Shown here: positions 1 through 64,000 of the stretch, piece by piece
Layout: each line of letters begins with the position of its first letter
How positions within the stretch are numbered: the stretch's first letter is position 1
Assembly: GCA_021802645.1 (NCBI GenBank)
Contig: JAJZRO010000001.1
Span: forward strand, 186,001-250,000
Source: Deltaproteobacteria bacterium
GTDB lineage: Bacteria > Desulfobacterota > Desulfobulbia > Desulfobulbales > Desulfurivibrionaceae
Direction: 5' to 3'
DNA length: 64,000 nucleotides
Notes under the pieces: model-generated
Seen by the model: the letters and a program-made list of their open reading frames with translations, nothing else
What the model was told of the DNA's origin: nothing
The model's database searches: none
Translations under genes and position numbers: made by a program

Positions 1-247
1 TGATCATGATCACCTCGATCTCCGGATGGTGCTGCCGGGCGCGGGCCAAGACCTCCATGCCGTCGGCCTTTTCCATCTTCAGATCGGTGAGCACCAGATC
101 GTATTCGTGCCGGGATAACAGCTTGATCGCATCAGGCCCGCTTTGGGTGCCGGTGACGGCATAGCCTTCTTTTTTCAGGACATAGACCAGGTTGGTGAGG
201 GCCACTTCCTCGTCATCCACCACCAGTATCCGTTGCGCGTCGCTCAT
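1..247 (-). CDS. Response regulator, receiver domain only (C-terminal part lies outside the window)
   Basis: The visible 82 residues begin MSDAQRILVVDDEE and carry the receiver acidic pocket (DDEE) and the phospho-acceptor context LVLTDLKM. The gene runs off the left edge, so its output domain cannot be seen. Its start overlaps the stop of the upstream kinase gene by ATGA, so the two are translationally coupled and form a two-component pair. The sigma-54 promoter and palindromic sites just beyond the kinase gene make an NtrC-type (AAA+, sigma-54-activating) regulator a good guess, but that is inference. Confidence 0.9.
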   Translation of the reverse strand, partial: MSDAQRILVVDDEEVALTNLVYVLKKEGYAVTGTQSGPDAIKLLSRHEYDLVLTDLKMEKADGMEVLARARQHHPEIEVIMI

Positions 248-1689
248 GCCGTTTCCTTGTGTTCATCCGGGAGCCAGATCACGAAGGCCGTCCCGTTGCC
301 GGGGCGGCTGTCCACGGTGATGTGCCCCCCGTGGGATTCAATGATGTCGTAGACCACGAAGAGCCCGAGACCAGAGCCCTTGCCCACGTCCTTGGTGGTG
401 AAGAAGGGATCGAAGATCTTCCTCACCACCTCCGGCGCTATGCCAGGGCCATCGTCCTCGACGACGATCTCGATCAGCGGCTCGCCGGGGGCCGAGGTGC
501 GCTGGGCATTGACCCAGACATGGCCTTCGGCCCCGACGGCGTCCAGGGCATTCTTGATCAGGTTCAAGAAGACCTGCTGCATCCGCTGCTTGTCGGCCAC
601 AATGACGATATCCTGGGGCACCTCCACCGCCACGGTCGCCTCGCCAGACACCTGCCCCCGCAGCAGCCGCACCGTCTCCTCCACCAGGCCGCGCAGCAAC
701 ACCGGCTCCTTCCTGAACTCCTTGACCCGGGAGAACTCCAGCAGGCTGCGGACGATATCCCGCGCCTTGTCCGCCTGAGCGTCGATCTGGCCGATAAGGT
801 TCTTCTTGAAGCCGAGTTCCCCCTCCTCGATCTCTTCCGCGAGGATCTGGATGGAGGTGGAGATGTTGGACAGCGGATTGTTCAGCTCATGGGCCACCCC
901 GGCCAGCAAGGTGCCCAGGGAGGCCAACTTCTCGGACTGCACCAGCTGACGCTGTCGGGTCTGCAACTCCAGGTTCATCCGCTGGAAGGCCCGGAACAGG
1001 GTATTGATCTCCTCTTCCACCGCATGGGACGGCGGATCGAGCATCTCGCCATGGGCCACCTTCTTGGTGTACCCCTCCAGCAGCCGTAACGACCCCAGCA
1101 GCTTGCGGCCCAGGACGGTGGCCATCGTCACCGAGATCACCACCAAGGCCAGAGCCGAAATGATGAGAATCGACCGGGTGGTATGCAATAAGCCCTTGAT
1201 GGCGGCCCGCTCCGCCAGCACGGTCGCCTCCGCGAATTCGGTCAGTCGCTTGCCGTCTTGCCGTACCCCTTCCTGCAATTTGGCAAAGAGACGGTCGTCC
1301 TGCTGTCCGCCCCGCTGCTGGAGGGTATGGAGCAGTTGCATGTTCTCCTGATAACTCTGCATCGTCCGCCGGATTCCCTGCAGGCGATCGGAGGAGACCA
1401 ACTGGCTCAATTCCCGGGCGTTGCCGTCAAAGAGCAGGTTGAGTTTCTGCCAGTAGAAGAGGGTGTCGTCGAAATCCTTTTCCTGGCCGTAGAGGAAGTA
1501 GTTCTTCTCATACCGCCGCAATTCCAGCGTGGTGTTGAGGAAGTCGTCGATGACCTCCACCAGGCCGACCTTGCGTTCCACCTGCAGGACGATGCCGTAG
1601 TTCATCAGGGCGGCACAGATCACCAGCAGCAACAGCAGCGCCGAACCGTGGGTGATCTTTTTCCTGATACTCAATTCTGCAAGATGCAT
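244..1689 (-). CDS. Membrane sensor histidine kinase
   Basis: 481 residues from the ATG at 1689. There is a transmembrane helix near the N-terminus (ITHGSALLLLLVICAALM), an approximately 130-residue extracytoplasmic helical sensor region, a second helix (ILIISALALVVISVTMA), a HAMP linker, the H-box GVAHELNNPLSNIS and a HATPase domain with N, G1 (DDGPGIAP) and G2 (GKGSGLGL) boxes. The reading frame stays open to a TTG at 1800, but that has no ribosome site, whereas the ATG at 1689 is preceded by GAGGGAGG. A palindrome resembling an activator site lies in the 111 bases between. The stop overlaps the response regulator start by 4 bases. The ligand is unknown. Confidence 0.9.
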   Translation of the reverse strand: MHLAELSIRKKITHGSALLLLLVICAALMNYGIVLQVERKVGLVEVIDDFLNTTLELRRYEKNYFLYGQEKDFDDTLFYWQKLNLLFDGNARELSQLVSSDRLQGIRRTMQSYQENMQLLHTLQQRGGQQDDRLFAKLQEGVRQDGKRLTEFAEATVLAERAAIKGLLHTTRSILIISALALVVISVTMATVLGRKLLGSLRLLEGYTKKVAHGEMLDPPSHAVEEEINTLFRAFQRMNLELQTRQRQLVQSEKLASLGTLLAGVAHELNNPLSNISTSIQILAEEIEEGELGFKKNLIGQIDAQADKARDIVRSLLEFSRVKEFRKEPVLLRGLVEETVRLLRGQVSGEATVAVEVPQDIVIVADKQRMQQVFLNLIKNALDAVGAEGHVWVNAQRTSAPGEPLIEIVVEDDGPGIAPEVVRKIFDPFFTTKDVGKGSGLGLFVVYDIIESHGGHITVDSRPGNGTAFVIWLPDEHKETA

Positions 1690-1748
1690 GGCCTCCCTCA
1701 ACGCCTCGGCGCTATCGTTTTTGCGCCGGTTACCCCACCATACCATAC

Positions 1749-1763
1749 GTTGCAATAAGCAAC
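1749..1763. promoter_or_regulatory. Upstream activator-like palindrome, copy 2
   Basis: GTTGCAATAAGCAAC: inverted 5-base arms around a 5-base centre. It differs at one base from the core of the stronger copy at 1835-1849, with an 86-base offset that is close to eight helical turns. It lies just upstream of the kinase start, so it could also autoregulate the two-component genes. Binding by the neighbouring regulator is inferred. Confidence 0.5.
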
Positions 1764-1830
1764 AACTGTTTCCTGGTGTAACATCATCTTCTTTTATCAA
1801 TATTACAATAAGTTATCGACCGTCATTTTT

Positions 1831-1853
1831 TTACGTTGCAATATGCAACGTAA
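1831..1853. promoter_or_regulatory. Upstream activator-like palindrome, copy 1
   Basis: TTACGTTGCA and TGCAACGTAA form a perfect 10-base inverted repeat around ATA. It is centred 66 bases upstream of the sigma-54 -24 element, about 90 bases from the expected transcript start, which is a usual enhancer position for sigma-54 activators. The shared core with copy 2 is GTTGCAATAWGCAAC. Confidence 0.65.
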
Positions 1854-1906
1854 TTTCAAAACCGGAACATTGATGCAACATGCCGATAAAACGTCAGATT
1901 CATCTA

Positions 1907-1922
1907 TGGCATGACCGTTGCT
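1907..1922 (+). promoter_or_regulatory. Sigma-54 (-24/-12) promoter
   Basis: TGGCATGACCGTTGCT fits the full -24/-12 consensus TGGCAYRNNNNTTGCW, with the GG and GC exactly 12 bases apart. It points towards the operon starting at 2004. Expected transcript start is near 1933, giving a leader of about 70 bases. Confidence 0.8.
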
Positions 1923-2003
1923 TAACCACAAGGCAAACGCACAGGGGCGAGAGCCACGGATAACGGAAACGACAACCGATCCATACCGACAAGGAGAAAC
2001 GCC

Positions 2004-2165
2004 ATGAAGACCACCCTCAACTTCTTTGACCGCCTGATGATCGCCGTCACCTTTGCCGAGGCGGGGGTCACGGCCGCCGACTGCACCCCGGCCCACCGGC
2101 CTGGCGCCCCGGCGCATCCCAAGAAGGCGGAGACCGTGGCCGCCTCCGCCAAGGCGCGCGGCTAA
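2004..2165 (+). CDS. Small protein with FAEAG-type N-terminal motif
   Basis: 53 residues, MKTTLNFFDRLMIAVTFAEAG followed by an Ala/Lys/Pro-rich tail. The start is supported by AAGGAG eight bases upstream. Residues 8-21 (FDRLMIAVTFAEAG) match the N-termini of the next two gene products, which are otherwise unrelated. It is the first gene of the putative sigma-54 operon. No function is known to me; an interaction or targeting peptide is possible. Confidence 0.7.
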   Translation: MKTTLNFFDRLMIAVTFAEAGVTAADCTPAHRPGAPAHPKKAETVAASAKARG

Positions 2166-2202
2166 ACACGGAAGGGCACCCGAGACTGACGCGGAGCATC
2201 CC

Positions 2203-2721
2203 ATGGCAAACCTCTTCAAGATCTTTGAAGACTCCATGGCCGCCGCCGCCTTTGCGGAGGCCGGCGAACACGAGGCGGCCAACGAATATCTGGCAACCGC
2301 CAAAACGGCCCGCAAGAAGGTGCTGCTCGGCACCAACGCCGTGGAGATCCCGCCCAAGGTGTTCAGCCATGCCATCGAAGTCTGCAAACGCCTTGGAGCC
2401 CGCCTGGAAATCCTGCACGTCGTGCCGGAGCAAGGCGACGCCAGCAAACCGGAGCAGGCAGCCAAGGGCCGCCTGGCGAAACTGGCCCGGCTCAAGGACC
2501 GTTTCCGCACCTTTGGCATCCCTTACGAGTACGTGCTGGGCCCCAAGGGATTGGAGGAAGAGATCATGCGCTATGCCGAGGGACGGCGCGACATCATGTT
2601 GATCGTCCTCGGCCTGAGCGCCCCTCCCGCCGGCCGGCGCGGCAAGAAACAACCTGATTCGCATTTGATAAGCCGCTTTCAATGCCCCGTGGTCCTGCTG
2701 AAGGAACCGCAGTCGGCATGA
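2203..2721 (+). CDS. Universal-stress-protein-like protein with N-terminal motif
   Basis: 172 residues. The N-terminus (FKIFEDSMAAAAFAEAGEHE) repeats the tag seen in both flanking genes. From about residue 38 a single UspA-like alpha/beta fold follows, with KVLLGTNAV as first strand, EILHVVPEQ, and a C-terminal strand CPVVLLKEP. The nucleotide-binding pattern G-2x-G-9x-G[ST] of ATP-binding Usps is not intact, so it may be a non-nucleotide-binding member. The start at 2203 is chosen because it places the tag at the extreme N-terminus as in its neighbours; the longer open frame upstream overlaps the previous gene. Confidence 0.75.
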   Translation: MANLFKIFEDSMAAAAFAEAGEHEAANEYLATAKTARKKVLLGTNAVEIPPKVFSHAIEVCKRLGARLEILHVVPEQGDASKPEQAAKGRLAKLARLKDRFRTFGIPYEYVLGPKGLEEEIMRYAEGRRDIMLIVLGLSAPPAGRRGKKQPDSHLISRFQCPVVLLKEPQSA

Positions 2722-2773
2722 TTTTCCGCAACTCTCTACCCGTCACTTTTGAACCCAGGAGGAAAGAGGAACA

Positions 2774-3115
2774 ATGCACATGACAACGTTTGACAAAAAC
2801 ATGGCGGCGGTGGCCTTCGCCGAAGCCGGCGACCATCAGACCGCCAAGGAAATGCTGGGAGGCAAGAACTCCAACGCCAACAAGGTGCCTGAGGCGGCAC
2901 CGAAACCATACCTCAAGACCCTTGTCTTGGGCGCCATTTCGCTCTCTGCCTATGTGCTCCTTTTCAAGAACGAGGCGTGGGTGATGGAAACCTTCACCAA
3001 GGGCGGCATTTATACGCTCTTTCCGGTGCTGGCCGCCTTCTTCTTCTCCTTTGTCCATGGCCCCTTCGGCAGCGATCTCTTGCGCTGCCTGGGCCTTGAA
3101 GCGAAGAAGAAATAA
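2774..3115 (+). CDS. Small two-helix membrane protein with N-terminal motif
   Basis: 113 residues. The N-terminus TFDKNMAAVAFAEAGDHQTA is the best-preserved copy of the tag shared with the two preceding genes. After a polar linker there are two hydrophobic segments (around residues 52-67 and 80-97), then a short basic tail EAKKK. A strong AGGAGG ribosome site precedes the ATG. Probably an inner-membrane partner within the stress operon; the family is not recognised. Confidence 0.75.
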   Translation: MHMTTFDKNMAAVAFAEAGDHQTAKEMLGGKNSNANKVPEAAPKPYLKTLVLGAISLSAYVLLFKNEAWVMETFTKGGIYTLFPVLAAFFFSFVHGPFGSDLLRCLGLEAKKK

Positions 3116-3169
3116 CCGACACCAACCGACCCAAGAGCCCCACAGACGAACGCAAGGAGCGAAACGATA

Positions 3170-4516
3170 ATGAAAAAGTTACTGATGCTGATACTGGCCG
3201 CCCTCTTCCTCATGCCGCTGGCGGCCACGACCGCCGCGGCAGCCGGCGGCGCCGGCCCGGACAAGGACATGCTCAAGGGCCTCATCACCCAGGTGGACGA
3301 GGCGAACCGCACCTTTACCTTTGTGCGGGATTCCGACAGCAAGGTCTTTACCTTCACCTTCGGTGCGAAGATGGAGGCCAAGGACCTGCCGCTCGGCAAG
3401 AAGGTCATGATCAACCTGGACAAGAAGGCCGGCGAAGGCGTGGCCAAAAGCGTCGACCGTATGTTCCTCGACATGAGCCTCAAGACCGTGATTGCGCTCA
3501 TGGTCATCGGCCTGATCGGCGGCCTGCTCTCCGGCTTCATCGGCTCGGGCGGCGCCTTCGTCCTCACCCCGGCGATGATGTCGCTGGGGGTCCCCGGCGC
3601 GGTGGCGGTGGCGAGCAACATGTGCCACAAGTTCCCCAAGGCCCTGGTGGGCGCCTACAAGCGCTATAAATACGGCCAGGCCGACATCAAGCTCGGGCTC
3701 GTCATGGCCGCCACCGCCATCGTCGGCGTGCAGATCGGCATCCAGATCCAGAAGGCGATTCTGCATGCCTGGGGCAACGCCGGCTCCAACCTCTACGTAA
3801 GTGTGGTCTTTGTCGCGGTACTGGTCCTGGTCGGCGGCTATGTCTTCCGGGATGCTCAGAAACTGGCCAAGAAGAAGGACGCCACCGGCCATGAGATCTC
3901 TCCCCTGGCCGCGGCCATGCAGAAGATCCAGTTGCCGCCGATGATGCACTTCAAGACCGCCAACGTCCGGATCTCCGCCTGGGTGACGGTCCCGGTCGGC
4001 CTGCTGACCGGCATGCTGGCCGCCACCATCGCGGTGGGCGGCTTCATCGGCGTCCCCGGCATGATTTACGTGGTCGGCGCCTCGGCCGTGGTGGCCAGTG
4101 CCACCGAACTGGTCATCGCCTTCGTCATGGGCTTCTGGGGCTCGGTTCAGTGGGGACTGGCGGGGCTGATCGACATCCGGCTCACCCTGCTCATCCTCTC
4201 CACCTCGCTCATCGGCGTCCAGCTCGGCGCCCTGGGCACCACCTATGTAAAGGACTACGTCATCAAGATCGTCATGGGCTCGGTCATGCTGATCGTGGCG
4301 GTCAGCCGCGGCGCCAAGATCCCCGGCTACCTCGCCGACCTCGGCTGGCAGGCGGAGCTTACCCCGCAGACCGCGGCCCTGCTTGAGGCCGTCAGCTTCT
4401 GGGCGCTGGTCGCCGCGCTGGCCACTGCCGGCATCATCATCTCCGCCGCCATGTTCAAGGGCATGATGAGCCATCGCGCGGAGGAACAGCGCACCCTGGC
4501 CGCCGCCCGCGAGTAA
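3170..4516 (+). CDS. TauE/SafE-family permease with extra N-terminal periplasmic domain
   Basis: 448 residues. A cleavable-looking signal (MKKLLMLILAALFLMPLAAT) is followed by a soluble domain of about 70 residues (beta-rich, KGLITQVDEANRTFTF), then the multi-helix TauE/SafE permease with glycine-rich repeats (GLLSGFIGSGGAFVLTP near 120 and GMLAATIAVGGFIGVPG near 285). Family members export sulfite or sulfoacetate or take up organic anions; the substrate cannot be told here. The stop codon directly abuts the next ATG, so the pair is co-translated. Placement with Usp genes suggests a role in a stress or sulfur-anion response. Confidence 0.85.
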   Translation: MKKLLMLILAALFLMPLAATTAAAAGGAGPDKDMLKGLITQVDEANRTFTFVRDSDSKVFTFTFGAKMEAKDLPLGKKVMINLDKKAGEGVAKSVDRMFLDMSLKTVIALMVIGLIGGLLSGFIGSGGAFVLTPAMMSLGVPGAVAVASNMCHKFPKALVGAYKRYKYGQADIKLGLVMAATAIVGVQIGIQIQKAILHAWGNAGSNLYVSVVFVAVLVLVGGYVFRDAQKLAKKKDATGHEISPLAAAMQKIQLPPMMHFKTANVRISAWVTVPVGLLTGMLAATIAVGGFIGVPGMIYVVGASAVVASATELVIAFVMGFWGSVQWGLAGLIDIRLTLLILSTSLIGVQLGALGTTYVKDYVIKIVMGSVMLIVAVSRGAKIPGYLADLGWQAELTPQTAALLEAVSFWALVAALATAGIIISAAMFKGMMSHRAEEQRTLAAARE

Positions 4517-5386
4517 ATGGCGAAGTACCGAAAAATCCTCGTGGCCTACGACGGCTCGCCTTCCGCCAGGAATGCCTTGGTGCAGGCGTGCCGTCTGGCC
4601 AAGACGGACAAGAGCTGGATCAAGGTGCTGGCGGTGTTGCCGGCCTATGAGGGTGACCTCGAACTGATCGGCGTCAGCCGCATCACGGAGACGATTACCG
4701 GCCCCGGTCAGACCCTGCTCGGCGAGGCCAAGGCCATCGCCGATGCCGCCGATGTCCATGTCCTGGCCAACATGGAGCAGGGCGAGCCCTATGACCGCAT
4801 CGTCCATGTGGCGGATGACGAGAACTGCGACCTCATCGTCATGGGACGCCGAGGGCTGACCCAGCTCGACCGCGGCTTGATGGGCAGCGTCACCGCCCGG
4901 GTCATCGGCCACACCCGGAAGGATGTCCTGGTGGTGCCAGCCACCGCCAGCCTCGAATGGGATCGGTTGCTTTTGGCCACCGATGGCTCGCCGTACAGCG
5001 CCGCCGCGGTTGTCAGAGCGATCGCCATCGCCAAGGCCCGCCATGCCGGGATGACTGCGGTGTCGGTGGCCTATACCAACGATGAATTCTCCGCTCTGGC
5101 CCCGGCAGAGGCCCACAGCCTCGTCCGGCGGGCGCAGGAATTATTGCAGGACATCAAGCCGCAAGCGGCGGCGGCAGAGGTTGCCCTGACGACGGTGGTG
5201 CGGGAAGGCGAACCGCAGGAAGCAATCCTTGCCCTGGCGGCGGCAATGAAGGCCTCCCTGATCGTGATGGGTTCCCATGGCCGCAAGGGACTGACCCGGC
5301 TCCTGATGGGCAGCGTCACCGAACATGTCATCGGTCTCGGCGACTGTCCGGTGCTGGTCAGCCATTGCGACGTTTCAACCGCCTGA
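4517..5386 (+). CDS. Tandem-domain universal stress protein (UspA)
   Basis: 289 residues with two Usp domains (about 1-145 and 150-285). Both carry the ATP-binding pattern G-2x-G-9x-G-S: GRRGLTQLDRGLMGS and GSHGRKGLTRLLMGS. It starts on the base after the permease stop codon, so expression is tightly linked to transport, and it closes the putative sigma-54 operon. Confidence 0.9.
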   Translation: MAKYRKILVAYDGSPSARNALVQACRLAKTDKSWIKVLAVLPAYEGDLELIGVSRITETITGPGQTLLGEAKAIADAADVHVLANMEQGEPYDRIVHVADDENCDLIVMGRRGLTQLDRGLMGSVTARVIGHTRKDVLVVPATASLEWDRLLLATDGSPYSAAAVVRAIAIAKARHAGMTAVSVAYTNDEFSALAPAEAHSLVRRAQELLQDIKPQAAAAEVALTTVVREGEPQEAILALAAAMKASLIVMGSHGRKGLTRLLMGSVTEHVIGLGDCPVLVSHCDVSTA

Positions 5387-5551
5387 CCCCCGGGTTTCCG
5401 GGAAATTCCCCAAGTCTTTCCAGGTCTTTTGAGAGGGTTCCTCTTTTGTTTCCCGAGACTCCCGTGGTGGTGCCTTTCCCGCGACGCTCCACCATCCTTT
5501 TTCCCTTCTCTGCCGACCGCACAGGGACCTTTCGCGGAATTTGGCAGGGTG

Positions 5552-5581
5552 TTGACACGCTGACGGTATTTTCGCTATGGT
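5552..5581 (+). promoter_or_regulatory. Sigma-70-type promoter for the RcnB-like gene
   Basis: TTGACA, an 18-base spacer and TATGGT, about 100 bases upstream of the next gene. The rest of the 295-base gap after the Usp gene shows only pyrimidine-rich sequence and no coding signal. Confidence 0.6.
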
Positions 5582-5681
5582 AAATCATGCAGAGCGAACA
5601 TCCCCGCTTATTCTGTTCCGGCCGCTTTGCAGGAAAGGCATCGTCCACGAGGTAAATCCACCCATTCAAAAGGAGGGAATC

Positions 5682-6197
5682 ATGCGCTACCTTTCTGTAC
5701 CAATGCGTCTGGCAGCGATTTTCATCCTTGCCGGAACCCTGGCCGCAAACCCGGCCCTGGCCGAGAAGCCACCCTGGGCCGGCGGTGGCAAGAAAGGCGA
5801 AGAACAACCACGCGGAAGGTATGAGGAAAGAAGGGACTACGACCGCCGGGGGGGCGACGCAGACCGAAGGGAGCGCCACTACTTCACCGAGCGTCACCAG
5901 GGTGCCATTCATGAATATTACGCCGAGCAATTCCGGCGCGGCAACTGCCCCCCAGGCCTGGCCAAAAAGCACAACGGCTGTATGCCTCCCGGCCTAGCCA
6001 AGCAATGGGCGATCGGGCGGCCGCTGCCGGCGGGGGTTGTCTACTACGACCTGCCGCCCCGGGTCCTCGTCATGCTGGGACCGCCGCCGCCGGGATACCG
6101 CTTCGTGCGCGTGGCGCAGGATATTCTGCTCATGGCGATAGGAACGGGAATGGTCGTGGATGCTATTGACAACCTGAACTGGGAGTTCCGCCATTAA
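5682..6197 (+). CDS. Secreted RcnB/CigR-like protein
   Basis: 171 residues. The ATG at 5682 has AGGAGG upstream and opens a signal peptide ending near ANPALA. The mature part is Arg/Asp/Glu-rich and hydrophilic (residues 35-75), then contains CPPGLAKKHNGCMPPGLAKQW and a C-terminal VVYYDLPPRVLVMLGPPPPGYRF segment typical of RcnB-related periplasmic proteins. Members influence nickel/cobalt homeostasis or virulence regulation in enterobacteria; the role here is unknown. It is a single-gene unit between its own promoter and a terminator. Confidence 0.75.
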   Translation: MRYLSVPMRLAAIFILAGTLAANPALAEKPPWAGGGKKGEEQPRGRYEERRDYDRRGGDADRRERHYFTERHQGAIHEYYAEQFRRGNCPPGLAKKHNGCMPPGLAKQWAIGRPLPAGVVYYDLPPRVLVMLGPPPPGYRFVRVAQDILLMAIGTGMVVDAIDNLNWEFRH

Positions 6198-6229
6198 CGG
6201 AGCCGACACACCCCTTTTCCCGGATATCC

Positions 6230-6266
6230 AAAACAAAAGGCCCTGCTGCACAGGGCCTTTTGTTTT
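6230..6266. terminator. Bidirectional intrinsic terminator
   Basis: AAAACAAAAGGCCCTG pairs with CAGGGCCTTTTGTTTT around a 5-base loop, giving T-rich tails on both strands. It serves the RcnB-like gene and the convergent ParA-like gene. Confidence 0.9.
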
Positions 6267-6307
6267 GGTGTCCAACGGGTTCAAAAACCTACCTTAGAAA
6301 CAAGGGC

Positions 6308-7255
6308 TCAGGTATCGTTGACCACCTTTTTGACCAACGCTTCATAATCCTGCAAACATTTCGAGTCGGTACCCAAATCGAAGACGGTCTTCCCCCCTGC
6401 CGTATACTCTTTCAACTGACCGCTGTAATAGATCGGCGCACAGACGAGATCGCCATAGACATGCACGAACTTTTCATGGATATCGACCGCCTTCTTGACC
6501 CGCGGATCATAGAAGGTGGGCAGGATATATTTGAGCCGGCGCCCATCGACTAATTTGTCGATGGGATCAACAAGCTGGAGAAATTCACCAAATCCCTGTA
6601 CCGACATGACCTCCATGGAAACCGGGATGAGCAGTTCACGGACATAAAACAACACACTGACCGTAAGCGGATCCCATTCCGGTGAGGTGTCCACCAAGAC
6701 GTAGGCGAATTCCTTTTCGAGAGGGGCAAGGGTTCTATCGACAATCTGCACGCTCTGAGTGGCCCGGCCGGCGGCAAAACACTCCAGCCCGGCCAGCGCC
6801 TTGCCCCCCGCCAGCAGCCAGAGGTTCTCCCGCGCTTGGACCATGGCCTTGTCCGGCGGCACCGTGCCGTTGATCGCTTCGGCGAGCCCTCCTGGTGGCT
6901 TGACCCCCAAATACGGAGCTGCCTGCCCGTGCGGGTCGGCATCGACGAGCAACACCTTAAACCCGGCCGCAGCCAATCCGGCGGCAAGGGTAACCGCGGT
7001 ACTGGTCTTGCCCATGCCGACCTTGTTCAAGGAAATGGCAAGACGCCGCGGAGTTCGCTTGCCGGCGGGGGTCGCCTCGGACCGGGCTTCCGGCTGTCGC
7101 GAGGCGGATTCGTCTTCGAGCGGCAACGGGAAGGTGGCGCCGCATGCCTTGCAATGGGCCTTTCTGACCGTCGACTGGAGCTTTGCCCGGTCAACGCGGT
7201 ACTGCTTGTGGCAGTAAAGGCAGGTTATCACCATCTGGGAATCGTTGTTGGCCAA
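6308..7255 (-). CDS. ParA/MinD-like ATPase with N-terminal zinc ribbon
   Basis: 315 residues. Residues 8-48 form an MJ0042-type zinc ribbon (CLYCHKQY...CKACGATF). From residue 70 a ParA-type P-loop follows, with the deviant Walker A NKVGMGKTST (the signature lysine is kept but KGG has become KVG), VLLVDADPHG as switch region and YVLVDTSPEWD as Walker B. The start codon is TTG with GAGAGA upstream. It is the last gene of an operon with CheC, receiver and PAS proteins, so it may place or cluster a signalling complex rather than segregate DNA. Confidence 0.85.
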   Translation of the reverse strand: MANNDSQMVITCLYCHKQYRVDRAKLQSTVRKAHCKACGATFPLPLEDESASRQPEARSEATPAGKRTPRRLAISLNKVGMGKTSTAVTLAAGLAAAGFKVLLVDADPHGQAAPYLGVKPPGGLAEAINGTVPPDKAMVQARENLWLLAGGKALAGLECFAAGRATQSVQIVDRTLAPLEKEFAYVLVDTSPEWDPLTVSVLFYVRELLIPVSMEVMSVQGFGEFLQLVDPIDKLVDGRRLKYILPTFYDPRVKKAVDIHEKFVHVYGDLVCAPIYYSGQLKEYTAGGKTVFDLGTDSKCLQDYEALVKKVVNDT

Positions 7256-7286
7256 GGCTGTCTCTCGTGCTGCGATACGGGGCGGT

Positions 7287-7928
7287 TCAAAAATTCGCCA
7301 TGAAATTATTCAAGGCGGTACGCAGCCACGCCATGGAATCCTGGTTGGCAACCAGGAACAGGAACCCGCTGATATCCTTATCTTCGAAATGGAATATGGT
7401 TTTCATCAGGACGGCGGTCTTATCCCCCCCGTCAAGCGGCTGCGAAACTCCTTCCTTGGCAAGATTGTTGATGCCCACATGGGGGTTCAGCCGCGGCGGC
7501 GAATACGAAACCATGTCGCCGAGCAATTCGGCAACCTTGCCGACACAGGCGCCGATCAGGATGTTGCCCACCTCCAGCAAGGTTTCCCTTTCCAGCAAGG
7601 GGTTGTCTTCCTCGCCTTCCTCGTCAAAGAGGGTAACCAAACCCTTCTTGGCCGCAGAGGGAAAGGCCAGCACGGCCGAGCCGGTAAACTTTCCCCAGAA
7701 ATTCTGCTCGATGATGCTGAGGGCGTCGTAGATCTGTGTCTCTTGCTGGATCCGCTGCAACAGGCCATCCGCCTTCATGAGTTCAACCTGGGGGACGCTG
7801 AGCTCGATACGAATATCAATAACCCTGGCAAGATCGGCCGAGGCCTTACCAAAGGCAATATTCATCACTTCCTGGAGAATGGCGGCTTCATCGCGAGAAA
7901 AATTCTGTGTAGACGGTGAGCTAGTCAT
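7287..7928 (-). CDS. CheC/CheX-family phosphatase-like protein
   Basis: 213 residues. Two CheC active-site patterns with E-x-x-N followed 23 residues later by P are intact: EVMNIAFGKAS...VP and EVGNILIGACVGKV...PP. CheC-family proteins dephosphorylate CheY-type receivers, and a stand-alone receiver gene ends four bases upstream, so the partner is probably that protein. No CheA or methyl-accepting protein gene is nearby, so the pathway need not be chemotaxis. Confidence 0.85.
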   Translation of the reverse strand: MTSSPSTQNFSRDEAAILQEVMNIAFGKASADLARVIDIRIELSVPQVELMKADGLLQRIQQETQIYDALSIIEQNFWGKFTGSAVLAFPSAAKKGLVTLFDEEGEEDNPLLERETLLEVGNILIGACVGKVAELLGDMVSYSPPRLNPHVGINNLAKEGVSQPLDGGDKTAVLMKTIFHFEDKDISGFLFLVANQDSMAWLRTALNNFMANF

Positions 7929-7932
7929 AGGT

Positions 7933-8307
7933 TTACCCTTCCAAGATTCGTGCCGCTGTGGTTAAAGCCTCCTGAATCGACTCGGCGGACGGCGGTTTCG
8001 CAAGAACCAGGTCGGCCCCCAACTCCATGACCTTGGCAACCGTCTTCTTCTGGATATCCGAGGTAAGCACCACCACCACGGCCTTGCGGTCCTCTTTTTT
8101 TATGGCCTCCAACGCCCCGAAGCCGTCCATGACCGGCATGGTCAAGTCGAGCAGGGTAAGATCTGGCCGCACTTCTTTAAATTTCTGCACCCCTGCCTGC
8201 CCATCGCCGGCCTCCGATAATTCAAAATCATGGTCCTTGGGCAAACACTTTTTCACGATCGCCCTGGCCACCGGCGAATCGTCAACGATTAAGATCTTCT
8301 TAACCAT
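7933..8307 (-). CDS. Stand-alone CheY-like response regulator
   Basis: 124 residues from the ATG at 8307, which has AAGGAG upstream; an in-frame ATG 12 codons earlier lacks a site. Receiver landmarks are ILIVDDS, phospho-acceptor TLLDLTMPVMDG, Thr in VVLTSD and Lys in VLAKPPS. There is no output domain. It sits between PAS and CheC genes in one operon. Confidence 0.92.
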   Translation of the reverse strand: MVKKILIVDDSPVARAIVKKCLPKDHDFELSEAGDGQAGVQKFKEVRPDLTLLDLTMPVMDGFGALEAIKKEDRKAVVVVLTSDIQKKTVAKVMELGADLVLAKPPSAESIQEALTTAARILEG

Positions 8308-8342
8308 AAAGAGTCTCCTTGCAACGAGATGCGCAAAAGCCA

Positions 8343-8948
8343 TTATCTCTTGTTGATAACGGAAAAAATCTCATCAATCTGCGCCTCGATGAGCGCGTCG
8401 ATATTCTTTTGCCCCTTCTGGGACGGGGCATACTTGGCAAGCATTTTATCGCCGGAGGTGGAAAGCAATTCCGCAAGCACCGATTGGACCGGCGGGGGCA
8501 TATCCCCTTGGTCCGCATTTTTTTCCAACAGGGAAAAAAGCGCCGAAGTGAGCTTGGTTTCGTAAATATGGGACTCGGTCACGTCTTTGACCGTCACATA
8601 GACATATTCGATACTGCTATTCTCACGCAGCGGGCCCATGACGCAATTCTGCTGCATGTAATCAACTTCGTTGGCAAAACTACTGGCCGGCTTAAAGGGG
8701 AAAATATAATCGTAGAGCTTCTGCGGGAAGAAATAGCAGTTGCCAAAGGTGAGAATGGCCTGAAAGTTCCTGATAAACTTTTTGTTGTTGAGGTGGGGGA
8801 AAAAATCGAAAAGCGAGGCGCCTTTGATGCGCTGGGGAGGGATACCGCTGTGCGACGCGAGCCAGCGATTCCAGTAACGTACCCTGCACTCTTTGTCCAG
8901 GATCAAGAGCCCTATGTCAATAACGTCCAAAATCTGGGCGAGTACCAT
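8343..8948 (-). CDS. PAS-domain protein
   Basis: 201 residues. Residues 1-130 form a PAS fold (ILDVIDIGLLILDKECRVRYWNRW, then YVYVTVKDVTE at the end). The last 70 residues are helical with no kinase, GGDEF or EAL motif. It is first in the PAS / receiver / CheC / ParA operon and may sense a ligand or act as a scaffold. GGAGAG precedes the start codon. Confidence 0.8.
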   Translation of the reverse strand: MVLAQILDVIDIGLLILDKECRVRYWNRWLASHSGIPPQRIKGASLFDFFPHLNNKKFIRNFQAILTFGNCYFFPQKLYDYIFPFKPASSFANEVDYMQQNCVMGPLRENSSIEYVYVTVKDVTESHIYETKLTSALFSLLEKNADQGDMPPPVQSVLAELLSTSGDKMLAKYAPSQKGQKNIDALIEAQIDEIFSVINKR

Positions 8949-9018
8949 TTCGTGCGGCTCTCCCTCCTGGCGCGCAAAGGTAAAGAAGCAGAGGCGGTAA
9001 TTTCAATATGTTACGATT

Positions 9019-9047
9019 ACTATGTAATAGCAAAACCCTCTGGCCAA
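9019..9047 (-). promoter_or_regulatory. Possible sigma-70 promoter of the PAS-CheC-ParA operon
   Basis: On the minus strand TTGGCC and CATAGT are separated by 17 bases, each matching consensus at four of six positions, about 70 bases before the PAS gene. This is moderate evidence only. Confidence 0.35.
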
Positions 9048-9209
9048 TACTAGTTTTTTTGTCTCCAGAAACCCACCAGCAGACCAAACGACCGCAGTTG
9101 ACCGAGCGCCTCGACTCTGCACTGCAAGGCAACCCGTCGCAACACCGGTGCAGGAATTCCATTCGTAAAGAGTGGGGCGCTTTGCCGCTATCCCACCCCT
9201 GCCTGCTCC

Positions 9210-9527
9210 TCAGCCGAAACGGTTCGGCTCCCTGCCCTCCTGCACGCACCAGATAATCAGCACAACCCAACCGACCACCGGAATGAGGCCAATCAACTGC
9301 CACCACCCGCTCCGGTCCGTGTCGTGCAGTCGTCGCGCACATACCGCCAACGAGGGCAACAGGGTCCCCAGCGAAAAGAGCATGGACAGCATGTGACTCA
9401 CGATACTGATCGCCATCCCGGCCAGCAGGATGAAAAGGAACCACCACCAGAATTCAGGCCGCGTTGCCCGTCCATTAAAGTCGGCATACTTGGCAAAACA
9501 GACCTTGATCGATTCAACGAATGTCAT
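9210..9527 (-). CDS. DUF805 inner-membrane protein
   Basis: 105 residues from the ATG at 9527, preceded by GGGGAGGAGGGGG. It shows the DUF805 layout: an N-terminal CFAKYADFNGRATRPEFWWW, hydrophobic helices, then CARRLHDTDRSGWWQL and a last helix. Function of the family is unknown. An upstream in-frame Met at 9587 adds 20 unlikely residues. Confidence 0.88.
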   Translation of the reverse strand: MTFVESIKVCFAKYADFNGRATRPEFWWWFLFILLAGMAISIVSHMLSMLFSLGTLLPSLAVCARRLHDTDRSGWWQLIGLIPVVGWVVLIIWCVQEGREPNRFG

Positions 9528-9677
9528 ACCCCCTCCTCCCCTGTTGTGAGTGTATCCCAAAACACCATGCCGGAAGCCAATGGGCATTTCCTCTTTTGAT
9601 CGTCACGGTATCACAGACGAACGCCCATATTCCACGGGGAAATTATCGCGTGGCACGCTTTGCGAAAGGGGGCAACA

Positions 9678-9714
9678 AAACAGCCCGCGATCCGTTGCCG
9701 GATGCGGGCTGTTT
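9678..9714 (-). terminator. Terminator of the tRNA-Ser pair
   Basis: AACAGCCCGC and GCGGGCTGTT form a 10-11 bp stem. On the minus strand it is followed by TTTTGTTG and lies 37 bases beyond the tRNA-Ser(GCU) 3' end. Confidence 0.75.
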
Positions 9715-9751
9715 GCATTACGATCACCGGTTCTCCCGGCGTTATGTGGGG

Positions 9752-9845
9752 TGGCGGAGAGAGAGGGATTCGAACCCTCGGTAGGACTTTTGGTCCTACA
9801 CTCGCTTAGCAGGCGAGCACCTTCGGCCTACTCGGTCATCTCTCC
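9752..9845 (-). tRNA. tRNA-Ser (anticodon GCU)
   Basis: Minus-strand 94-mer including an encoded CCA. The acceptor stem is GGAGAGA/TCTCTCC with G discriminator; the anticodon loop CTGCTAA sits within CTCGC/GCGAG; there is a long variable arm (TAGGACC...GGTCCTA type) as in class II tRNAs, and the T-loop is GGTTCGAATCC. Confidence 0.97.
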
Positions 9846-9867
9846 GCAAGATGCAAACTGGTTTGGG

Positions 9868-9953
9868 TGGCGGAGGAGGTAGGATTCGAACCCACGGAAC
9901 TTTCGTTCAACGGTTTTCAAGACCGCCGCCTTAAACCACTCGGCCACTCCTCC
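9868..9953 (-). tRNA. tRNA-Ser (anticodon UGA)
   Basis: Minus-strand gene with encoded CCA. The acceptor is GGAGGAG/CTCCTCC; the anticodon loop CTTGAAA lies between GCGGT and ACCGT; there is a class II variable arm and T-loop GGTTCGAATCC. It lies 22 bases upstream of the GCU tRNA-Ser in the same direction, probably co-transcribed. Confidence 0.97.
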
Positions 9954-10021
9954 TCCAATGTGCCACCTTATCTACCATCTCGGGCCAGGGCTGTCAATCA
10001 GCTTGTCCCGGCCCAACCCGA

Positions 10022-10969
10022 TCACCACCAGCGCCACAGCGCGACAATGAGGGTGATGGCCACCACCATGCCGAGATTCATGTAGGCCATGAAATAGAAA
10101 AGTCGTTCCACCGATGATTTCGCCGGGCCCGTCTCCGCGGCGAGCAGCCGGCCGACCCTGGGCATGGCCAATACCTTCTCCTCGCCGTGGGGCGCCTGGG
10201 AAAGAACCGCGGAAAGATCCATGCCGGCCTGATGGCGCGCCATGTGGGCACCCTGACGCCAGAATTTGCTGGCAGTCACGTCGTACACCACGCCCTGGTA
10301 GGCGATATACGCCGGCCGCCCTTCCTTGCCGTCAAAGGCGGCCAGTTGGGCCAGGGTCATGTCGCCCCCGGCCGCAGGCACGACCGCCTCTTTCCTCTTG
10401 AGCCGCGGGCCGATGAAGAAGACCACCACCAGCGCCGAGAGGACCATGATGCTGAAGAGAGCGATCTTGAGCAGCAGCAGGACGCCAAAACGGGTGGTGG
10501 TCAAAAAAGCGAGCGAGGGCACGCGGTAGGCCATGAGAATGGCGCCGGTGACCGCCATCACCGCCATGGAAACGAGACCGACCCGCATCTCGCCGCGCGG
10601 CAACCCCTTGGCCGCATAGGCCGGCTTCAGGATGAGATGCACATAGAGGATGGTGCCGAACCAGAAGATGGCGGTGAGCAGATGGACAAAGCCCGCCACC
10701 AGCCGGATCAACCGAGGGCTTGGGGCGGGGGTCTCTTTGCCAGACGCGCCGGGCTTGGCCGCCACCACGGCGGCAAACTGCATGCCCACCTTGGTCAGTT
10801 CCCCGCCGCCACCCGGGTCCAGATGGCAATCGCCGCAGGCCCGGCCGGTGCAGGCGGCATACTGCTCAGTCGCTTTCACCGGCCGGACCGACCCAAGGCC
10901 GACGAAAGCGACCAATATTGCCAGCAGAAACAACCAGCCTCTCCTTGTGCCGTGTGACTGCGCCATCAC
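10022..10969 (-). CDS. Membrane fusion: c-haem motif, CopD-like helices, cytochrome b5-like domain
   Basis: 315 residues. A signal or anchor helix (residues 11-30) is followed by CGDCH, a single c-type haem motif; then four helices around residues 88-195 resembling the CopD/DUF4149 type; then a segment of about 75 residues, QLAAFDGKEGRPAYIAYQGV and on to HMARHQAG, resembling the small cytochrome b5-like haem domain of bacteria; then a C-terminal helix. It overlaps radA by ATGA although its role looks respiratory rather than repair. Redox or electron-transfer function is inferred. Confidence 0.75.
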   Translation of the reverse strand: MMAQSHGTRRGWLFLLAILVAFVGLGSVRPVKATEQYAACTGRACGDCHLDPGGGGELTKVGMQFAAVVAAKPGASGKETPAPSPRLIRLVAGFVHLLTAIFWFGTILYVHLILKPAYAAKGLPRGEMRVGLVSMAVMAVTGAILMAYRVPSLAFLTTTRFGVLLLLKIALFSIMVLSALVVVFFIGPRLKRKEAVVPAAGGDMTLAQLAAFDGKEGRPAYIAYQGVVYDVTASKFWRQGAHMARHQAGMDLSAVLSQAPHGEEKVLAMPRVGRLLAAETGPAKSSVERLFYFMAYMNLGMVVAITLIVALWRWW

Positions 10970-12324
10970 TCTCCCCCCACCATGGCCAATGCCTCGCCAA
11001 GTTTCCGCACGCCGCGGATCTCCATGCCCTTGATCCCCTCCCTGGGCACGTTGGCGGCCGGCACCATGGCCCGTTTGAAGCCGTGCTTGGCCGCCTCGCG
11101 CAAGCGCGCCTCACCGTTGGGCACCGGCCGGATCTCGCCGGAGAGGCCGATTTCGCCGAAGACTACCAGATCCTGCGGCAGGGGCTGGTTGTTGAGACTG
11201 GAGACGACGGCCATGAGCAGGGCGAGGTCCGCCGCGGTCTCGTCCACCCGCACCCCGCCCACCACGTTCAGGAAGACGTCCTGGTTGTAGGTGGCAACCC
11301 GGCCGTGGCGGTGCAGCACCGCGAGCAGCATGGCCAGGCGATTCTGCTCGAGGCCCACTGCCACCCGGCGCGGCATCTCGGCGTGGCTCGCATCGACCAA
11401 GGCCTGCAACTCCACCAGCAGCGGCCGGCTCCCCTCCCACACGGCCAGCACCACGCTGCCCGGCATGGGTTCCTCAAGGCGGGAGAGGAAGATGGCCGAG
11501 GGGTTCTTCACCTCCTTCAACCCCTTGTCGGTCATGGCAAAGACGCCCAGCTCGTTCACTGCGCCGTAGCGGTTTTTCACCGCCCGCATGATGCGGTAGC
11601 GGCTGTCGAGGTTGCCCTCGAAATAGCAGACCACGTCGATGATGTGTTCCAAGACGCGGGGGCCGGCGAGATCCCCGGACTTGGTCACGTGGCCCACCAG
11701 GAAGATGGCGGTGTTGCTCTGCTTGGCAAACTGGGTAAGGAGCGCGGCGGATTCCCGCACCTGGCTCACACTGCCGGGCGCGGACTGGACATTGGCACTC
11801 TGCATGGTCTGGATGGAGTCGATCACCATCACCGCCGGCTTTTCCTGCTCGGCCACCGCGCAGATGCCCTCCACCGAGGTCTCGGCCAGGAGCAAGAGAC
11901 CATCCTGCGGCAGATCAAGGCGCCGGGCGCGCATGGCGATCTGCTGGGGCGACTCCTCGCCGGTGACGTAGAGCACCTTGTGGCTGCGGCTCAGGGTGCA
12001 GCAGACCTGCAGGAGGGCCGTGCTCTTGCCCACGCCCGGGTCGCCGCCGATGAGCACCACCGAGCCCGGCACCAGGCCACCGCCCAAAACGCGATCAAGC
12101 TCGTGCATGCCGGTCCCGATCCGTTCGGTCCGGTCGAGGGCCACGCTGGCCATGGGCTGGACGGCGGCCAAGGCCCCGGTGTAGCCGCCAAAGCGCGGGG
12201 CGACTTTCGGCGCGGCCTGCTCGCTCAAGGTGTCCCAGGCGCCACATTCGCCGCATTGTCCCGCCCACTTGCCAGTGGTCGCGCCGCAGGCGCTGCACAC
12301 GAAGATCTTTTTTTCCTTGGCCAT
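10966..12324 (-). CDS. radA: DNA repair protein RadA (Sms)
   Basis: 452 residues, the usual length. An N-terminal C4 zinc finger (CSACG...CGECG), RecA-like Walker A GGDPGVGKST, the RadA-specific KNRYG motif, and a C-terminal Lon-protease-like domain are all intact. RadA is a branch-migration helicase acting in recombinational repair. It lies 9 bases after hemW and overlaps the next gene by 4 bases. Confidence 0.97.
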   Translation of the reverse strand: MAKEKKIFVCSACGATTGKWAGQCGECGAWDTLSEQAAPKVAPRFGGYTGALAAVQPMASVALDRTERIGTGMHELDRVLGGGLVPGSVVLIGGDPGVGKSTALLQVCCTLSRSHKVLYVTGEESPQQIAMRARRLDLPQDGLLLLAETSVEGICAVAEQEKPAVMVIDSIQTMQSANVQSAPGSVSQVRESAALLTQFAKQSNTAIFLVGHVTKSGDLAGPRVLEHIIDVVCYFEGNLDSRYRIMRAVKNRYGAVNELGVFAMTDKGLKEVKNPSAIFLSRLEEPMPGSVVLAVWEGSRPLLVELQALVDASHAEMPRRVAVGLEQNRLAMLLAVLHRHGRVATYNQDVFLNVVGGVRVDETAADLALLMAVVSSLNNQPLPQDLVVFGEIGLSGEIRPVPNGEARLREAAKHGFKRAMVPAANVPREGIKGMEIRGVRKLGEALAMVGGE

Positions 12325-12333
12325 ATTCCCCTC

Positions 12334-13515
12334 TCAGACCAATTCCGCCAGCACCTGATGGGCCACCGGCAAGGCTTGCTCGCTCAGGCGCATCGAGTCG
12401 TCGTTCAAGATGAGCAACCCCCGTTCCACCAACCTCTCCACCGTTGTGCCATAATAGCCGCGCGGCGTCAAACCGAAGCGCGCTTCGAGCTCGGCAAGGG
12501 AAACCCCTTCGAGCAGGCGCAACCCCATGATCACCGTCTCGCGAAAACGGGCATGGAGCCCCAGGGATTCGGCCTCAACATAGGGTGGCTCACCTTTGCC
12601 GACCAGTTCGGCGTACCGGGTCGGGTCGGCCACGCTCTTGAGGCGCAGACCGGAAAGGCAGGAGACCGCCGCCGCGCCCAGGCCCACGTAGGAACCGTTA
12701 TGCCAGTAGTTCAGGTTGTGACGGCACTCGCACCCCGGCCGGGCAAAGTTGGCGATCTCGTACCGTTGGTACCCAGCCCCGGCCAGCAGTTCCTGGGCCT
12801 TGGATTCCATCTCGGCCATGGCATCGTCGTCGGGCAAGGTAACCCGCCCCTCTTCCACCTCGCGCGCCAATGGGGTCCCCGGCTCCACCATCAGTTCGTA
12901 GAGGGCCAGATGCTCGGGGGAAAAGTCCACAGCGATTGTAAGCGACTCACGCAGGTCCGCCAGGGTCTGCCCCGGCAGGCCGTAGATCAGGTCGAGATTC
13001 AGGTTCTCGAAGCCGGCCGCGCGGGCGGCCTGGATCGCGGCCAGGGCCTCGGCCTGGGTGTGGCTGCGACCGATGGCAGAAAGAAGCCGGTCACTGAAGG
13101 ACTGCACCCCCACGCTCAGCCGGTTCACCCCGGCCGCCCGGAGTTGCGCCAGTTTTTCACGGGTCACGGTGTTGGGATTCGCCTCCACCGTGATCTCCGC
13201 ATCAGGAACAAAAGCGAAGCGAGCCAGCAACTCGCGGATCAATCCAGCCAACTGCTCGCCTGCGTAGATGGTCGGGGTGCCACCGCCGATGAAGAGGGTA
13301 GCAAACTGGCGGGCCTGCACCCAGTCCGAGGCCGCGATGCGACTGGCCTCTTGGGCGCAGGCAGCCAGATAGTCCGCCGGCGGCGCAGGGAGGCAGGGAT
13401 AGGAGGTAAAGGCGCAGTAGCCGCACTTGGAGCGGCAGAAGGGGATGTGGACGTAGAGGCCCGGCGGCCCTTCGCCGGACTCCGGGGTGATCGCGTCCGG
13501 CGGCGGGACGCTCAT
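12334..13515 (-). CDS. hemW: HemW-like radical SAM haem chaperone
   Basis: 393 residues from the ATG at 13515, which overlaps the radC stop as ATGA; an earlier in-frame Met lies inside radC. It has the radical SAM cysteines CRSKCGYC preceded by LYVHIPF, FIGGGTPT, and the C-terminal HemW domain. HemW delivers haem to apo-cytochromes; it was long misannotated as an oxygen-independent coproporphyrinogen oxidase, and it lacks the longer N-terminus of true HemN. Confidence 0.9.
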   Translation of the reverse strand: MSVPPPDAITPESGEGPPGLYVHIPFCRSKCGYCAFTSYPCLPAPPADYLAACAQEASRIAASDWVQARQFATLFIGGGTPTIYAGEQLAGLIRELLARFAFVPDAEITVEANPNTVTREKLAQLRAAGVNRLSVGVQSFSDRLLSAIGRSHTQAEALAAIQAARAAGFENLNLDLIYGLPGQTLADLRESLTIAVDFSPEHLALYELMVEPGTPLAREVEEGRVTLPDDDAMAEMESKAQELLAGAGYQRYEIANFARPGCECRHNLNYWHNGSYVGLGAAAVSCLSGLRLKSVADPTRYAELVGKGEPPYVEAESLGLHARFRETVIMGLRLLEGVSLAELEARFGLTPRGYYGTTVERLVERGLLILNDDSMRLSEQALPVAHQVLAELV

Positions 13516-14246
13516 CGCCCGCCAAGGAGCGGCTGGCACTCCTGCCGGATGGTCGTCATCAGGCCGTGGTCGGCAAAGCTGTAGGTCTCGCCATTGCCGC
13601 CGATAATGACGTGATCGAGCAACTGGATGTCCACCAGGGCCAGGGCAACAAAGAGGCGGCGGGTGAGTTCGCGGTCCTCTGCCGACGGCTTGAGGTTGCC
13701 GGAGGGATGGTTGTGCGCCACCACCAGGGCGGCGGCATGGTGATCGAAGGCGCGGCGGATCAACTCGCGGGGGTAGACCGTGGTGCTGCTGATGGAACCT
13801 TCGGCAATGGTCCCGCTGCCGAGGATGCCAAAGGCGGCGTCGAGGAAGATGGCGACAAAGGTCTCGCGACCGAGGTCGCGCATGGCATGGACCAGATAGT
13901 CCGCCACCTCGCGGGTGGAGCGGAGGTATTCCTTGCCGACCAGCCGTTCTTGCAGATAACGGCGGGCCACGCCGTGGACAAAGTGGAGGGCAAAGCTGTT
14001 GGTGGGACCGATGCCGGCCACCTGCTCCAGTTCCGCCTGGGAGGCTTCAAGGGCCTTGCTCAGAGAGCCGAAGCGGGCAAGAAGGCTGCGGGCCATCTCC
14101 TTGCAGTCCTTACGCGGGGTACCCAGGGTGAGCAGCAGTTCCACCACCTCGGCCTCGTTGAAGGCGTCGATGCCGCGGGCGAGGAACTTCTCCCGCAGCC
14201 GCTGCCGGTGCCCTGTCCCCTTCTGCTGCCAGTCGGTTTTATCCAT
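13512..14246 (-). CDS. radC: RadC family protein (JAB/MPN metalloprotease fold)
   Basis: 244 residues. Helix-hairpin-helix DNA-binding segment near residues 58-80 (VAGIGPTNSF) and the JAMM zinc motif HNHPSGNLKPSAED near residue 180 are present. Despite its name, its repair role is doubtful. Its ATG is only 8 bases from a terminal repeat of the inserted GxxExxY cassette and no good ribosome site is visible, so the insertion may have altered its translation. Confidence 0.93.
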   Translation of the reverse strand: MDKTDWQQKGTGHRQRLREKFLARGIDAFNEAEVVELLLTLGTPRKDCKEMARSLLARFGSLSKALEASQAELEQVAGIGPTNSFALHFVHGVARRYLQERLVGKEYLRSTREVADYLVHAMRDLGRETFVAIFLDAAFGILGSGTIAEGSISSTTVYPRELIRRAFDHHAAALVVAHNHPSGNLKPSAEDRELTRRLFVALALVDIQLLDHVIIGGNGETYSFADHGLMTTIRQECQPLLGGR

Positions 14247-14254
14247 GGATACTC

Positions 14255-14282
14255 GCCACGAAAACCACGAAAGACGCGAAAG
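14255..14282. repeat. Left inverted repeat of the GxxExxY cassette
   Basis: GCCACGAAAACCACGAAAG and on to ACGCGAAAG, 28 bases. It matches the repeat at 14660-14688 in opposite orientation at about 26 of 29 positions (first 14 bases identical). It lies immediately outside the 3' end of the GxxExxY frame. Confidence 0.8.
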
Positions 14283-14658
14283 TTAAAAAACGAATCGCTT
14301 CACGGTGGCTTTAGGATAGGCGAAATTCACCAGCAGGCCAACCTTTTTCCCGCTAGCCTTCAGGTAATTGAGAATCTGGGGCCTCGTGCGCCTTATGCAC
14401 TTTGTCCTGGGCCTTAAGCTCGATCACCACCCGGTCATCCACTATCAGGTCGGCAAAATACTCGCCCACGGTTTCGCCTTTATAAGTGACCGTCAACGGC
14501 ACCTGATTCTGCACGGCAAACCCTTGGGCTACCAGTTCCTGGCGCAAGGCATTCTTATAGACCTTTTCAAGAAAGCCATGCCCCAATTCCCGATAGACCT
14601 CGTAGACACACCCGGTGATGGCATACACCAACTCTTTTTCCCAAAGTTCGGCATCCAC
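14283..14658 (-). pseudogene. GxxExxY family gene, frameshifted
   Basis: The frame starts at a GTG at 14658 and encodes VDAELWEKELVYAITGCVYE, the signature GFLEKVY (G-x-x-E-x-x-Y) and ADLIVDDRVVIELKAQDK, typical of this roughly 125-residue PDDEXK-like family. After HEAP it hits an early stop. Shifting by one base at the run of four G (14378-14381, plus strand) restores QILNYLKASGKKVGLLVNFA to a stop at 14283, the expected C-terminus. So one extra base in a homopolymer breaks the gene, unless it is a sequencing error. Family function is unknown. Confidence 0.85.
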
Positions 14659-14659
14659 C

Positions 14660-14688
14660 CTTTCGTGTCCTTTGGTGGTTTTCGTGGC
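14660..14688. repeat. Right inverted repeat of the GxxExxY cassette
   Basis: Read on the minus strand: GCCACGAAAACCACCAAAGG then ACACGAAAG. Its outer edge coincides with the last base of the gatB stop codon, so the cassette begins exactly where gatB ends. Confidence 0.8.
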
Positions 14689-16121
14689 TATGCAGACAAC
14701 GCCTTCACGAAAAGTTCGTTGGCCAGCTGCGGGTTGGCCTTGCCGCCGGTCTTTTTCATGAGCTGGCCGACAAAGAAGCCCATCACCTTGGTCTTGCCCT
14801 CGCGGAACTGCTGGGCCTGCTCCGGGTTGGCAGCGATGATCTCGCGGACAATGGCCTCCAGCTCCCCGGTGTCGCTCATCTGCACCAGGTTCTTTTCCTT
14901 GACCACTGCCTCCGGCTCCTTGCCGGTGGCCATCATCTCCTCGAAGACGGTCTTGGCGATCTTGCCGCTGATGGTGCCCTGCTCCAGCATGGTCATGAGG
15001 GCACCAAGCTGTTTCGGCGTGACGAGGCACTGGCTGAGGTCGATGCCCTCCTCGCCCTTCAAGGCGCGCATCAGTTCGGTCATGATCCAGTTGCCGAGCT
15101 TCTTGGCCTGGCCGCATTCCGCCAGGGCCTGCTCAAAGTAGTCGGCCAGTTCGCGGGAGGAGGTGAGCACCTCGGCGTCCGCCTCGGGGAGCCCGAGCTG
15201 CTCGACAAAGCGCTTCGTGCGCTCGTGGGGCAGCTCCGGCATGGCGGCCTTCATCTCGGCCACCCACGCCTCGTCAAGCACCACCGGCACCAGGTCCGGA
15301 TCCGGAAAGTAGCGGTAGTCGTGGGCCTCCTCCTTGGAGCGCATGGACATGGTCACCCCGCGGTCGGCATCCCACAAGAGGGTCTCCTGCACCACTGCCT
15401 CGCCGTCCAGCAGCAGGTCGCGCTGACGGCGCTCCTCGTATTCGAGCCCCCGCTGCACGTTGCGGAAGGAGTTCATGTTCTTGAGCTCGGTGCGGGTGCC
15501 GAACTTCGTCTCGCCGCGCGGCCGGAGCGAGATGTTGGCATCGCAGCGGAAGCTGCCCTCCTGCATGTTGCCGTCGCAGATGTCGAGGTAGCGCACAATG
15601 GCGTGGAGCTTCTTGAGATAGGCTGCCGCCTCCTCGGGGGAGCGGATGTCCGGCTCGCTCACGATCTCCAACAGCGGCACGCCGGTGCGGTTCAGATCGA
15701 CATAGCTCCTGGGTTCCCGCTCGTCGTGCACCAGCTTGCCGGCGTCCTCCTCCATATGGATGCGGGTGAGGCCGATCTTGCGGTGCTTGCCAGCCACCTC
15801 GATCTCGATCCAACCGTGCTCGGCAATGGGCAGTTCGAACTGGGAGATCTGGTAGCCCTTGGGCAGATCCGGGTAGAAGTAGTTCTTGCGGGCGAACTGG
15901 TTGCGGAAGTTCAAGGTGCAGTTGGTGGCGAGCCCCAGCTTGATGGCGAACTCCACCACCTTGCGGTTCAGCACCGGCAGCACGCCGGGCATGCCGAGGC
16001 AGACCGGGCAGGTGTTGGTGTTGGGCGGCCGGCCGAACTCGGTGGTGCAGCCGCAGAAGATCTTGCTGTTGGTCTTGAGCTGCGCGTGCACCTCAAGGCC
16101 GATAACGGTTTCAAAGTCCAT
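14688..16121 (-). CDS. gatB: Asp-tRNA(Asn)/Glu-tRNA(Gln) amidotransferase subunit B
   Basis: 477 residues starting [17 protein letters not shown], with [20 protein letters not shown], the GatB zinc site region, and the C-terminal YqeY-like tail domain. The enzyme converts misacylated Glu-tRNA(Gln) or Asp-tRNA(Asn). The ATG at 16121 fits the family start; the longer open frame upstream is noise. It lies 11 bases after the RdgC-like second gene. gatA and gatC are not in the window. Confidence 0.97.
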
Positions 16122-16132
16122 GGCCAATTCCT

Positions 16133-16678
16133 CTATATCGTGCTCGCCTTTGCCACCCAGGCCTGCATCTTGGTCAACTCCTTGCCCCAGCCGCTGCCGA
16201 GCCGCACCTCCAGGAACATGCGGTAGAGCTGGTCCACGGTACGGACGGCCAGCTCGTAGAGGCCGATCTGGTCCAAGAGGCGCGCCTCCATGGCCTCGGG
16301 CTCGTCGGATTCCTCGCTGTTCGCCATGGTCTTCGGCAGCCGCACGCCCTGGAACTCCATCATGCTGCCGCGCAGGGTGAGGTGCCACTCGTGGTCGTCG
16401 CGGATGAGCTGCACCCGCGCCTGCTCCAGCTTCTTGCCCATGGCCAGCCCGGTGCGCGCCTCCTTCAGCTCGGTCTGCAAGCCGCGGCAGATCACCTTTT
16501 CGTGCGCCTCGCCCTCGCCGTATTCGAGCAGCATGTGCTTTTCAAAGACAAGCTGGATATCGCTGCCGCTCTCCGGCAGGAAGATGGCGCCACCGCGCTC
16601 GTCACTCTTGTACCAGAGCCAGGTAAGGAACTCCTGGCCCAGGAAGCGTTTCTCCTCAATGAGATCGACCAGATCCAT
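16133..16678 (-). CDS. RdgC-like protein, C-terminal-type partner
   Basis: 181 residues from the ATG at 16678. It begins [20 protein letters not shown], with [10 protein letters not shown] following, which resembles the second half of long RdgC-type proteins. It lies 8 bases downstream of a gene resembling the first half. The pair may work as a two-subunit version. Assignment rests on remembered family resemblance and is moderate. Confidence 0.6.
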
Positions 16679-16686
16679 GGCGGCTC

Positions 16687-17292
16687 CTAGACAAAGATGA
16701 CCGGCTCGAGGTCGGCCAGGGCCGGCCGCTGTTCGGCAGGCAGCAGATGTTCGGCCACCAGATAGGGCACCTGGAGCATGAGGCCGAGGCCGAAGACCTC
16801 GCGGAAGAACTCCTCGAAGACCTCCTGCGCCTTCTGGTTGGTGGAAAAAAAGAGCACCGTGTTCTCGGCCAGGTTCCAGCACATGTCGTAGACCGCCGGC
16901 ATGGGCAGCGCCTTTTTCATCAGCGACAGGGTGACATTCTCCTTGATCTCCATGCGCTGGGCGCGGCTCAAGCGGGGAATCTGCTTCATCTTCTTGACCC
17001 GCTCCTCCTCCTTCTGGCAGAACTTGGCCAGCACCTTGGAAGAGACCTTGCGCTCGTCGATGCGCATGGCGAGCACCAGATAGTCGCCCGCCGCATAGGA
17101 GGCGTAGGCAAAGGTGCTGTCGAACATGTTGGCCACCGAGACCCAGCCCACCGAGCGCTCCTCGTAGGAGTCGTCGATGTCGCGGAAGGCGTGCTTGGCA
17201 ATGCGCTCGGCCGCGACATCCCAGAAATTGGCCACCACCTCGCCTTCCACCGCGTAGCGGACAAAGCTGGCCGACCGTGATAACAGCCCCAT
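16687..17292 (-). CDS. RdgC-like recombination-associated protein, N-terminal-type partner
   Basis: 201 residues from the ATG at 17292, with GCGAGGAG upstream. GWVSVANMFDSTF, DYLVLAMRIDERKVSSKVL and RAQRMEIKENVTLSLMKKAL match the order of RdgC motifs. RdgC binds double-stranded DNA and restrains RecA in gamma- and betaproteobacteria, where it is about 300 residues; this one is shorter, with the remainder apparently in the next gene. It is first in the leftward operon. Confidence 0.65.
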   Translation of the reverse strand: MGLLSRSASFVRYAVEGEVVANFWDVAAERIAKHAFRDIDDSYEERSVGWVSVANMFDSTFAYASYAAGDYLVLAMRIDERKVSSKVLAKFCQKEEERVKKMKQIPRLSRAQRMEIKENVTLSLMKKALPMPAVYDMCWNLAENTVLFFSTNQKAQEVFEEFFREVFGLGLMLQVPYLVAEHLLPAEQRPALADLEPVIFV

Positions 17293-17505
17293 AGGCTCCT
17301 CGCTTCCAAAGGAAAGGGTCGGCCGCGGCCATGGCTGCCACCGAACCCCGACAATGTCTTGTTTCTGCGGATAAAAACAACCAGGAAGGCGCCTTGCGGA
17401 ACGCCTGTCAGGCTTGACAAGATATAGCAAACATACGGCAGGCGAACAAGCACTTTGAAACCGCTACGGCGGCTGCGGCTCCCGGCCGCATCCCCCCGAC
17501 AATGC

Positions 17506-17534
17506 TTGACACATCAAATCGACTATTGTAAAAG
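17506..17534 (+). promoter_or_regulatory. Promoter of tRNA-Lys and tRNA-Glu
   Basis: TTGACA, 17-base spacer, TAAAAG, ending 20 bases before the tRNA-Lys gene. The -35 is perfect and the -10 matches four of six. Confidence 0.7.
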
Positions 17535-17554
17535 AGCGTTTTCTGTGCTAAAGG

Positions 17555-17630
17555 GGGTCGTTAACTCAGTCGGTAGAGTATCTGCCTTTTAAGCAGAGAG
17601 TCGCGCGTTCGAGTCGCGCACGACCCACCA
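17555..17630 (+). tRNA. tRNA-Lys (anticodon UUU)
   Basis: 76 bases with encoded CCA. Acceptor GGGTCGT/ACGACCC, anticodon stem-loop TCTGC-CTTTTAA-GCAGA, T-loop GTTCGAGTC. Confidence 0.97.
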
Positions 17631-17638
17631 GCACCAAA

Positions 17639-17716
17639 GTCCCCATCGTCTAGTCAGGTCCAGGACACCGGCCTTTCACGCCGGCGACACCGGTTCAAAT
17701 CCGGTTGGGGACGCCA
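17639..17716 (+). tRNA. tRNA-Glu (anticodon UUC), integration target
   Basis: 78 bases with encoded CCA. Acceptor GTCCCCA/TGGGGAC, anticodon loop CTTTCAC, T-loop GTTCAAATC. The 44 bases from the anticodon loop to CCA recur exactly at 20342-20385, marking this gene as the attachment site of the following islet; the gene itself stays complete. Confidence 0.97.
17673..17716 (+). repeat. attL-type direct repeat (tRNA-Glu 3' half)
   Basis: 44 bases identical to 20342-20385, from CTTTCAC through CCA. The sequence beyond differs, so the identity stops precisely at the tRNA 3' end. Confidence 0.9.
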
Positions 17717-17725
17717 TACAAACTC

Positions 17726-17762
17726 AAAGGGGCTACGCTGTGAAGCGTAACCCCCTTTTTTG
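17726..17762 (+). terminator. Terminator after tRNA-Glu
   Basis: AAGGGGCTACGC pairs with GCGTAACCCC across a 6-base loop, then TTTTTT. It stops tRNA transcription before the islet genes and is convergent with the BrnA-like gene. Confidence 0.85.
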
Positions 17763-17780
17763 TTCCTCGCCCCCTTCAAA

Positions 17781-18074
17781 TCACGCCGATGACTTGTGTT
17801 CCTTGAGCCACTCTCGCAACACGTCATTGATGCGGGTCTGCCAGCCGCGCCCCATAGCCCGGAACGCCTCCACCACTTCCGGAGCGAGACGGATGTTGAC
17901 CGCCTCCTTGGCCGGACGTTTCCCTGGTCCGCGTTGACCCGGACGGCGCTTGGGCAGCACCGCCACCAATTCCGCTGGCAATACTTCTGCGGCGGGTTTG
18001 AAATGTTTGAAGTCTTCTGTGGTGAGTTCGCGGACCTCGCCGTTTTTGTCAGTCAGGGGTGAGCGCTTTGCCAT
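17781..18074 (-). CDS. BrnA-family antitoxin-like protein, without BrnT
   Basis: 97 residues from the ATG at 18074 (GGAG upstream). The C-terminus AVNIRLAPEVVEAFRAMGRG with QTRINDVLREWL is the ribbon-helix-helix of BrnA, which represses its own operon and neutralises the BrnT ribonuclease. No BrnT frame is recognisable in the 172 bases upstream or elsewhere in the islet. Its base composition is closer to the host than that of the next genes. It may be a lone regulator or the remains of a toxin-antitoxin pair. Confidence 0.75.
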   Translation of the reverse strand: MAKRSPLTDKNGEVRELTTEDFKHFKPAAEVLPAELVAVLPKRRPGQRGPGKRPAKEAVNIRLAPEVVEAFRAMGRGWQTRINDVLREWLKEHKSSA

Positions 18075-18246
18075 AACTTCTTGACTCCCTGGCGTTTGCT
18101 TTCCGAAATATGGGGAGTGTCCCTGTTTTTCTGCGCGGGAAAGGGTTTCAAGCAAATCGTCAGTAAAACAAGCAGTGCGTTGGTAGAAGATAGCCCAAAG
18201 AGGCGGCTTACCCTGAGCCCATTTGTCAATGACAAGCTGAGACACA

Positions 18247-19146
18247 CTAAGAAACTATCAGCAATTCATCAAGACATGGTGGTTTTTTTCCGCCACAAAT
18301 GAATTCCGAAATAACAGATGGGGGTTTTCTCTCACAACCTCCGGTCATCAATCGGAAATCAATAGCATCAGTTAATCTATTACGCCTGAGATCCCTTGGC
18401 TGGCAACAATTTTTGTATTGCTCTGAACCACCACACCCACAGTATTCGTCTTCACGAATTTCCAATATTCGTTCATATGGATGATGCGCAACCTGATAGC
18501 CTGGCCATCGACCTAGAAATTCCAAATGGAGGTGACGTACAGCCCAAAGAGTATATATATCGAGAAGCCCAACGATGGGATCTCGTAATGTCCAAGTTTC
18601 ATCAGATGGCTCAAACGCACAGATGGAGCCATCTGTAAAATTAGTATGACGAGGTCCGATCCATAAGGGAATGCCGCTGAATTCATCGACCCAAAAGCCC
18701 CACCCTCGGACAATAAAAGGCCACCTGAACGAGATTCCAACAAGAAAAATCGCCTTCCGCAAAGAAGCAGGCAACAGAGCGCTCTCTGTTAAAACCCATA
18801 ACCCGGTTTCCTCTCTCCAGGACCGGGTATCCGGGTAGGCCTGTGACAATAAAATTAAATCCTTTTCACATTTTTGTTTAAGACCTGCGCTGAGGACCGA
18901 TGGGGCGGTATAGGGCGATCGGCGCCATTGTGTGGCCCATTGCCATTGTGGGTCCCACCACCATCGTGTGAGTTCTTGCCATTGTGGTGCGGTTTGTCTT
19001 TTTCTTTGTCGTTCATTGTGTTGCCCCGAGCCCAATGTTGTTGAATGGTCGGAATTCGTGTTGGGCACCACTATTCCGCCGTTTTTAACCGATGGGAAGA
19101 TGTTCCTGTCAAGCTGGTTACCTATCTTCTCTAAAACTTCCAACAT
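18247..19146 (-). CDS. E2 (ubiquitin-conjugating)-like protein with SEC-C zinc motif
   Basis: 299 residues; ATG at 19146 follows GGGGGAGAGG. Residues 164-190 read GPRHTNFTDGSICAF then W185 and DP, matching the E2 active-site pattern H-x-N...G-x-I-C...W: H167, N169, G173 and candidate catalytic C176. Residues 236-248, CGCGGSEQYKNCC, are a SEC-C zinc motif. Residues 52-75 are Trp/Gln-rich and are encoded by short CCATTGTGG-like repeats. No E1 (ThiF) or JAB peptidase gene is adjacent. It is divergent from a BrxR/CapW-like regulator. The E2 call is from motif reading only and needs a structure or profile test. Confidence 0.6.
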   Translation of the reverse strand: MLEVLEKIGNQLDRNIFPSVKNGGIVVPNTNSDHSTTLGSGQHNERQRKRQTAPQWQELTRWWWDPQWQWATQWRRSPYTAPSVLSAGLKQKCEKDLILLSQAYPDTRSWREETGLWVLTESALLPASLRKAIFLVGISFRWPFIVRGWGFWVDEFSGIPLWIGPRHTNFTDGSICAFEPSDETWTLRDPIVGLLDIYTLWAVRHLHLEFLGRWPGYQVAHHPYERILEIREDEYCGCGGSEQYKNCCQPRDLRRNRLTDAIDFRLMTGGCERKPPSVISEFICGGKKPPCLDELLIVS

Positions 19147-19190
19147 GCCTCTCCCCCTGCGGTCTTCAGTGTAAAATATATCCTGTCAAT

Positions 19191-19219
19191 ATAATAATCA
19201 CGAATACTTTTTATGTCAA
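19191..19219 (-). promoter_or_regulatory. Strong sigma-70 promoter of the E2-like gene
   Basis: On the minus strand TTGACA (19219-19214), 17-base spacer, TATTAT (19196-19191), 45 bases before the ATG. It is among the best -35/-10 pairs in the window, so expression probably depends on repression. Confidence 0.75.
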
Positions 19220-19258
19220 GATAAAGATTTTATGGAAACAAAATAGCCATAAAAAATG

Positions 19259-19279
19259 AATACAAATTCACTTTGTATT
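19259..19279. promoter_or_regulatory. Candidate operator of the WYL regulator
   Basis: AATACAAA and TTTGTATT form a perfect 8-base inverted repeat around TTCAC, midway between the divergent genes. BrxR/CapW proteins bind such palindromes as dimers near their own promoters. The site is 53 bases before the WYL gene and 40 bases behind the -35 of the E2-like gene. Confidence 0.5.
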
Positions 19280-19332
19280 GTGGTATGTGTAAAAAATAAA
19301 CACCCATTTGGCCACACAGGAGGAAACAATCT

Positions 19333-20220
19333 ATGCGATTGGGCGTACGCAAAAGAATGGAATTTATAGAGGCGCGACTATATTGGGAGGGCCGTATTAG
19401 CAGAAAGGATCTGGTTGATTTTTTTGAAATTTCTATACCGCAAGCGACAAAAGATATTAAGGAGTACAGCGAAAAAGCTCCTGACAATATTCGCTATGAC
19501 CAGAGCGTGAAACACTATATCGCAACAGAAAACTTCACCCCAACAGTCTCCACCCCTTCAAGTGAGGACTACCTAACTCGTTTACGTCTTCTTCCGGGCA
19601 AAAAAGACGCCACGAAATTTTTTAACAGTGGTTCCATTCCACCCTTTTCAGAAATTCCTAAATTCCAAAGGAGTGTTGATAAAAATGTGCTCAAACCACT
19701 TCTGCGATCTATCCATGATAAACAGGCCGTAGAAGTAAACTACCAATCAATGAGTTGTCCCGAGCCCGAACTTCGCTGGATCACTCCCCATTCTCTTGGA
19801 TGCGATGGTTTTCGTTGGCATGTTCGCGCATTATGCCACCGCTCGAGTATGTACAAAGACTTTAATCTTGGAAGAATATTGTCAATAACACGTACAAAAA
19901 ATGACAAATTTGATCATTCTATTGATTATGAATGGAATAATGAAATCACTATAAAAATAGCGCCAAATAAAGGATTATCGCCGGGCCAAAGAGCTTGCAT
20001 CGAAAGAGACTATGGAATGAAAGATGGGGAAATATCTTTAGAGATAAAGGCAGCTTTTTTTTATTACTTCAAAAAAAGATTTGGCTTTGGAGTAGATCAC
20101 GACAAGTCTCCAGGCAATGAACAACAGATAATTTTATTAAACCATGATGAAGTTAGCGCAAAAATTGATTTACTACAGTCAATGTCAAAAAAGAAAATAT
20201 GGCAATTGCGCACAGCATAG
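19333..20220 (+). CDS. BrxR/CapW-type WYL-domain transcription regulator
   Basis: 295 residues. AGGAGG precedes the ATG. An N-terminal winged helix (RKDLVDFFEISIPQATKDIK) is followed by a WYL domain with LRWITPHSLGCDGFRWHVRA and KDFNLGRILSI, then a WCX-like C-terminus. This layout is that of BrxR and CapW, repressors found beside BREX, CBASS and other phage-defence genes, thought to respond to a nucleotide or nucleic-acid cue. It is AT-rich and divergent from the E2-like gene, its likely target. Confidence 0.85.
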   Translation: MRLGVRKRMEFIEARLYWEGRISRKDLVDFFEISIPQATKDIKEYSEKAPDNIRYDQSVKHYIATENFTPTVSTPSSEDYLTRLRLLPGKKDATKFFNSGSIPPFSEIPKFQRSVDKNVLKPLLRSIHDKQAVEVNYQSMSCPEPELRWITPHSLGCDGFRWHVRALCHRSSMYKDFNLGRILSITRTKNDKFDHSIDYEWNNEITIKIAPNKGLSPGQRACIERDYGMKDGEISLEIKAAFFYYFKKRFGFGVDHDKSPGNEQQIILLNHDEVSAKIDLLQSMSKKKIWQLRTA

Positions 20221-20341
20221 CATCATCCACCCAGAGCTTTGGGCTGCAAGTGGGCTTTTACGGTTTCCAAAGAAGGTATTCTCTGGTGCCTGACAGATGT
20301 AACTAGCTGAAAAGATTGGGTGGCATACGAAATAGGGCACT

Positions 20342-20385
20342 CTTTCACGCCGGCGACACCGGTTCAAATCCGGTTGGGGACGCCA
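20342..20385 (+). repeat. attR-type direct repeat (displaced tRNA-Glu 3' half)
   Basis: Exact 44-base copy of 17673-17716. The 5' half of a tRNA is missing, so this is not a functional tRNA; it is the original 3' end displaced by integration. Confidence 0.9.
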
Positions 20386-20395
20386 CTGAACATGC

Positions 20396-20429
20396 AAGGG
20401 AATCAGCCAGCCGGTTGCTTCCCTTTTTT
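20396..20429 (+). terminator. Probable original tRNA-Glu terminator
   Basis: AAGGGAA pairs with TTCCCTT over a 16-base loop, then TTTTTT, 11 bases after the displaced tRNA end. It overlaps the 3' end of the convergent WYL gene. Confidence 0.55.
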
Positions 20430-21431
20430 GTTGCCCGCGGCCGGAACCCCTCCATAGCATGCCGCCATGCGGCGGATCTCTGTCTGCACTGCGGCGATCA
20501 GCTCCTGCGGCCCCAGCACCGCCACCCCCGCCCCCCACGAGAGCACCCAGCGTTTGATGGCCGCCAAATCGCCTCCCGGCATAGTCAGGGTCACGCTGCC
20601 GTCACGGTGTGACTTGAGTTGCTGCTCCGGGTGCCAAACCCGCTCCAGCACGTAGGGCGCCGCAGCGGCGGCAAAGCGCAGCCGCACCCGGTATTGCCCG
20701 GTTCCCCGGCCCAGCCCAAACCCTTGGGCCACCACGCTGGCCGGATCGAAATCCGCCGGTATCATGAAAGAATCGGAGAGCACCACCACCTCGCTCACCC
20801 GCGATAAAGCAAAGCTGCGCACCGCCCGTCGCAGGTGGCAGTAGCCAAGGAGATACCAGGCGCCCTGAAAACGCAGCACATGGTAGGGGTCCACCTGCCG
20901 CTTCTCCGGTTGGCCGGCGCCGGGTTTACGGTACCCGAGGCCAAGGGTCCGACTCTGGGTGAGCCCGCCAGCCACCGCCTCCCATACCGCCGGGTCGATA
21001 GTGCTCTGCTGCTCCGGCACCACCGAGATGCGGCTGTCGAGCCAGGCAGCGTCGCAGGAAACCCGCTCAGGCAGCGACTGCTCGATCTTGCGGAACAGGG
21101 CGGCCAGCTTGGCATGGATCGGGGTGTTGCGGTAGTGCTCCAGCCCCTTGTGGGCGATGGCCAGGCCGAAGAGGTCGCCCTCGTTCAGATGGATGGCCGG
21201 CAGAGCGTAGCTTTCCTCGCTGTAGAAGTAGCCCTTGCGCCGGCTATCGTAGGCGATGGGCGCCTCCCAGTGGAGCCGCAGATAGTCGATGTCGCGCAGG
21301 ATGGTCTTGGTGCTCACCTCGTATTCGGCCGCGAGAGTCGTGCAGCTGGCGAGCCGCTGGCTTTGCATGCCGCTGCGGATGGCGCGGTCGATGAAGAGCA
21401 GCCGGGCGAGCTGCGACTTATTTTCCACCAT
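20403..21431 (-). CDS. YafY-type WYL-domain transcription regulator
   Basis: 342 residues. An N-terminal DeoR-like helix-turn-helix ([20 protein letters not shown]), a WYL domain ([20 protein letters not shown], then [11 protein letters not shown]) and a WCX domain are present. It lies just outside the tRNA islet, has host-like composition, and is of a different subfamily from the islet regulator. GGTGAGG precedes the ATG. A 14-base palindrome 52 bases upstream may be its operator. Confidence 0.9.
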
Positions 21432-21482
21432 ACGAATGCCTCACCATTTTTTTTCGTACCTGGGACACTCTGTGTCTGAGGT

Positions 21483-21496
21483 CAGGGTATACCCTG
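21483..21496. promoter_or_regulatory. Palindrome between divergent genes
   Basis: CAGGGTATACCCTG is a perfect 14-base palindrome. On the minus strand its TATACC core could be the -10 of the WYL gene, 18 bases after TTGCTT, so binding there would autorepress. Confidence 0.45.
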
Positions 21497-21543
21497 GAGT
21501 CATGAGCAAAAGCAACCATGAATCCCAGACAGAGGAGAACGAC

Positions 21544-21747
21544 ATGGGCACCGACGGCAGGAGACAACGGCAGGGGAATGGCTCGGCGATCACGGCAAGA
21601 TTGGGCGGGCCACGAGGAGCGTGGCGGTTCGTGGCCCGGTGGAGAGTGACCGCCGGCGACAGCGATCAACAGGTCCTGGCAGCGCTGGAACGGTATCTCC
21701 AAATTCCCACCTTCCAGCGGCAGGGCCGACGGCTCTCCTGCCGCTAG
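21544..21747 (+). CDS. Small basic hypothetical protein
   Basis: 67 residues from the ATG at 21544, which follows AGAGGAGAACGAC, a strong ribosome site; a weaker in-frame ATG is at 21502. It is rich in Arg and Gly (MGTDGRRQRQGNGSAITARL) and ends QRQGRRLSCR. It is divergent from the WYL regulator and overlaps the stop of the convergent kinase by 4 bases. No family recognised; it might be a spurious frame. Confidence 0.35.
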   Translation: MGTDGRRQRQGNGSAITARLGGPRGAWRFVARWRVTAGDSDQQVLAALERYLQIPTFQRQGRRLSCR

Positions 21748-24071
21748 GTGGCGCGCGGCTGGCCGGTCGCGGCCGTCCCCTCCAGCACGGCCCGGATCGC
21801 GCGGGCCAACTCGCCCATGATCACCGGCTTCAGGAGAAAGTAACGGATGCCGAGCGCCTTTGCCTTTTCCGAGCTCATCTGCTCGCTGAAGCCGGTGCAG
21901 AGGATAATCGGCAGTTCTGGCCGGATGCCAAGCATCTCCCGGGTAAGTTGCTCACCGGTCTTCTTCGGCATGGTCATGTCGGTGATGACCAGGTCGAAAT
22001 CCTGCGGCCGCTCTTGGAAGGCGGCCAGCGCGGCCTCGGAGTCACTGAAGGGTTCGACCCGATACCCGAGGCCGGCGAGCAACTGGTGCATCACGGTGAG
22101 AATCATGGCGTCGTCGTCCACCAGCAGTACCCGTTCATGGCCGGTAGGCAGCGCCACGGCGGTCGCGGTCGCCGCATCCTCCATCGGCGCTGCGGCGACA
22201 ACGGGCAAATAGACGTGAAATTCCGTCCCCTGCCCCGGTTCGCTGTAGACCGTGACCGTGCCCTTCAAACCCTTGACGATGCCATGCACCACCGCGAGCC
22301 CCAGGCCGGTCCCCTCCCCCTTTTTCTTGGTGGTGAAATAGGGCTCGAAGATCCGCTCCAGCAGCTCCCGCGGCATGCCCAGGCCGGTGTCGGCCACCGT
22401 CAGTTGGAGATAGCGGCCCGGGGCCGACAGACTCTTGGCCATCAAGTCATCGGCCGCGATGTCCACCATCCGCAGACAGACGCTCAGGGTGCCGCCCTTT
22501 TCCCGCATGGCGTGGTAGGCGTTGGTGCAGAGGTTCATCACCACCTGCTGGATCTGGACAGGATCGGCCAGTACCGCCTCGCAATCCGGATCAATCTCCT
22601 CATGAATGGTTATGGTAGTCGGAATCGAGGCGCGCAACAGCTTCAGGGATTCCTTGACCACGAACTGGAGTCGCAACGGCTTCAACTCCTGCTCGCGATG
22701 GCGGCTGAAGGTCAGGATCTGCTGCACCAGATCCTTGGCGCGCTTGGCGGCGACCAGCACCTGTTTGAGGTCGCCGGCCGCGGGATTGTCGGCCGGCAGG
22801 GCCAGTAGCGCCATCTCCGTATACCCGAAGATCGGCGAGAGGATATTGTTGAAGTCGTGAGCGATACCGCCGGCGAGCGTCCCGATGGCCTCCATCTTCT
22901 GCGCCTGGCGGAGCAGGCTCTCCAGTCGCGCTTTCTCCTCCAGCTCCTGGCGGGAGCGTTCGAGGCTGTGCAGGGCCATGAGGATGCTGAGCGGCCGCCC
23001 CTCTTGGTCACGCACGATCTTCACCGTGATCTCAATGGGATGGCCGGCCGGATTATCGGGATGATCGGCCTCCATGGTGATGACCGCGTCCCGCAACTCG
23101 CTCTGGGCCTGGCAGACCGGACAGGGCGTCTTCTCGCCCTGGGGATGGACCACCGCCTCGATGTGGCGGCCAAGGATGGCGCCGCTCTCCTGCCCGACCA
23201 TGCGGCAGAAGGCGCGATTGGCTCGCAGGAGGCGCCGCTCGGGATCGAGCAGATAGATGGGATCGTCCGAGGCGTCCATGGCGACGCTCCATTCCAAGGC
23301 CGCCCGCTCCAGGGCTTGGCCGGTGCGTTCCTGCTCGACAATGCTCCGGCGGAAGCGGACAAAACCAAAGGCGAAAATCCCCCCGCCGATGAGCCAGAGC
23401 AGCAGATGCACGCCAGCCATAACCTGCCGGTGCGCCGCAGTGGCGGCATAGTAGGGCGCCAGCGGGATGGAGGCGCTCAGCCCGCCGCGGACATCGCCCA
23501 CCTTGTACCCCTGCGCCGCATGGCATTCGAGACACGCCTTCGTCGTCACCAGCGGAGACATCATCCGCAGATAGGGAACGCCGCCGATGGGAGCCACGGC
23601 AATCACCTCGCGCTTCCCCTCCTTGACGAAAACCTCCAGGGCCTGTCGCTCCCATGCATCCGGCGCATTGGCGGGGTTCAAGGGGTTAAGGCTGGTAATA
23701 TGCCCCAGTATGCCGTACTCCGTCTTGCCCATCTCGTCGACCTGACGGGTCATGTAGGACGGATTCACCAGGGTGAGCTGGCGGCCGGAGGGGGTGACGA
23801 GATCGCGCTCGGGGAGATGGGCAAGATAGGGATTGGGCGGGGTTTGCGGCGTGACCGGCACATAGACGCCACCCTGACGGGCGGCCCAATGACGATAGAG
23901 GATATCCTTTTCGAGGCTGACCCGCGCTTCCAGGGTGGCGAGCTTGATCATCTCCACCTCCTCGCCCCGCAAACTCCACGCGAAGGAAAGGGCGACGATG
24001 ACCGCCCAGAACACCTGCAAGAGAATGGCATACGGCCGCAACCGACGCCGCGGCAGATTGCCAACCAACAT
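21744..24071 (-). CDS. Hybrid sensor kinase with DUF3365/Tll0287-like haem-binding sensor
   Basis: 775 residues from the ATG at 24071, behind GGGGGAGGAG. Order: transmembrane helix (18-36); extracytoplasmic DUF3365-like domain (about 45-200) with CLECHAAQ, a c-type haem motif, and VRGGLSASIPL; second helix (215-240); PAS (270-390); HisKA with GGIAHDFNNILSP; HATPase with GLGMP and GEGTGLGL; C-terminal receiver (VLLVDDDAM, LVITDMTMPKKTG). Such proteins sense redox state or small gases. A far longer open frame extends upstream, but that part is antisense to the HD-GYP gene. Confidence 0.92.
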   Translation of the reverse strand: MLVGNLPRRRLRPYAILLQVFWAVIVALSFAWSLRGEEVEMIKLATLEARVSLEKDILYRHWAARQGGVYVPVTPQTPPNPYLAHLPERDLVTPSGRQLTLVNPSYMTRQVDEMGKTEYGILGHITSLNPLNPANAPDAWERQALEVFVKEGKREVIAVAPIGGVPYLRMMSPLVTTKACLECHAAQGYKVGDVRGGLSASIPLAPYYAATAAHRQVMAGVHLLLWLIGGGIFAFGFVRFRRSIVEQERTGQALERAALEWSVAMDASDDPIYLLDPERRLLRANRAFCRMVGQESGAILGRHIEAVVHPQGEKTPCPVCQAQSELRDAVITMEADHPDNPAGHPIEITVKIVRDQEGRPLSILMALHSLERSRQELEEKARLESLLRQAQKMEAIGTLAGGIAHDFNNILSPIFGYTEMALLALPADNPAAGDLKQVLVAAKRAKDLVQQILTFSRHREQELKPLRLQFVVKESLKLLRASIPTTITIHEEIDPDCEAVLADPVQIQQVVMNLCTNAYHAMREKGGTLSVCLRMVDIAADDLMAKSLSAPGRYLQLTVADTGLGMPRELLERIFEPYFTTKKKGEGTGLGLAVVHGIVKGLKGTVTVYSEPGQGTEFHVYLPVVAAAPMEDAATATAVALPTGHERVLLVDDDAMILTVMHQLLAGLGYRVEPFSDSEAALAAFQERPQDFDLVITDMTMPKKTGEQLTREMLGIRPELPIILCTGFSEQMSSEKAKALGIRYFLLKPVIMGELARAIRAVLEGTAATGQPRAT

Positions 24072-24344
24072 ACTCCTCCCCCTGCGGCCCTTGTTTTGCC
24101 CCATTCCCTCCCTCATTCCCCCAACACTTATATAACACAGTCGCGGCATGCTTTCGAAAAAATCCTGCCCTCGCAGAGGACGGCAGGAAGCTGGGCCGTG
24201 ACGCTGCGTTTGACACGCTTTTCCGCCTTTTTTATAATTATTAAATGCAACGATGGCCCCACCGCATAGTGGCCACGCAATCAGCCGGCTGCACCTCCGC
24301 GGCCGCGACCGCCCCTGCCTGATGCCGCGGCCGCCGGTGCTGCC

Positions 24345-25559
24345 ATGATCAAGAAAGTCCGCACCGAAGACCTCAAGCCGGGCGTCTTTGTCCACCACTT
24401 CAACTGCGGCTGGAATCGCCATCCCTTCCTGCTCAATCAAAAACGGATCAAGAGCGACAAAACCATCCAGCGCATGCTCGACTGGGGCATTTGCGAGGTC
24501 CTCATCGACACCGACAAGGGGCTTGACGTCGGCGAAGGTCCTTCCCTCGCCGAGGCCGCCCGCGCCACCGACACCGCCATCACCGAAATCGCCACCACCG
24601 CCCCGCTGCCGCGGCCCCACATCCCCACCCACCAGGAAATGGCCCGGGCCCGCAAGGTACGCCACGAAGCGATGTTCTTTGTTCACGACATGATGGAGGA
24701 CATCCGGCAGGGCAAGAAAATCAAGATGGACCAGGCGTACGCGATGATGGACGCCATGGAGATTTCCATCGACACCAACCGCGACGCCTTGATGTACCTC
24801 ATGCGGATCCGCAAGAAGGACGAATACACCATGATGCACTCCATCAACGTCGGGGTGCTCCTGCTGACCATGGCGACCCTGCTCCGACTCAAACGCGAAA
24901 GCCGGCTTCATTTGGCCCTGGGCGGCCTGCTTCACGATGTGGGCAAGGTGAAGGTACCGGCACAAATCCTCAAGAAACCGGAAAAACTCTCCCCTGAAGA
25001 ATTCGTGGAAATGCAGCGGCACGCCCTGTACGCCCAGGGCATCTTCGCCACCTCCCGCGAAGTGCCGCCCGAGGCCCTGCAGATGGCGCTCCAGCACCAC
25101 GAACGGATCGACGGCTCCGGCTACCCCTTCGGCCTCAAGGGCGATGCCATCAGCATCGCCGCCCAGATGACCGCGGTCGCCGATGTCTACGATGCCCTCA
25201 CCGCCGACCGCTGCTACCGCGACGGCGTCTCTCCCATCGACGGTCTCCGCTTCATCTACGGCGGCTGCGGTACCCACTTCAACCGCAAATTTGCCCACTT
25301 CTTCATCAAGGCCATCGGAGTCTATCCGGTGGGCAGCTTCGTCCGCCTCGAAAGCGGGCTGATTGGCATCGTGGTCGGCTCGAATCCCGACCTGCTCCGG
25401 CCGGTGGTACGGGTCTTTTACAACGACAGCCGGGGCTGGCCAGTGGCCTTGCGGGACATTGACCTGGCCAAGCCGCTGGGGCACGGCGGCGGCGACCGCA
25501 TCGTTTCCCACGAAACGGCCAACAAATGGAAGGTTGACCCGCTCACCTTACTGCGGTAA
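24345..25559 (+). CDS. HD-GYP domain cyclic-di-GMP phosphodiesterase
   Basis: 404 residues. N-terminal DUF3391-type domain (VRTEDLKPGVFVHHFNCGWN), then an HD-GYP domain with HDVGKVKVP and HHERIDGSGYP, all metal ligands apparently intact. It should hydrolyse cyclic di-GMP. The next gene follows 8 bases later. The 273-base gap upstream to the kinase gene shows no further feature. Confidence 0.93.
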   Translation: MIKKVRTEDLKPGVFVHHFNCGWNRHPFLLNQKRIKSDKTIQRMLDWGICEVLIDTDKGLDVGEGPSLAEAARATDTAITEIATTAPLPRPHIPTHQEMARARKVRHEAMFFVHDMMEDIRQGKKIKMDQAYAMMDAMEISIDTNRDALMYLMRIRKKDEYTMMHSINVGVLLLTMATLLRLKRESRLHLALGGLLHDVGKVKVPAQILKKPEKLSPEEFVEMQRHALYAQGIFATSREVPPEALQMALQHHERIDGSGYPFGLKGDAISIAAQMTAVADVYDALTADRCYRDGVSPIDGLRFIYGGCGTHFNRKFAHFFIKAIGVYPVGSFVRLESGLIGIVVGSNPDLLRPVVRVFYNDSRGWPVALRDIDLAKPLGHGGGDRIVSHETANKWKVDPLTLLR

Positions 25560-25567
25560 GGAAGGAC

Positions 25568-26095
25568 ATGGACAGCCACCGGCACCGCTACCAGCAACTG
25601 CTCGCCGAGGTTACGGCAGCGATGGCGCCTTTGCTCACGCGCCATCGCCATCTCATCCGCTGCGCCCCGCGCTGTAGCGAGTGCTGCCAGGCCCTCACCC
25701 TGCTGGCCATCGAGGCCAGTGTCGTGGCCGAGGCCTTCCAGGCACTGCCACCGGCAACACAGGCCGCGATCCGCACCGAGGCCGCGGCCCGTGGCGACCA
25801 CTGCCCCTTCCTGCGCGCGGAACTCTGCACCATCTACCAAGCCCGGCCGCTCATCTGCCGCACCCATGGCCTGGCCATCGGTTATGTGGACGAAGCAAGC
25901 GCCACGATCGAGGTATCGGCCTGTCCCCGGAATTTTGCGGAAGATCTCCCGCTCGCCGTCGACGATCTGCTCTTGCTCGATCCCTTCAATGCCCGGCTCG
26001 CCGCGCTCAACCAGGAGTTCGCCGCGGCAATGGGCCTCTCTGCCGCCACCAGAGTGGCGATGTGCGATCTCATCCTGGCGCAGCCGTTGTCCTGA
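25568..26095 (+). CDS. YkgJ-family cysteine cluster protein
   Basis: 175 residues. Cysteines are arranged as CAPRCSECC, then CPFL, CTIY, RPLICRTHG and ACPRN, the pattern of the YkgJ zinc or iron-chelating family (PF03692). Function unproven in the family. Co-transcribed with the HD-GYP gene. Confidence 0.88.
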   Translation: MDSHRHRYQQLLAEVTAAMAPLLTRHRHLIRCAPRCSECCQALTLLAIEASVVAEAFQALPPATQAAIRTEAAARGDHCPFLRAELCTIYQARPLICRTHGLAIGYVDEASATIEVSACPRNFAEDLPLAVDDLLLLDPFNARLAALNQEFAAAMGLSAATRVAMCDLILAQPLS

Positions 26096-26252
26096 GCCTT
26101 TTCCGCAAAAAAACGTTCCTTTTGCTTTTTTTCCTTGCAACTCTCCGAGAGGAACGTTAAGAATATTCTAAAATAATAATTTACTGAATTACTTAACAGG
26201 CACAACCGGCCTCCCCCAGGCCGTCAGAAGTTTTCTTCCCCCTCTCTCAAAT

Positions 26253-26291
26253 GCTGGTGGCCGTGGGCCTCCCCCGCCCACGGCCACCAGC
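26253..26291. terminator. Very strong hairpin downstream of the EF-G-like gene
   Basis: GCTGGTGGCCGTGGGC pairs perfectly over 16 bases around a 7-base C-rich loop. No T-run follows on either strand, so it may be an RNA-stabilising or factor-dependent end between convergent genes. A weaker inverted repeat AACGTTCCT/AGGAACGTT spans 26112-26158 after the YkgJ gene. Confidence 0.5.
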
Positions 26292-26349
26292 AACCCCCTA
26301 GCCCGACCGCTTCAGTTCCCGCCCCGGCCCCGAGTCACCACCTGCCGCC

Positions 26350-28467
26350 CTACTGCTCCTGATGTTTGGCCAGCAAGGACTTCTGAACCTCGTACGGCAC
26401 CGGCGCATACTCCTTGAACCGGCGTTTGAAACTCGCCCGACCCTGGGTCATCGACTTGAGGGCGGTGGTGTATTTGTACTGTTCGGCCAGCGGTGTGGTG
26501 GCGCGGATGAGCTGGTACCTGCCCTGCGATTCCATGCCCCCGATGATGGAACGCCGTGACTGCAGATCGCTCATCACATCGCCCATGAGTTCCTCCGGCA
26601 CCAGGATCTCCATCTCGTAGATCGGCTCAAGGATCAGCGGGTCCGCCGCCTTGAATGCCTCCTTGAAGGCCTGGGCGCCGGCGATCTTGAAGGAGATGTC
26701 GTTGGAGTCCACCGGGTGCATCTTGCCGTCAAAGACCAGTACCCGCACATCGCGGACATAGGAGCCGGTCATCGGCCCCTCCTCCATCTTCTCCATGATG
26801 CCCTTGAGAATGGAGGGCAGGAACTTCTGGTCGATCACCCCGCCCACGATGCAGTTGCAGAAGACGAGCCTGCCGCCCCATTTGAGGTCGATCTCCTCCT
26901 GCTGGCGGATGGTGAGGTCGCTCGGGTCCGGCATGCCTTCCACGTAAGGCTCGATCTTGAGATGCACCTCGGCGAACTGGCCGGCGCCGCCGGACTGCTT
27001 CTTGTGGCGGTACATGGCGGTGGCAGCCTTCTGGATCGTCTCCCGGTAGGGGATGCGCGGCTCGACAAAATCGACCTTGATGCCGTGAACATGCTTCAGC
27101 CGCCATTTGGCCACGCCATGGTGGAGCTCGCCCTGGCCCCAGAGGATGAGCTGTTTCAGCTCCGGCGCGAACTCCGCCTTGAGCGTCGGGTCCTCGGCCT
27201 GCATGTCGCGCAGGGCCTCGGAGAGTTTTTCCTCGTCCTTCTTTTCCTTCGCCACCACCGCGGTGCGGATGCGCGGTTCCGGGAAGTCGATGGTCGCGAT
27301 GGCCGCCGGGAAATCCTTGGCGTGCAGGGTGTGGTTGGTGAGCGTTCCCTTGAGCTTCAGGGTGGCGCCGATGTCGCCGGCCGAGAGTTTTTTCACCTGA
27401 TGGCGGTTCTTGCCATCCATGATGAAGAGCTGGTTCAACCGCTCGGTCTCGCCGGTCTGGGAGTTGACCAGGTCCATCGCCTCGCTGATCTCGCCGCTCA
27501 CGACCTTGAAAAAGGTGATCTTGCCCAGGAAGGGCTCCACCAGGGTCTTGAAGACAAAGAGCACCGGCGGCCTCGCCGGGTCGCAGGGAACCTCCTGGCC
27601 ATTCGCCGCCACCTCCGGCAACATCTCGCGGGCGCTGGGCGCCACGTTGTCGATAAAGCCCATGAGCCGGCCGCTGCCCATGTTGCGCTTGGCCGAGAGG
27701 CAAAAGATCGGGAAGACGTCGTGCTTGAGCATGCCGATCTTGAGCCCCTGCCGCAGCTCGTCTTCGTCGAGGCTGCCCTTGGCGAAGTAGAGTTCCATCA
27801 GGGCCTCGTCGTTTTCCGCCGCCTTTTCCACCAGCTCGTTGTGGAGCCGGTCGGCCTTCTCTTTCTCCGCCGCCGGAATCGGCAACTTCTCGGGCCTGCC
27901 GCCGGTGGCGGGGAATTTGTACATGGTCATCTTCAAGAGGTCGATGATGGTGTTAAAGCCCTCGCCCTGGTTGACCGGATACTGCATGACCACCGCCGCC
28001 GGGCCGAACTGTGCCTTGACCCCGGCCACGGTGGCGTCGAAATCCGCCTTGGGATGGTCCACCTGATTGACCACGAAGACGGTCGGCTTCTTGAAGCGAT
28101 CCACATAGTTCCAGGTGATCTCCGACCCCACCTCGACGCCATACTGGGCATTGAGCAGGAAGAGGCAGGTGTCCGCCACCCGGAGCGAGGAGGCGATTTC
28201 GCCGACAAAGTCGTCGAGGCCGGGGGTATCGATGAGGTTGATTTTGTAATCGCGCCATTCGGTGTGCAGCGTCGTGGCATAAACGGAGTTGCCGCGCTCG
28301 TGCTCGATCTCGTGGTAGTCGGAGATGGTGTTCTTCTCCTCCACCGCGCCGCGCCGCTTGATAAGCCCCGCCTCGAAGACCATGGTCTCGGCCAGCGTGG
28401 TCTTGCCGGATTTCACGCTGCCGACGAGGACGATGTTCTTGATGTGCTTGTCGTCATATTCCTTCAT
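26350..28467 (-). CDS. Elongation factor G-like GTPase (EF-G paralogue)
   Basis: 705 residues from the ATG at 28467, which has GAGGTGG upstream; an ATG four codons earlier has none. Walker A GSVKSGKTTL, switch II DTPGLDD, and G4 NQVD (canonical NKxD altered) precede domains II-V of the EF-G fold. Members of this paralogue group differ from the canonical ribosomal translocase and are of uncertain role. No ribosomal protein genes are adjacent, unlike the str operon copy. Confidence 0.85.
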   Translation of the reverse strand: MKEYDDKHIKNIVLVGSVKSGKTTLAETMVFEAGLIKRRGAVEEKNTISDYHEIEHERGNSVYATTLHTEWRDYKINLIDTPGLDDFVGEIASSLRVADTCLFLLNAQYGVEVGSEITWNYVDRFKKPTVFVVNQVDHPKADFDATVAGVKAQFGPAAVVMQYPVNQGEGFNTIIDLLKMTMYKFPATGGRPEKLPIPAAEKEKADRLHNELVEKAAENDEALMELYFAKGSLDEDELRQGLKIGMLKHDVFPIFCLSAKRNMGSGRLMGFIDNVAPSAREMLPEVAANGQEVPCDPARPPVLFVFKTLVEPFLGKITFFKVVSGEISEAMDLVNSQTGETERLNQLFIMDGKNRHQVKKLSAGDIGATLKLKGTLTNHTLHAKDFPAAIATIDFPEPRIRTAVVAKEKKDEEKLSEALRDMQAEDPTLKAEFAPELKQLILWGQGELHHGVAKWRLKHVHGIKVDFVEPRIPYRETIQKAATAMYRHKKQSGGAGQFAEVHLKIEPYVEGMPDPSDLTIRQQEEIDLKWGGRLVFCNCIVGGVIDQKFLPSILKGIMEKMEEGPMTGSYVRDVRVLVFDGKMHPVDSNDISFKIAGAQAFKEAFKAADPLILEPIYEMEILVPEELMGDVMSDLQSRRSIIGGMESQGRYQLIRATTPLAEQYKYTTALKSMTQGRASFKRRFKEYAPVPYEVQKSLLAKHQEQ

Positions 28468-28986
28468 CTGCCACCTCATGTTGGGATTTGAACAAAGACC
28501 ATGACCGACGCGGGGATGCGAGCGATGTCAGGTATCAGGAAAGGGAGCGGACAGGATAACGGTGCGGGGAGAGCAAGAGGCGAGCCAGGGGAATGGGAGA
28601 GTTGTTGCCGCCATGGCGTCCTTTACTCTTGGGTCCCGAAGCGAGAGACGGCCGGGGTCATCGGCCGGGAAGAGGGGTGCCGTCCGGCAGCCTCTGTTCT
28701 TAGAGATAGCACAACAGCATGAGAAGGCAATGGGAAAAAACGACCGCCGCCGAATGCTGCCGGATGACCGCGACGCAGCGTGCCTCTTTGCCGGCCGGCG
28801 GCCCTGACCGCTGCTTTCCAACTTGATTTTTCACCCTGTAAATGCGAAGCTAATAATACATGGGAAAATGTCTGCCCACGGCCCGACGCGACGGGAGCGG
28901 GCTTTTTCCCGAACCGCACTTTTTTCTTGCAATAGCCTCGAGCCTGAGATAATGATAGTAATCATTCTCAAATACGAGGTGGGCTA
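28468..28986. other. 519-base non-coding region between EF-G-like and Fur-family genes
   Basis: Short open frames here have no ribosome sites or family resemblance. The left half is purine-rich. The right end turns AT-rich and holds the Fur-box-like palindrome described separately, so the region mainly contains divergent promoters. Confidence 0.6.
28945..28970 (+). promoter_or_regulatory. Fur-box-like operator
   Basis: TGAGATAATGAT and ATCATTCTCA flank a short centre, an almost complete palindrome closely matching the Fur consensus GATAATGATAATCATTATC. It ends 16 bases before the Fur-family start codon, indicating metal- or peroxide-dependent autoregulation of the downstream cluster. Confidence 0.8.
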
Positions 28987-29403
28987 TTGAACAACGACAG
29001 CACTCTCCGCATTACCAAGCAGCGCCAGATCATCCTTGATGAACTGATGCGGGTTACCTCGCACCCCACGGCGGATGACCTCTACCAGATGGTACGCCAG
29101 AAACTGCCGCGCATCAGCCTCGGCACCGTCTACCGGAATCTGGAAACCCTGGCCGGGCTGGGGATGATCCAGAAACTCGAGGTGGCCGGCACCCAGAAAC
29201 GGTTCGACGGCAATGCCGCGACCCACTACCACATCCGCTGCCAGCGGTGTGGGCGGGTCGACGATCTGGACCTCCGCCTGAACACCGACCTCGAAAAGGC
29301 GGCCGCGGAAAAGACCCGTTTCACCATCCTGCGGCACCGGCTGGAATTCACCGGCCTCTGCCCCGAATGCCAGAAACTCAATGCCCAAGCGGAGGAAGCC
29401 TAA
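28987..29403 (+). CDS. Fur-family transcription regulator (PerR-like)
   Basis: 138 residues; TTG start behind GAGGTGGG. A winged helix (ISLGTVYRNLETLAGLG) is followed by the metal-binding domain HYHIRCQRCGRVDDL and CPEC, giving the two CxxC structural zinc pairs. Leading an operon of rubrerythrin, superoxide reductase and ferritin, it is more likely a peroxide sensor (PerR) than an iron-uptake regulator; the family call is firm and the subtype inferred. Confidence 0.9.
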   Translation: MNNDSTLRITKQRQIILDELMRVTSHPTADDLYQMVRQKLPRISLGTVYRNLETLAGLGMIQKLEVAGTQKRFDGNAATHYHIRCQRCGRVDDLDLRLNTDLEKAAAEKTRFTILRHRLEFTGLCPECQKLNAQAEEA

Positions 29404-29978
29404 TGCCTGCCATCAAGGGAACCCAGACCGAAAAGAACATCCTGACCGCCTTTGCCGGCGAGTCCCAGGCCCGCAACCGCTATACCTATTTTGCCGCCCA
29501 GGCCAAGAAAGAAGGCTTTGTCCAGATCTCCCACATCTTCGAGGAGACCGCGGACCAGGAAAAGGAACACGCCAAACGCCTCTTCAAGCTGCTGGAAGGC
29601 GGCGAGGCCGAAGTGATCGCCCGCTTCCCGGCCGGCGTCATTGGCACCACCCTGGAAAACCTCAAGGCGGCTGCGGCCGGTGAACATTACGAACAGGCGG
29701 AGATGTATCCGACCTTTGCCAACATCGCCAGGGAGGAGGGCCTTCCCGCCATCGCCGACATCTTCATGGCCATCGCGGTGGCGGAAAAATTCCATGAAAA
29801 ACGCTATCGGGCGCTGGTGGCCAACATCGAGGCCGGCCGCGTCTTCAAACGCAAGGAGAAAACCACCTGGCGCTGCCGCAACTGCGGCTATCTCCACGAA
29901 GGAACCGAACCACCGGATCGCTGCCCGGCCTGCGACCACGTCCAGGCCCACTTCGAACTCATCTGTGAAAACTGGTAA
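29403..29978 (+). CDS. rbr: Rubrerythrin
   Basis: 191 residues. The diiron four-helix domain ([34 protein letters not shown], then the second E-x-x-H pair EKFHEKRY) is followed by a rubredoxin-like iron site CRNCGY/CPACDH. It reduces hydrogen peroxide in the cytoplasm of anaerobes. The start overlaps the Fur-family stop (TAATG), so they are coupled. Confidence 0.97.
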
Positions 29979-30003
29979 CCAACATCTTATAAGGAGAGGA
30001 ACG

Positions 30004-30378
30004 ATGACCCAACTGCTGGAAGTGTACAAGTGCGGGGTTTGTGGCAACATGGTCGAAATGGTCCATGCCAGCGTCGGCGAGTTGGTCTGCTGCGGTCAGC
30101 CGATGCAACTCATGAAGGAAAATACCGTCGATGCCGCCAAGGAAAAGCATGTGCCGGTCATCGAGAAAATCGGCGAGGGGTATCTGGTCAAGGTGGGAGC
30201 CGTCCCGCACCCGATGGAGGAGAAACACTACATCGAGTGGATCGAGTTGCTCGCCGACGGCAAGGCCTACCGCCAGTTCCTCAAGCCCGGCGACAAGCCC
30301 GAGGCCTTCTTCGCCATCGCGGCCAAACAGGTTTCCGCCCGCGAATACTGCAATCTCCACGGCCTGTGGAAGGCGTGA
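30004..30378 (+). CDS. dfx: Desulfoferrodoxin (superoxide reductase)
   Basis: 124 residues. The N-terminal desulforedoxin iron site CGVCG...CCG is followed by the superoxide reductase centre ligands in [19 protein letters not shown] and the C-terminal CNLHG. It reduces superoxide to peroxide, which rubrerythrin then removes. AGGAGAGGA precedes the ATG. Confidence 0.97.
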
Positions 30379-30390
30379 ACCGGAGGAGAT

Positions 30391-30906
30391 ATGTTGAACA
30401 AGAAGCTGGAAAAGGCCTTGAACGACCAGATCAATGCCGAATTCTATTCCTCCTACCTGTACCTCGCCATGAGCGCCCATTTCGAGGCCGCGGGGCTGCC
30501 GGGCTGCGCCAAATGGATGCAGGCCCAGACCCAGGAGGAGTGGTTCCACGGCATGAAGATGTACGGCTTTGTCCACGGCCGCGGTGGCCGGGTTGAACTG
30601 AAGGCGATTGCCGCGCCGCCCACCAGGTGGGTCTCGCCGCTGGCGGTCTTCGAGAGTGTACTGGCCCACGAGCAGAAGGTCACCGGCCTCATCAACGACC
30701 TGGTCGACCTGGCGCTCAAGGAAAAGGATCATGCCACCAACATCTTCCTGCAGTGGTTCGTCTCCGAGCAGGTGGAAGAGGAGGCGAACGCCAGCGCCAT
30801 CATCGGCAAGCTCAGGCTGATCGGCAAGGATTCGGGCAGCCTCTTCGCCCTGGACAATGAACTGGGACAACGGGTCTTCACCCCGCCGCCCCCGGAACAG
30901 GCATAA
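30391..30906 (+). CDS. ftnA: Non-haem ferritin
   Basis: 171 residues of four-helix ferritin: LNDQINAEFYSSYLYLAMSA, EEWFHGMKMY and the fourth helix QWFVSEQVEEEA give the ferroxidase ligands. It stores iron and limits Fenton chemistry. It lies 12 bases after dfx in the same operon. Confidence 0.95.
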   Translation: MLNKKLEKALNDQINAEFYSSYLYLAMSAHFEAAGLPGCAKWMQAQTQEEWFHGMKMYGFVHGRGGRVELKAIAAPPTRWVSPLAVFESVLAHEQKVTGLINDLVDLALKEKDHATNIFLQWFVSEQVEEEANASAIIGKLRLIGKDSGSLFALDNELGQRVFTPPPPEQA

Positions 30907-31011
30907 TCCCGAACTCATACCCATCCCTCGGCTGTCCGGCGATTTCGGGCGGTCGAGGGGTAACTGCATGGGCATACTGCCTCGCCACGGTGAGGCATAA
31001 TGGAGGTTTGC

Positions 31012-32202
31012 ATGGACGTCTGCGAAATCAAGAAGGATATCTACTGGGTCGGCGCGGTGGACTGGAACATCCGCGACTTCCACGGCTATTCCACGGAAAA
31101 GGGCACCACCTACAATGCCTATCTCGTCAAGGATGAGAAGGTCGCCCTCTTCGACACGGTGAAGAAGGAACTCAAAAGCGACCTCATTCACCACCTCCGC
31201 CGGACCATGGATCCGGAGAAGATCGACTACATCGTCGTCAACCATGTGGAGATGGACCACTCCGGCTCGCTGCCGGAGATGATTGATCTCATCAAGCCCG
31301 AGAAGGTCTTTTGTTCGCCCATGGGCCACAAGGCGCTGCTGGATCATTTCCATCGGGAGGACTGGCCGTACGAGATCGTCAAGACCGGCGACACCATTAG
31401 CCTCGGCAAACGCACGGTGCGCTTCATCGAGACCAAAATGCTCCACTGGCCGGACAGCATGTTCTCCTATATTCCGGAGGAAAAGCTGCTCATCTCGAGC
31501 GACGCCTTTGGCCAGCATTGGGCCACCTCGGAACGCTTCAACGATCAGGTGGACGATGGCGAACTCATGGCCCACGCCGCCAAGTACTATGCCAATATCC
31601 TGATGATCTTCTCGCCGGTGGTGCAGAAGCTGCTGGAAAGCGTCCACGAAATGGGGCTTGAAATCGACATGATCGCCCCGGATCATGGGCTCATTTGGCG
31701 CCAGGGGCCGGAGAAGATCCTCGCGGCCTATGACCGCTGGAGCCGCCAGGAAACCAGGAACAAGGCGGTCATCCTCTACGACACCATGTGGCACAGCACC
31801 GAGAAGATGGCCAAGGCCATCTCCGCCGCCCTGCTCGACGAGGGGATCGAGACGGTGCAGCTCATGCACGTGCGCAAAAATCACCGGAGCGACATCATGA
31901 CCGAGGTGCTCGACGCGCACGCGGTACTCCTCGGTTCGCCCACCATCAACAACAACATCATGCCGGCCATGGCCGACATCCTCACCTACATGAAGGGGCT
32001 GCGGCCCAAGGACAAGATCGGTGCCGCCTTCGGTTCCTTCGGCTGGAGCGGCGAGGCGGCGACGCATCTGACCAAGATGATGGAGGAGATGCATTTCACC
32101 GTCATCGGCGAGCCGGTCAAAATCAAGAACGTCCCCACCCACGAGACGCTTGCGGCCTGTCTGGAATTGGGCCGGGCCGTTGCCAAGGCCATGAAGGCGT
32201 GA
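31012..32202 (+). CDS. A-type flavoprotein / flavodiiron oxygen reductase (FprA/Roo-like)
   Basis: 396 residues from the ATG at 31012, chosen because TGGAGG sits 5 bases before it, while the ATG at 31000 has none. A metallo-beta-lactamase-like diiron domain (VNHVEMDHSGS) is followed by a flavodoxin domain (VILYDTMWHSTEKMA, then VLLGSPTINNN). It reduces oxygen or nitric oxide to harmless products. A short hairpin at 30978-30997 separates it from ferritin, so expression may be partly independent. Confidence 0.95.
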   Translation: MDVCEIKKDIYWVGAVDWNIRDFHGYSTEKGTTYNAYLVKDEKVALFDTVKKELKSDLIHHLRRTMDPEKIDYIVVNHVEMDHSGSLPEMIDLIKPEKVFCSPMGHKALLDHFHREDWPYEIVKTGDTISLGKRTVRFIETKMLHWPDSMFSYIPEEKLLISSDAFGQHWATSERFNDQVDDGELMAHAAKYYANILMIFSPVVQKLLESVHEMGLEIDMIAPDHGLIWRQGPEKILAAYDRWSRQETRNKAVILYDTMWHSTEKMAKAISAALLDEGIETVQLMHVRKNHRSDIMTEVLDAHAVLLGSPTINNNIMPAMADILTYMKGLRPKDKIGAAFGSFGWSGEAATHLTKMMEEMHFTVIGEPVKIKNVPTHETLAACLELGRAVAKAMKA

Positions 32203-32247
32203 CCTCCAAGGGGCACGCACCCGTGCGCGCCCCCTTTTTTCTGCGCC

Positions 32248-32949
32248 ATGGGTTTTCAGGCCATCAAAATCGAGGTGCTCACCCTGCTTCGGCAGGAGGA
32301 TCTGGCCGGCGCCGTGGCCCGCCTCCGCCAGCTCCCGAAAAGCCCCACCATCAAGGCGCTTTTTTCCGGCATCTGCCATAACGACGAACGCCTGCACTGG
32401 CACGCGGTAACCGCCATGGGCCGGGTGGTCGCCGACCTGGCGGACGAGGAGATGGAGGCGGCCCGCATCGTCATGCGCCGCTTCATGTGGAGCCTGAACG
32501 ACGAATCGGGCGGCATCGGCTGGGGAGTGCCGGAGGCAATGGCCGAGTGCATTGCCATGCACGAAGGGCTCGCCGCCGAATACGGCCACATGCCCGTCGC
32601 CTACATGCGGGAGGATGGCTACTATCTCGAATACGAGGTATTGCAGCGCGGCTTGATGTGGGGGTTGGGGCGGATCGCCGAGGTGCGGCCCGAACTCCTG
32701 CTGGCCAAGCAGGTGCTGACCTATCTGCCGCCCTATCTCGACTCCACCGATCCGGCCGTGCGGGGGCTCGCCGCCCTCGCCCTGGGCCGCCTCCAGGCCC
32801 AGGACTTCGCCCCGCGGCTGGCAACGCTCGCCACCAGCCAGGCACCGGTCCGCTATTACAGCAACGGCCTGCTCACCACCATCAGCGAGGGGGAACTGGC
32901 CACCCTCGCCCTTGGCCAGCTCCACCACCCTGCGCCTCACGCTGCTTGA
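32248..32949 (+). CDS. HEAT-like repeat protein (resembles the DVU0298 family)
   Basis: 233 residues, mostly helical pairs such as DERLHWHAVTAMGRVVADLA and STDPAVRGLAALALGRLQAQ. The resemblance to a family of sulfate reducers is from memory and uncertain. Its last 68 bases overlap the 3' end of the convergent V-ATPase subunit D gene. Confidence 0.7.
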   Translation: MGFQAIKIEVLTLLRQEDLAGAVARLRQLPKSPTIKALFSGICHNDERLHWHAVTAMGRVVADLADEEMEAARIVMRRFMWSLNDESGGIGWGVPEAMAECIAMHEGLAAEYGHMPVAYMREDGYYLEYEVLQRGLMWGLGRIAEVRPELLLAKQVLTYLPPYLDSTDPAVRGLAALALGRLQAQDFAPRLATLATSQAPVRYYSNGLLTTISEGELATLALGQLHHPAPHAA

Positions 32950-33547
32950 AGCGCTTGAGCCGGTAATACTCCTCCCGTTCCCGTTCGGCGATGTACATGG
33001 CGATCTGCCGACTCTCCTGCTGGAGTCGCGGTTGCAGTCGCTCCTCCAGCACCCGCGTCTTGCGAGAAAGGCGCACGATCTCCTCGCCCAGCCGCTTGAC
33101 CTTGTGCTCAAAGGCCGCCAGCGGCAGCATGGCCGCGGCCAGCTGTTCGAAATGATCGATGGCCTCTTCGGCATGGCCGGTGCTGCGGTAGAAATCGTAG
33201 TTGCGTTCTTCCACTCCCCGCCGTACCGGAGCCGTGGCCCGGATCTCGCGATAGCGCACGCCGAGGATGTTCCGCTCCACCAGTTCCACCGGAAATTCCC
33301 GCCGGGTCACGGCGACCATGGCCGCCACCGCCGCTTCCCCCTCCAGACCACGGGTGGCGGCGAGCTCGGTCAAGGCCTCGGCGTAGCGCGCGCGCAACTC
33401 CCGGCGCGAGCGCAGGAAGGGCCGCGCGGTTTGCAGCAACTCCGCCACCAAAGCCTGGCGCCGCGCCTTTAAGATCGCCAGGCTCTCCCCCACCGTACGG
33501 ATTTTTTCCCGCAGCTGGAGCAGGGTGGTGCGGTTGGGGTTGCTCAT
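32882..33547 (-). CDS. ntpD: V/A-type ATPase subunit D (central stalk)
   Basis: 221 residues, long coiled coil throughout, starting NPNRTTLLQLREKIRTVGES and ending in a Gln/Gly/Pro-rich tail. Subunit D is the rotor shaft inside the A3B3 head. Last gene of the operon, overlapping subunit B by 4 bases. Confidence 0.93.
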   Translation of the reverse strand: MSNPNRTTLLQLREKIRTVGESLAILKARRQALVAELLQTARPFLRSRRELRARYAEALTELAATRGLEGEAAVAAMVAVTRREFPVELVERNILGVRYREIRATAPVRRGVEERNYDFYRSTGHAEEAIDHFEQLAAAMLPLAAFEHKVKRLGEEIVRLSRKTRVLEERLQPRLQQESRQIAMYIAEREREEYYRLKRFKQREAQGGGAGQGRGWPVPPR

Positions 33548-34884
33548 GGCGCCGCAAACCCGAAGCGGTGCAGCAGGGCGAGCCCGGCATCGAGGGTCTG
33601 GCCCACCGTGCGCCGCGCCTCTGCTTGATGCACGAACTCCTCTTCAAAGGATCTAGCGAAATCAAGATGGCCGCGATCGGCCTCGCTCATGCCGTCGCGA
33701 CCAACGATCACCTCCAGGCTTCTGAGGTCGCGGCCCCGGGCATAGTGGCGATAGAGCAGGTTGGCGATGGCCCGATGGTCCGCGCGGGTGTGGCCGGAGC
33801 CAATCCCCTGCTGCATGAGGCGGGAGAGGCTGGGCAGCACATCCACCGGCGGGAAGATGCCGCGCTGGTGCAGCTCGCGGGAGAGGACGATCTGGCCCTC
33901 GGTGATGTAGCCGGTGAGGTCGGGGATGGGGTGGGTGATGTCGTCCTCCGGCATGGTCACCACCGGCAGCAGGGTGATGGAGCCCGGCCGCCCCTTGAGC
34001 CGGCCGGCCCGTTCGTAGAGCGAGGCGAGTTCCGAATACATGTAGCCCGGATAGCCGCGCCGGCCCGGCAATTCTTCGCGGGCAGTGGCCACCTCCCGCA
34101 GGGCGTCGCAGTAATTGGTCATGTCGGTGGCCACCACCAGCACGTCCCGCCCCTTTTCAAAGGCGAGATATTCCGCCGCGGTGAGCCCGAAGCGGGGCGC
34201 CATCAGCCGCTCCACCACCGGATCGTCGGCCAGGTTGATGAAGGCGACAAAGTCGGAGCGCATGGCGCGGATCGCCTCGAGGTAAAAGGCATACTCGTGG
34301 TGGGTGAGCCCCAGCGCCACGAAGACCAAGGCAAACCCTGCCCCGGCTTGCCCCTCGGCCTCGGTTACCCTGGCATTCTTCAGGATGGCGGCCACCATCT
34401 CGCGGGCCGGCAACCCGGCGCAGGAGAAGAGCGGCAACTTCTGCCCCTTGACCAGGGTGTTGAGGCCGTCGATGGTGGCGAACCCGGTTTCGATGAACTC
34501 CTGCGGCCGCGCCCGGCTGCTGGGGTTGATCGGGTGCCCGCTGGCCGGCGCCCACGCTTCGGGCACAAAGGGCGGCAGATTGTCGATCGGGCGGAAGGAG
34601 CCGTCGAACATCCGCCCCAGCATGGTCTCGGCGAGCGGCGCCTGTTTGATGCTGTCGGTGAAGAGCACCGCGGTGGCGGCCAGGTCGAGCCCGCGACTCT
34701 CGCCGAAGAGCTGAATCAGCACCGTCTCCCCGCTGATGGCCAGCACCTCGCCCTCGAGCTCGCGGCCATCCGGCCGCCGCACCCGGACCATCTCGCCCAT
34801 GCGCACCTCGGCGACCTTCTCCACAAAGAGGAGCTGGCTGCGGATGGCAGAAATCGTGCTGTAGACATGTTCCGCCAGCCGCAT
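33544..34884 (-). CDS. ntpB: V/A-type ATPase subunit B (non-catalytic)
   Basis: 446 residues. [36 protein letters not shown] in place of a P-loop, and [21 protein letters not shown]-type sequence (here [20 protein letters not shown]) are B-subunit landmarks. The start shares one base with the subunit A stop. Confidence 0.96.
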   Translation of the reverse strand: [446 protein letters not shown]

Positions 34885-36500
34885 CAGACCATCTCCCGCA
34901 GGAGGTCGGTGAGGAACTCGCCGCGGCTCAGGCGCTCTTCGGCAACGGTGTGCTGGGTGAGCAACATGGCCGCCTTTTTCAGGGTCAACGCCGGAGTGGA
35001 AAAGGCCTCGGCAGCAAAGCTGTTCTGGCAGAGGAACTCCTGGCGCAGCCGGGCCGCGGTATGCATCACCAGGTGGTCGAGGTCCTGCAGGCCCTCGGCG
35101 CCGACGATCTCCGCCACCTCCCGCAATTTTTCCTCGCGCTGCAGCAGCGTTTGCGCCTGGCGCTTCAGGGCCGCCCAGGCCGGATCGATCTCCTTGCCGA
35201 AATAGCCGGCCATCGCCTGGTCATAGAGGGAATAGCTCTGGAACCAGTTGATGGCGGGAAAGTGACGGCGATGGGCGAGGGCGGTATCCAGCATGAGGAA
35301 GGCGCCGGCCGCCCGCAGGCAGGCCTGGGTGGTGGGCTCGGTGAGGTCGCCGCCCGGCGGCGAGACCGAGAGGATCATGCTGAGGGAGCCGATCTTGCCG
35401 CCCAGGGTCTCGACCACGCCGGCCCGGGCGAAGAAGCTCGCCAGCCGCGAGGCGAGATAGGTGGGATAGCCCTCCTCGCCCGGCATCTCTTCGAGGGCCG
35501 CGGAGATCTCCCGCAGCGCCTCGGCCCAGCGGGAGATGCTGTCGGCCAGCAACAGCACGTGGTAGCCCTGATCGCGGTAGTACTCGGCCATGGTCACCGC
35601 GGTATAGATCGAGGCCTCGCGCGCCGCCACCGGCATGTTCGAGGTGTTGGCCACCATGACGGTGCGCCGCCTGAGGGTGCGGCCGGTCCAGGGATCGGTA
35701 AGGGTGGCAAACTCCTCCAGCATCTCGGCCATCTCGTTGCCCCGCTCGCCGCAGCCGACATAAACCACGACATCCACCTCGGCGAACTTGGCGATCGCCT
35801 GCTCCAGCACGGTCTTGCCGGTGCCGAAGCCACCGGGCAGGATGGCGGTGCCGCCGCGGGCCAGGGGAAAGAGGAAGTCAATGACCCGCTGGCCGGTGAC
35901 GAGCGGCGTGGTGGGCGAAAACTTGCGCCGCCAGGGGCGGGGAGTGCGGATCGGCCAGTCCTGCGCGGCAACCAGGGTGGCGCCGCCCGTCAATGCCGCC
36001 ACCGGCTGGGCCAGAGTAATGGGGCCGCGAGCCATGGTCGCAATTACCCCGGCCTGATCGGCAAAGAGGAGATGGCGTATCCCATCCTCCTCGATGGAGC
36101 CGTACACTTCGTCCACGGCCACCTTGTCGCCCGGCTGCTTCAGGGGCACGAAGGTCCAGGCCCGTTCCGCATCCAGGGCCGGCCACTGGCTGCCCGGCAG
36201 AACAAAGGGACCGGTGGCGGCTGCTACTTCGGGCAACGGCCGCTGCAAACCGTCGTAGATGGCGCCGAGCAGGCCAGGGCCAAGGCGGGCAGTCAGCGGC
36301 TTACCGAGGCTGATCGCCGGCTCGCCCACCCCCAGGCCGCGGGTGCTTTCATAGACTTGGGCCACCGCGCCCTCAGGACCCAGGCGGATCACCTCGCCAA
36401 AGAGCCTGGCCGCTCCGACCAGCACCCGGTCGTACATCTTGAGCCCTGGCATGGCCAAAGTCACGGTCGGGCCTGCGATGCCGGTGATCTTTCCTTCCAC
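34884..36500 (-). CDS. ntpA: V/A-type ATPase catalytic subunit A
   Basis: 538 residues, a little shorter than typical (about 580). Walker A GGFGTGKTVLEQ, GCGERGNEMAEML, and the non-homologous region typical of A subunits (GDKVAVDEVYG) are present. Site of ATP hydrolysis or synthesis. Confidence 0.97.
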   Translation of the reverse strand: MEGKITGIAGPTVTLAMPGLKMYDRVLVGAARLFGEVIRLGPEGAVAQVYESTRGLGVGEPAISLGKPLTARLGPGLLGAIYDGLQRPLPEVAAATGPFVLPGSQWPALDAERAWTFVPLKQPGDKVAVDEVYGSIEEDGIRHLLFADQAGVIATMARGPITLAQPVAALTGGATLVAAQDWPIRTPRPWRRKFSPTTPLVTGQRVIDFLFPLARGGTAILPGGFGTGKTVLEQAIAKFAEVDVVVYVGCGERGNEMAEMLEEFATLTDPWTGRTLRRRTVMVANTSNMPVAAREASIYTAVTMAEYYRDQGYHVLLLADSISRWAEALREISAALEEMPGEEGYPTYLASRLASFFARAGVVETLGGKIGSLSMILSVSPPGGDLTEPTTQACLRAAGAFLMLDTALAHRRHFPAINWFQSYSLYDQAMAGYFGKEIDPAWAALKRQAQTLLQREEKLREVAEIVGAEGLQDLDHLVMHTAARLRQEFLCQNSFAAEAFSTPALTLKKAAMLLTQHTVAEERLSRGEFLTDLLREMV

Positions 36501-36509
36501 CCCGCCTCC

Positions 36510-36845
36510 TCAGCGCTGCTCGTTCGCCGCCAACCGCAACTGATAGCCAATGGCCCGGCTGAGCAAGCGCTCGGCGTAATCGGGTTCGCCATCCGGCCGG
36601 CCCGGCCCCGGCAGCACCGCCAGAGCTCCGGCATACCGTTGCCCCATCTCTGAAAAACGTTCCGGATCGATGCCGGGCAACAACCGCTCGTCCACCACCA
36701 CCAACTGCGGTTCCGCCTCGGCGAGAATCGCCCGCAGGGCCGGTTCGGCTTCAGCCACCCCCACCCGTTGTTGGCGAAAACCCGCCAAGGCAAAACCCGG
36801 GTGGGCATCCAAGGGGGTGAGAAACACAAAACTGCCGCGGTTCAT
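36510..36845 (-). CDS. ntpF: V/A-type ATPase subunit F
   Basis: 111 residues, assigned mainly from position and size. FVFLTPLDAHPGFALAG at the N-terminus and PQLVVVDERLL fit the Rossmann-like F subunit that binds subunit D. The ATG overlaps the subunit C stop (ATGA). Confidence 0.85.
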   Translation of the reverse strand: MNRGSFVFLTPLDAHPGFALAGFRQQRVGVAEAEPALRAILAEAEPQLVVVDERLLPGIDPERFSEMGQRYAGALAVLPGPGRPDGEPDYAERLLSRAIGYQLRLAANEQR

Positions 36846-37696
36846 GCCGCTGCTCCCCTGGTGGCGGCAACCGCGTGGTACCGCGTCATCGCATGGACAC
36901 CCCACAGGTAGGCGGCCACCGTGGCGGCCGGCGCCACGGTCCACGCCGTTCGTGCTAGCCGTTGCTGCACCCGCCTGACCAGCAGATCTTCGAGTTGCCA
37001 ATCCCCTTCCCCTACTGCCGACTCCACGGCCGCCGCCATCGGGACGGCCAGCGACGTGGCCATGCCGTGCTCGGCCTCCCGGAGCACGCGCGGGCCAACG
37101 GTGCCGCCGCAGCGATAGGCAAAGGGGAAGCGGGCCTGCCAGCGCCGCCGTTTGGCAACGGCCATAAGATTTTCCAGATCGATCAACGTTGCCCAGAAAT
37201 CGCGCAACCCTGCCGACGACCGGCGGCCGGCCACCAACACCTGCCTGGTCATCTCGTCTTCCAGCGCCGCACAACCGCCGGCGGCATAACTCCGGCGCAG
37301 AGCCGTTCCCGTCGGCCAAAAACGACTGAGCCGCCGCACCGCCGCTCCTGCTTCCTGTTCACCCAACAGCCTCTGTCTGAGGCCATCATGCAACAGGGAA
37401 CCATCAAACAAGGCCTTGCCCCCCTCCTTACTCCCATGCGTCAGTCCCCGCAGGAACAGGAAAAGGGAACGCAGTTCGAAATAGACGAACAGGGGCGCCA
37501 ACTCGCGCCGCAGCCGCCGAGGCAGTTGGCCATAAAGCCAGTGGAATTCCGCAGCGCGCGATACCATTCCGCCGTGGTCACCCCCTGCGGCGGGGCTCCT
37601 CCCCGCGGCCCACCGACTCCGACGCGCCGCCAGGCGGACCAACAGATAGGCGACCGGATAATCGGGCTGCGGCAGTTCAGCAAGCAGGCCGATCAT
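36842..37696 (-). CDS. ntpC: V/A-type ATPase subunit C (AC39/d-like)
   Basis: 284 residues from the ATG at 37696 (GGGGAGG upstream), overlapping subunit E by 20 bases. Mostly helical, with PVAYLLVRLAARRSRW and a tail TVAAYLWGVHAMTRYHAVAA. It caps the c-ring and couples it to the central stalk. The sequence is poorly conserved in this family, so the operon order is part of the evidence. Confidence 0.8.
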   Translation of the reverse strand: MIGLLAELPQPDYPVAYLLVRLAARRSRWAAGRSPAAGGDHGGMVSRAAEFHWLYGQLPRRLRRELAPLFVYFELRSLFLFLRGLTHGSKEGGKALFDGSLLHDGLRQRLLGEQEAGAAVRRLSRFWPTGTALRRSYAAGGCAALEDEMTRQVLVAGRRSSAGLRDFWATLIDLENLMAVAKRRRWQARFPFAYRCGGTVGPRVLREAEHGMATSLAVPMAAAVESAVGEGDWQLEDLLVRRVQQRLARTAWTVAPAATVAAYLWGVHAMTRYHAVAATRGAAA

Positions 37697-38258
37697 CGGC
37701 AAGCCTCCCCAATTCGGCAAAGATGGTGGGCAGGATCAGAGGCCAGCCTCGCTCCAGCCGCTTTTCCAGGGTGTTGATTACCCGCAGGCCGCCTTGCCGA
37801 TCCAGGGCCTCGACCCCGCCGGTGATGTCGCCGTCGGCCACCACCTCGGCCAGGGGAAAGAACTCCCGGGCCCAGGCCAGGTCCGAGGGGTTGACGTGCA
37901 CCCGCGCCCATGGCCGCTCCGGCAGCTCCCGCGCCAACCGGACAAACATCTCGCCCCGCACCTCGTCCTGCAAGACCGGCATCACTCGACGGGCCAGCTG
38001 GTACAACCGCTCGGCCAAGGCCATCTCCGCCTCTGCCTTCGCCTGGCGCCCTTCCTGCTCGGCCGCCAGCCGAATCGCGCGCGCGCGGGTCACGCTGGCG
38101 GCACGCTGTTGCTCTTCCAGCGTGGCCCGTTCCCTGGCCCACCGCTGTTCAGCGGCCACGCGATAGGCCGCAGCCTCGGCTTCAGCCGCCTGCCAGATCG
38201 CCTGCTTCTCCGTCGCGGCCTGCCGGCGCAATTCCTCGATAAGGGCCGCGTAGCGCAT
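37677..38258 (-). CDS. ntpE: V/A-type ATPase subunit E (peripheral stalk)
   Basis: 193 residues. An N-terminal Ala/Glu/Arg-rich coiled coil (residues 1-85) is followed by a compact domain with GGVEALDRQGGLRVINTLEK, the usual E-subunit motif near the C-terminus. Confidence 0.9.
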   Translation of the reverse strand: MRYAALIEELRRQAATEKQAIWQAAEAEAAAYRVAAEQRWARERATLEEQQRAASVTRARAIRLAAEQEGRQAKAEAEMALAERLYQLARRVMPVLQDEVRGEMFVRLARELPERPWARVHVNPSDLAWAREFFPLAEVVADGDITGGVEALDRQGGLRVINTLEKRLERGWPLILPTIFAELGRLADDRPAC

Positions 38259-38264
38259 GGTCGC

Positions 38265-38480
38265 TCACAGCATCAGGATCATGGCGGCGATGACAAAACC
38301 GAGAATCACCATGGTCTCGGGAATCGCCACCAGAATGATGACCGTGGCGGTCAATTCCGGCTTTTCCGCCAACGCCCCGGCCCCGGCCGCGCCGATCCGC
38401 GACTGGGCCCAACCGGTGGCCAGGGCGCTCAACCCCATGGCCAGCGCCGCGGCAAACCCCATCAACACCTTTGCCTCCAT
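38265..38480 (-). CDS. ntpK: V/A-type ATPase subunit K (c-ring proteolipid)
   Basis: 71 residues from the ATG at 38480 behind AAGGAGGTGG; an in-frame Met 10 codons earlier lacks a site. A single two-helix hairpin: first helix with GWAQSRIGAAGAGALAEKPE, second with VAIPETMVILG carrying the ion-binding Glu. A Gln in helix 1 and Thr after the Glu resemble sodium-type rings. Single-hairpin size, not the duplicated four-helix type. Confidence 0.93.
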   Translation of the reverse strand: MEAKVLMGFAAALAMGLSALATGWAQSRIGAAGAGALAEKPELTATVIILVAIPETMVILGFVIAAMILML

Positions 38481-38616
38481 ACCCACCTCCTTATCCCGTT
38501 TCTGAATCACGCGTTAACTTTGTCGGCTTCGCTGCGCGGCTCCTCGCCGTACCGAACTGTACTGCCTCGTCGCTGCTCGCTCGCCTTCTCGTTTCCATCG
38601 TGCTTGAGAAACGGGC

Positions 38617-40494
38617 TCAGCTTTTGCCGAGCGGCGCGAACTTCCGGCCGCCCATGGCCATGAACTTGCCGAGAAATTCCACGTAGTGCAGTCGCAGGGA
38701 ATGCACGGTGGGCGCAAAGACGCCAAGCACGATGTTGAGCGCATGCAAGAGACTCGCCACCAGCACTCCCACCCAGATGCTGCCGATGGCCCCGGCGATC
38801 CGATTGGCGACATAGGCCAGCAGCACCGAAGTGAGGCCAATAGCCATGATGCGGGCATACGAAATGATATTGCCGATGGTCTGCAAGACCTCCAGCGGCG
38901 CCATGAAGCCGCCGGTAAAGATGAGCAGCGGCAAGAGCACGCCGAGCACCATCAGCAGCGGCGTGGTCAACATGGCCAACCTTTCCACCCGGAAGGAGAA
39001 GAAGATCAACGCCATCAGGCAGAGAAGCACGATACTGCCCAACTTGAAGAGGCCTGCCCGCTTCTCGCCTTGCCGGAAGGCGGCGACCATGCCCAGCGCC
39101 AGGCCGAGGCCGATGTGGATGAAACCGACGCTGAGGGCAAAGTAGAGCATCGGCACAATGGAGCCGTGGCGGTCGATCCAGTGCGGCAGATGGAAAAAGC
39201 GGCGGCCCACCGCACCAAAGAGTTCGCCGAAGAGGAAACCGAAGATCACGGTGTAGACGGCGCAGACCCCGAGAATCTTGGCGGCATCCACCAGCAGGGG
39301 GCGTTGCCTGGCCGCAGGGATGGTGATGAGCGCAATCACGAGCAGGATAAAGCCGTACCCCATGTCGCCCAGCATCATGCCGAAGAAGAGGGGGAAAAAG
39401 ATGGCGAGGAAGGGGGTGAGGTCAAAGGAGGTATAGGCCGGAATCGGCAGCAGCCGGACAAGAAGCTCGAAGGGCTGGAAGTAGCCGGGATTCCGGAGGA
39501 CGATGGGCACCCGCGCCAGATCGTGCTCGCGGATCTCCTGCTCCTCCACCACCACCTGGCCGGCAAAGCGCTGCATGAGCGCTTCCCGCAGGCGGGGCAA
39601 CTCCGGCGAAGGCAGCCAGCCGAAGAGCCAGAAACAGAGTTCGGTCTCGTAGAGGTCGGTTTGGGCGGCGAGCAGGGCGAGTTGGGCGTGCAACCAGTCA
39701 TGGGCCACAAGATAAATGCCGCGCCAGCGGCCGGCGAAAGTGGCGCGGCGCTCCTCGAGCAGGGTCAGTCGGCCGCTGAGGTCGCCAAGCAGTTTGGAAC
39801 CCGACTCCCACGCCAAGCGCAGGGCTTGGGGGTCGAGGAGCAACGGCTGTTCGCCGCCGGGGATGGCCAGAGTCGCAAGCCACTCCAATACCGCGTTCTT
39901 CTCGGCCGCCGGCAAGGCGAGCACCGCCACCTCCGCGCCGCCCTTCACGGTCTTGCGCGCCAAGGTGATGCGGTCGCCTTGGCCGAGCAATACTTCCTGC
40001 CAAGCCGCCCACTGCGCCTCGTCGGTCAATTCCACGGCAAGGCGAAGTTCTCCTTCGACCGGGTGTCGCTCCACCAGGCCATTAAGGCGGGTAATCAGTT
40101 CCTGGCGGCGGGTAAGCTGGCTGATCTCGGAGCGGAGCTTGTCGCCCGCCGCGCACCACTCCTTCCACTGGCGCAGATGGCGGTCGGTGACCTCATGCAG
40201 CGAATGAATCACCACGGTCGGCGCGAGCTGCGGGAGGCGGGAGGCCACCTCGGGCAGGCATTCCAGCATATCGTTCACCCGCACCAACAGCCCCTCGTAA
40301 AAGGCGCGCCTGGTCAGCAGGTTTTCGTCCGGGGGGGCGGGATGAAAGGGCGCCTCCCCTGCTTCGGCCGGCACCGCCGAGGTGGCTTCGTGTTCCTCGA
40401 TGTGCAGGGCGCCCAATTGCTGGATCACGGCCAGGGTCTCGCCGGCAAGCCGCTTGGGGCCGACCACCGCCACCTTGGACATGCGCGCGATCAT
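38617..40494 (-). CDS. ntpI: V/A-type ATPase subunit I (membrane a-like subunit)
   Basis: 625 residues. The N-terminal half is cytoplasmic and helical; the C-terminal half (from about residue 355) has some seven or eight transmembrane helices, including PLFFGMMLGDMGYGF and the late helix ANRIAGAIGSIWVG. It forms the ion half-channels. Its start overlaps the subunit H stop (ATGA). Confidence 0.95.
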   Translation of the reverse strand: MIARMSKVAVVGPKRLAGETLAVIQQLGALHIEEHEATSAVPAEAGEAPFHPAPPDENLLTRRAFYEGLLVRVNDMLECLPEVASRLPQLAPTVVIHSLHEVTDRHLRQWKEWCAAGDKLRSEISQLTRRQELITRLNGLVERHPVEGELRLAVELTDEAQWAAWQEVLLGQGDRITLARKTVKGGAEVAVLALPAAEKNAVLEWLATLAIPGGEQPLLLDPQALRLAWESGSKLLGDLSGRLTLLEERRATFAGRWRGIYLVAHDWLHAQLALLAAQTDLYETELCFWLFGWLPSPELPRLREALMQRFAGQVVVEEQEIREHDLARVPIVLRNPGYFQPFELLVRLLPIPAYTSFDLTPFLAIFFPLFFGMMLGDMGYGFILLVIALITIPAARQRPLLVDAAKILGVCAVYTVIFGFLFGELFGAVGRRFFHLPHWIDRHGSIVPMLYFALSVGFIHIGLGLALGMVAAFRQGEKRAGLFKLGSIVLLCLMALIFFSFRVERLAMLTTPLLMVLGVLLPLLIFTGGFMAPLEVLQTIGNIISYARIMAIGLTSVLLAYVANRIAGAIGSIWVGVLVASLLHALNIVLGVFAPTVHSLRLHYVEFLGKFMAMGGRKFAPLGKS

Positions 40495-40814
40495 GCACCC
40501 CCCGTGGGCAGCAGCGCCCGCAACTGGCGGACCACGATGCGCTCGAGGATGGCATCGTCCAAGGCGGCGATCTCATCCACCGCGTGGCGGGATTGGTCAA
40601 GAGAGGCAGCCGCCTCCCGGGCCGCCGCCTCGCGACCGGCTTTGTCGTGCAGCTGGCAGGCCTGGCGGAAAGCGGCCAAGTGTGTGACGCCCTCCTGATC
40701 GATGGCGGCTCGCTGGGCCGCAAGCCAGTCTGCGGCCCGCTGCCGCTCCTCGGCCAGCGTTGCCAACAACTGCCGTTCCGCCTCGAGTATGGTCTGCAGG
40801 GAATCTCCGGCCAT
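40491..40814 (-). CDS. V/A-type ATPase subunit G/H-like (peripheral stalk)
   Basis: 107 residues from the ATG at 40814, behind GGGGAGGGG. Residues 8-80 are a heptad-like coiled coil (ILEAERQLLATLAEERQRAA) fitting subunit G/H, the partner of subunit E. It is the first gene of the nine-gene operon. Confidence 0.8.
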   Translation of the reverse strand: MAGDSLQTILEAERQLLATLAEERQRAADWLAAQRAAIDQEGVTHLAAFRQACQLHDKAGREAAAREAAASLDQSRHAVDEIAALDDAILERIVVRQLRALLPTGGA

Positions 40815-41009
40815 GCCCCTCCCCTGCGCTGCCCGGCGTGATGTGCCCGCAGCGCGCCGTGCCTTCATTACAGCATGCGCAACCCGGCGGTGTCAATCGC
40901 AAAACCGTGCCCCTTGCCACCGGCTCACTGCTCTTTTTCTCTTGACGGCGACACCCGTCATGGGTTATTTAAGATAAAAAGAATCTTAATTATCTTTATT
41001 GAGGAAGAT

Positions 41010-41447
41010 ATGCGTCTCACAAGGGCGGGAGAATATGCGGTGCGGTGCGTGCTCTATCTGGCGCGGCAGGGCAAGGGGGTGCTTATCAGCCGCCATGAGG
41101 TGGCGACACGGGCGGACATTCCCACCCACTTCCTGGCCAAGATCGCGCAGCAACTCGCCAAAGCCGGCATCATCGCCATCACCCAAGGCGCCACCGGTGG
41201 TTACCGGCTGTTGCATGAGCCAGAGGAGATTACCCTGCTGGCGGTGATCGAGGCGATTATCGGCGAGATCTCGCTGAACGACTGCGTGGCCCGGCCGGAG
41301 TCCTGCGCCAACAGCCCCATCTGCACCGTGCATCGGGTCTGGAACCGGGCTGCGGCGCAGTTGCGGGAGACCCTGCGGGAAACCACCTTCGCCGACCTGC
41401 TCGACGAATCGTGCTGCCTGGCCCCGCTCATACCGGCCGAAAAATAA
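41010..41447 (+). CDS. Rrf2-family transcription regulator
   Basis: 145 residues. Winged helix (MRLTRAGEYAVRCVLYLARQ) and a C-terminal iron-sulfur ligand set DCVARPESCANSPIC, three cysteines spaced C-x7-C-x5-C as in IscR/NsrR-type regulators. Divergent from the V-ATPase operon and about 90 bases before the cytochrome bd genes, which it probably controls in response to oxygen, nitric oxide or iron-sulfur status. Confidence 0.9.
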   Translation: MRLTRAGEYAVRCVLYLARQGKGVLISRHEVATRADIPTHFLAKIAQQLAKAGIIAITQGATGGYRLLHEPEEITLLAVIEAIIGEISLNDCVARPESCANSPICTVHRVWNRAAAQLRETLRETTFADLLDESCCLAPLIPAEK

Positions 41448-41540
41448 TCCAGTTGACCTGACATGCACTCTCTCTATACAAAAAGAGAAGACACAGCGGT
41501 TTTCACCAAAACGAGGATCGCCGACGACAAGGAGGACGCA

Positions 41541-41780
41541 ATGCGGGGGCCGCTCTTCCGGATCTACACCATGTACCGTGACGGCTTTGCCGCCATGACC
41601 GTGGGCCGCGACCTCTGGCTCATCGTGGCCATCAAGCTCCTCATCATGTTCGCCGTCCTCAAGCTCTTCTTTTTTCCCGACTACCTGAACCACCACTTTG
41701 CCACCGATGCCGACCGGGCCGCGCATGTGCTGGGCGAGATCACCAGCCAGCCGGCGCCGCCAACCGGACGGCACGAATAA
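41541..41780 (+). CDS. DUF4492 small membrane protein
   Basis: 79 residues: YTMYRDGFAAMTVGRDLWLI, then a single helix IKLLIMFAVLKLFFFPDYL, matching DUF4492 proteins encoded just before cydA in several phyla. AAGGAGG precedes the ATG. Probably an assembly or accessory factor for cytochrome bd. Confidence 0.85.
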   Translation: MRGPLFRIYTMYRDGFAAMTVGRDLWLIVAIKLLIMFAVLKLFFFPDYLNHHFATDADRAAHVLGEITSQPAPPTGRHE

Positions 41781-41848
41781 CGTAAAAACCATTCACCACC
41801 AACCAGGCGGCCGCCGATCGAGGGCCGCCGCCACCAAAGGAGGCTGCC

Positions 41849-43375
41849 GTGCCAGATTATCTCGCCACCGTGGATTGGGCTCGCGCCCAGTTCGCCCTGA
41901 CCGCCTTGTACCATTGGATCTTCGTGCCGCTCACCCTGGGGCTCTCGTTTCTCTGCGCCTTCTACGAGAGTATCTACGTGAAGACCGGCAACGAGGAATG
42001 GAAAAAACTCACCAAGTTCTGGATGACCCTCTTTGGCATCAACTTCGCCATCGGGGTCGCCACCGGCATCATCATGGAGTTTGAGTTCGGCACCAACTGG
42101 TCCAACTACTCGTGGATGGTGGGCGACATCTTCGGCGCGCCGCTGGCGGTGGAGGGCATCTTCGCCTTCTTCATCGAGGCGACCTTCTTCGCCGTCATGT
42201 TCTTCGGCTGGAATCGGGTCTCAAAGGGCTTTCACCTCTTTTCCACCTGGATGGTGGCGGTGGGCTCCAACCTTTCCGCCCTCTGGATTCTGGTGGCCAA
42301 CGGCTGGATGCAGTTTCCCACCGGCATGGCCTTCAACCCCGATACCGCCCGCTTCGAGATGCAGGACATCGGTGCCGTGATCTTAAGCCCCTTTGCCATC
42401 GGCAAGTTCACCCACGCCACCAGCTCCGGCTTCGTCCTCGCCGCCCTCTTCGTGATCGGCATCTCCTCGCTCTTCCTGCTGCAGAATCGTCATCAGCAGA
42501 TGGCCAAGCGCAGCATCGCGGTGGCCGCGGTCTTCGGCCTGCTCTCTTCGCTCTTTGTGGGACTGACCGGCGATGAGGCGGCCTACAACGTGGCCCACAA
42601 GCAACCGATGAAGCTCGCGGCCATGGAAGGACTCTACGTCGGCCAGGAAAACGCCCCGGTGGTGGCCTTCGGCATCGTCAACTCCACCAAACGCCCTGGC
42701 GACGACACCCCCGCCTTCTACCAGGAGGTAAAAATCCCCGGGCTGCTGTCGCTCTTGGCCAACCGTGAGTGGAACAGCTATGTGCCGGGCATCAACGACC
42801 TGGCCTTCGGCAATCCCGCCCGCCAGATCCCGGGTGCCGCCGTCCGCATGGCCAACGGCAAGATCGCGGTGGCCGAGCTGGTCAACTACAAGGCTGCCAA
42901 GAAGAGTGGTGATGCCCCCGCGGCCGCTACGGCCCTCGCCCGCTTCAGCCAGTATCAGGCCGACCTCGGCTACGGCCATCTGACCAAGGCTGCCGAGGCA
43001 GCGCCGCCGGTGGCCACCACCTTCTACAGCTTCCACATCATGGTGGTCCTCGGCACCCTCTTCCCGCTGCTCTTCCTGGTGGTGCTGTTCCACACCATGA
43101 AGGGCACCATCGAGCACCAGCGATGCCTCAATTCCATCAATATCTTCGCCCTGTTCCTCGGGTACATTGCCGGCATGGCCGGCTGGGTGGTGGCGGAGGT
43201 GGGCCGGCAACCCTGGGCCATCCAGGATCTGCTGCCAGTGCAGGTGGCCGCCACCAAGCTTGCCTCGGGCAACGTGCAGACCACCTTCTTCCTCTTCCTG
43301 ACGCTCTTTACCGTGCTGCTCATCGCGGAGATCAGGATCATGCTCAAACAAATCACCATCGGACCGGAGGCCTAG
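41849..43375 (+). CDS. cydA: Cytochrome bd quinol oxidase subunit I
   Basis: 508 residues; GTG start behind AAAGGAGG. Haem ligand region (RAQFALTALYHWIFVPLTLG), and VAEVGRQPWAIQDLLP near residue 445 are diagnostic. The Q-loop between helices 6 and 7 is of moderate length. High-affinity oxygen reduction in an otherwise anaerobic metabolism. Confidence 0.97.
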   Translation: MPDYLATVDWARAQFALTALYHWIFVPLTLGLSFLCAFYESIYVKTGNEEWKKLTKFWMTLFGINFAIGVATGIIMEFEFGTNWSNYSWMVGDIFGAPLAVEGIFAFFIEATFFAVMFFGWNRVSKGFHLFSTWMVAVGSNLSALWILVANGWMQFPTGMAFNPDTARFEMQDIGAVILSPFAIGKFTHATSSGFVLAALFVIGISSLFLLQNRHQQMAKRSIAVAAVFGLLSSLFVGLTGDEAAYNVAHKQPMKLAAMEGLYVGQENAPVVAFGIVNSTKRPGDDTPAFYQEVKIPGLLSLLANREWNSYVPGINDLAFGNPARQIPGAAVRMANGKIAVAELVNYKAAKKSGDAPAAATALARFSQYQADLGYGHLTKAAEAAPPVATTFYSFHIMVVLGTLFPLLFLVVLFHTMKGTIEHQRCLNSINIFALFLGYIAGMAGWVVAEVGRQPWAIQDLLPVQVAATKLASGNVQTTFFLFLTLFTVLLIAEIRIMLKQITIGPEA

Positions 43376-43379
43376 GACC

Positions 43380-44516
43380 ATGATCGGCAGCCTGACCCAT
43401 ATGCAACTTCAGGAGCTGTGGTGGCTCATCGCCGCCGTGGTCGGCTCCCTCTTCCTCTTCCTCACCTTTGTCCAGGGCGGCCAGACCCTGCTCTTCACCG
43501 CCACCAAGGATGAACAGGAAAAGGCGCTCATCATCAACTCCATCGGCACCAAGTGGGAACTCACCTTCACCACCCTGGTGCTCTTCGGCGGGGCGCTCTT
43601 TGCCGCCTTCCCGCTCTTTTACGCCACCAGTTTCGGCGGCGCCTACTGGGTGTGGATGCTCATCCTCTTCACCTTCATCCTCCAGGCGGTGAGCTTCGAG
43701 TACCGCAAGAAGCCGGGCAACCTGCTGGGCGCCCGCACCTATGAAATCTTTCTGGCCATCAACGGCTCGGTGGGGCTCATTCTCATCGGCGCCGCGGTGG
43801 CCACCTTCTTCACCGGCTCCCGCTTCACCCTGAACGAGTACAACCAGGTGACCTGGCAGACCCAGTTCCACGGCCTGGAGGCGGCCCTGAACCCCTTCAA
43901 CCTGGCCCTCGGCCTGCTGCTGGCCTTCCTGGCCCGAATCTTAGGCGCCCTCTATCTGTTGAACAACATCGACTACCAGCCGCTCAATCATCGGTTGCGC
44001 CGGGCGGCGTGGATCAACTTCCTCTGGCTGCTGCCGTTCCTGCTCTTTGTGCTCGTCAGCCTCGTCACCATGGACGGCTTCGCGGTGGACGGCGTCACCG
44101 GGGTGGTCGCCATGGAGCATGGCAAGTACCTCAATAACCTGCTGGCCATGCCGGTGGTGGCCTGCCTGCTGGTGGTCGGCCTGCTCTCTGTGATCTACGG
44201 AGTGGCGGCGGCCCGCTTCCTCGACAAGAGGAGCGGCATCTGGTTCGGGGGATTGGGCACTGTCCTGATCGGTCTCAGCCTCTTCGCCCTGGCCGGTTAC
44301 AACCACACCGCCTTCTACCCCTCCAGCGCGGATCTGCAGTCGAGCCTGACCATCTACAACGCCTCCAGCAGCCACTATACCCTGACGGTCATGACCTACG
44401 TGGCGCTGGCAGTGCCCTTTGTGCTCGCCTACATCGCCTATGTCTGGTGGCAGATGGACAGCAAGAAACTCACTCTGGATGAACTCTCCGGCCCTGAGGC
44501 CGACAAAATGTACTAG
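43380..44516 (+). CDS. cydB: Cytochrome bd quinol oxidase subunit II
   Basis: 378 residues with about eight or nine helices; LQELWWLIAAVVGSLFLFLT at the start and TKWELTFTTLVLFGGALFAA are CydB-like. It starts 4 bases after cydA. Confidence 0.95.
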   Translation: MIGSLTHMQLQELWWLIAAVVGSLFLFLTFVQGGQTLLFTATKDEQEKALIINSIGTKWELTFTTLVLFGGALFAAFPLFYATSFGGAYWVWMLILFTFILQAVSFEYRKKPGNLLGARTYEIFLAINGSVGLILIGAAVATFFTGSRFTLNEYNQVTWQTQFHGLEAALNPFNLALGLLLAFLARILGALYLLNNIDYQPLNHRLRRAAWINFLWLLPFLLFVLVSLVTMDGFAVDGVTGVVAMEHGKYLNNLLAMPVVACLLVVGLLSVIYGVAAARFLDKRSGIWFGGLGTVLIGLSLFALAGYNHTAFYPSSADLQSSLTIYNASSSHYTLTVMTYVALAVPFVLAYIAYVWWQMDSKKLTLDELSGPEADKMY

Positions 44517-44525
44517 GAGGAAACC

Positions 44526-44618
44526 ATGACGACCTTACTACTGCCTGCTTGGCTCGGCCTGCTGGCCCTTTCTTACTGCGGGGCGCTCGCCGCGCTCAAG
44601 AAAAGCAACCTGCTTTAA
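44526..44618 (+). CDS. CydX-like single-helix microprotein
   Basis: 30 residues: MTTLLLPAWLGLLALSYCGA, then LAALKKSNLL. It lies 9 bases after cydB, behind TAGGAGGAAACC, and is followed by a strong terminator. Position, length, one hydrophobic helix and a basic end match CydX/CydH-type subunits that stabilise the bd oxidase haems. Sequence similarity to E. coli CydX is weak, so the name is not assigned. Confidence 0.75.
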   Translation: MTTLLLPAWLGLLALSYCGALAALKKSNLL

Positions 44619-44646
44619 GCCGCCAGGCCATACTCTTCTCGCGTGG

Positions 44647-44685
44647 GAGCCGGATGGGGAGCAACCCCGTCCGGCTCTTTTTTTT
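44647..44685 (+). terminator. Intrinsic terminator of the cyd operon
   Basis: GAGCCGGATGGGG pairs with CCCCGTCCGGCTC, followed by eight T. Confidence 0.92.
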
Positions 44686-44721
44686 CGCGGGCGGAATCGC
44701 AATGATCACTGGGAGGGGCGG

Positions 44722-45552
44722 TCAGGTCGCAAACGGCGCCAACCGCTCCACCATCGCCTGGTGGATGCGGCCGTTAGTGGCGACCAGTTCCGGGATATAC
44801 GGCGTGTAGGGGGTGCCGGCATAGGTGGAAACGGCTCCCCCTGCCTCGGCGAGCAAGAGGATGCCAGCCGCAGTGTCCCAAGGCTTCAGGTTGATCTCCC
44901 AGAAACCGTCGAGGCGGCCGGCGGCCACGTAAGCAAGATCCAACGCTGCCGCCCCGGCCCGCCGTAACCCCTGGGCCTCGGGTAACAGGGCCGCCACCGC
45001 CGCCAGCACCTCGTGGCTTTTTTCGCGAATGGCGTACGGGAAGCCGGTGGCAAGGAGGGATTCCTGCAGAGTGGCTGCGGTGGAAACCTTGAGGCGCCGA
45101 CCATTGCGCCACGCCCCCGCCCCTTCGATGGCGCAGAACAGCTCGTCGAGCAGGGGGGCGTAGATCACCCCCACCCGGCTTGCCGCGCCCTCCACCGCGG
45201 CGATGGAGACCGCAAACCACGGGAAGTGATGGGCAAAATTGGTGGTGCCATCCAAGGGGTCCACCACCCAGGCGCGGCCCATTGGCGCGCCCTGGTACTG
45301 ATTGGCCGACTCCTCGGCCAGGAGGGCGTCGGCAGGATACGCCTCGCGCAAGGCCGAAAGGATCACCGTTTCGGCGGCCACATCCGCCTCGGTCACCAGA
45401 TCGATGGCGCCTTTGTGACTCACGCGAAAAGGCCGGTCGAAAAAATCGCGCAACACGGCGCCGGCGGCCAGCGCCGCCCGGCCCGCCACGACCAGCCGAT
45501 TCTTGAATTCCGCCTCCGCGCATGCCGCCAGGCATGGCTCAAGTCGTTGCAT
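44722..45552 (-). CDS. Inositol monophosphatase family protein
   Basis: 276 residues. The metal and phosphate motifs EES and VVDPLDGTTNFAHHFP are intact, as is the C-terminal LKPWDTAAGILLLAEAGG. It hydrolyses a sugar or inositol phosphate, or possibly PAP. Ends opposite the cyd terminator; likely in one unit with the two upstream genes. Confidence 0.93.
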   Translation of the reverse strand: MQRLEPCLAACAEAEFKNRLVVAGRAALAAGAVLRDFFDRPFRVSHKGAIDLVTEADVAAETVILSALREAYPADALLAEESANQYQGAPMGRAWVVDPLDGTTNFAHHFPWFAVSIAAVEGAASRVGVIYAPLLDELFCAIEGAGAWRNGRRLKVSTAATLQESLLATGFPYAIREKSHEVLAAVAALLPEAQGLRRAGAAALDLAYVAAGRLDGFWEINLKPWDTAAGILLLAEAGGAVSTYAGTPYTPYIPELVATNGRIHQAMVERLAPFAT

Positions 45553-45590
45553 TCCTCTGCTTCTCCTTCAGGGCTCGACGTGCCCCACCT

Positions 45591-46952
45591 TTATGCCTTG
45601 ACGTCAAGAAGCCGGGTCGGAGCGAGATCTGCCGCCTCCTCCAACGCGCGTTTCAAGCCGGACAACAGCCGCTCGCGCGCCACGGTGCAGGAAAAGGTCC
45701 CAACCTGGTAGCCCAGGGCCGCCAGCCGCTCTTTGAGTTCCGGCAGCTCCTGCCGCAGATGGGCGACCGCTGCCTCGTTCGCCAGGGCGAAGGCCCCCTG
45801 CACCTCTTCCCCCTTCACCGTCACCTGGAGTTGCACCTCACCCAACCGGCTCATGTCGAGAAAAAAGGAGAGGGTATAGCCGCCCCCCCCCTCCGGCCCT
45901 TCCTCGGCCGCGGTTTGCAGCAACCAACTCCCCGCCCCACCGCCCAAGGCGAAAAAGCAGGGGAAGAGCCAGAAGAGCGGCTGATGTTGCGCCGGCACCT
46001 GCTGGTTGCAATGGGCCATGGCCGCAAGCAGGGCATGGCTGCGGGCAATGGTGGCAGCAGTGGTCGAAGTCGTGGCTTCATCGGCCGGCAATGCCCCCAA
46101 GAGGGTAGTCAGTTGATCAAGCAGCGGTGCCCCGGGGGTCACCGGGCTCTGCCCGCCCTGCAACGAGGTGAGCAAAAGCACCAGTTTTTCCGGCGCCGGC
46201 GCCGCTCCTTGCGCGAGTGCGGCAACGGTCGGCACCAAGTCCTTAAGCGGCGCCCCGGAGGCCGACGGCAAGGCCTCGCTCTGCTCAAGCAGGGCGGTCA
46301 AGACTGGCAGCAGAACGGCAAGCTGCGTCCGCGCTTCCGAAGGGAGTGCCTCACCCTGGTCGACCAGGGTGGTCAAGACCGGCAACAGGGAGGCGAGTTG
46401 CGACCGCGCTTCTGGCGACAACACCCCGCCTTGGTCAAGGAGCGTGGTCAGGGTCGGCGGCAAGGTCGCCAGCGGCGCCCGTATTTCCGGGGGAAGTGTC
46501 TCGCCCTGGTCGATCAGGGTGGTCAGGGCCGGCAGCAAGGTCGCCAGCTGCGCCCGTGTTTCCGGCGGCAACGTCTCATTCTGGCCGACCATGGCAACCA
46601 ACGTCGGCAACAGGCGGCCAAGGGCCGATGCCCCGCTAGGCAGCTGCCGCACCACCTCCTGCACCGCGCCCTTGGTCTCGGCCAGCGCCAGCCATGGTTC
46701 AGTACCCGCCTGCCGCACCTCGAACCAGAACTCGCCGCCCACCTTGAGGGCCACCTCGCTTTTCGCCTCGATCGTCACCCCACCGATGGTGAGCAGTACC
46801 TTGCCCTCCGGCGTCATCCCGGTGACCTCGCCGTGGACCAGCTCGCCGGCAGCAAAGGGGAACGACCGCTCGCTGGCCCCCCCGTCCTCGCGTCGGGCGG
46901 TATCGGTGGTGAAACGTATTTCCTTGAGGAAGGAAGAGCCGCTGATCTTCAT
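45591..46952 (-). CDS. FliK-like protein with tandem 25-residue repeats
   Basis: 453 residues. The start at 46952 (MKISGSSFLKEIRF) follows the kinase stop by 28 bases. Residues 38-95 form a small beta-rich domain; residues 106-250 hold about five imperfect 25-residue repeats with the pattern LPPExRxQLATLLPxLTTL; the C-terminal 110 residues (LSFFLDMSRLGEVQLQVTVK) resemble the FliK C-terminal domain that controls hook length. No flagellar gene is adjacent, so the role is uncertain. Confidence 0.65.
   Translation of the reverse strand: MKISGSSFLKEIRFTTDTARREDGGASERSFPFAAGELVHGEVTGMTPEGKVLLTIGGVTIEAKSEVALKVGGEFWFEVRQAGTEPWLALAETKGAVQEVVRQLPSGASALGRLLPTLVAMVGQNETLPPETRAQLATLLPALTTLIDQGETLPPEIRAPLATLPPTLTTLLDQGGVLSPEARSQLASLLPVLTTLVDQGEALPSEARTQLAVLLPVLTALLEQSEALPSASGAPLKDLVPTVAALAQGAAPAPEKLVLLLTSLQGGQSPVTPGAPLLDQLTTLLGALPADEATTSTTAATIARSHALLAAMAHCNQQVPAQHQPLFWLFPCFFALGGGAGSWLLQTAAEEGPEGGGGYTLSFFLDMSRLGEVQLQVTVKGEEVQGAFALANEAAVAHLRQELPELKERLAALGYQVGTFSCTVARERLLSGLKRALEEAADLAPTRLLDVKA
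46203..46571 (-). repeat. 75-bp tandem repeats inside the FliK-like gene
   Basis: Four to five in-frame units of 75 bases encoding LPPETRAQLATLLPALTTLI and close variants. The DNA is similar between units, so copy number could change by slippage or recombination without breaking the frame. Confidence 0.8.
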
Positions 46953-46980
46953 GGGATTGGCGCCGGAAACCGAGACCAGC

Positions 46981-48900
46981 TCAGCCTGCCGGCAGGCGGA
47001 CGCGGGCCTCCATGCCCTCGCCCTCCCGGGTCTTGAGCGAAAATTCGCCACCATGCGCGGCCACCGCCTGCTCCACCAAGGTGAGGCCCATGCCGGTGCC
47101 GTAAGTCTTGGTGGTGAAAAAGGGGTCTTTGGCCTTGGCCAGTTGGCTCTCGGCCAAGCCGATACCGGTGTCGTGCACCACGATCTCCACCCAGGCGCCG
47201 TCAGGCCGGACGCCGACCTCCAGGGTGCCGCCCTCGGGCATCGCCTCGATGCCGTTCTTGAACAGCTGCAGGAGTACCTGTCGCAACTGGCGCGGATCAG
47301 CGGAGAGAATCGGCTCCGGCTCCGGACAGTCGAGCCGCCAACTGACACCCTGCTTGACCATGGTATTCTGGAGCAGCAGCAGGGTCTTCTTGGCCAGACT
47401 ACAGACAAAGACCTGCTCCTTCTGAAGCTTCGCCTCGGTGACGAAATCGAAGAGCTCTTCCAGGGTCGACTCCAGCCGCGCGGTTTCCCGGATGATGACA
47501 TTGAGATACTTGAGCCACCCTTCGTCGGTGGTCTTCTTGGCCAGGATGCGCGACACCCCGCCGATGGAGGTGATGGGGTTGCGGATGGTGTGGACCAGCT
47601 GCGCCGCCATCTGGCCGATGGCGGAATAGCGCTCCGCCGCCACCAACTGGTCCTTGTTCTTGTCCAGCTCCTCGTAGAGCGACTGCAACTCGGCGATCTT
47701 TTTCTGCATGTCGAGGTACATGTGGCTCTGCTCGATGGCCAGACTCGCCTGGCTGGCAAAGAGCTCCAGCGAACTGATGTGCGAGTCGAGGATCGGCCGG
47801 CGGGTGACGTAGTTGTCGGCGATGATCACGCCAAAGGCCTGGCCCGGCGAATAGAGCGGCACCACCACAAAGGAATCCTCGCCCAGCAGTTGGATCAGGT
47901 CGTGCGGCACCTCCAGGGCAACCGGCGGCGATGGTGGGGATTCCCCCTCATGGTGCATCCAGGCGGCACCGCCGATGGAACGTTTGCGTTCCAGCACCAC
48001 CGGCACGCAACCGTTGGCCGGCGAGACCGCGATGCTGTGGCGCAGCCGGGAGGCGGTGATCAGGATATTTCCCTCGGCCGCGGCCGGGATGTTCAACTCG
48101 CGGACGATGCGGTTCACCGTCGTGTCGTCGCGGTCGCACTGACCGCGGAGATTCTGCACGATCTGAAGGAAATTCATGTCGCGCTCCTTCATCTCGCTCC
48201 AGATCTTGCCCGCCTCCTCGCGGCACCCCGGCCCGATGGCCATACGCCCCTTGAGCACCCGACCGCCGTCTTCGTAGATCGCCAGAAAGGCGCGATTGAA
48301 GCCGAGCCCCTCCTCGGCGGTGATCCCCACCAGGATGGCGCGCAGGATCTCGTCGAGTTCCACCGTGCTCAGATAGACGGTATTCATCTTGATGGAGAGC
48401 TGGTGCAGCAGCTGGATACGGAAGTGGGCCTCTTCCAGTTCCGCTTGATACTTGCGGTTCTCCAGAATGAGCCGCCGCTTCTCCAACGCCTTTTTGGCGA
48501 CATGGAAGATCTCGGCGAGCTGCACCGGCTTGGAGATATAGTCGGTGGCCCCCTTGCGCATGCAGTCGAGGGCCACGGAAAGATCGGCCACGCCGGTCAG
48601 CATCACCACCGCCACGTCGGGGTGGAGGTCGACGATCTGCGGCAGCAGGGAAACCCCGTCGGTATCGGGCAGATTGATGTCGAGCAGCACCAAGGCCACC
48701 TTGCGGTTGGCCAGCAACCACATGAGATCGGCGCCGTTGTCGCTTTCCGCGACAGCCAGATGGTGTTCCTCGAAATAGCTCTTGAGCGGTTCGCGGATGG
48801 CGGCGTCGTCGTCCACCACGATGATGATTTCGCCGTCTTGCAGGAGTTGGCCGAGGGAAAGCGAAATATGATGATGCAGTCCGGCTACCGGCTCAACCAT
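46981..48900 (-). CDS. Receiver-GAF-histidine kinase protein
   Basis: 639 residues. Order: N-terminal receiver (IIVVDDDAAIRE, phospho-acceptor LVLLDINLPDTDG, Lys in YISKPVQ), helical linker, GAF-like domain (about 190-400), HisKA with LVHTIRNPITSIGG, HATPase with DTGIGLAES and GTGMGLTL. The receiver-first layout places it as an intermediate in a phosphorelay or as an orphan sensor. No membrane helices. Confidence 0.92.
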   Translation of the reverse strand: MVEPVAGLHHHISLSLGQLLQDGEIIIVVDDDAAIREPLKSYFEEHHLAVAESDNGADLMWLLANRKVALVLLDINLPDTDGVSLLPQIVDLHPDVAVVMLTGVADLSVALDCMRKGATDYISKPVQLAEIFHVAKKALEKRRLILENRKYQAELEEAHFRIQLLHQLSIKMNTVYLSTVELDEILRAILVGITAEEGLGFNRAFLAIYEDGGRVLKGRMAIGPGCREEAGKIWSEMKERDMNFLQIVQNLRGQCDRDDTTVNRIVRELNIPAAAEGNILITASRLRHSIAVSPANGCVPVVLERKRSIGGAAWMHHEGESPPSPPVALEVPHDLIQLLGEDSFVVVPLYSPGQAFGVIIADNYVTRRPILDSHISSLELFASQASLAIEQSHMYLDMQKKIAELQSLYEELDKNKDQLVAAERYSAIGQMAAQLVHTIRNPITSIGGVSRILAKKTTDEGWLKYLNVIIRETARLESTLEELFDFVTEAKLQKEQVFVCSLAKKTLLLLQNTMVKQGVSWRLDCPEPEPILSADPRQLRQVLLQLFKNGIEAMPEGGTLEVGVRPDGAWVEIVVHDTGIGLAESQLAKAKDPFFTTKTYGTGMGLTLVEQAVAAHGGEFSLKTREGEGMEARVRLPAG

Positions 48901-49044
48901 AAGATCAGCCCAAACGGTTGATCCCTGCGTGACGGCGCGGGGAAGATAAGAGAAAGAATGGATTCGACCTATACTGTGATGCTATGCTCTCGGTGGCGCG
49001 AAAGTCAAGGGGGAAGAATGAAACGCCTCCTGCCGGCGGTGGCA

Positions 49045-49078
49045 CAAAAAAGCCGCATCCCCGCGTGGGGGATGCGGC
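49045..49078 (-). terminator. Terminator of the yedE-like gene
   Basis: On the minus strand GCCGCATCCCC and its complement form a stem of about 11 bases followed by TTTTTT, 42 bases after the YedE-like stop. Confidence 0.9.
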
Positions 49079-49119
49079 ACATTAACCTCCGGCACCGAGA
49101 AGCAGAACCCCTGACCGGC

Positions 49120-50379
49120 CTACATCTCCACCGTGAGCTTGTTGGTGTCCTCGTTCCAGCTGGCGATCAGGTACCACAACCCCATGGCCAGCGCAATAAT
49201 GGCCAAAGTGCCACCATACCCAAGGGCGTCCGGCATGTAAACCCACTTGCCGAGCGGACCGGCCGCCTCGGCCGTCCCTTCGGTCAACCCCCACTGCTTG
49301 AAGAGCGGCACCAGGAGGGCGTTGGTCACCCCGAAGAAGGGTACCGTGATCCACAGCTTGATCTGGCCTTCACCCACGCGCCACAGCGTTCCGGAACCGC
49401 AGCCGCCGGCCAGCATGGCACCGAGGCCAAAAATAAAGCCACCAACCACACCGCCGATCCCGAAGGTGCCGCGCACATACTGGACCGGCTCCCGCAGGCC
49501 GGTGGCCTTGACCACCGCCACCCCGATGGCGAGCGCCAGGATGCTCACCATGACGCCCCGGGCCAGGGTCCAGTCGCCGGTCATGTGCGGCTCACGGAAG
49601 GCCTGCACCATGCACCAGCGACCGCGCTGCATGGTATAACCGAGACCGGCGGCAATGAGCAGCAGGCCGGAGAGACCACCGGTGATGCCGAGATAGCTCC
49701 CATCGGCCAGATTGTTGTAGTCGGCGGTCAGAATCACCTGATCGCCATAGGCATACGCACCCCAGATCAGGCCGGCGATGCCGGCAATGGCCAGCAGCCG
49801 GCGCAGGACCACCGGAAACTCGATGGTCTTGGCGCCACCGGAACCCCAGGAGATATGCTCCATCTCCCAGTAGATATACTTGAGGCCGACCACCACGCCC
49901 AACACCAGGCCGAGCCACATGGTAAAGCCGTTGGCCGCCAGGTTGCCGATGGCGTTGTACATGCCGCCGACGTTACAGCCACCGGCCAGGGTCGAGCCGA
50001 TGCCCATAAAGATACCGGCCATCATACCCTTGACCATCTCCAGAACCGGTGGGATGCGGATGTCGAAGTTGTCGCCCAGGTTGGCGGAGATGAAGGCGCC
50101 GGCGATAAAGCCGATGCCGATGATCGAGCCGGTGTCCAGCAGCGCGCTCTTCGGCGCCGCCGAATCCCAGAGCCCAAGCTTGTCCCACATACCGGCGCCG
50201 TAGATGATCCACTCGCCCCAGTTACGCAGGGCACCCACCGCGCCCCAAGGGCGGGCCCACACCAGGACCAGCACACTCAAAAAGGCCACGATGAGCCCCG
50301 CTGTCACCGAGTTCCACTCGTCCTTGCAGAGCTTTTTGTACAGCTCCTGCACCTTGCTCCCGAAAACACTTTCACTCAT
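49120..50379 (-). CDS. yedE: YeeE/YedE-family sulfur-compound permease
   Basis: 419 residues from the ATG at 50379 (GGGGAGGAG upstream). About ten helices in two sulfur-transport repeats, each with a conserved cysteine motif: LAGGCNVGG and LAGGCGSGTLWR. In the characterised relative (TsuA/YeeE) such cysteines pass thiosulfate. Divergent from tusA and dsrE-like genes, it completes a YTD-type cluster. Confidence 0.93.
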   Translation of the reverse strand: MSESVFGSKVQELYKKLCKDEWNSVTAGLIVAFLSVLVLVWARPWGAVGALRNWGEWIIYGAGMWDKLGLWDSAAPKSALLDTGSIIGIGFIAGAFISANLGDNFDIRIPPVLEMVKGMMAGIFMGIGSTLAGGCNVGGMYNAIGNLAANGFTMWLGLVLGVVVGLKYIYWEMEHISWGSGGAKTIEFPVVLRRLLAIAGIAGLIWGAYAYGDQVILTADYNNLADGSYLGITGGLSGLLLIAAGLGYTMQRGRWCMVQAFREPHMTGDWTLARGVMVSILALAIGVAVVKATGLREPVQYVRGTFGIGGVVGGFIFGLGAMLAGGCGSGTLWRVGEGQIKLWITVPFFGVTNALLVPLFKQWGLTEGTAEAAGPLGKWVYMPDALGYGGTLAIIALAMGLWYLIASWNEDTNKLTVEM

Positions 50380-50482
50380 AAACTCCTCCCCATTGTTAAA
50401 TAAGAATTCCAACCCCAGCCGCCCTCCTGGCCGGAGACACGCTCACCGGATAACCACCTCATAATAATTAGGAACCTCAAAC

Positions 50483-50511
50483 CCTTTACCCGCGCCTCCC
50501 GCTTTTGTCAA
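50483..50511 (-). promoter_or_regulatory. Promoter of the yedE-like gene
   Basis: On the minus strand TTGACA (50511-50506), 17-base spacer, TAAAGG (50488-50483), about 105 bases before the ATG. The 421-base divergent region otherwise holds no gene. Confidence 0.55.
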
Positions 50512-50650
50512 GTTTGTCCGCACCCAAGCAGACGCCCCGTTTTTTCACCGTAAAAGGCCCAGAAAATCTGCCCGCTCCGTGGCCAAGGCCACCACCGCGC
50601 AACGACCCGCCACCAGCCGGGACTTCCTGAATCGCCACTCATTTTTGCCC

Positions 50651-50679
50651 TTGACATCAATTTTGAATGCTGGTAGAGA
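50651..50679 (+). promoter_or_regulatory. Promoter of the tusA-dsrE operon
   Basis: TTGACA, 17-base spacer, TAGAGA, 121 bases before tusA. Perfect -35, weak -10, which would suit activator dependence. Confidence 0.5.
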
Positions 50680-50800
50680 CTCATTTTCTGGAAAAAGATT
50701 GGGACGGCGGGCACCGCGCCATTCCATAAAAATTTGTGCAGGCTTACAGCCAGTTCCGGTTCGAAGGATCAATTTATAAACCTTGTGAAGGAGGTTCTCC

Positions 50801-51061
50801 ATGAGCGACGAGATTAAAACCGCCCCGGCGGGTATCACCGCCACCCGCAGCCTGGACGCCAAAGGCCTGAGCTGCCCCATGCCGCTGCTGCGCACCAAGA
50901 AGGAAATGGACAAGATCAACTCCGGCGAGATTCTGGAGATCCTCGGCACCGACCCGGGCTCCCGCAACGACCTGCCGGGCTGGTGTGCCCGTTCCGGCCA
51001 TGAGTACCTCGGCGAGAAAGAGGACTCCGGCTTCATCCGCTTCTACATCAAGAAAAAGTAA
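50801..51061 (+). CDS. tusA: TusA-family sulfur carrier protein
   Basis: 86 residues. LDAKGLSCPMPLLRTKKEMD holds the CPxP active cysteine that carries persulfide. GAAGGAGG precedes the ATG. First gene of the rightward half of the YTD cluster. Confidence 0.95.
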   Translation: MSDEIKTAPAGITATRSLDAKGLSCPMPLLRTKKEMDKINSGEILEILGTDPGSRNDLPGWCARSGHEYLGEKEDSGFIRFYIKKK

Positions 51062-51144
51062 GCAGCCCCCGTTTCGCAACGGTATCTGCCCCGCGCACCG
51101 CGAGTCATTCGCGGTGCGCTCGTTCTATCCACGAGGAGGCTATC

Positions 51145-51459
51145 ATGGCAAAAAGTTTGGGTATTTTTGTGACCTCTCCCCAGAACATGCGTCACATCAT
51201 GGGGATCTGCAAGGCCGCCAAGGCCAAGGGTTCCAAGGTGAAGGTATTCTTCAGCTGGTACGGTGTCCACCTGACCAAGTGTGCGAATTTCCTTGACCTG
51301 TGCAAGCTGGTGGACGACGTTTCCATCTGCGTCGACAGCTATAAGAACGCCGGCTACGATCCGGCCGACATCCCGCCGGGCCTCGAGGCCAAGAAGATGG
51401 CCACCCAGGCCCAGCACGGCGAGATCCTCGAAGATTACGAATGCTACCTGACCCTGTAA
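51145..51459 (+). CDS. DsrE-family protein
   Basis: 104 residues with the DsrE-like fold: SLGIFVTSPQNMRHIMGICK, VKVFFSWYGVHLTK, CVDSYKNAGYD. Cysteines at CANFLDLCK could accept sulfur. It is the DsrE element of the YedE-TusA-DsrE cluster and may exchange persulfide with TusA. Confidence 0.88.
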   Translation: MAKSLGIFVTSPQNMRHIMGICKAAKAKGSKVKVFFSWYGVHLTKCANFLDLCKLVDDVSICVDSYKNAGYDPADIPPGLEAKKMATQAQHGEILEDYECYLTL

Positions 51460-51472
51460 GAGGAGAGGAACC

Positions 51473-51787
51473 ATGTCTAAGAAAGTAGGATTTTTGCTGG
51501 TAAACAAGGAGTACACCTTGGACGGTATCCGCTCCACCCTGGGTCTGGCCGTCGAGAACATGTTCTCCTATTCCTATATCATGTACAATGAGCTGCCGGA
51601 ACTGAGCGACTACCACAAGGAAAATATCGACTGGGTGCGCGACATGGAAGGCGAGGTGTACTCCACCGTGGACGCCAACGTCGAGAAGCACGGCTTGGTC
51701 AAGATCTCCCTCGAGGAGATCGGCAAGCAACTGCGCGACCTGGACATCATCGTGCCCTACGGCATCATGCGTTCCGACAAAAGCTAA
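51473..51787 (+). CDS. Conserved DsrE-like small protein of the YTD cluster
   Basis: 104 residues: KKVGFLLVNKEYTLDGIRST, YSYIMYNELPELSDYHKENI, then VPYGIMRSDKS. It has an alpha/beta layout like DsrE but no cysteine, so it is probably a structural partner. AGAGGAG precedes the ATG, 13 bases after the previous gene. It fits the first of the two conserved hypothetical genes of this cluster. Confidence 0.8.
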   Translation: MSKKVGFLLVNKEYTLDGIRSTLGLAVENMFSYSYIMYNELPELSDYHKENIDWVRDMEGEVYSTVDANVEKHGLVKISLEEIGKQLRDLDIIVPYGIMRSDKS

Positions 51788-51805
51788 GTTCAAGGAGCTG
51801 ACCCC

Positions 51806-51979
51806 ATGAAACTCTTGCATGTATACCGTTCCGAAGCGAACGATGACGTTAAGAAGCTGGTGGAGATCGTCTCCGAGGGCCGCGAGTGCCAAAGCTTCAA
51901 CCTGAACGTCGAAAGCCCGGATTACGACAAGCTGGTGGATATGGTGTTCGACGCCGATCAGACCATCTGCTGGTGGTAA
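51806..51979 (+). CDS. Small DsrH/TusB-like protein of the YTD cluster
   Basis: 57 residues: MKLLHVYRSEANDDVKKLVE, ending DQTICWW. AAGGAG lies ahead of the ATG, 18 bases after the previous stop. A cysteine near the end (ICWW) and another at RECQ could carry sulfur; the compact size recalls DsrH/TusB. It fits the second conserved hypothetical gene of the cluster. Confidence 0.8.
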   Translation: MKLLHVYRSEANDDVKKLVEIVSEGRECQSFNLNVESPDYDKLVDMVFDADQTICWW

Positions 51980-52020
51980 GTCGCCCCGCGCTGACTTATT
52001 ATCTGTCCCTTATGAAGCAA

Positions 52021-52058
52021 CAAAGCCCCTGCCGGATGCCGGCAGGGGCTTTGTTTTT
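52021..52058 (+). terminator. Intrinsic terminator of the tusA-dsrE operon
   Basis: AAAGCCCCTGCCGG pairs with CCGGCAGGGGCTTT around ATG, then TGTTTTT. Confidence 0.92.
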
Positions 52059-52073
52059 GGCGGGCAGGGAAGG

Positions 52074-52406
52074 CTACGCGCGGATATGCTCCTCGGCCAG
52101 CATCGTATCGAGGAACCGAAGGAGGAACTCCCGCTGAGCCGGAGTCGCGTAGCTGATGCAGGAGCAGTGCAGATTGGACTCGCTGCGGACCAGGAGTTCG
52201 ACGATCAACTTGTTTTCCGTCAGTTCGACCCCGAAATAAAAGGGACCGCAGGCCTCATGCCCCTGCTGCGCATCGCTCCAAAGGTCGGGCGGCACCGCCA
52301 GCCAGAACATGCCCTCCACCGGCCCTCGCTTTAAGGTCCGCTTGAGATAGTTCTCCAGATTGTCCCGCTCTTCGCGGCTCAGCTCGTCGACGAGAAACTG
52401 ACGCAT
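52074..52406 (-). CDS. Hypothetical protein
   Basis: 110 residues: MRQFLVDELSREERDNLENY, a beta-rich middle with FYFGVELTENKLIVELLVRS and LHCSCISYAT, then a helix. No family recognised. Convergent with the sulfur operon and sharing its terminator region; the HCSC pair might bind metal. Confidence 0.65.
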   Translation of the reverse strand: MRQFLVDELSREERDNLENYLKRTLKRGPVEGMFWLAVPPDLWSDAQQGHEACGPFYFGVELTENKLIVELLVRSESNLHCSCISYATPAQREFLLRFLDTMLAEEHIRA

Positions 52407-52577
52407 CGGTGCACCTCCGCAACCGCCGGCCGATATTGCCGGCTATCCGCCCCAAACCTACCCAAATTCCGTGCGGAAGACGAGTTTTTTCCTGTGGCCG
52501 CGCCATGAAAAAATTGACATCCCCCGGCGCCATCGGTATCTTTGGCCTATCCTACCAACCAGAGGCGGAGGCGATGC

Positions 52578-52919
52578 ATGGCCGGCGAGTGCCTTTTCTG
52601 CAAAATCATCAAGGGCGAGATTCCCGCCAAAAAGCTCTACGAGGATGACGAACTGGTCGCCTTCTGGGACATTGCCCCCCAAGCGCCCACTCACTTCCTG
52701 GTCATCCCTCGCAAGCACCTGAGCGGCCCGGCCGGCGCCACACCGGCTGACGATGCCCTGGTCGGCAAACTCCTGCGTAAGGGGGCCGAACTGGCGGCGG
52801 CCAACGGTGCTCCGGCTTTTCGGTTGGTGCTGAACAATGGCCCTGAGGCGGGGCAGACCGTATTCCACCTGCACCTCCACGTGCTGGGCGGGCGGCCCCT
52901 GACCTGGCCGCCGGGCTGA
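52578..52919 (+). CDS. HIT-family nucleotide-binding hydrolase (HINT-like)
   Basis: 113 residues: CLFCKIIKGEIPAKKLYEDD at the start and the histidine triad TVFHLHLHVLGGR near the end. HINT proteins hydrolyse nucleoside phosphoramidates. An upstream in-frame Met at 52542 is not needed. Confidence 0.96.
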   Translation: MAGECLFCKIIKGEIPAKKLYEDDELVAFWDIAPQAPTHFLVIPRKHLSGPAGATPADDALVGKLLRKGAELAAANGAPAFRLVLNNGPEAGQTVFHLHLHVLGGRPLTWPPG

Positions 52920-52931
52920 TTCCCCAACGCC

Positions 52932-53597
52932 ATGGTTGCCCCCATCGTTTCTCTGGTCGGCCGGCCTGATGGCGGCAAGACCACCCTGCTCGAACGGCTC
53001 ATTCCGGAACTCTCCCGCCGCGGCTACCGGATCGGCACCATCAAACATCACGTCCACGCCTTTGCCTTCGACACGCCAGGCAAGGATACCTGGCGCCACA
53101 AACAGGCCGGGGCCGTGAGCGTGCTCCTTGCCTCGCCCACCGGCGTGGGGCTAGTGAACGATACCGACCGCGATCTGCCGCCCGCGGAACTGGCGGCCCG
53201 CTATTTCACCGGGGTGGACCTCATTCTCACCGAGGGATACAAGCAAAGCAACCTGCCCAAGATCGAGGTCTTCCGCCCCGCGGTGCACGAAGCGCCGCTG
53301 CCGCGCGACGCGAGCTGGATCGCCTACGTGAGCGATACTCCCCCCGCCGGCGACCTGCCCTGCTTCGCGCCGGACGAGGTGGCCGGCCTGGCCGACTTTC
53401 TGGAGGTCCGCTTCCTCAAAGGCCAGACCCGCCAACAGACGCAGCTCATGGCCGATGGGGTCGCCATCCCGCTCAACCGTTTCACCGAGGATTTCATCCG
53501 CAAGACCGTTGGCGGCATGGTCTCCTCCCTGCGCGGCTGCGAAAAGGTCCGGCGCCTCACCCTCACCATCGATCTCGATCCGCCGGCCGAGGGCTAA
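52932..53597 (+). CDS. mobB: Molybdopterin-guanine dinucleotide biosynthesis protein B, extended
   Basis: 221 residues. Walker A GRPDGGKTTLLERL, IGTIKHHVHAF and LILTEGYKQSNLPKIEV are MobB motifs. About 55 extra C-terminal residues (IPLNRFTEDFIRKTVGGMVS) resemble a small domain often appended in deltaproteobacteria. It supplies or assists GTP for MGD cofactor synthesis; the mobA-moeA fusion starts 2 bases later. Confidence 0.92.
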   Translation: MVAPIVSLVGRPDGGKTTLLERLIPELSRRGYRIGTIKHHVHAFAFDTPGKDTWRHKQAGAVSVLLASPTGVGLVNDTDRDLPPAELAARYFTGVDLILTEGYKQSNLPKIEVFRPAVHEAPLPRDASWIAYVSDTPPAGDLPCFAPDEVAGLADFLEVRFLKGQTRQQTQLMADGVAIPLNRFTEDFIRKTVGGMVSSLRGCEKVRRLTLTIDLDPPAEG

Positions 53598-53599
53598 CC

Positions 53600-55393
53600 A
53601 TGGCGCCTGCCCCCCCTCGCGCCGCCATCGCCGGAGTGATCCTGGCCGGGGGTACCAGCTCCCGCTTCGGCAGCAACAAGGCGCTGGCCGATTACCAGGG
53701 CGAACCGCTCATCACCCGCGCGGCCACCATCCTGGCCTCACTCTTTGACGAACTGCTGCTGGTCACCAACACCCCTGAGGTCTATCGTTTTCTCGGCTGG
53801 CCCATGGTGGGGGATCTTTATCGCAACGCCGGCCCCTTGGCCGGGCTCCACGCGGCGCTCGCCACCATCACCGCCGAACGGGCCATGGTGGTGGCGTGCG
53901 ACATGCCGAATCTCAACGCCGCGCTCATCCGGTTTCTTTGCGACCAGGGGACCGAGTGGGATGTGGTGCTGCCCCGGCTGGCCAACGGCCGCGAACCACT
54001 GCACGCCGTCTACAGCAAGCGGTGCCTGCCGGTCATCGAACGTCACCTGGCCATGGAGCAGCGCAAACTCTGGCGCCTCTTTGCCGACCTCAAGGTGCGC
54101 GAGGTGGGGGAGGAGGAACTGCTCGCCGTGGTGCCGGATCTCTCGCCCTTCCACAATATCAACCGGCCGGAGGATCTCGCCGCCGTCCCGCCACCGGGCC
54201 CACTCTCGCTGACGGCGGCCCAGGCGGTGCTCCGGCAACAGATCATCCCCACCGTTGCCGAAACAGTACCGCTGGCCGCCGCATTGGGCCGCATCCCCGT
54301 GGCGCCGGTGCGCGCCCCGCTTGCGGTCCCTCCCTTCTGCCAATCGACCCGCGACGGCTTTGCCGTGCGGAGCCGTGATCTTCGCCCCGCCTCGGCCAAG
54401 CATCCGGTTTGCCTTGCCATCCGCGGCGAAATCGCGGCCGGCGACACCGCCAGCCACCGCCTCGGCCGCGGCGAAACCCTGCGCATCATGACCGGCGCCC
54501 GATTGCCAATCGGCGCCGATGCGGTGGTGCCCTTCGAGGCGGTTCACGAAGAAAATGGCGTCCTCCGCCTGACCGCCCCGCTACGCCGCAACAGCAACCT
54601 CCGACCGGCCGGCACCGACTGCCGCGCCGACCAGGTACTCACCAGGGCGAGCCAACCGCTCACCCCGTACGACTTGGCCCGTCTGGCCACGGCCGGGGTG
54701 ACGCACCTCCCGGTTCATGCCCGGCCACGGGTCGGCTTTCTCTGCACCGGCAGCGAGCTGGCCACGGATGCCGCCACCCTCCAGCCTGGTCAGATCATCA
54801 GCGGCAACCGCCCTTTGCTCCGGGCCTTGCTGCAACAGGGCGGCGCCGAGCCGGTGGACCTCGGCAGGGCACCAGACACGGTGGCCGCTCTCACCGCCGC
54901 GCTGACCACGGCCCAATCGCAGGGCCTCAGTCTGTGCATCACCACCGGCGGCATGGGGCCAGGAAAATACGACCTGGTCCAGCATACGCTCACGCAACTC
55001 GGCGGCCGTTTCCTTTACCATAGCCTCAAGGTCCGGCCCGGCAAGGCCACCTTAGCGGCCATGGTGGGCAGCCTGCTGGTCCTGGCGCTACCCGGGCCGC
55101 CACCGGCCGTGCATCTCCTCTTCCACGAACTGATCGCCCCCCTCATCGCCCAGGCGCAGGGCAAGCGCCAATGCCTGCCCCGCCCGATCCGCGCCACCCT
55201 CACCACCCCGGTCCAGGTCCGCCAGGGCGGGGTGCTCCATCTCAAGGAGGCGGTACTCTTCCCTCTTGCCGGCTCGCTCCATGCCCGCCTGCCCCGGCAG
55301 GGCGAGGCTGCGAACGCCATCCTGCACATCCCGGCCAACCGGAAAACCTTGCCGGCCGGCGCCGTCGTTACCCTCCATCCGCTGCCCCGCTGA
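53600..55393 (+). CDS. MobA-MoeA fusion protein
   Basis: 597 residues. Residues 10-195 are MobA (GVILAGGTSSRFGSNKALAD, MVVACDMPNLN, FHNINRPEDL); residues 203-597 are MoeA (FCQSTRDGFAV, MTGARLPIGADAVVPFEAV, CITTGGMGPGKYD). It would insert molybdenum and add GMP on one chain, consistent with heavy use of bis-MGD enzymes. The MoeA domain has TTGGMGPG in place of the usual TTGGVSxG. Confidence 0.93.
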   Translation: MAPAPPRAAIAGVILAGGTSSRFGSNKALADYQGEPLITRAATILASLFDELLLVTNTPEVYRFLGWPMVGDLYRNAGPLAGLHAALATITAERAMVVACDMPNLNAALIRFLCDQGTEWDVVLPRLANGREPLHAVYSKRCLPVIERHLAMEQRKLWRLFADLKVREVGEEELLAVVPDLSPFHNINRPEDLAAVPPPGPLSLTAAQAVLRQQIIPTVAETVPLAAALGRIPVAPVRAPLAVPPFCQSTRDGFAVRSRDLRPASAKHPVCLAIRGEIAAGDTASHRLGRGETLRIMTGARLPIGADAVVPFEAVHEENGVLRLTAPLRRNSNLRPAGTDCRADQVLTRASQPLTPYDLARLATAGVTHLPVHARPRVGFLCTGSELATDAATLQPGQIISGNRPLLRALLQQGGAEPVDLGRAPDTVAALTAALTTAQSQGLSLCITTGGMGPGKYDLVQHTLTQLGGRFLYHSLKVRPGKATLAAMVGSLLVLALPGPPPAVHLLFHELIAPLIAQAQGKRQCLPRPIRATLTTPVQVRQGGVLHLKEAVLFPLAGSLHARLPRQGEAANAILHIPANRKTLPAGAVVTLHPLPR

Positions 55394-55501
55394 CCACCGG
55401 GCCGGGGAACCGCCCCCCTTGCTTTCTGGCCCCTGGCGTGCTACAAAGGACGAAACAACCCGTCAGAATCGCACGACTTTTTCCCGTAGAAAGGACTCCC
55501 C

Positions 55502-56773
55502 ATGCACGAACTCCGCTTCATCCGCGAACACCTCGATCTGGTCAAAGAAAAATGCCGGCTGCGCGGCATGGACCTCGCCATGCTCGACCGCTTTGTCTCC
55601 CTCGACCAGAGCCGGCGCGACTTGCTGGTGGAGGTCGAAGGATTGCGCAACCAGCGCAAGACCCAGTCGCAGGAGGTGGGGGCGCTGAAAAAAGCGGGCA
55701 AGGATGGTGAGGCGGAGTCGATCATGGCCGCTACCCGCGCCATGGGCGAGCGCATCAAGACCCTGGAGCAGAAGCTGGTGGAGGTAGATGCCGGGCTCAC
55801 CGAGATCGTGATGACCATCCCCAACCTCTGTCACGACGCGGTGCCGCAGGGTACCAGCGATGCCGACAATGTGGAGGTAAAGGCGTGGGGCACGGTGCCG
55901 CAGTTCGCCTTTGCCCCCAAGGCGCACTGGGAGCTGGGCGAGGCGGACGGCACCCTCGATTTCGACCGGGCCGCCAAGATCGCCGGCGCCCGTTTCGCCA
56001 TCCTCAAAGGCTTTGCCTCGCGCCTGGAACGGGCCTTGATCAACTTCATGCTCGATCTTCACACCCAGAAGCACGGCTACACCGAGGTGCTGCCGCCCTT
56101 CCTGGTGAACACCGCCTCCATGACCGCCACCGGCCAGCTGCCCAAGTTCAGCGCCGACCTCTTCCGCGCCGAAGGCTGGGACTTCTGGCTGATCCCCACC
56201 GCCGAGGTGCCGGTGACCAACATCCACCGCGACGAAACGCTCTTGGAAAAGGAGCTGCCGATCAAATACTGCGCCTACACCCCCTGCTTCCGCTCCGAGG
56301 CCGGCTCCTACGGCAAAGACACCAAGGGGCTCATCCGCCAGCACCAGTTCGACAAGGTGGAGCTGGTCAAATTCACCACCCCGGAAAGCTCGGACGCCGA
56401 ACTCGCCACCCTGCTGGCCGATGCCGAGGAGGTGCTGCAACTGCTCGAACTGCCCTACCGGGTGGTGGCGCTCTGCTCGGGGGATTTGGGCTTTTCCTCG
56501 CGCCAGACCTTTGACATCGAGGTATGGATGCCGGCCCAGAACAAGTACCGGGAGATTTCCTCCTGCTCCAACTTTGGGGAGTTTCAGGCGCGGCGCGGCG
56601 GCATCCGCTACCGGCCGGAGGGGCAGAACAAGAGCGCCCTGGTCCATACCCTGAACGGCAGCGGCCTGGCGGTGGGGCGGACGCTCGCCGCCATCTACGA
56701 GAACTGCCAGCAGGCCGACGGCACCATCCGGCTGCCCAAGGTGCTCATGCCCTATTTTGAGAAAAGATTTTAA
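55502..56773 (+). CDS. serS: Seryl-tRNA synthetase
   Basis: 423 residues. N-terminal tRNA-binding coiled coil (residues 30-100), then class II motif 2 YTPCFRSEAGSYGKDTKGLI and motif 3 SGLAVGRTLAAIYEN. Typical length; AAAGGA precedes the ATG. Confidence 0.98.
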   Translation: MHELRFIREHLDLVKEKCRLRGMDLAMLDRFVSLDQSRRDLLVEVEGLRNQRKTQSQEVGALKKAGKDGEAESIMAATRAMGERIKTLEQKLVEVDAGLTEIVMTIPNLCHDAVPQGTSDADNVEVKAWGTVPQFAFAPKAHWELGEADGTLDFDRAAKIAGARFAILKGFASRLERALINFMLDLHTQKHGYTEVLPPFLVNTASMTATGQLPKFSADLFRAEGWDFWLIPTAEVPVTNIHRDETLLEKELPIKYCAYTPCFRSEAGSYGKDTKGLIRQHQFDKVELVKFTTPESSDAELATLLADAEEVLQLLELPYRVVALCSGDLGFSSRQTFDIEVWMPAQNKYREISSCSNFGEFQARRGGIRYRPEGQNKSALVHTLNGSGLAVGRTLAAIYENCQQADGTIRLPKVLMPYFEKRF

Positions 56774-56778
56774 GAGAA

Positions 56779-56899
56779 GTCAAAAGACAAAGGGCAAAAG
56801 GCAAAAAGAACGGAAGGAGCAGAATCGGGAAGGAAAAACGAGGAGGCTGACCAAGAAAGTCCGCTCCTCATTTTTAACTTTTGCCCTTTGCCTTCTGAC
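56779..56899. repeat. REP/MITE-like inverted-repeat unit
   Basis: GTCAAAAGACAAAGGGCAAA (from 56779) and its near-complement ending at 56899 match at 20 of 22 positions across 77 bases. An inner GAGGAG/CTCCTC pair continues the stem. It fills the space between the convergent serS and GGDEF genes almost exactly. It may also end both transcripts. Confidence 0.7.
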
Positions 56900-56911
56900 G
56901 TTTGCCCTGCT

Positions 56912-58318
56912 TCACCCAAACACCACCCGGTTCTTGCCGCCCTGCTTGGCCGCGTACATGTTCTGATCGGCCCGTTCCAGCAATTCTTCCTTCTTCTCGC
57001 CGGTCCGATACTCGGCAATCCCCACGCTCACCGTCTTGCGCACCACATGGTCCGGGGTCGGCACAAAGGCCTCCGCGCCAAACCGTGCCCTGATCCGCTC
57101 CGCCACCACCATCGCGTCCTTGCCGCTGGTGTTCGGCAGAATCACGGTAAACTCCTCGCCGCCGTAACGGCAGCCCAGGTCGTTCAGGCGGATCGACTCG
57201 GCGATGATGGTGCCGAGTCGCGCCAGCACACGATCGCCGTCGGCGTGGCCATAGGTGTCGTTGTGCTGCTTGAAGTTGTCGATGTCCAGCAGGAGCAGCG
57301 ACAGTGGCAGCTTGTAGCGCCGGGCTCGTTCGCTTTCCAGTTCCAGATGATGGTTGAAGTGACGCTTGTTGAAGAGCCCGGTCAATTCATCGACAATGCT
57401 CAGTTCCTTGTACCGCTGCTCGCTCTGCCGGAGCGCCTGCTCGGCCTTGACCCGCGCGGTGATGTCGGTGATGTGCTCGACGATACCGAGGAAATCGCCG
57501 GCCGGCCCCCGGAAGGGAGTGGAAATGAGATGATAATAGACGGTCTTCCCGTCAGGGGCCACCCCCTCTGTCTGGCTTTCGCAACGCGTGTCCCCCTTGC
57601 GTATCTTCTGCAGGGGGCAATCGTCGCTATGGCACAAGGAAGAAGGGAAGACATCGTAGCATTTGTTCCGCCGCATCTCGTCGGCCGTCACGCCGGCCAT
57701 CTCGAGAAAGTTCTCGTTGTGTCGGAGGATGTTGCACTGGTTGTCGATGAGCAGGATGCCGCCCGCCACGGTCCCGAATATCTGCTTGATCTCGATGTAG
57801 GCCTGCTCCGCCTCCCGCGCCAGCTCGTTGGCACGGGAGATGGCGCCCTCCATCTGGGCGTTCATATGTTCCAGTTCCCGACGGTACCGCGCCTCGTGGG
57901 CCTCCTGCGCTTCCAGGTCGCAGAGGTCGTCGATGGTCTTACGGGCGGCGGAGAGCCACGCCTCGAAGAACTCGCGCCTGACCGGCTTGGTCATGTAGTA
58001 GGTGACGCCGGCCTTGAGCGCGGCCTCGAAATCCGCGGGCCGATCCTGCACCGTGGTCATCAGGATGGTGACGAAGCGGCCCTTCTTGGATTCGCGGATC
58101 TTCTTGCAGAGGGTGACGCCGTCCATGCCGGCCAGCACCCAGTCGAGGATCACCAGCCGAGGCGTCTCGGCCGCGAAATAGCGCCAGCCGGACTCGGCAT
58201 CCTCGCAGACCGTGACGAGGTAGCCAAAACGTTCCGCCACCGAGACCAGGATCTTCCGGGCGACCGGATCATCCTCCACGATGAGGAGCTTGTGCTTGTC
58301 GTCTGCTGAACTGGCCAT
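56912..58318 (-). CDS. Receiver-PAS-GGDEF diguanylate cyclase
   Basis: 468 residues from the ATG at 58318. Receiver (LLIVEDDPVARK, VILDWVLAGMDG), coiled linker, PAS with CHSDDCPLQK (cysteine-rich loop), and GGDEF domain with RYGGEEF as active site and DIDNFKQHND as metal site. It makes cyclic di-GMP on phosphorylation; the counterpart HD-GYP gene is at 24345. An earlier in-frame Met at 58369 adds an unlikely 17 residues. Confidence 0.93.
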   Translation of the reverse strand: MASSADDKHKLLIVEDDPVARKILVSVAERFGYLVTVCEDAESGWRYFAAETPRLVILDWVLAGMDGVTLCKKIRESKKGRFVTILMTTVQDRPADFEAALKAGVTYYMTKPVRREFFEAWLSAARKTIDDLCDLEAQEAHEARYRRELEHMNAQMEGAISRANELAREAEQAYIEIKQIFGTVAGGILLIDNQCNILRHNENFLEMAGVTADEMRRNKCYDVFPSSLCHSDDCPLQKIRKGDTRCESQTEGVAPDGKTVYYHLISTPFRGPAGDFLGIVEHITDITARVKAEQALRQSEQRYKELSIVDELTGLFNKRHFNHHLELESERARRYKLPLSLLLLDIDNFKQHNDTYGHADGDRVLARLGTIIAESIRLNDLGCRYGGEEFTVILPNTSGKDAMVVAERIRARFGAEAFVPTPDHVVRKTVSVGIAEYRTGEKKEELLERADQNMYAAKQGGKNRVVFG

Positions 58319-58423
58319 GGGCGCCCGGAAGGATGGGATTGGGCCGGCTTGCCACCGGCCGGAGGCCATCTCTCACCATTCAATATAGCAGGGGGAAACG
58401 CACCGACCCAACAGAAATCAATG

Positions 58424-59362
58424 CTACCTTTTCTCCATGGCCAACTCCAGCAACCGGTCGAGCAGGGCGGCAAAGGGAAGCCCCTGCGCCTTGGCGGCCT
58501 GGGGCAGCAGACTGGTCGGCGTCATGCCGGGGATGGTGTTGGTTTCGAGCACAAAGATGTCCCGGCCGGTGACGATCATGTCGGTGCGGCTGTAGCCCCG
58601 GAGGTTCAAGGCGCGATGGGCGGCAAGGGCGTACTGCTGCGCCTTGGCGGTGAGTTCGGCATCGAGTTCGGCCGGACAGACCTCGCGGCTGGCGCCGGGC
58701 TGGTACTTGGCCTGGTAGTCGAAGAAACGGAACTCCTTGCCGGGGATGATCTCAACGAGCGGCAGGGCGGTGAGTTCGGCGTTGCCGATGACGCCGCCGG
58801 TGATCTCCCGGCCGGCCAGAAACTCCTCCACCATCACCTCCGGGTCGAAACCAAAGGCCTTGGCAAGCGCCGCCGGCAATTCCGCCGGACTCTCCACGAT
58901 GCTCATGCCCAGGCTGGAACCCTGGCGCACCGGCTTGACCACCACCGGCAAGTTGACCGCGGCCAGCAGGCGGGCAGGGTCCTGGACATCGGCGGGCTGG
59001 GCCATGGCCCATGGGGCCACCGGCAACCCGGCATTGCGGTAGAGGATCTTGGCGATGTTCTTATCCATGGCCATGGCGCTGCCGAGCACTCCGCTGCCCT
59101 GGTAGGGGATATCCAGCAGGTCCAGAAAGCCCTGCACGGTGCCATCCTCGCCAAAGGGGCCATGGAGCAGGATGAAGGCCACGTCGATGTCCTCGGCCTC
59201 GGCCGCGAGGCGCGGCAGATCGGTGGCCGGATCGTAGCGGCGCACCTCGTATTTCTGCGGATCAAGGGCCTTGGCCACCTCCTGGGCGCCAGCCAGGGAG
59301 ACCTCGCGCTCGCCGGATTTGCCGCCGGCCAGCAGGGCAACACGGATTTTCTTCTGCGGCAT
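58424..59362 (-). CDS. ddl: D-alanine-D-alanine ligase
   Basis: 312 residues from the ATG at 59362. RVALLAGGKSGEREVSLAGA, FILLHGPFGEDGTVQG, KPVRQGSSLGM and ETNTIPGMTPTSLLP are ATP-grasp Ddl motifs. Peptidoglycan precursor synthesis; isolated from other cell-wall genes here. Confidence 0.96.
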   Translation of the reverse strand: MPQKKIRVALLAGGKSGEREVSLAGAQEVAKALDPQKYEVRRYDPATDLPRLAAEAEDIDVAFILLHGPFGEDGTVQGFLDLLDIPYQGSGVLGSAMAMDKNIAKILYRNAGLPVAPWAMAQPADVQDPARLLAAVNLPVVVKPVRQGSSLGMSIVESPAELPAALAKAFGFDPEVMVEEFLAGREITGGVIGNAELTALPLVEIIPGKEFRFFDYQAKYQPGASREVCPAELDAELTAKAQQYALAAHRALNLRGYSRTDMIVTGRDIFVLETNTIPGMTPTSLLPQAAKAQGLPFAALLDRLLELAMEKR

Positions 59363-59420
59363 GGTATGATTCCTGTAGGTTGCAAAAGACCGCCCCTTCC
59401 GGCCACCCAGACCGGAGTGC

Positions 59421-60902
59421 TTGCGGTTTTGTCTGCGATTTATAATAGTATACTCAGCCTCTTTGCACGGCCTTTTCACCACCGAACGGAGAAAAACCCT
59501 GAACCCCGCCATCCTCGACCGTCTCGCCGCCATTGTCGGCCCCGCCCACCTCGCCACCAGCCCGGAGGAACGCGCCTGCTACGCTTACGACGGCACCGGC
59601 CAGGAATTTTCGCCGGCCGCGGTCGTCTTTCCGGGCTCGACCGAGGAGGTCAGCGACATCATGCGCCTCGCCTCGGAGCACCGCCTGCCGGTGGTGCCGC
59701 GCGGCGCCGGCACCGGCATGAGCGGCGGGGCGCTGGCCGTAGCGGGCGGGCTGGTCATCGCCATGAGCCGGCTGAATCGGATTATCGAGATCGACCCAAT
59801 GAACCAGCTCGCGGTGGTGGAACCAGGGGTGATTACCGCCGACCTCCAAGGCGAGGTGGCACGCCATGGCCTCTTCTATCCGCCCGACCCGGCCAGCAGC
59901 AAATTCTGCACCGTGGGCGGCAATGTGGCCGAATGTGCGGGCGGGCCCAGCGCCGTGAAATACGGGGTGACCCGCGACTACGTGCTCGGTCTTACCGCGG
60001 TGCTGGCGAGCGGCGAGGTGATCCACACCGGGGTGCGCACCACCAAGGGGGTGGTGGGCTACGACCTCACCCGCCTGCTCACCGGCTCCGAAGGGACCCT
60101 GGCGATCATCATCCAGATCACCCTCCGCCTGGTGCCGAAACCGCCGGCCCGCGCCACCCTCTCCCTGCCCTGCGCCACCATCGAGGCCGCCACCACGCTG
60201 GTCGCCCGGATCCTGCAGCGCCACACGCCGGCCATGCTGGAATACCTGGATGCCACCGCCATCGACATCGTCCGCCCCCTGTTGCCCCAGGCGCTGCCGG
60301 AAGAGACCCGCGCCCTTCTCCTTTTGGAGCTCGACGGCAGCGCGCAGGGGGTAACGGCCCAGGCCGCGAGCCTGCGCGACCTCCTCGCCGGCCAGCCCGG
60401 GGTGCTGGACCTGCGCCTCGCCGCCAGCCCGGCCGAGGCGGAACAGTTGTGGGCCGCCCGCCGGGCCCTCTCGCCGGCCGCCTTCAACCTGCGCCCCCAC
60501 AAGCAGAGCGAGGACGTGGTGGTGCCCAAAAGCCGCATCCCGGAACTGGTCGGCTTTACGGAAGAACTCGCACGCCGCCACCGGCTGCCGATCTTCACCT
60601 TTGGCCATGCCGGCGACGGCAACATCCACGTGAACATCATGCTCGACCGCGACCACCCGCAGGAACGCGAGGAAGCGCAGGCGGCCAAGGCCGCGCTCTT
60701 TGCCGAGGTGCTCCGCCTGGGCGGCACGCTTTCCGGCGAACACGGGGTGGGGATCACCAAACGCTCCTTCATCGCCCTGGAGATCGATCCGCCGACCCTC
60801 GCCCTCATGCAGGCGGTGAAGAGGGCCTTCGACCCCCTGGGCATCTTGAATCCGGGCAAGATCTTCCCGCCCGCCGCCCCCGGCGACCCAGAAAACCATT
60901 GA
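59421..60902 (+). CDS. FAD-linked oxidase, GlcD/D-lactate dehydrogenase-like
   Basis: 493 residues from a TTG at 59421 (GGAG upstream). The FAD-binding PCMH domain has PRGAGTGMSGGAL, DPASSKFCTVGGNVAECAGG; the C-terminal cap has FGHAGDGNIHVNI and SGEHGVGI. It oxidises a 2-hydroxy acid such as glycolate or D-lactate. The first 26 residues do not look conserved; similarity to the family begins at NPAILDRLAAIVG, preceded by a CTG at 59499 with GGAG 8 bases before it, so the true start may be there (467 residues). Confidence 0.9.
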   Translation: MRFCLRFIIVYSASLHGLFTTERRKTLNPAILDRLAAIVGPAHLATSPEERACYAYDGTGQEFSPAAVVFPGSTEEVSDIMRLASEHRLPVVPRGAGTGMSGGALAVAGGLVIAMSRLNRIIEIDPMNQLAVVEPGVITADLQGEVARHGLFYPPDPASSKFCTVGGNVAECAGGPSAVKYGVTRDYVLGLTAVLASGEVIHTGVRTTKGVVGYDLTRLLTGSEGTLAIIIQITLRLVPKPPARATLSLPCATIEAATTLVARILQRHTPAMLEYLDATAIDIVRPLLPQALPEETRALLLLELDGSAQGVTAQAASLRDLLAGQPGVLDLRLAASPAEAEQLWAARRALSPAAFNLRPHKQSEDVVVPKSRIPELVGFTEELARRHRLPIFTFGHAGDGNIHVNIMLDRDHPQEREEAQAAKAALFAEVLRLGGTLSGEHGVGITKRSFIALEIDPPTLALMQAVKRAFDPLGILNPGKIFPPAAPGDPENH

Positions 60903-60928
60903 CAATATACCGAGATACCGTTTATAGA
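60899..60928 (+). promoter_or_regulatory. rpsU promoter
   Basis: TTGACA, 18-base spacer, TATAGA. The -35 overlaps the stop codon of the preceding oxidase gene. Predicted leader about 65 bases. Confidence 0.7.
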
Positions 60929-61002
60929 GGGAGTTTGCGATCCGGCATCAGGCTGCCGGCCCACGAAACCCCAGACGATCCGCAAAGGCAGGTGAATTTT
61001 CC

Positions 61003-61197
61003 ATGATCGAAGTCGAGGTCAAGGGCGACATTGAGTATGCGATCCGCATCCTCAAGAAGAAGCTGCAACTTGACGGCATGAAGAAGGAGCTCAAACGGCG
61101 CGAATTCTACGAGAAGCCGAGCGCCAAGCGCCGCCGCAAATCGGCCGAGTCCAAGCGCAAGCTGCGCAAGCTCATGAGCCGGATGGAACGGGACTAA
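61003..61197 (+). CDS. rpsU: 30S ribosomal protein S21
   Basis: 64 residues: MIEVEVKGDIEYAIRILKKK, then a Lys/Arg-rich C-terminal helix with KRREFYEKPSAKRRRKS. Typical bS21 length and order. Confidence 0.97.
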   Translation: MIEVEVKGDIEYAIRILKKKLQLDGMKKELKRREFYEKPSAKRRRKSAESKRKLRKLMSRMERD

Positions 61198-61213
61198 TCC
61201 GCATCCTTCCTTC

Positions 61214-62170
61214 ATGCAGGACCACCGCGTGCAAAGACGCTCCGCCCGCCAGACCATGGCCGGCGGAGCGTTTTCTTTTGCCGCCCCGCTCATTGACCAG
61301 TTTCTCCACTATCTCGCCGCGGAGCGGCGGCTGAGCCAGAACACCCTGGCCGCCTACCACCACGATCTTACCGCCTTCTTCCTCTTTGCCGCCAAAAGGA
61401 AAAAAATCGACGACATCAAAAAGATAGACGCCGAAACCATCCGCGCCTATCTGACCCACTGCCACGACCAAGGCATCGCCACCCGCAGCAATGCCCGCCG
61501 CATCTCCGCCCTGCGCGCCTTTTTCCGCTTCCTCCTGCGCGAGGGGCAGGTCGATGACCTCCCCACCGCCCTCATCGACCTGCCCAAACCCGGCCGGCCC
61601 CTGCCCAAGGTGCTCACCGTGGCGGAGGTCACCCGGCTGCTCGAAGCCAGCGCCGGCATCTCGCCGCTGGCGCTCCGCAACCACGCCATGCTCCATCTGC
61701 TCTACGCCACCGGCCTGCGGGTCTCCGAACTGGTCGGGCTGCCGCTCGCGGCGGTGCAGCTCACCGCCGGCCATCTGCGCATCCGCGGCAAGGGCAACAA
61801 GGAACGGCTGGTGCCCTTTGGCGAGGTGGCCAAGGCGCGCCTCGAAGAATACCTGCGCGAGGGCCGCCCCTACCTGCCCAAGAGCAAACGGAACGACTTC
61901 CTTTTCCTGAGCCTGCGCGGCACCGCCATGAGCCGGCTCCGCTTCTGGCAGATCATCCAGGAAACCGTGGCCGCCTGCGGCATCCGTAAAGCGATCAGCC
62001 CCCACGTGCTCCGCCACTCCTTTGCCACCCACCTGCTCGAACACGGCGCCGACCTGCGGGCGGTGCAGATGATGCTCGGCCACGCCGACATCGCCACCAC
62101 CCAGATCTACACCCACGTCGATGCCAACCGGCTCAAGGCAATCCACCAGAAATACCACCCCCGCGGCTGA
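61214..62170 (+). CDS. xerD: Tyrosine recombinase XerD-like
   Basis: 318 residues; a later Met (61256) would give a more usual N-terminus. N-terminal SAM-like core-binding domain, then catalytic [10 protein letters not shown] (Arg), [20 protein letters not shown] (His-x-x-Arg), [15 protein letters not shown] (His and Tyr). It resolves chromosome dimers at dif. No flanking attachment repeat is seen, so it is a housekeeping copy. Confidence 0.93.
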
Positions 62171-62286
62171 GCGCCCCTCTGCCGGATTGCCAAAGGCCGG
62201 TCAAGTACAGTAGAGTGATAGCATCCGGCCGGCGGCGATAACCGCCCCGGCTGGCGACGGCACCCTTAACTGCGGCGATGCTTTCC

Positions 62287-64000
62287 ATGGACGTGATCAC
62301 CACCCACCTCAATGCCGACTTCGACGCCCTCGCCGCCATGGTGGCCGCCAAAAAGCTCTACCCCCAGGCGATCCTCGCCTTTTCCGGCGCCCAGGAAAAA
62401 AACCTGCGCGACTTCTTCGTCCAGTCGGTGCAGTATCTTTACAACTTCCAGCGCCTCAAGAACCTGGACCTCAGCCAGGTGACGCGGCTGATCGTGGTCG
62501 ATACCCGCCAGGCCTCGCGCATCGGCCCCTTTGCCGACTGCCTCAAGAACCCCGGCCTCGAACTCCACCTCTACGACCACCACCCGGATACGGCCGAGGA
62601 TCTGCACGGCAGCGTCGAGGTGGTGCGCCAGGTGGGCTCCACCACCACCATCCTCACCGACCTCATCCGCCAGCAGAAGCTCCCGCTCAGTACCGAGGAC
62701 GCCACCCTCATGGCCATGGGCATCTACGAGGACACCGGCTCCTTCCTCTTCGACACCACCACCCCGGCGGACCATCAGGCCGCCGCCTGGCTGGTGGCCC
62801 AAGGTGCCAACCTCAACATCGTCTCGCAGTTCATCGCCCAGGAACTCACCACCAGCGAGGTGGCCCTGCTGCACGAGCTGATCAAGGCGGCGACCACCTA
62901 CACCATCCGCGGGGTGGACATCGTGGTGACCAAGATCATCGTGCCCCGCTACATCGACGAATTCGCCCTGCTGGTCCGGCGGTTCATGACCATGGAGAAC
63001 TGCAATACCCTCTTTGCCCTGGCCCAGATGGGCGACCGCACCTACCTCATCGCCCGCAGCCGCATCCCCGAGGTCAATGCCGGCGACATCGCCCGCGACT
63101 TCGGCGGCGGCGGCCATGCCTCGGCCGCCTCGGCCACCATCAAGGAGCTCACCCTGATCGAGGCGGAGGAGAAGCTGATCCAACTGTTGCACAAACACGT
63201 GCATCCGGAGAAGATCGCCGGCGAGCTGATGAGCGCCCCGGCCATCACCATCGGGCCGGACCTCACCATCACCGAGGCGGACGAAGAATTGAACCGGTAC
63301 AACGTGACGGTGCTGCCGGTGGTGGACGACCAGCGGCAGGTGATCGGCCTCATCTCCCGCCGGGTGGCCGGCAAGGCGATCCACCTCGGGCTCGGCAGCC
63401 AGAAGGTGAGCGACTACATGACCACCGAGTTCGCCACCCTGCCCTCCTCCGCCACCCTGGCCGAGATCCAGGAGATCATCATCGAGCACCGCCAACGCAT
63501 CATCCCGGTGGTGGACAACGGCGAACTTGCGGGGGTCATCACCCGCACCGACCTCTTGAACCTGCTGGTCAACGACCCGGCCCACCTGCCGCGCAACCTG
63601 GTGGCCGAGCAGCAGCCGTCCACTGAACGCCATCGCAACCTCCAGAACCTCATGGTGGAGCAGCTCGCCCGGCCGCTCGTCGTGCTGCTCCGCACCATCG
63701 GCGAGGTGGCGCAACGGCACAATATGCGGGCTTACGCGGTCGGTGGTTTTGTCCGCGACCTCATGCTCCACATCAGGAACCTCGACCTCGACATCGTGGT
63801 GGAGGGCGACGGCATCGCCTTTGCCAAGCAGCTCGCCAAGGAATTGCAGGGCGAGGTGCGCGTCCACAAGAAGTTCAACACCGCGCTCATCTTATTGCCG
63901 GGCGGCCAGCGGATCGACATCGCCACCGCCCGCCTGGAATATTACGACTACCCGGCCGCCATGCCGACGGTGGAACTCTCCTCCCTCAAGCTCGACCTCT
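62287..64000 (+). CDS. DHH phosphoesterase - CBS pair - tRNA nucleotidyltransferase fusion (3' end outside window)
   Basis: The frame is open to the right edge: 571 residues visible. Start MDVITTHLNADFDALAAMVA is chosen for the conserved DHH motif 1; another ATG lies three codons earlier. Domains: DHH (VVDTR, LYDHHPD), DHHA1 with FGGGGHASAASA, CBS pair (about 315-435), then class I nucleotidyltransferase with AVGGFVRDLML and LDLDIVVEGDG. It likely adds A or CCA to tRNA 3' ends, with the DHH part as possible nanoRNase or exonuclease. Similar fusions occur in deltaproteobacteria. Confidence 0.93.
   Translation, partial: MDVITTHLNADFDALAAMVAAKKLYPQAILAFSGAQEKNLRDFFVQSVQYLYNFQRLKNLDLSQVTRLIVVDTRQASRIGPFADCLKNPGLELHLYDHHPDTAEDLHGSVEVVRQVGSTTTILTDLIRQQKLPLSTEDATLMAMGIYEDTGSFLFDTTTPADHQAAAWLVAQGANLNIVSQFIAQELTTSEVALLHELIKAATTYTIRGVDIVVTKIIVPRYIDEFALLVRRFMTMENCNTLFALAQMGDRTYLIARSRIPEVNAGDIARDFGGGGHASAASATIKELTLIEAEEKLIQLLHKHVHPEKIAGELMSAPAITIGPDLTITEADEELNRYNVTVLPVVDDQRQVIGLISRRVAGKAIHLGLGSQKVSDYMTTEFATLPSSATLAEIQEIIIEHRQRIIPVVDNGELAGVITRTDLLNLLVNDPAHLPRNLVAEQQPSTERHRNLQNLMVEQLARPLVVLLRTIGEVAQRHNMRAYAVGGFVRDLMLHIRNLDLDIVVEGDGIAFAKQLAKELQGEVRVHKKFNTALILLPGGQRIDIATARLEYYDYPAAMPTVELSSLKLDL

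Follow-up and report, generated by a model that had tools for sequence, protein, structure and literature searches.

The window analysed here is a stretch of 64,000 nucleotides; all coordinates are positions within it, and strands are given relative to it. Beside a tRNA-Glu gene lies a short islet that contains a BrnA antitoxin-like gene, a gene for an E2-like protein with a second gene nested inside it, a divergent CapW regulator, and nothing else. The features of the locus are:

17639-17716: tRNA-Glu gene
17673-17716, plus strand: left repeat, 44 bp, attL-like, an exact repeat of the tRNA-Glu 3' end
17781-18074, minus strand: BrnA antitoxin-like gene, islet cargo (Pfam BrnA_antitoxin, 6.1e-23)
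18247-19146, minus strand: E2-like protein with SEC-C motif, 299 aa (H167, N169, C176, W185; SEC-C C236/C238/C247/C248; core at about residues 88-235)
18855-19016, minus strand: gene nested within the E2 ORF and read in the +1 frame; its 53-aa product is basic and Pro/Gly/His/Asn-rich, with a position and motif shared by all five full-length members of the family
19191-19219, minus strand: sigma-70 promoter predicted for the transcript of the E2 and the nested peptide, TTGACA-17-TATTAT, 11 of 12 consensus positions matched (prediction by consensus only)
19228-19254, no strand: another inverted repeat of the divergent promoter region, TTTTATGG...CCATAAAA, with 8-bp arms and an 11-nt spacer
19259-19279, no strand: 21-bp palindrome, AATACAAATTCACTTTGTATT, candidate CapW operator, with exact 8-bp arms and the size of known CapW sites
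19333-20220, plus strand: CapW/BrxR-type WYL transcriptional repressor, 295 aa, divergent (Pfam WYL, 2.3e-9)
20342-20385, plus strand: right repeat, 44 bp, attR-like, an exact copy of 17673-17716

The islet proper (17717-20341) is framed by the two exact 44-bp direct repeats, between which the G+C content is 0.42-0.45, compared with 0.62 for the window. No integrase is present inside the islet. The original prediction had named the stretch 17717-20385; the islet itself ends at 20341, positions 20342-20385 being the right repeat. In a genome of the same family (G718), identical repeats frame other modules: one consists of IS630 and a RelBE-like pair, and another is a stretch that includes Cas9 and Cas1. 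The tRNA-Glu site is therefore an integration hotspot, and the mobile nature proposed for the islet is supported. Serial modules with copies of the 44-bp tRNA end in between were observed at this site (window 17639-20387; L065 and L066), with Cas9-Cas1-Cas2 or IS630/RelBE in the same-family genome. Two relative loci with other cargo and no E2 gene also have a BrnA-type sequence behind this repeat. BrnA, earlier listed as a possible companion, is thus cargo of the site and was ruled out as partner of the E2-like gene. An in-frame extension of 57 codons (18075-18245) lies ahead of the likely BrnA start and ends 2 nt from the E2 stop codon. Directly outside the right repeat is a second, different WYL-type regulator (20403-21431), which is kept at the same site in relatives.

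The rightward regulator of the islet aligns over nearly its whole length (residues 2-274) with CapW from S. maltophilia (7tb6; phmmer 3.3e-56). It also matches other CapW-type solved structures (4e-54 and 4e-50) and BrxR (7t8k; 1.6e-43). Judged by these alignments it is CapW, in agreement with the divergent BrxR/CapW-type WYL regulator that had been predicted. We know of no case in which a CapW/BrxR protein controls a gene of this E2 branch. Neither of the two intergenic inverted repeats overlaps the predicted -10 element of the E2 promoter, so that both are candidate operators at most. CapW acts as a repressor of immune operons in its neighbourhood, whose promoters contain the palindromes to which it binds (PMC9122588), and both CapW and CapH+CapP respond to single-stranded DNA (PMC13373217).

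The leftward protein contains HTNFTDGSIC at residues 167-176, with W185 downstream, which had been read as the active-site pattern of a ubiquitin-conjugating E2 preceding a SEC-C zinc motif. The search for homologues covered genome contigs, plasmids (queried with full-length sequences) and sampled prokaryote genomes, and few members are known. The full-length set comprises five proteins: the window copy, one from an Acidiferrobacterales MAG (L001), and three from plasmids of Sulfitobacter (L008), Rhizobium etli (L009) and Sinorhizobium sojae (L010). Identity in the alignment with these four homologues is 36-50%. In it, H167, T168, N169, F170, D172, G173, S174, C176, A177, P180 and W185 are invariant in all five members, as are the four SEC-C cysteines. 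Both motifs are thus borne out, and the active-site motif is not a chance pattern. Rhizobium etli CIAT 652 pC (L026 3974-4323) retains no more of the E2 gene than a decayed C-terminal piece split over two frames; this remnant and similar partial matches in R. phaseoli were left out of the analysis.

No direct Pfam or NCBIfam match to an E2 family was found for the window protein, and the matches of single members to PADLOC E2 models, which lie over the core, are weak (L008 with PDLC00869, E 0.0018). Matches to PDLC00872 turned up in 130 of 139 genomes, and almost all of them involved SEC-C and nothing else; similarity confined to SEC-C was discarded as evidence for an E2, and the core was therefore tested without it. 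A family profile search of genomes led to a distant relative, the E2 of L028. The SEC-C-free core profile matches this protein with 29 bits (best of 2000 shuffles, 8.8), and the protein itself matches PADLOC CBASS E2 models (3.9e-10). Aligned by hhalign with an E2 set, the family core scored 96% probability with L028 included in the set and 73% (E 3e-5) with L028 left out. Searches with PDLC00869 and the PF14461 family in phylum samples returned nothing. AlphaFold2 models from two-sequence input (pLDDT 32 and 35) were too poor for use, and the helix, four strands, helix order that they show, as in UBC, is unreliable. As far as profile comparison can place it, through the SEC-C-free core to L028 and on to the PADLOC models, the window protein belongs to the prokaryotic E2-like (UBC) superfamily, as predicted.

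The relatives lie near defence genes, as the original prediction had anticipated. Gabija is found near the E2 gene in L008 (GajA 2e-240, GajB 2e-221), a PDC-S06 gene in L009 (1e-197), a complete type II CBASS in L010, and a TIR/APAZ-type protein with a short Argonaute (pAgo) in the distant L028. An HTH and ImmA/IrrE regulator (CapH/CapP-like) stands beside the E2 gene in L001, L008, L009 and L010, the L001 regulator matching the capP model at 2.5e-7. A GHKL ATPase and STAS-type pair, CapK/CapS-like by domain order and not by model, precedes the distant E2 genes of L028 and L058. Apart from these, the neighbourhoods of the relatives showed no conserved partner for the E2 gene. Of the defence module that had been proposed for the window, the Cap-type regulators and the defence neighbours are observed, and it is these that suggest the defence role itself.

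In L028, GHKL, STAS-type, 50-aa peptide, E2/SEC-C, TIR/APAZ-type, short pAgo and NTPase genes follow each other in one apparent operon (6075-15976), apparently an E2 beside a SPARTA-like system. L058 (5286-9875) combines the GHKL/STAS-type pair with a ThsB-type TIR protein, E2/SEC-C and a patatin-type phospholipase, with no cyclase in view. Small basic proteins with similar ends (SGRFVT and TGRFMD) are encoded near E2/CBASS genes in L008 (8876-9091) and L069 (1065-1238), and the Vibrio one matches phrog_12550.

The most unusual part of the locus, and its main novelty, is the nested gene, which the first reading had overlooked. The Trp/Gln-rich N-terminal region that it had described (about residues 44-97) is not conserved among the E2 proteins and proved to be an out-of-frame reading of the nested gene. 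In all five members the nested ORF starts with an ATG at nt 131-149 of the E2 ORF and closes at the same place (nt 289-292). The peptides, of 47-53 aa, share the pattern DPxP...GxGPPxGKGRP...GRPxPxHxSSA, with the window copy the most divergent. Pairwise similarities among the nested peptides add up to 602, compared with a mean of 240 (sd 27, max 371) in 3000 trials in which synonymous codons of the E2 frame were permuted. When the same test was slid along the gene, z was 15.7 at the nested segment, 8.4 and 12.1 in overlapping windows, and no higher than 2.5 in the rest of the gene, whichever frame was tested.

The nested frame is much better conserved than the E2 frame in the overlap. Between the window and L001 genes, mismatches in the E2 core number 42/21/79 over E2 codon positions 1/2/3, favouring position 3. 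In the overlap they number 35/12/15, and E2 position 1 corresponds to nested position 3; counted by nested codon positions 1/2/3, mismatches are, for example, 14/17/35 and 15/17/34. The permutation tests take four divergent genes as independent, an assumption of which this switch in codon position is free. Resampling of nested codons predicts that the five genes together would have about 21 stops in the E2 frame, and none is observed. Because the nested frame is conserved and the E2 frame is kept open, both frames are maintained; by these substitution patterns, the overlap region is dual coding.

A Shine-Dalgarno sequence precedes the nested start in most members (AGGAG at 7 nt in three of five, GGAG in one, weak in the window copy), and a Shine-Dalgarno site of 5 or more is found at 3 of 71 other internal ATGs. 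The annotation of R. etli pRetNXC12d calls the nested ORF (WP_157700430.1) and the C-terminal part of the E2 (WP_157700429.1) as two hypothetical proteins; neither the overlap nor the full E2 ORF is recognised, and the E2 gene is cut short. Searches of viral contigs and phage records gave no homologue, either for the E2-like protein or for the nested peptide. The peptide has a mostly polar composition and is probably disordered. As its ends are not glycine, ubiquitin-like C-terminal conjugation seems unlikely. L028 has a separate Pro/Gly/His-rich ORF of 50 aa with an AAGGAG site, about 10 nt ahead of the E2 ORF, and the presence of a peptide gene just ahead of that E2 favours a peptide-E2 pair. 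The L028 peptide does not resemble the nested peptides significantly in sequence (P 0.12), and it was rejected as their homologue.

We hypothesize that the locus encodes an inducible two-protein module, consisting of the E2-like enzyme and the nested peptide under CapW. We hold this proposal as a whole tentatively, and with a little less than even confidence. The locus probably constitutes an immune or stress module of two proteins that annotation has missed, and its likely function is that of a damage-induced E2 with a co-encoded small partner. In the window strain, CapW would repress the divergent promoter and release it on sensing single-stranded DNA from damage or infection. One transcript with overlapping frames would then yield two products: an E2-like enzyme with a conserved N-terminal segment, flexible linker, UBC-like core with Cys176 and SEC-C zinc knuckle, and a basic peptide of 47-53 residues that is rich in Pro, Gly and His and for the most part disordered. 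Translation of the latter would begin by internal initiation, about 130-150 nt past the E2 start, so that both proteins would be made together.

The E2 core, with Cys176 intact, may form a thioester or serve as a protein-binding UBC domain. Most likely the enzyme would operate with no dedicated E1 or ubiquitin-like protein, Cys176 acting on a cellular or phage protein, and for this reason we liken it to the E2-only proteins of type II-short CBASS (L040, L041, L042). The nested peptide is most likely a dedicated partner of the E2, as an adaptor, inhibitor or substrate, roles that sequence cannot separate. With five full-length members and the distant L028 as the only relatives found, the proposed partnership rests on co-encoding. 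An anti-phage effect may be the outcome. We speculate further that the locus is a complete E1- and ubiquitin-free conjugation-type immune system on one short transcript, in which overprinting ties the E2-like enzyme to a peptide dedicated to it, as partner or substrate, so that horizontal transfer cannot separate the two; this extended version is possible, though doubtful.

Several other explanations have to be considered. The free E2-like protein might be toxic, with the nested peptide binding and silencing it, and induction through CapW tipping the balance towards abortive infection. Such a toxin-antidote pair would be compatible with synthesis from one transcript, with a tight inducible repressor, which is typical for abortive systems, with a disordered and basic peptide like small antidotes, and with an islet in a tRNA hotspot that has TA genes in relatives. 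However, E2-only proteins of CBASS modify or regulate a partner and do not kill, and the nested peptide lacks similarity to known antitoxins; we consider this explanation unlikely. We give slightly less credence, and regard as distinctly unlikely, that the protein is a degraded or orphaned CBASS or Pycsar E2, whose targets in trans would be cyclases or partners belonging to other systems, with the nested ORF as a small regulatory leader gene. The closest named relatives are indeed CBASS E2 models, an E2/SEC-C protein is present in a Pycsar-type locus, and the L010 gene adjoins a complete CBASS. Yet the active-site residues are fully conserved in all five members, the constant unit is the E2 with its divergent regulator while neighbours vary, and a SMODS-family cyclase (PF18144) was not matched in the window genome, whereas positive-control genomes gave matches.

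It is very unlikely that the protein has a housekeeping or mobile-element role with no link to immunity: SEC-C motifs are common and have many unrelated matches, but CapW and CapH/P-type regulators and immune neighbours recur in four independent loci. Least probable of all is that the conservation of the nested frame reflects a conserved RNA or DNA element, or a programmed frameshift site, of non-coding nature. The evidence for dual coding is computational and the start-site signal is weak in the window copy, points that would suit such an element; an excess of mismatches at nested codon position 3 is unexpected for it, and the ATG and the end of the ORF are at the same place in every member.

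If the nested peptide is the partner of the E2, as the two-protein module proposes, the locus would illustrate how E2-like immunity can dispense with E1, ubiquitin-like protein and cyclase, a question raised by the E2-only systems. To our knowledge, a conserved protein wholly nested in an immune enzyme gene is rare in bacteria. Such proteins are easily overlooked, as shown by the pipeline that split the R. etli E2 gene into two hypothetical proteins.

A solitary E2-like effector, which the original prediction had regarded as new, has precedents. Type II-short CBASS includes E2-only proteins (controls L040 and L041), for which PADLOC has separate E2 models (among them PDLC00876, PDLC00869 and PDLC00872), and these have, like the window protein, an E2 core and neither E1 nor JAB. 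Some of the proteins covered by the models also end in a SEC-C-like segment, and Cap-type regulators lie upstream in controls L040 and L042. In type II-short CBASS, however, the E2-only gene shares its operon with a CD-NTase and an effector, neither of which is present at the window locus. By inspection, no nested gene was seen in the three E2-only controls (L040, L041, L042). A Pycsar-type plasmid locus of Chryseobacterium likewise encodes a solitary E2-like protein with SEC-C (WP_181715770.1), but this protein is distant in sequence, lies behind a nucleotide cyclase and a Pycsar effector, and lacks the N-terminal segment that carries the nested ORF.

Cap2/Cap3 of type II CBASS and the Bil and Bub operons share the E2 chemistry, but have an E1 and usually a peptidase, and Bil and Bub also a ubiquitin-like protein. 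The window locus has none of these: no E1, JAB or other peptidase, and no nucleotide cyclase, is found there, and the single ThiF of the genome is located outside the islet. The earlier reading that E1 and JAB partners are missing locally is thereby supported. Bub operons are also controlled by CapW, CapH+CapP or CapK+CapS (PMC13373217), and the window regulator resembles CapW/BrxR WYL repressors in its full-length sequence match and its divergent placement.

Follow-up and report, generated by a model that had tools for sequence, protein, structure and literature searches.

A complete DsrEFH type II (YTD) gene cluster in a Desulfurivibrionaceae genome and its predicted place in sulfur relay

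Organization of the locus

The window, by which we mean the whole 64,000-nucleotide stretch of DNA analysed, contains a five-gene cluster composed of yedE, tusA, dsrE and two small genes. On the minus strand, yedE (49120–50379) encodes a YeeE/YedE-like sulfur transporter of 419 amino acids from an ATG start, and the longest open reading frame for this gene reaches a TTG at 50412. The remaining genes lie on the plus strand: tusA (50801–51061), encoding an 86-amino-acid sulfur carrier with a CPMP motif, dsrE (51145–51459; 104 amino acids), dsrF (51473–51787; 104 amino acids) and dsrH (51806–51979; 57 amino acids). All five genes were found at the positions given by the initial annotation, which had also correctly described the dsrF product as a DsrE-family protein without cysteine and had noted ICWW in the 57-residue product, which ends with these residues. 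Its assignment of the locus to the YTD type holds as well, as yedE, tusA, dsrE and the two small genes occur together here and are syntenic in relatives. We found no difference from the YTD cluster as described in the available text of PMC12998232 and PMC9751629, in which yedE, tusA and dsrE are likewise joined by two small conserved proteins. The cluster is genuine and complete, and an ordinary case of a system that has been published before.

Pfam clearly recognized YedE and TusA. YedE matched Sulf_transp with 160.5 bits (cut-off 27, E 9e-47), and TusA matched the TusA family with 88.8 bits (cut-off 28.6, E 2e-25). The curated NCBIfam cut-offs for TsuA and TsuB/YeeD, in comparison, were not reached by YedE or TusA. 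With two TsuA models YedE reached 91.9 bits (cut-off 400) and 79.7 bits (cut-off 645), and with YedE/FdhT 78.7 bits (cut-off 350), while TusA was nearer to the TusA model (57.3 bits) than to the YeeD model (21.1 bits; cut-off 147.5). These scores bear on a proposal found in the accessible part of PMC13047784, in which YedE and TusA would be a YeeE/YeeD pair for thiosulfate uptake and splitting, and the complex of DsrE, DsrF and DsrH would merely accept the products. The partial match of YedE to the TsuA models fits this proposal, but the distance from the TsuA cut-off and the closer affinity of TusA to its own model argue against it, as does the finding that thiosulfate gave no persulfidation of the proteins from cable bacteria (PMC13293266). 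We consider such a pair quite unlikely here.

The divergent orientation of yedE and tusA, already noted in the initial annotation, was present in 80 out of 80 distinct loci that have both genes. Among 27 loci of the phylum sample in which YedE was found, 23 were co-directional with tusA and four were divergent (manual count), and all four of the latter belong to the order of the window. Since divergence was seen only in this order, and throughout it, we interpret it as an order-level trait. The intergenic region (50380–50800) contains exact TTGACA hexamers at 50506–50511 on the minus strand and at 50651–50656 on the plus strand. The suggestion that these represent promoters on either side stands for the hexamers but not for a good −10 element: the hexamers 17 nucleotides past TTGACA, read by eye, are TAAAGG and TAGAGA, each a three out of six match, and neither TTGACA site was listed in a sigma-70 promoter scan. 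Within the window, TTGACA was observed 20 times versus 18.6 expected.

Terminator-like hairpins lie at both ends of the cluster, one 3' of yedE (49052–49078, minus strand; 11 pairs, then TTTTTT) and one 3' of dsrH (52019–52055, plus strand; T-rich tail, with a fold z of −5.0 for 52015–52065). A further hairpin, with an 11-bp stem and a 5-nt loop (51093–51119, plus strand), lies in the 83-nt spacer between tusA and dsrE, which has a fold z of −3.4. Hairpins occur at the same place in relatives. Across 80 distinct tusA-dsrE spacers, the mean fold z was −2.57, with values below 0 in 78 and below −2 in 49. An unbroken stem of at least 8 pairs was found in 44 of the 80, compared with 18% of shuffles, and 33 had a stem of at least 7 pairs followed by at least five T within 10 nt. 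We note that covariation in this hairpin is weak, with double changes in two of 13 pairs among 11 loci of the same family. Our literature search found no publication on such an operon hairpin in sulfate-reducing bacteria.

Properties of DsrE, DsrF and DsrH

The initial annotation regarded the two small proteins as undescribed, which is not the case. In cable bacteria, the YTD dsrE and the two hypothetical proteins have been described as DsrEFH type II (ISME J 2026, PMC13293266), and the same three proteins were independently modelled as a DsrEFH-like double heterotrimer (BMC Genomics 2026, PMC13047784, as far as its available text goes). Both sources assign the small proteins to the F and H positions in a DsrEFH-like complex, and the system, including both of them, is already known.

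We compared the three proteins across a close set of 79 distinct E-F-H triplets, drawn from 103 loci with all three genes, and a phylum set of 40 loci, chosen across the score range from 61 matched places of a phylum-wide search. DsrE matched the Pfam DsrE family only at E 0.0044, under the Pfam cut-off, and in shuffle tests TusD (z 2.9) was not its top match, as TusC reached 3.5 and TusB 4.3. In the alignment, Cys62 of DsrE pairs with Cys78 of E. coli TusD, the type I position at which the conserved DsrE cysteine of type II (Cys67 in E. aureum) is expected. Cys62 was invariant (79 out of 79 close and 40 out of 40 phylum-wide loci) and was the sole DsrE cysteine kept throughout both sets; Cys53 and Cys100 were each present in 76 of the 79 close loci, and neither was kept among the 40 phylum-wide loci.

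DsrF was found in all 40 phylum-wide loci. No cysteine of this protein was kept in more than 48 of the 79 close loci, and 21 of the 79 had none. AlphaFold (AF2) models of DsrF and DsrH, built from 49-row alignments, had pLDDT values of 92.7 and 93.1, respectively. In a PDB search with the DsrF model, structures of the DsrE/DsrF superfamily came out on top, with Z scores from 10.1 to 8.5 that were above most unrelated folds. These were 3mc3 (10.1), 2qs7 (10.0), 1jx7 (10.0) and 3pnx (8.8), along with the type I complexes TusBCD (2d1p_A, 8.8) and DsrEFH (2hy5_A, 8.5); 3mc3 was also the single Foldseek match under E 0.001. As modelled, DsrF has the fold of the DsrE/DsrF superfamily, and this fold does not distinguish F from E.

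DsrH is predicted to form a beta-alpha-beta-alpha-beta arrangement, for which the fold search was unspecific (2hy5_A at Z 4.3, level with unrelated chains) and Foldseek returned no match under E 0.001. An NCBIfam scan of 49 DsrH members gave only chance-level matches, and neither small protein had a credible Pfam match. We also considered a sequence-based tie of F to TusC and of H to TusB, which we rejected, as hhalign and profiles against the PDB gave no link to the type I subunits and shuffle z values were 0.6 for DsrF with TusC and 1.7 for DsrH with TusB. The need for structure to link F and H to type I is stated in PMC13293266 and PMC13047784 also, in the portions of these papers available. 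The assignment of the 57-residue protein as the H subunit would rest on its position, its size class, its C-terminal tryptophan and the published complex.

The C-terminus of DsrH showed a clear division between its cysteine and its tryptophans. In the 79 close loci, position 55 was Cys in 74 and Ser in five, while Trp56 was present in all and Trp57 in 78, the single miss being a contig end. DsrH was found in 38 of the 40 phylum-wide loci, and all 38 proteins end in WW, preceded by Ser in 27, Cys in 10 and Thr in one. The initial annotation had envisaged persulfide transfer with this protein, and passage through the ICWW cysteine would make it a carrier in its own right. Retention of the cysteine in most close relatives is in line with this idea, but a serine stands in its place in the others, and 28 of the 38 phylum-wide proteins have Ser or Thr there, with WW retained. 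This pattern rules the residue out as an active site and leaves the proposed passage unsupported. E. coli TusB has no cysteine either, and in vitro, persulfidated TusA loaded DsrE at Cys67 but neither DsrF nor DsrH (PMC13293266). A carrier role for the ICWW cysteine is thus very improbable. Since Cys62 of DsrE is kept everywhere and the DsrH cysteine is replaced, we predict from these alignments that DsrE carries the sulfur, via Cys62, and that the ICWW cysteine is incidental rather than a conserved active site. For mutation, the survey of 79 and 40 loci points to DsrE Cys62, and nothing would be expected from the ICWW cysteine. Separately, two loci on viral contigs matched P0004, with 18 matched residues each.

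The type II DsrH family and both type I proteins compared (n = 2) have in common a tryptophan that is the last residue or adjoins it, as E. coli TusB ends in QMAW and Allochromatium vinosum DsrH reads VQAW in the aligned part of the PDB alignment, one residue before the chain end. The words tryptophan, terminator and intergenic are missing from the main texts of PMC13293266 and PMC13047784. The shared tryptophan and the recurrent tusA-dsrE hairpin appear to be small additions to both papers. We tentatively suggest that the hairpin, as a leaky terminator or processing site, sets the ratio between a shared carrier (TusA) and a dedicated complex (DsrEFH), and that the C-terminal tryptophan of DsrH, retained between type I (AW) and type II (C/S/T-W-W), is a non-redox docking or assembly element, a combination that we regard as possible but on balance doubtful.

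Distribution and partner genes

The source genome (2.55 Mb in 38 contigs, 99.4% complete) has one copy of the type II dsrE. Type II DsrE was present in 53 out of 58 relatives and in all 39 of those of good quality (completeness of 90% or more, contamination of 5% or less), which excludes chance co-location of these genes. In 110 parsed loci, a sum of 30 and 80 from two overlapping sets that partly share contigs, we recovered TusA in 108, DsrF in 107, YedE in 105 and DsrH in 103. By manual reading, the missing genes were mostly at contig ends.

Across 296 genomes of the phylum, type II DsrE was found in 59, including a weak match containing a stop in genome G152, and dsrA in 147. All but one (G323) of the 59 genomes with type II DsrE also had dsrA (58/1/89/148; Fisher p 7e-20, with kinship ignored). 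At the same time, 89 of the 147 dsrA genomes were without this DsrE, so the Dsr pathway in itself does not depend on the type II protein. The published survey counted 985 genomes that carry DsrEFH type II (PMC13293266).

The source genome also encodes partners of the predicted relay. We found dsrA (580.9 bits) with dsrB and DsrD adjoining, a DsrC ending in CX10C along with a second protein of the DsrC family, and aprA (942.7 bits). Membership in type I DsrEFH was ruled out, as the type I TusD/DsrE model (TIGR03012) had no match in the source genome at E 0.001. No sulfide:quinone oxidoreductase was recognized by eye among 11 PF07992 matches (E 1e-10) in this genome; open frames of these 11 matches, stronger than any others, were viewed, two of them in an unmatched frame, and one frame was scanned.

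The same data bear on a tRNA thiolation relay like the TusA-TusBCD relay of E. coli. The order E-F-H corresponds to tusD-tusC-tusB and the kinds of subunit are the same, in keeping with such a role. However, the co-occurrence with dsrA would not be expected of it, and the lack of a TIGR03012 match also speaks against it; we consider it extremely unlikely. More broadly, the cluster resembles type I DsrEFH of A. vinosum and TusBCD in the active cysteine of E, the DsrE/F fold of F and the C-terminal tryptophan of H, and differs from them in that F and H show no significant sequence similarity, H ends in WW, and DsrH has 57 residues, compared with 95 in E. coli TusB and 102 in the A. vinosum chain.

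The likeness to the cable-bacterial DsrEFH type II (PMC13293266) is closer in content: the five-gene synteny, one invariant DsrE cysteine, two more small subunits and co-occurrence with dsrAB (putatively of the reductive type here) are shared. In contrast to the cable-bacterial system, whose DsrF has two cysteines, DsrF here has none. By synteny, the DsrE cysteine, the DsrF fold and the co-occurrence with dsrAB, the cluster is DsrEFH type II.

A predicted sulfur relay

We interpret the cluster as, very probably, a module for import and relay of sulfane sulfur that feeds DsrC and the Dsr pathway. YedE would move sulfane sulfur, presumably as polysulfide, thiosulfate or a product of elemental sulfur, across the membrane, and TusA would hold the incoming sulfur as a persulfide on its CPMP cysteine. 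From there, sulfur would pass to Cys62 of DsrE within the DsrE-DsrF-DsrH complex, in which DsrF and DsrH may serve as structural or docking subunits that carry no sulfur. Transfer from DsrE to DsrC is predicted from the cable-bacterial homologue, for which a relay between TusA and DsrE, in both directions, and onward from DsrE to DsrC was seen in vitro (PMC13293266). Sulfur bound to DsrC could then enter a DsrAB pathway of the reductive type that operates oxidatively, with the resulting sulfite going to AprAB and Sat. Such a relay may work in sulfur oxidation or, within sulfur disproportionation, in the oxidative half. An arrangement without these subunits has been proposed for Desulfurivibrio dismutans, where TusA would load DsrC directly and, in the available text of PMC12142623, no DsrEFH genes are reported to have been found. 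The module is central to a live question, namely whether sulfate reducers and disproportionators oxidize sulfur via a reversed Dsr pathway, and this locus adds one more genome to it.

Whether the cluster is specific to disproportionation, such that it marks strains growing in this way, is a narrower matter. In the accessible portions of the respective papers, all five YTD proteins were more abundant during thiosulfate disproportionation (PMC9751629), and YTD was present in all elemental sulfur disproportionators and was named, together with MOLY, as the best candidate for disproportionation (PMC12998232). The source genome has a MOLY-like set as well, which also fits a marker role. However, the available text of PMC12998232 states that YTD by itself is no marker and is also carried by some strains for which the evidence speaks against disproportionation. 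Of 63 cultured disproportionators, only 25 had type II, which was found in sulfate reducers unable to disproportionate as well (PMC13293266). The presence of DsrE in every good-quality relative likewise argues against such specificity. We consider a disproportionation marker unlikely, and the cluster alone is no proof of disproportionation. The most likely reading is a relay into a reversed Dsr pathway that is usable in an oxidation or a disproportionation lifestyle.

The MOLY-like set lies on another contig of the source genome and consists of a TorD/DmsD-type chaperone, a PhsA-like molybdoprotein with a TAT signal and a 4Fe-4S subunit; none of the neighbouring open reading frames looks like a membrane anchor. 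In gene content, the apparent lack of an anchor included, the set resembles the MOLY cluster (MolyA, MolyB and a TorD-type MolyC) as described in the available text of PMC12998232. The combination of YTD and MOLY-like genes makes the strain useful for testing two competing marker hypotheses. Homologues of the MOLY-like set (E at most 1e-60, with orthologues and other homologues pooled) were present in 47 of the 58 relatives.

Neighborhood of the cluster in the window

Just downstream of yedE lies a gene for a hybrid protein in which GAF and histidine kinase domains are joined to a response regulator domain (46981–48900, minus strand); it is a possible regulator. At 53600–55393, 1.6 kb downstream of dsrH, a fused protein carries MobA-like and MoeA domains in one chain. 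Within the YTD cluster, the tusA-dsrE spacer contains a hairpin at 51093–51119. Hairpins recurred in this spacer across the 80 distinct loci compared, with sequences that diverged between loci, and were often accompanied by a T-run.

A low-GC island at 18247–20220 comprises two ORFs with unlike codon use. GC content at 18001–20000 was 44%, compared with about 62%, and the island was possibly acquired.

Related loci in other genomes

Genome G005, a single contig of 3,097,763 bp, contained tusA together with dsrEFH, and yedE was not found within the 5.3 kb examined (L149). In one genome (G201, contig C222), a type II dsrE-dsrF pair was located about 4 kb from dsrA (L171), with neither tusA nor yedE found beside the pair.

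Additional candidate sulfur-related genes in the source genome

On contig C36, a CoA-disulfide-reductase-like flavoprotein (661–2385 of stretch L120, minus strand) adjoins dsrAB, about 1.5 kb from dsrA. Its C-terminal stretch appears rhodanese-like, as judged by eye, and we consider the protein a possible polysulfide reductase. Contig C22 carries a MOLY-like set (3365–7162 of stretch L179), consisting of a TorD-type chaperone, a PhsA-like molybdoprotein with a TAT signal, and a 4Fe-4S subunit.
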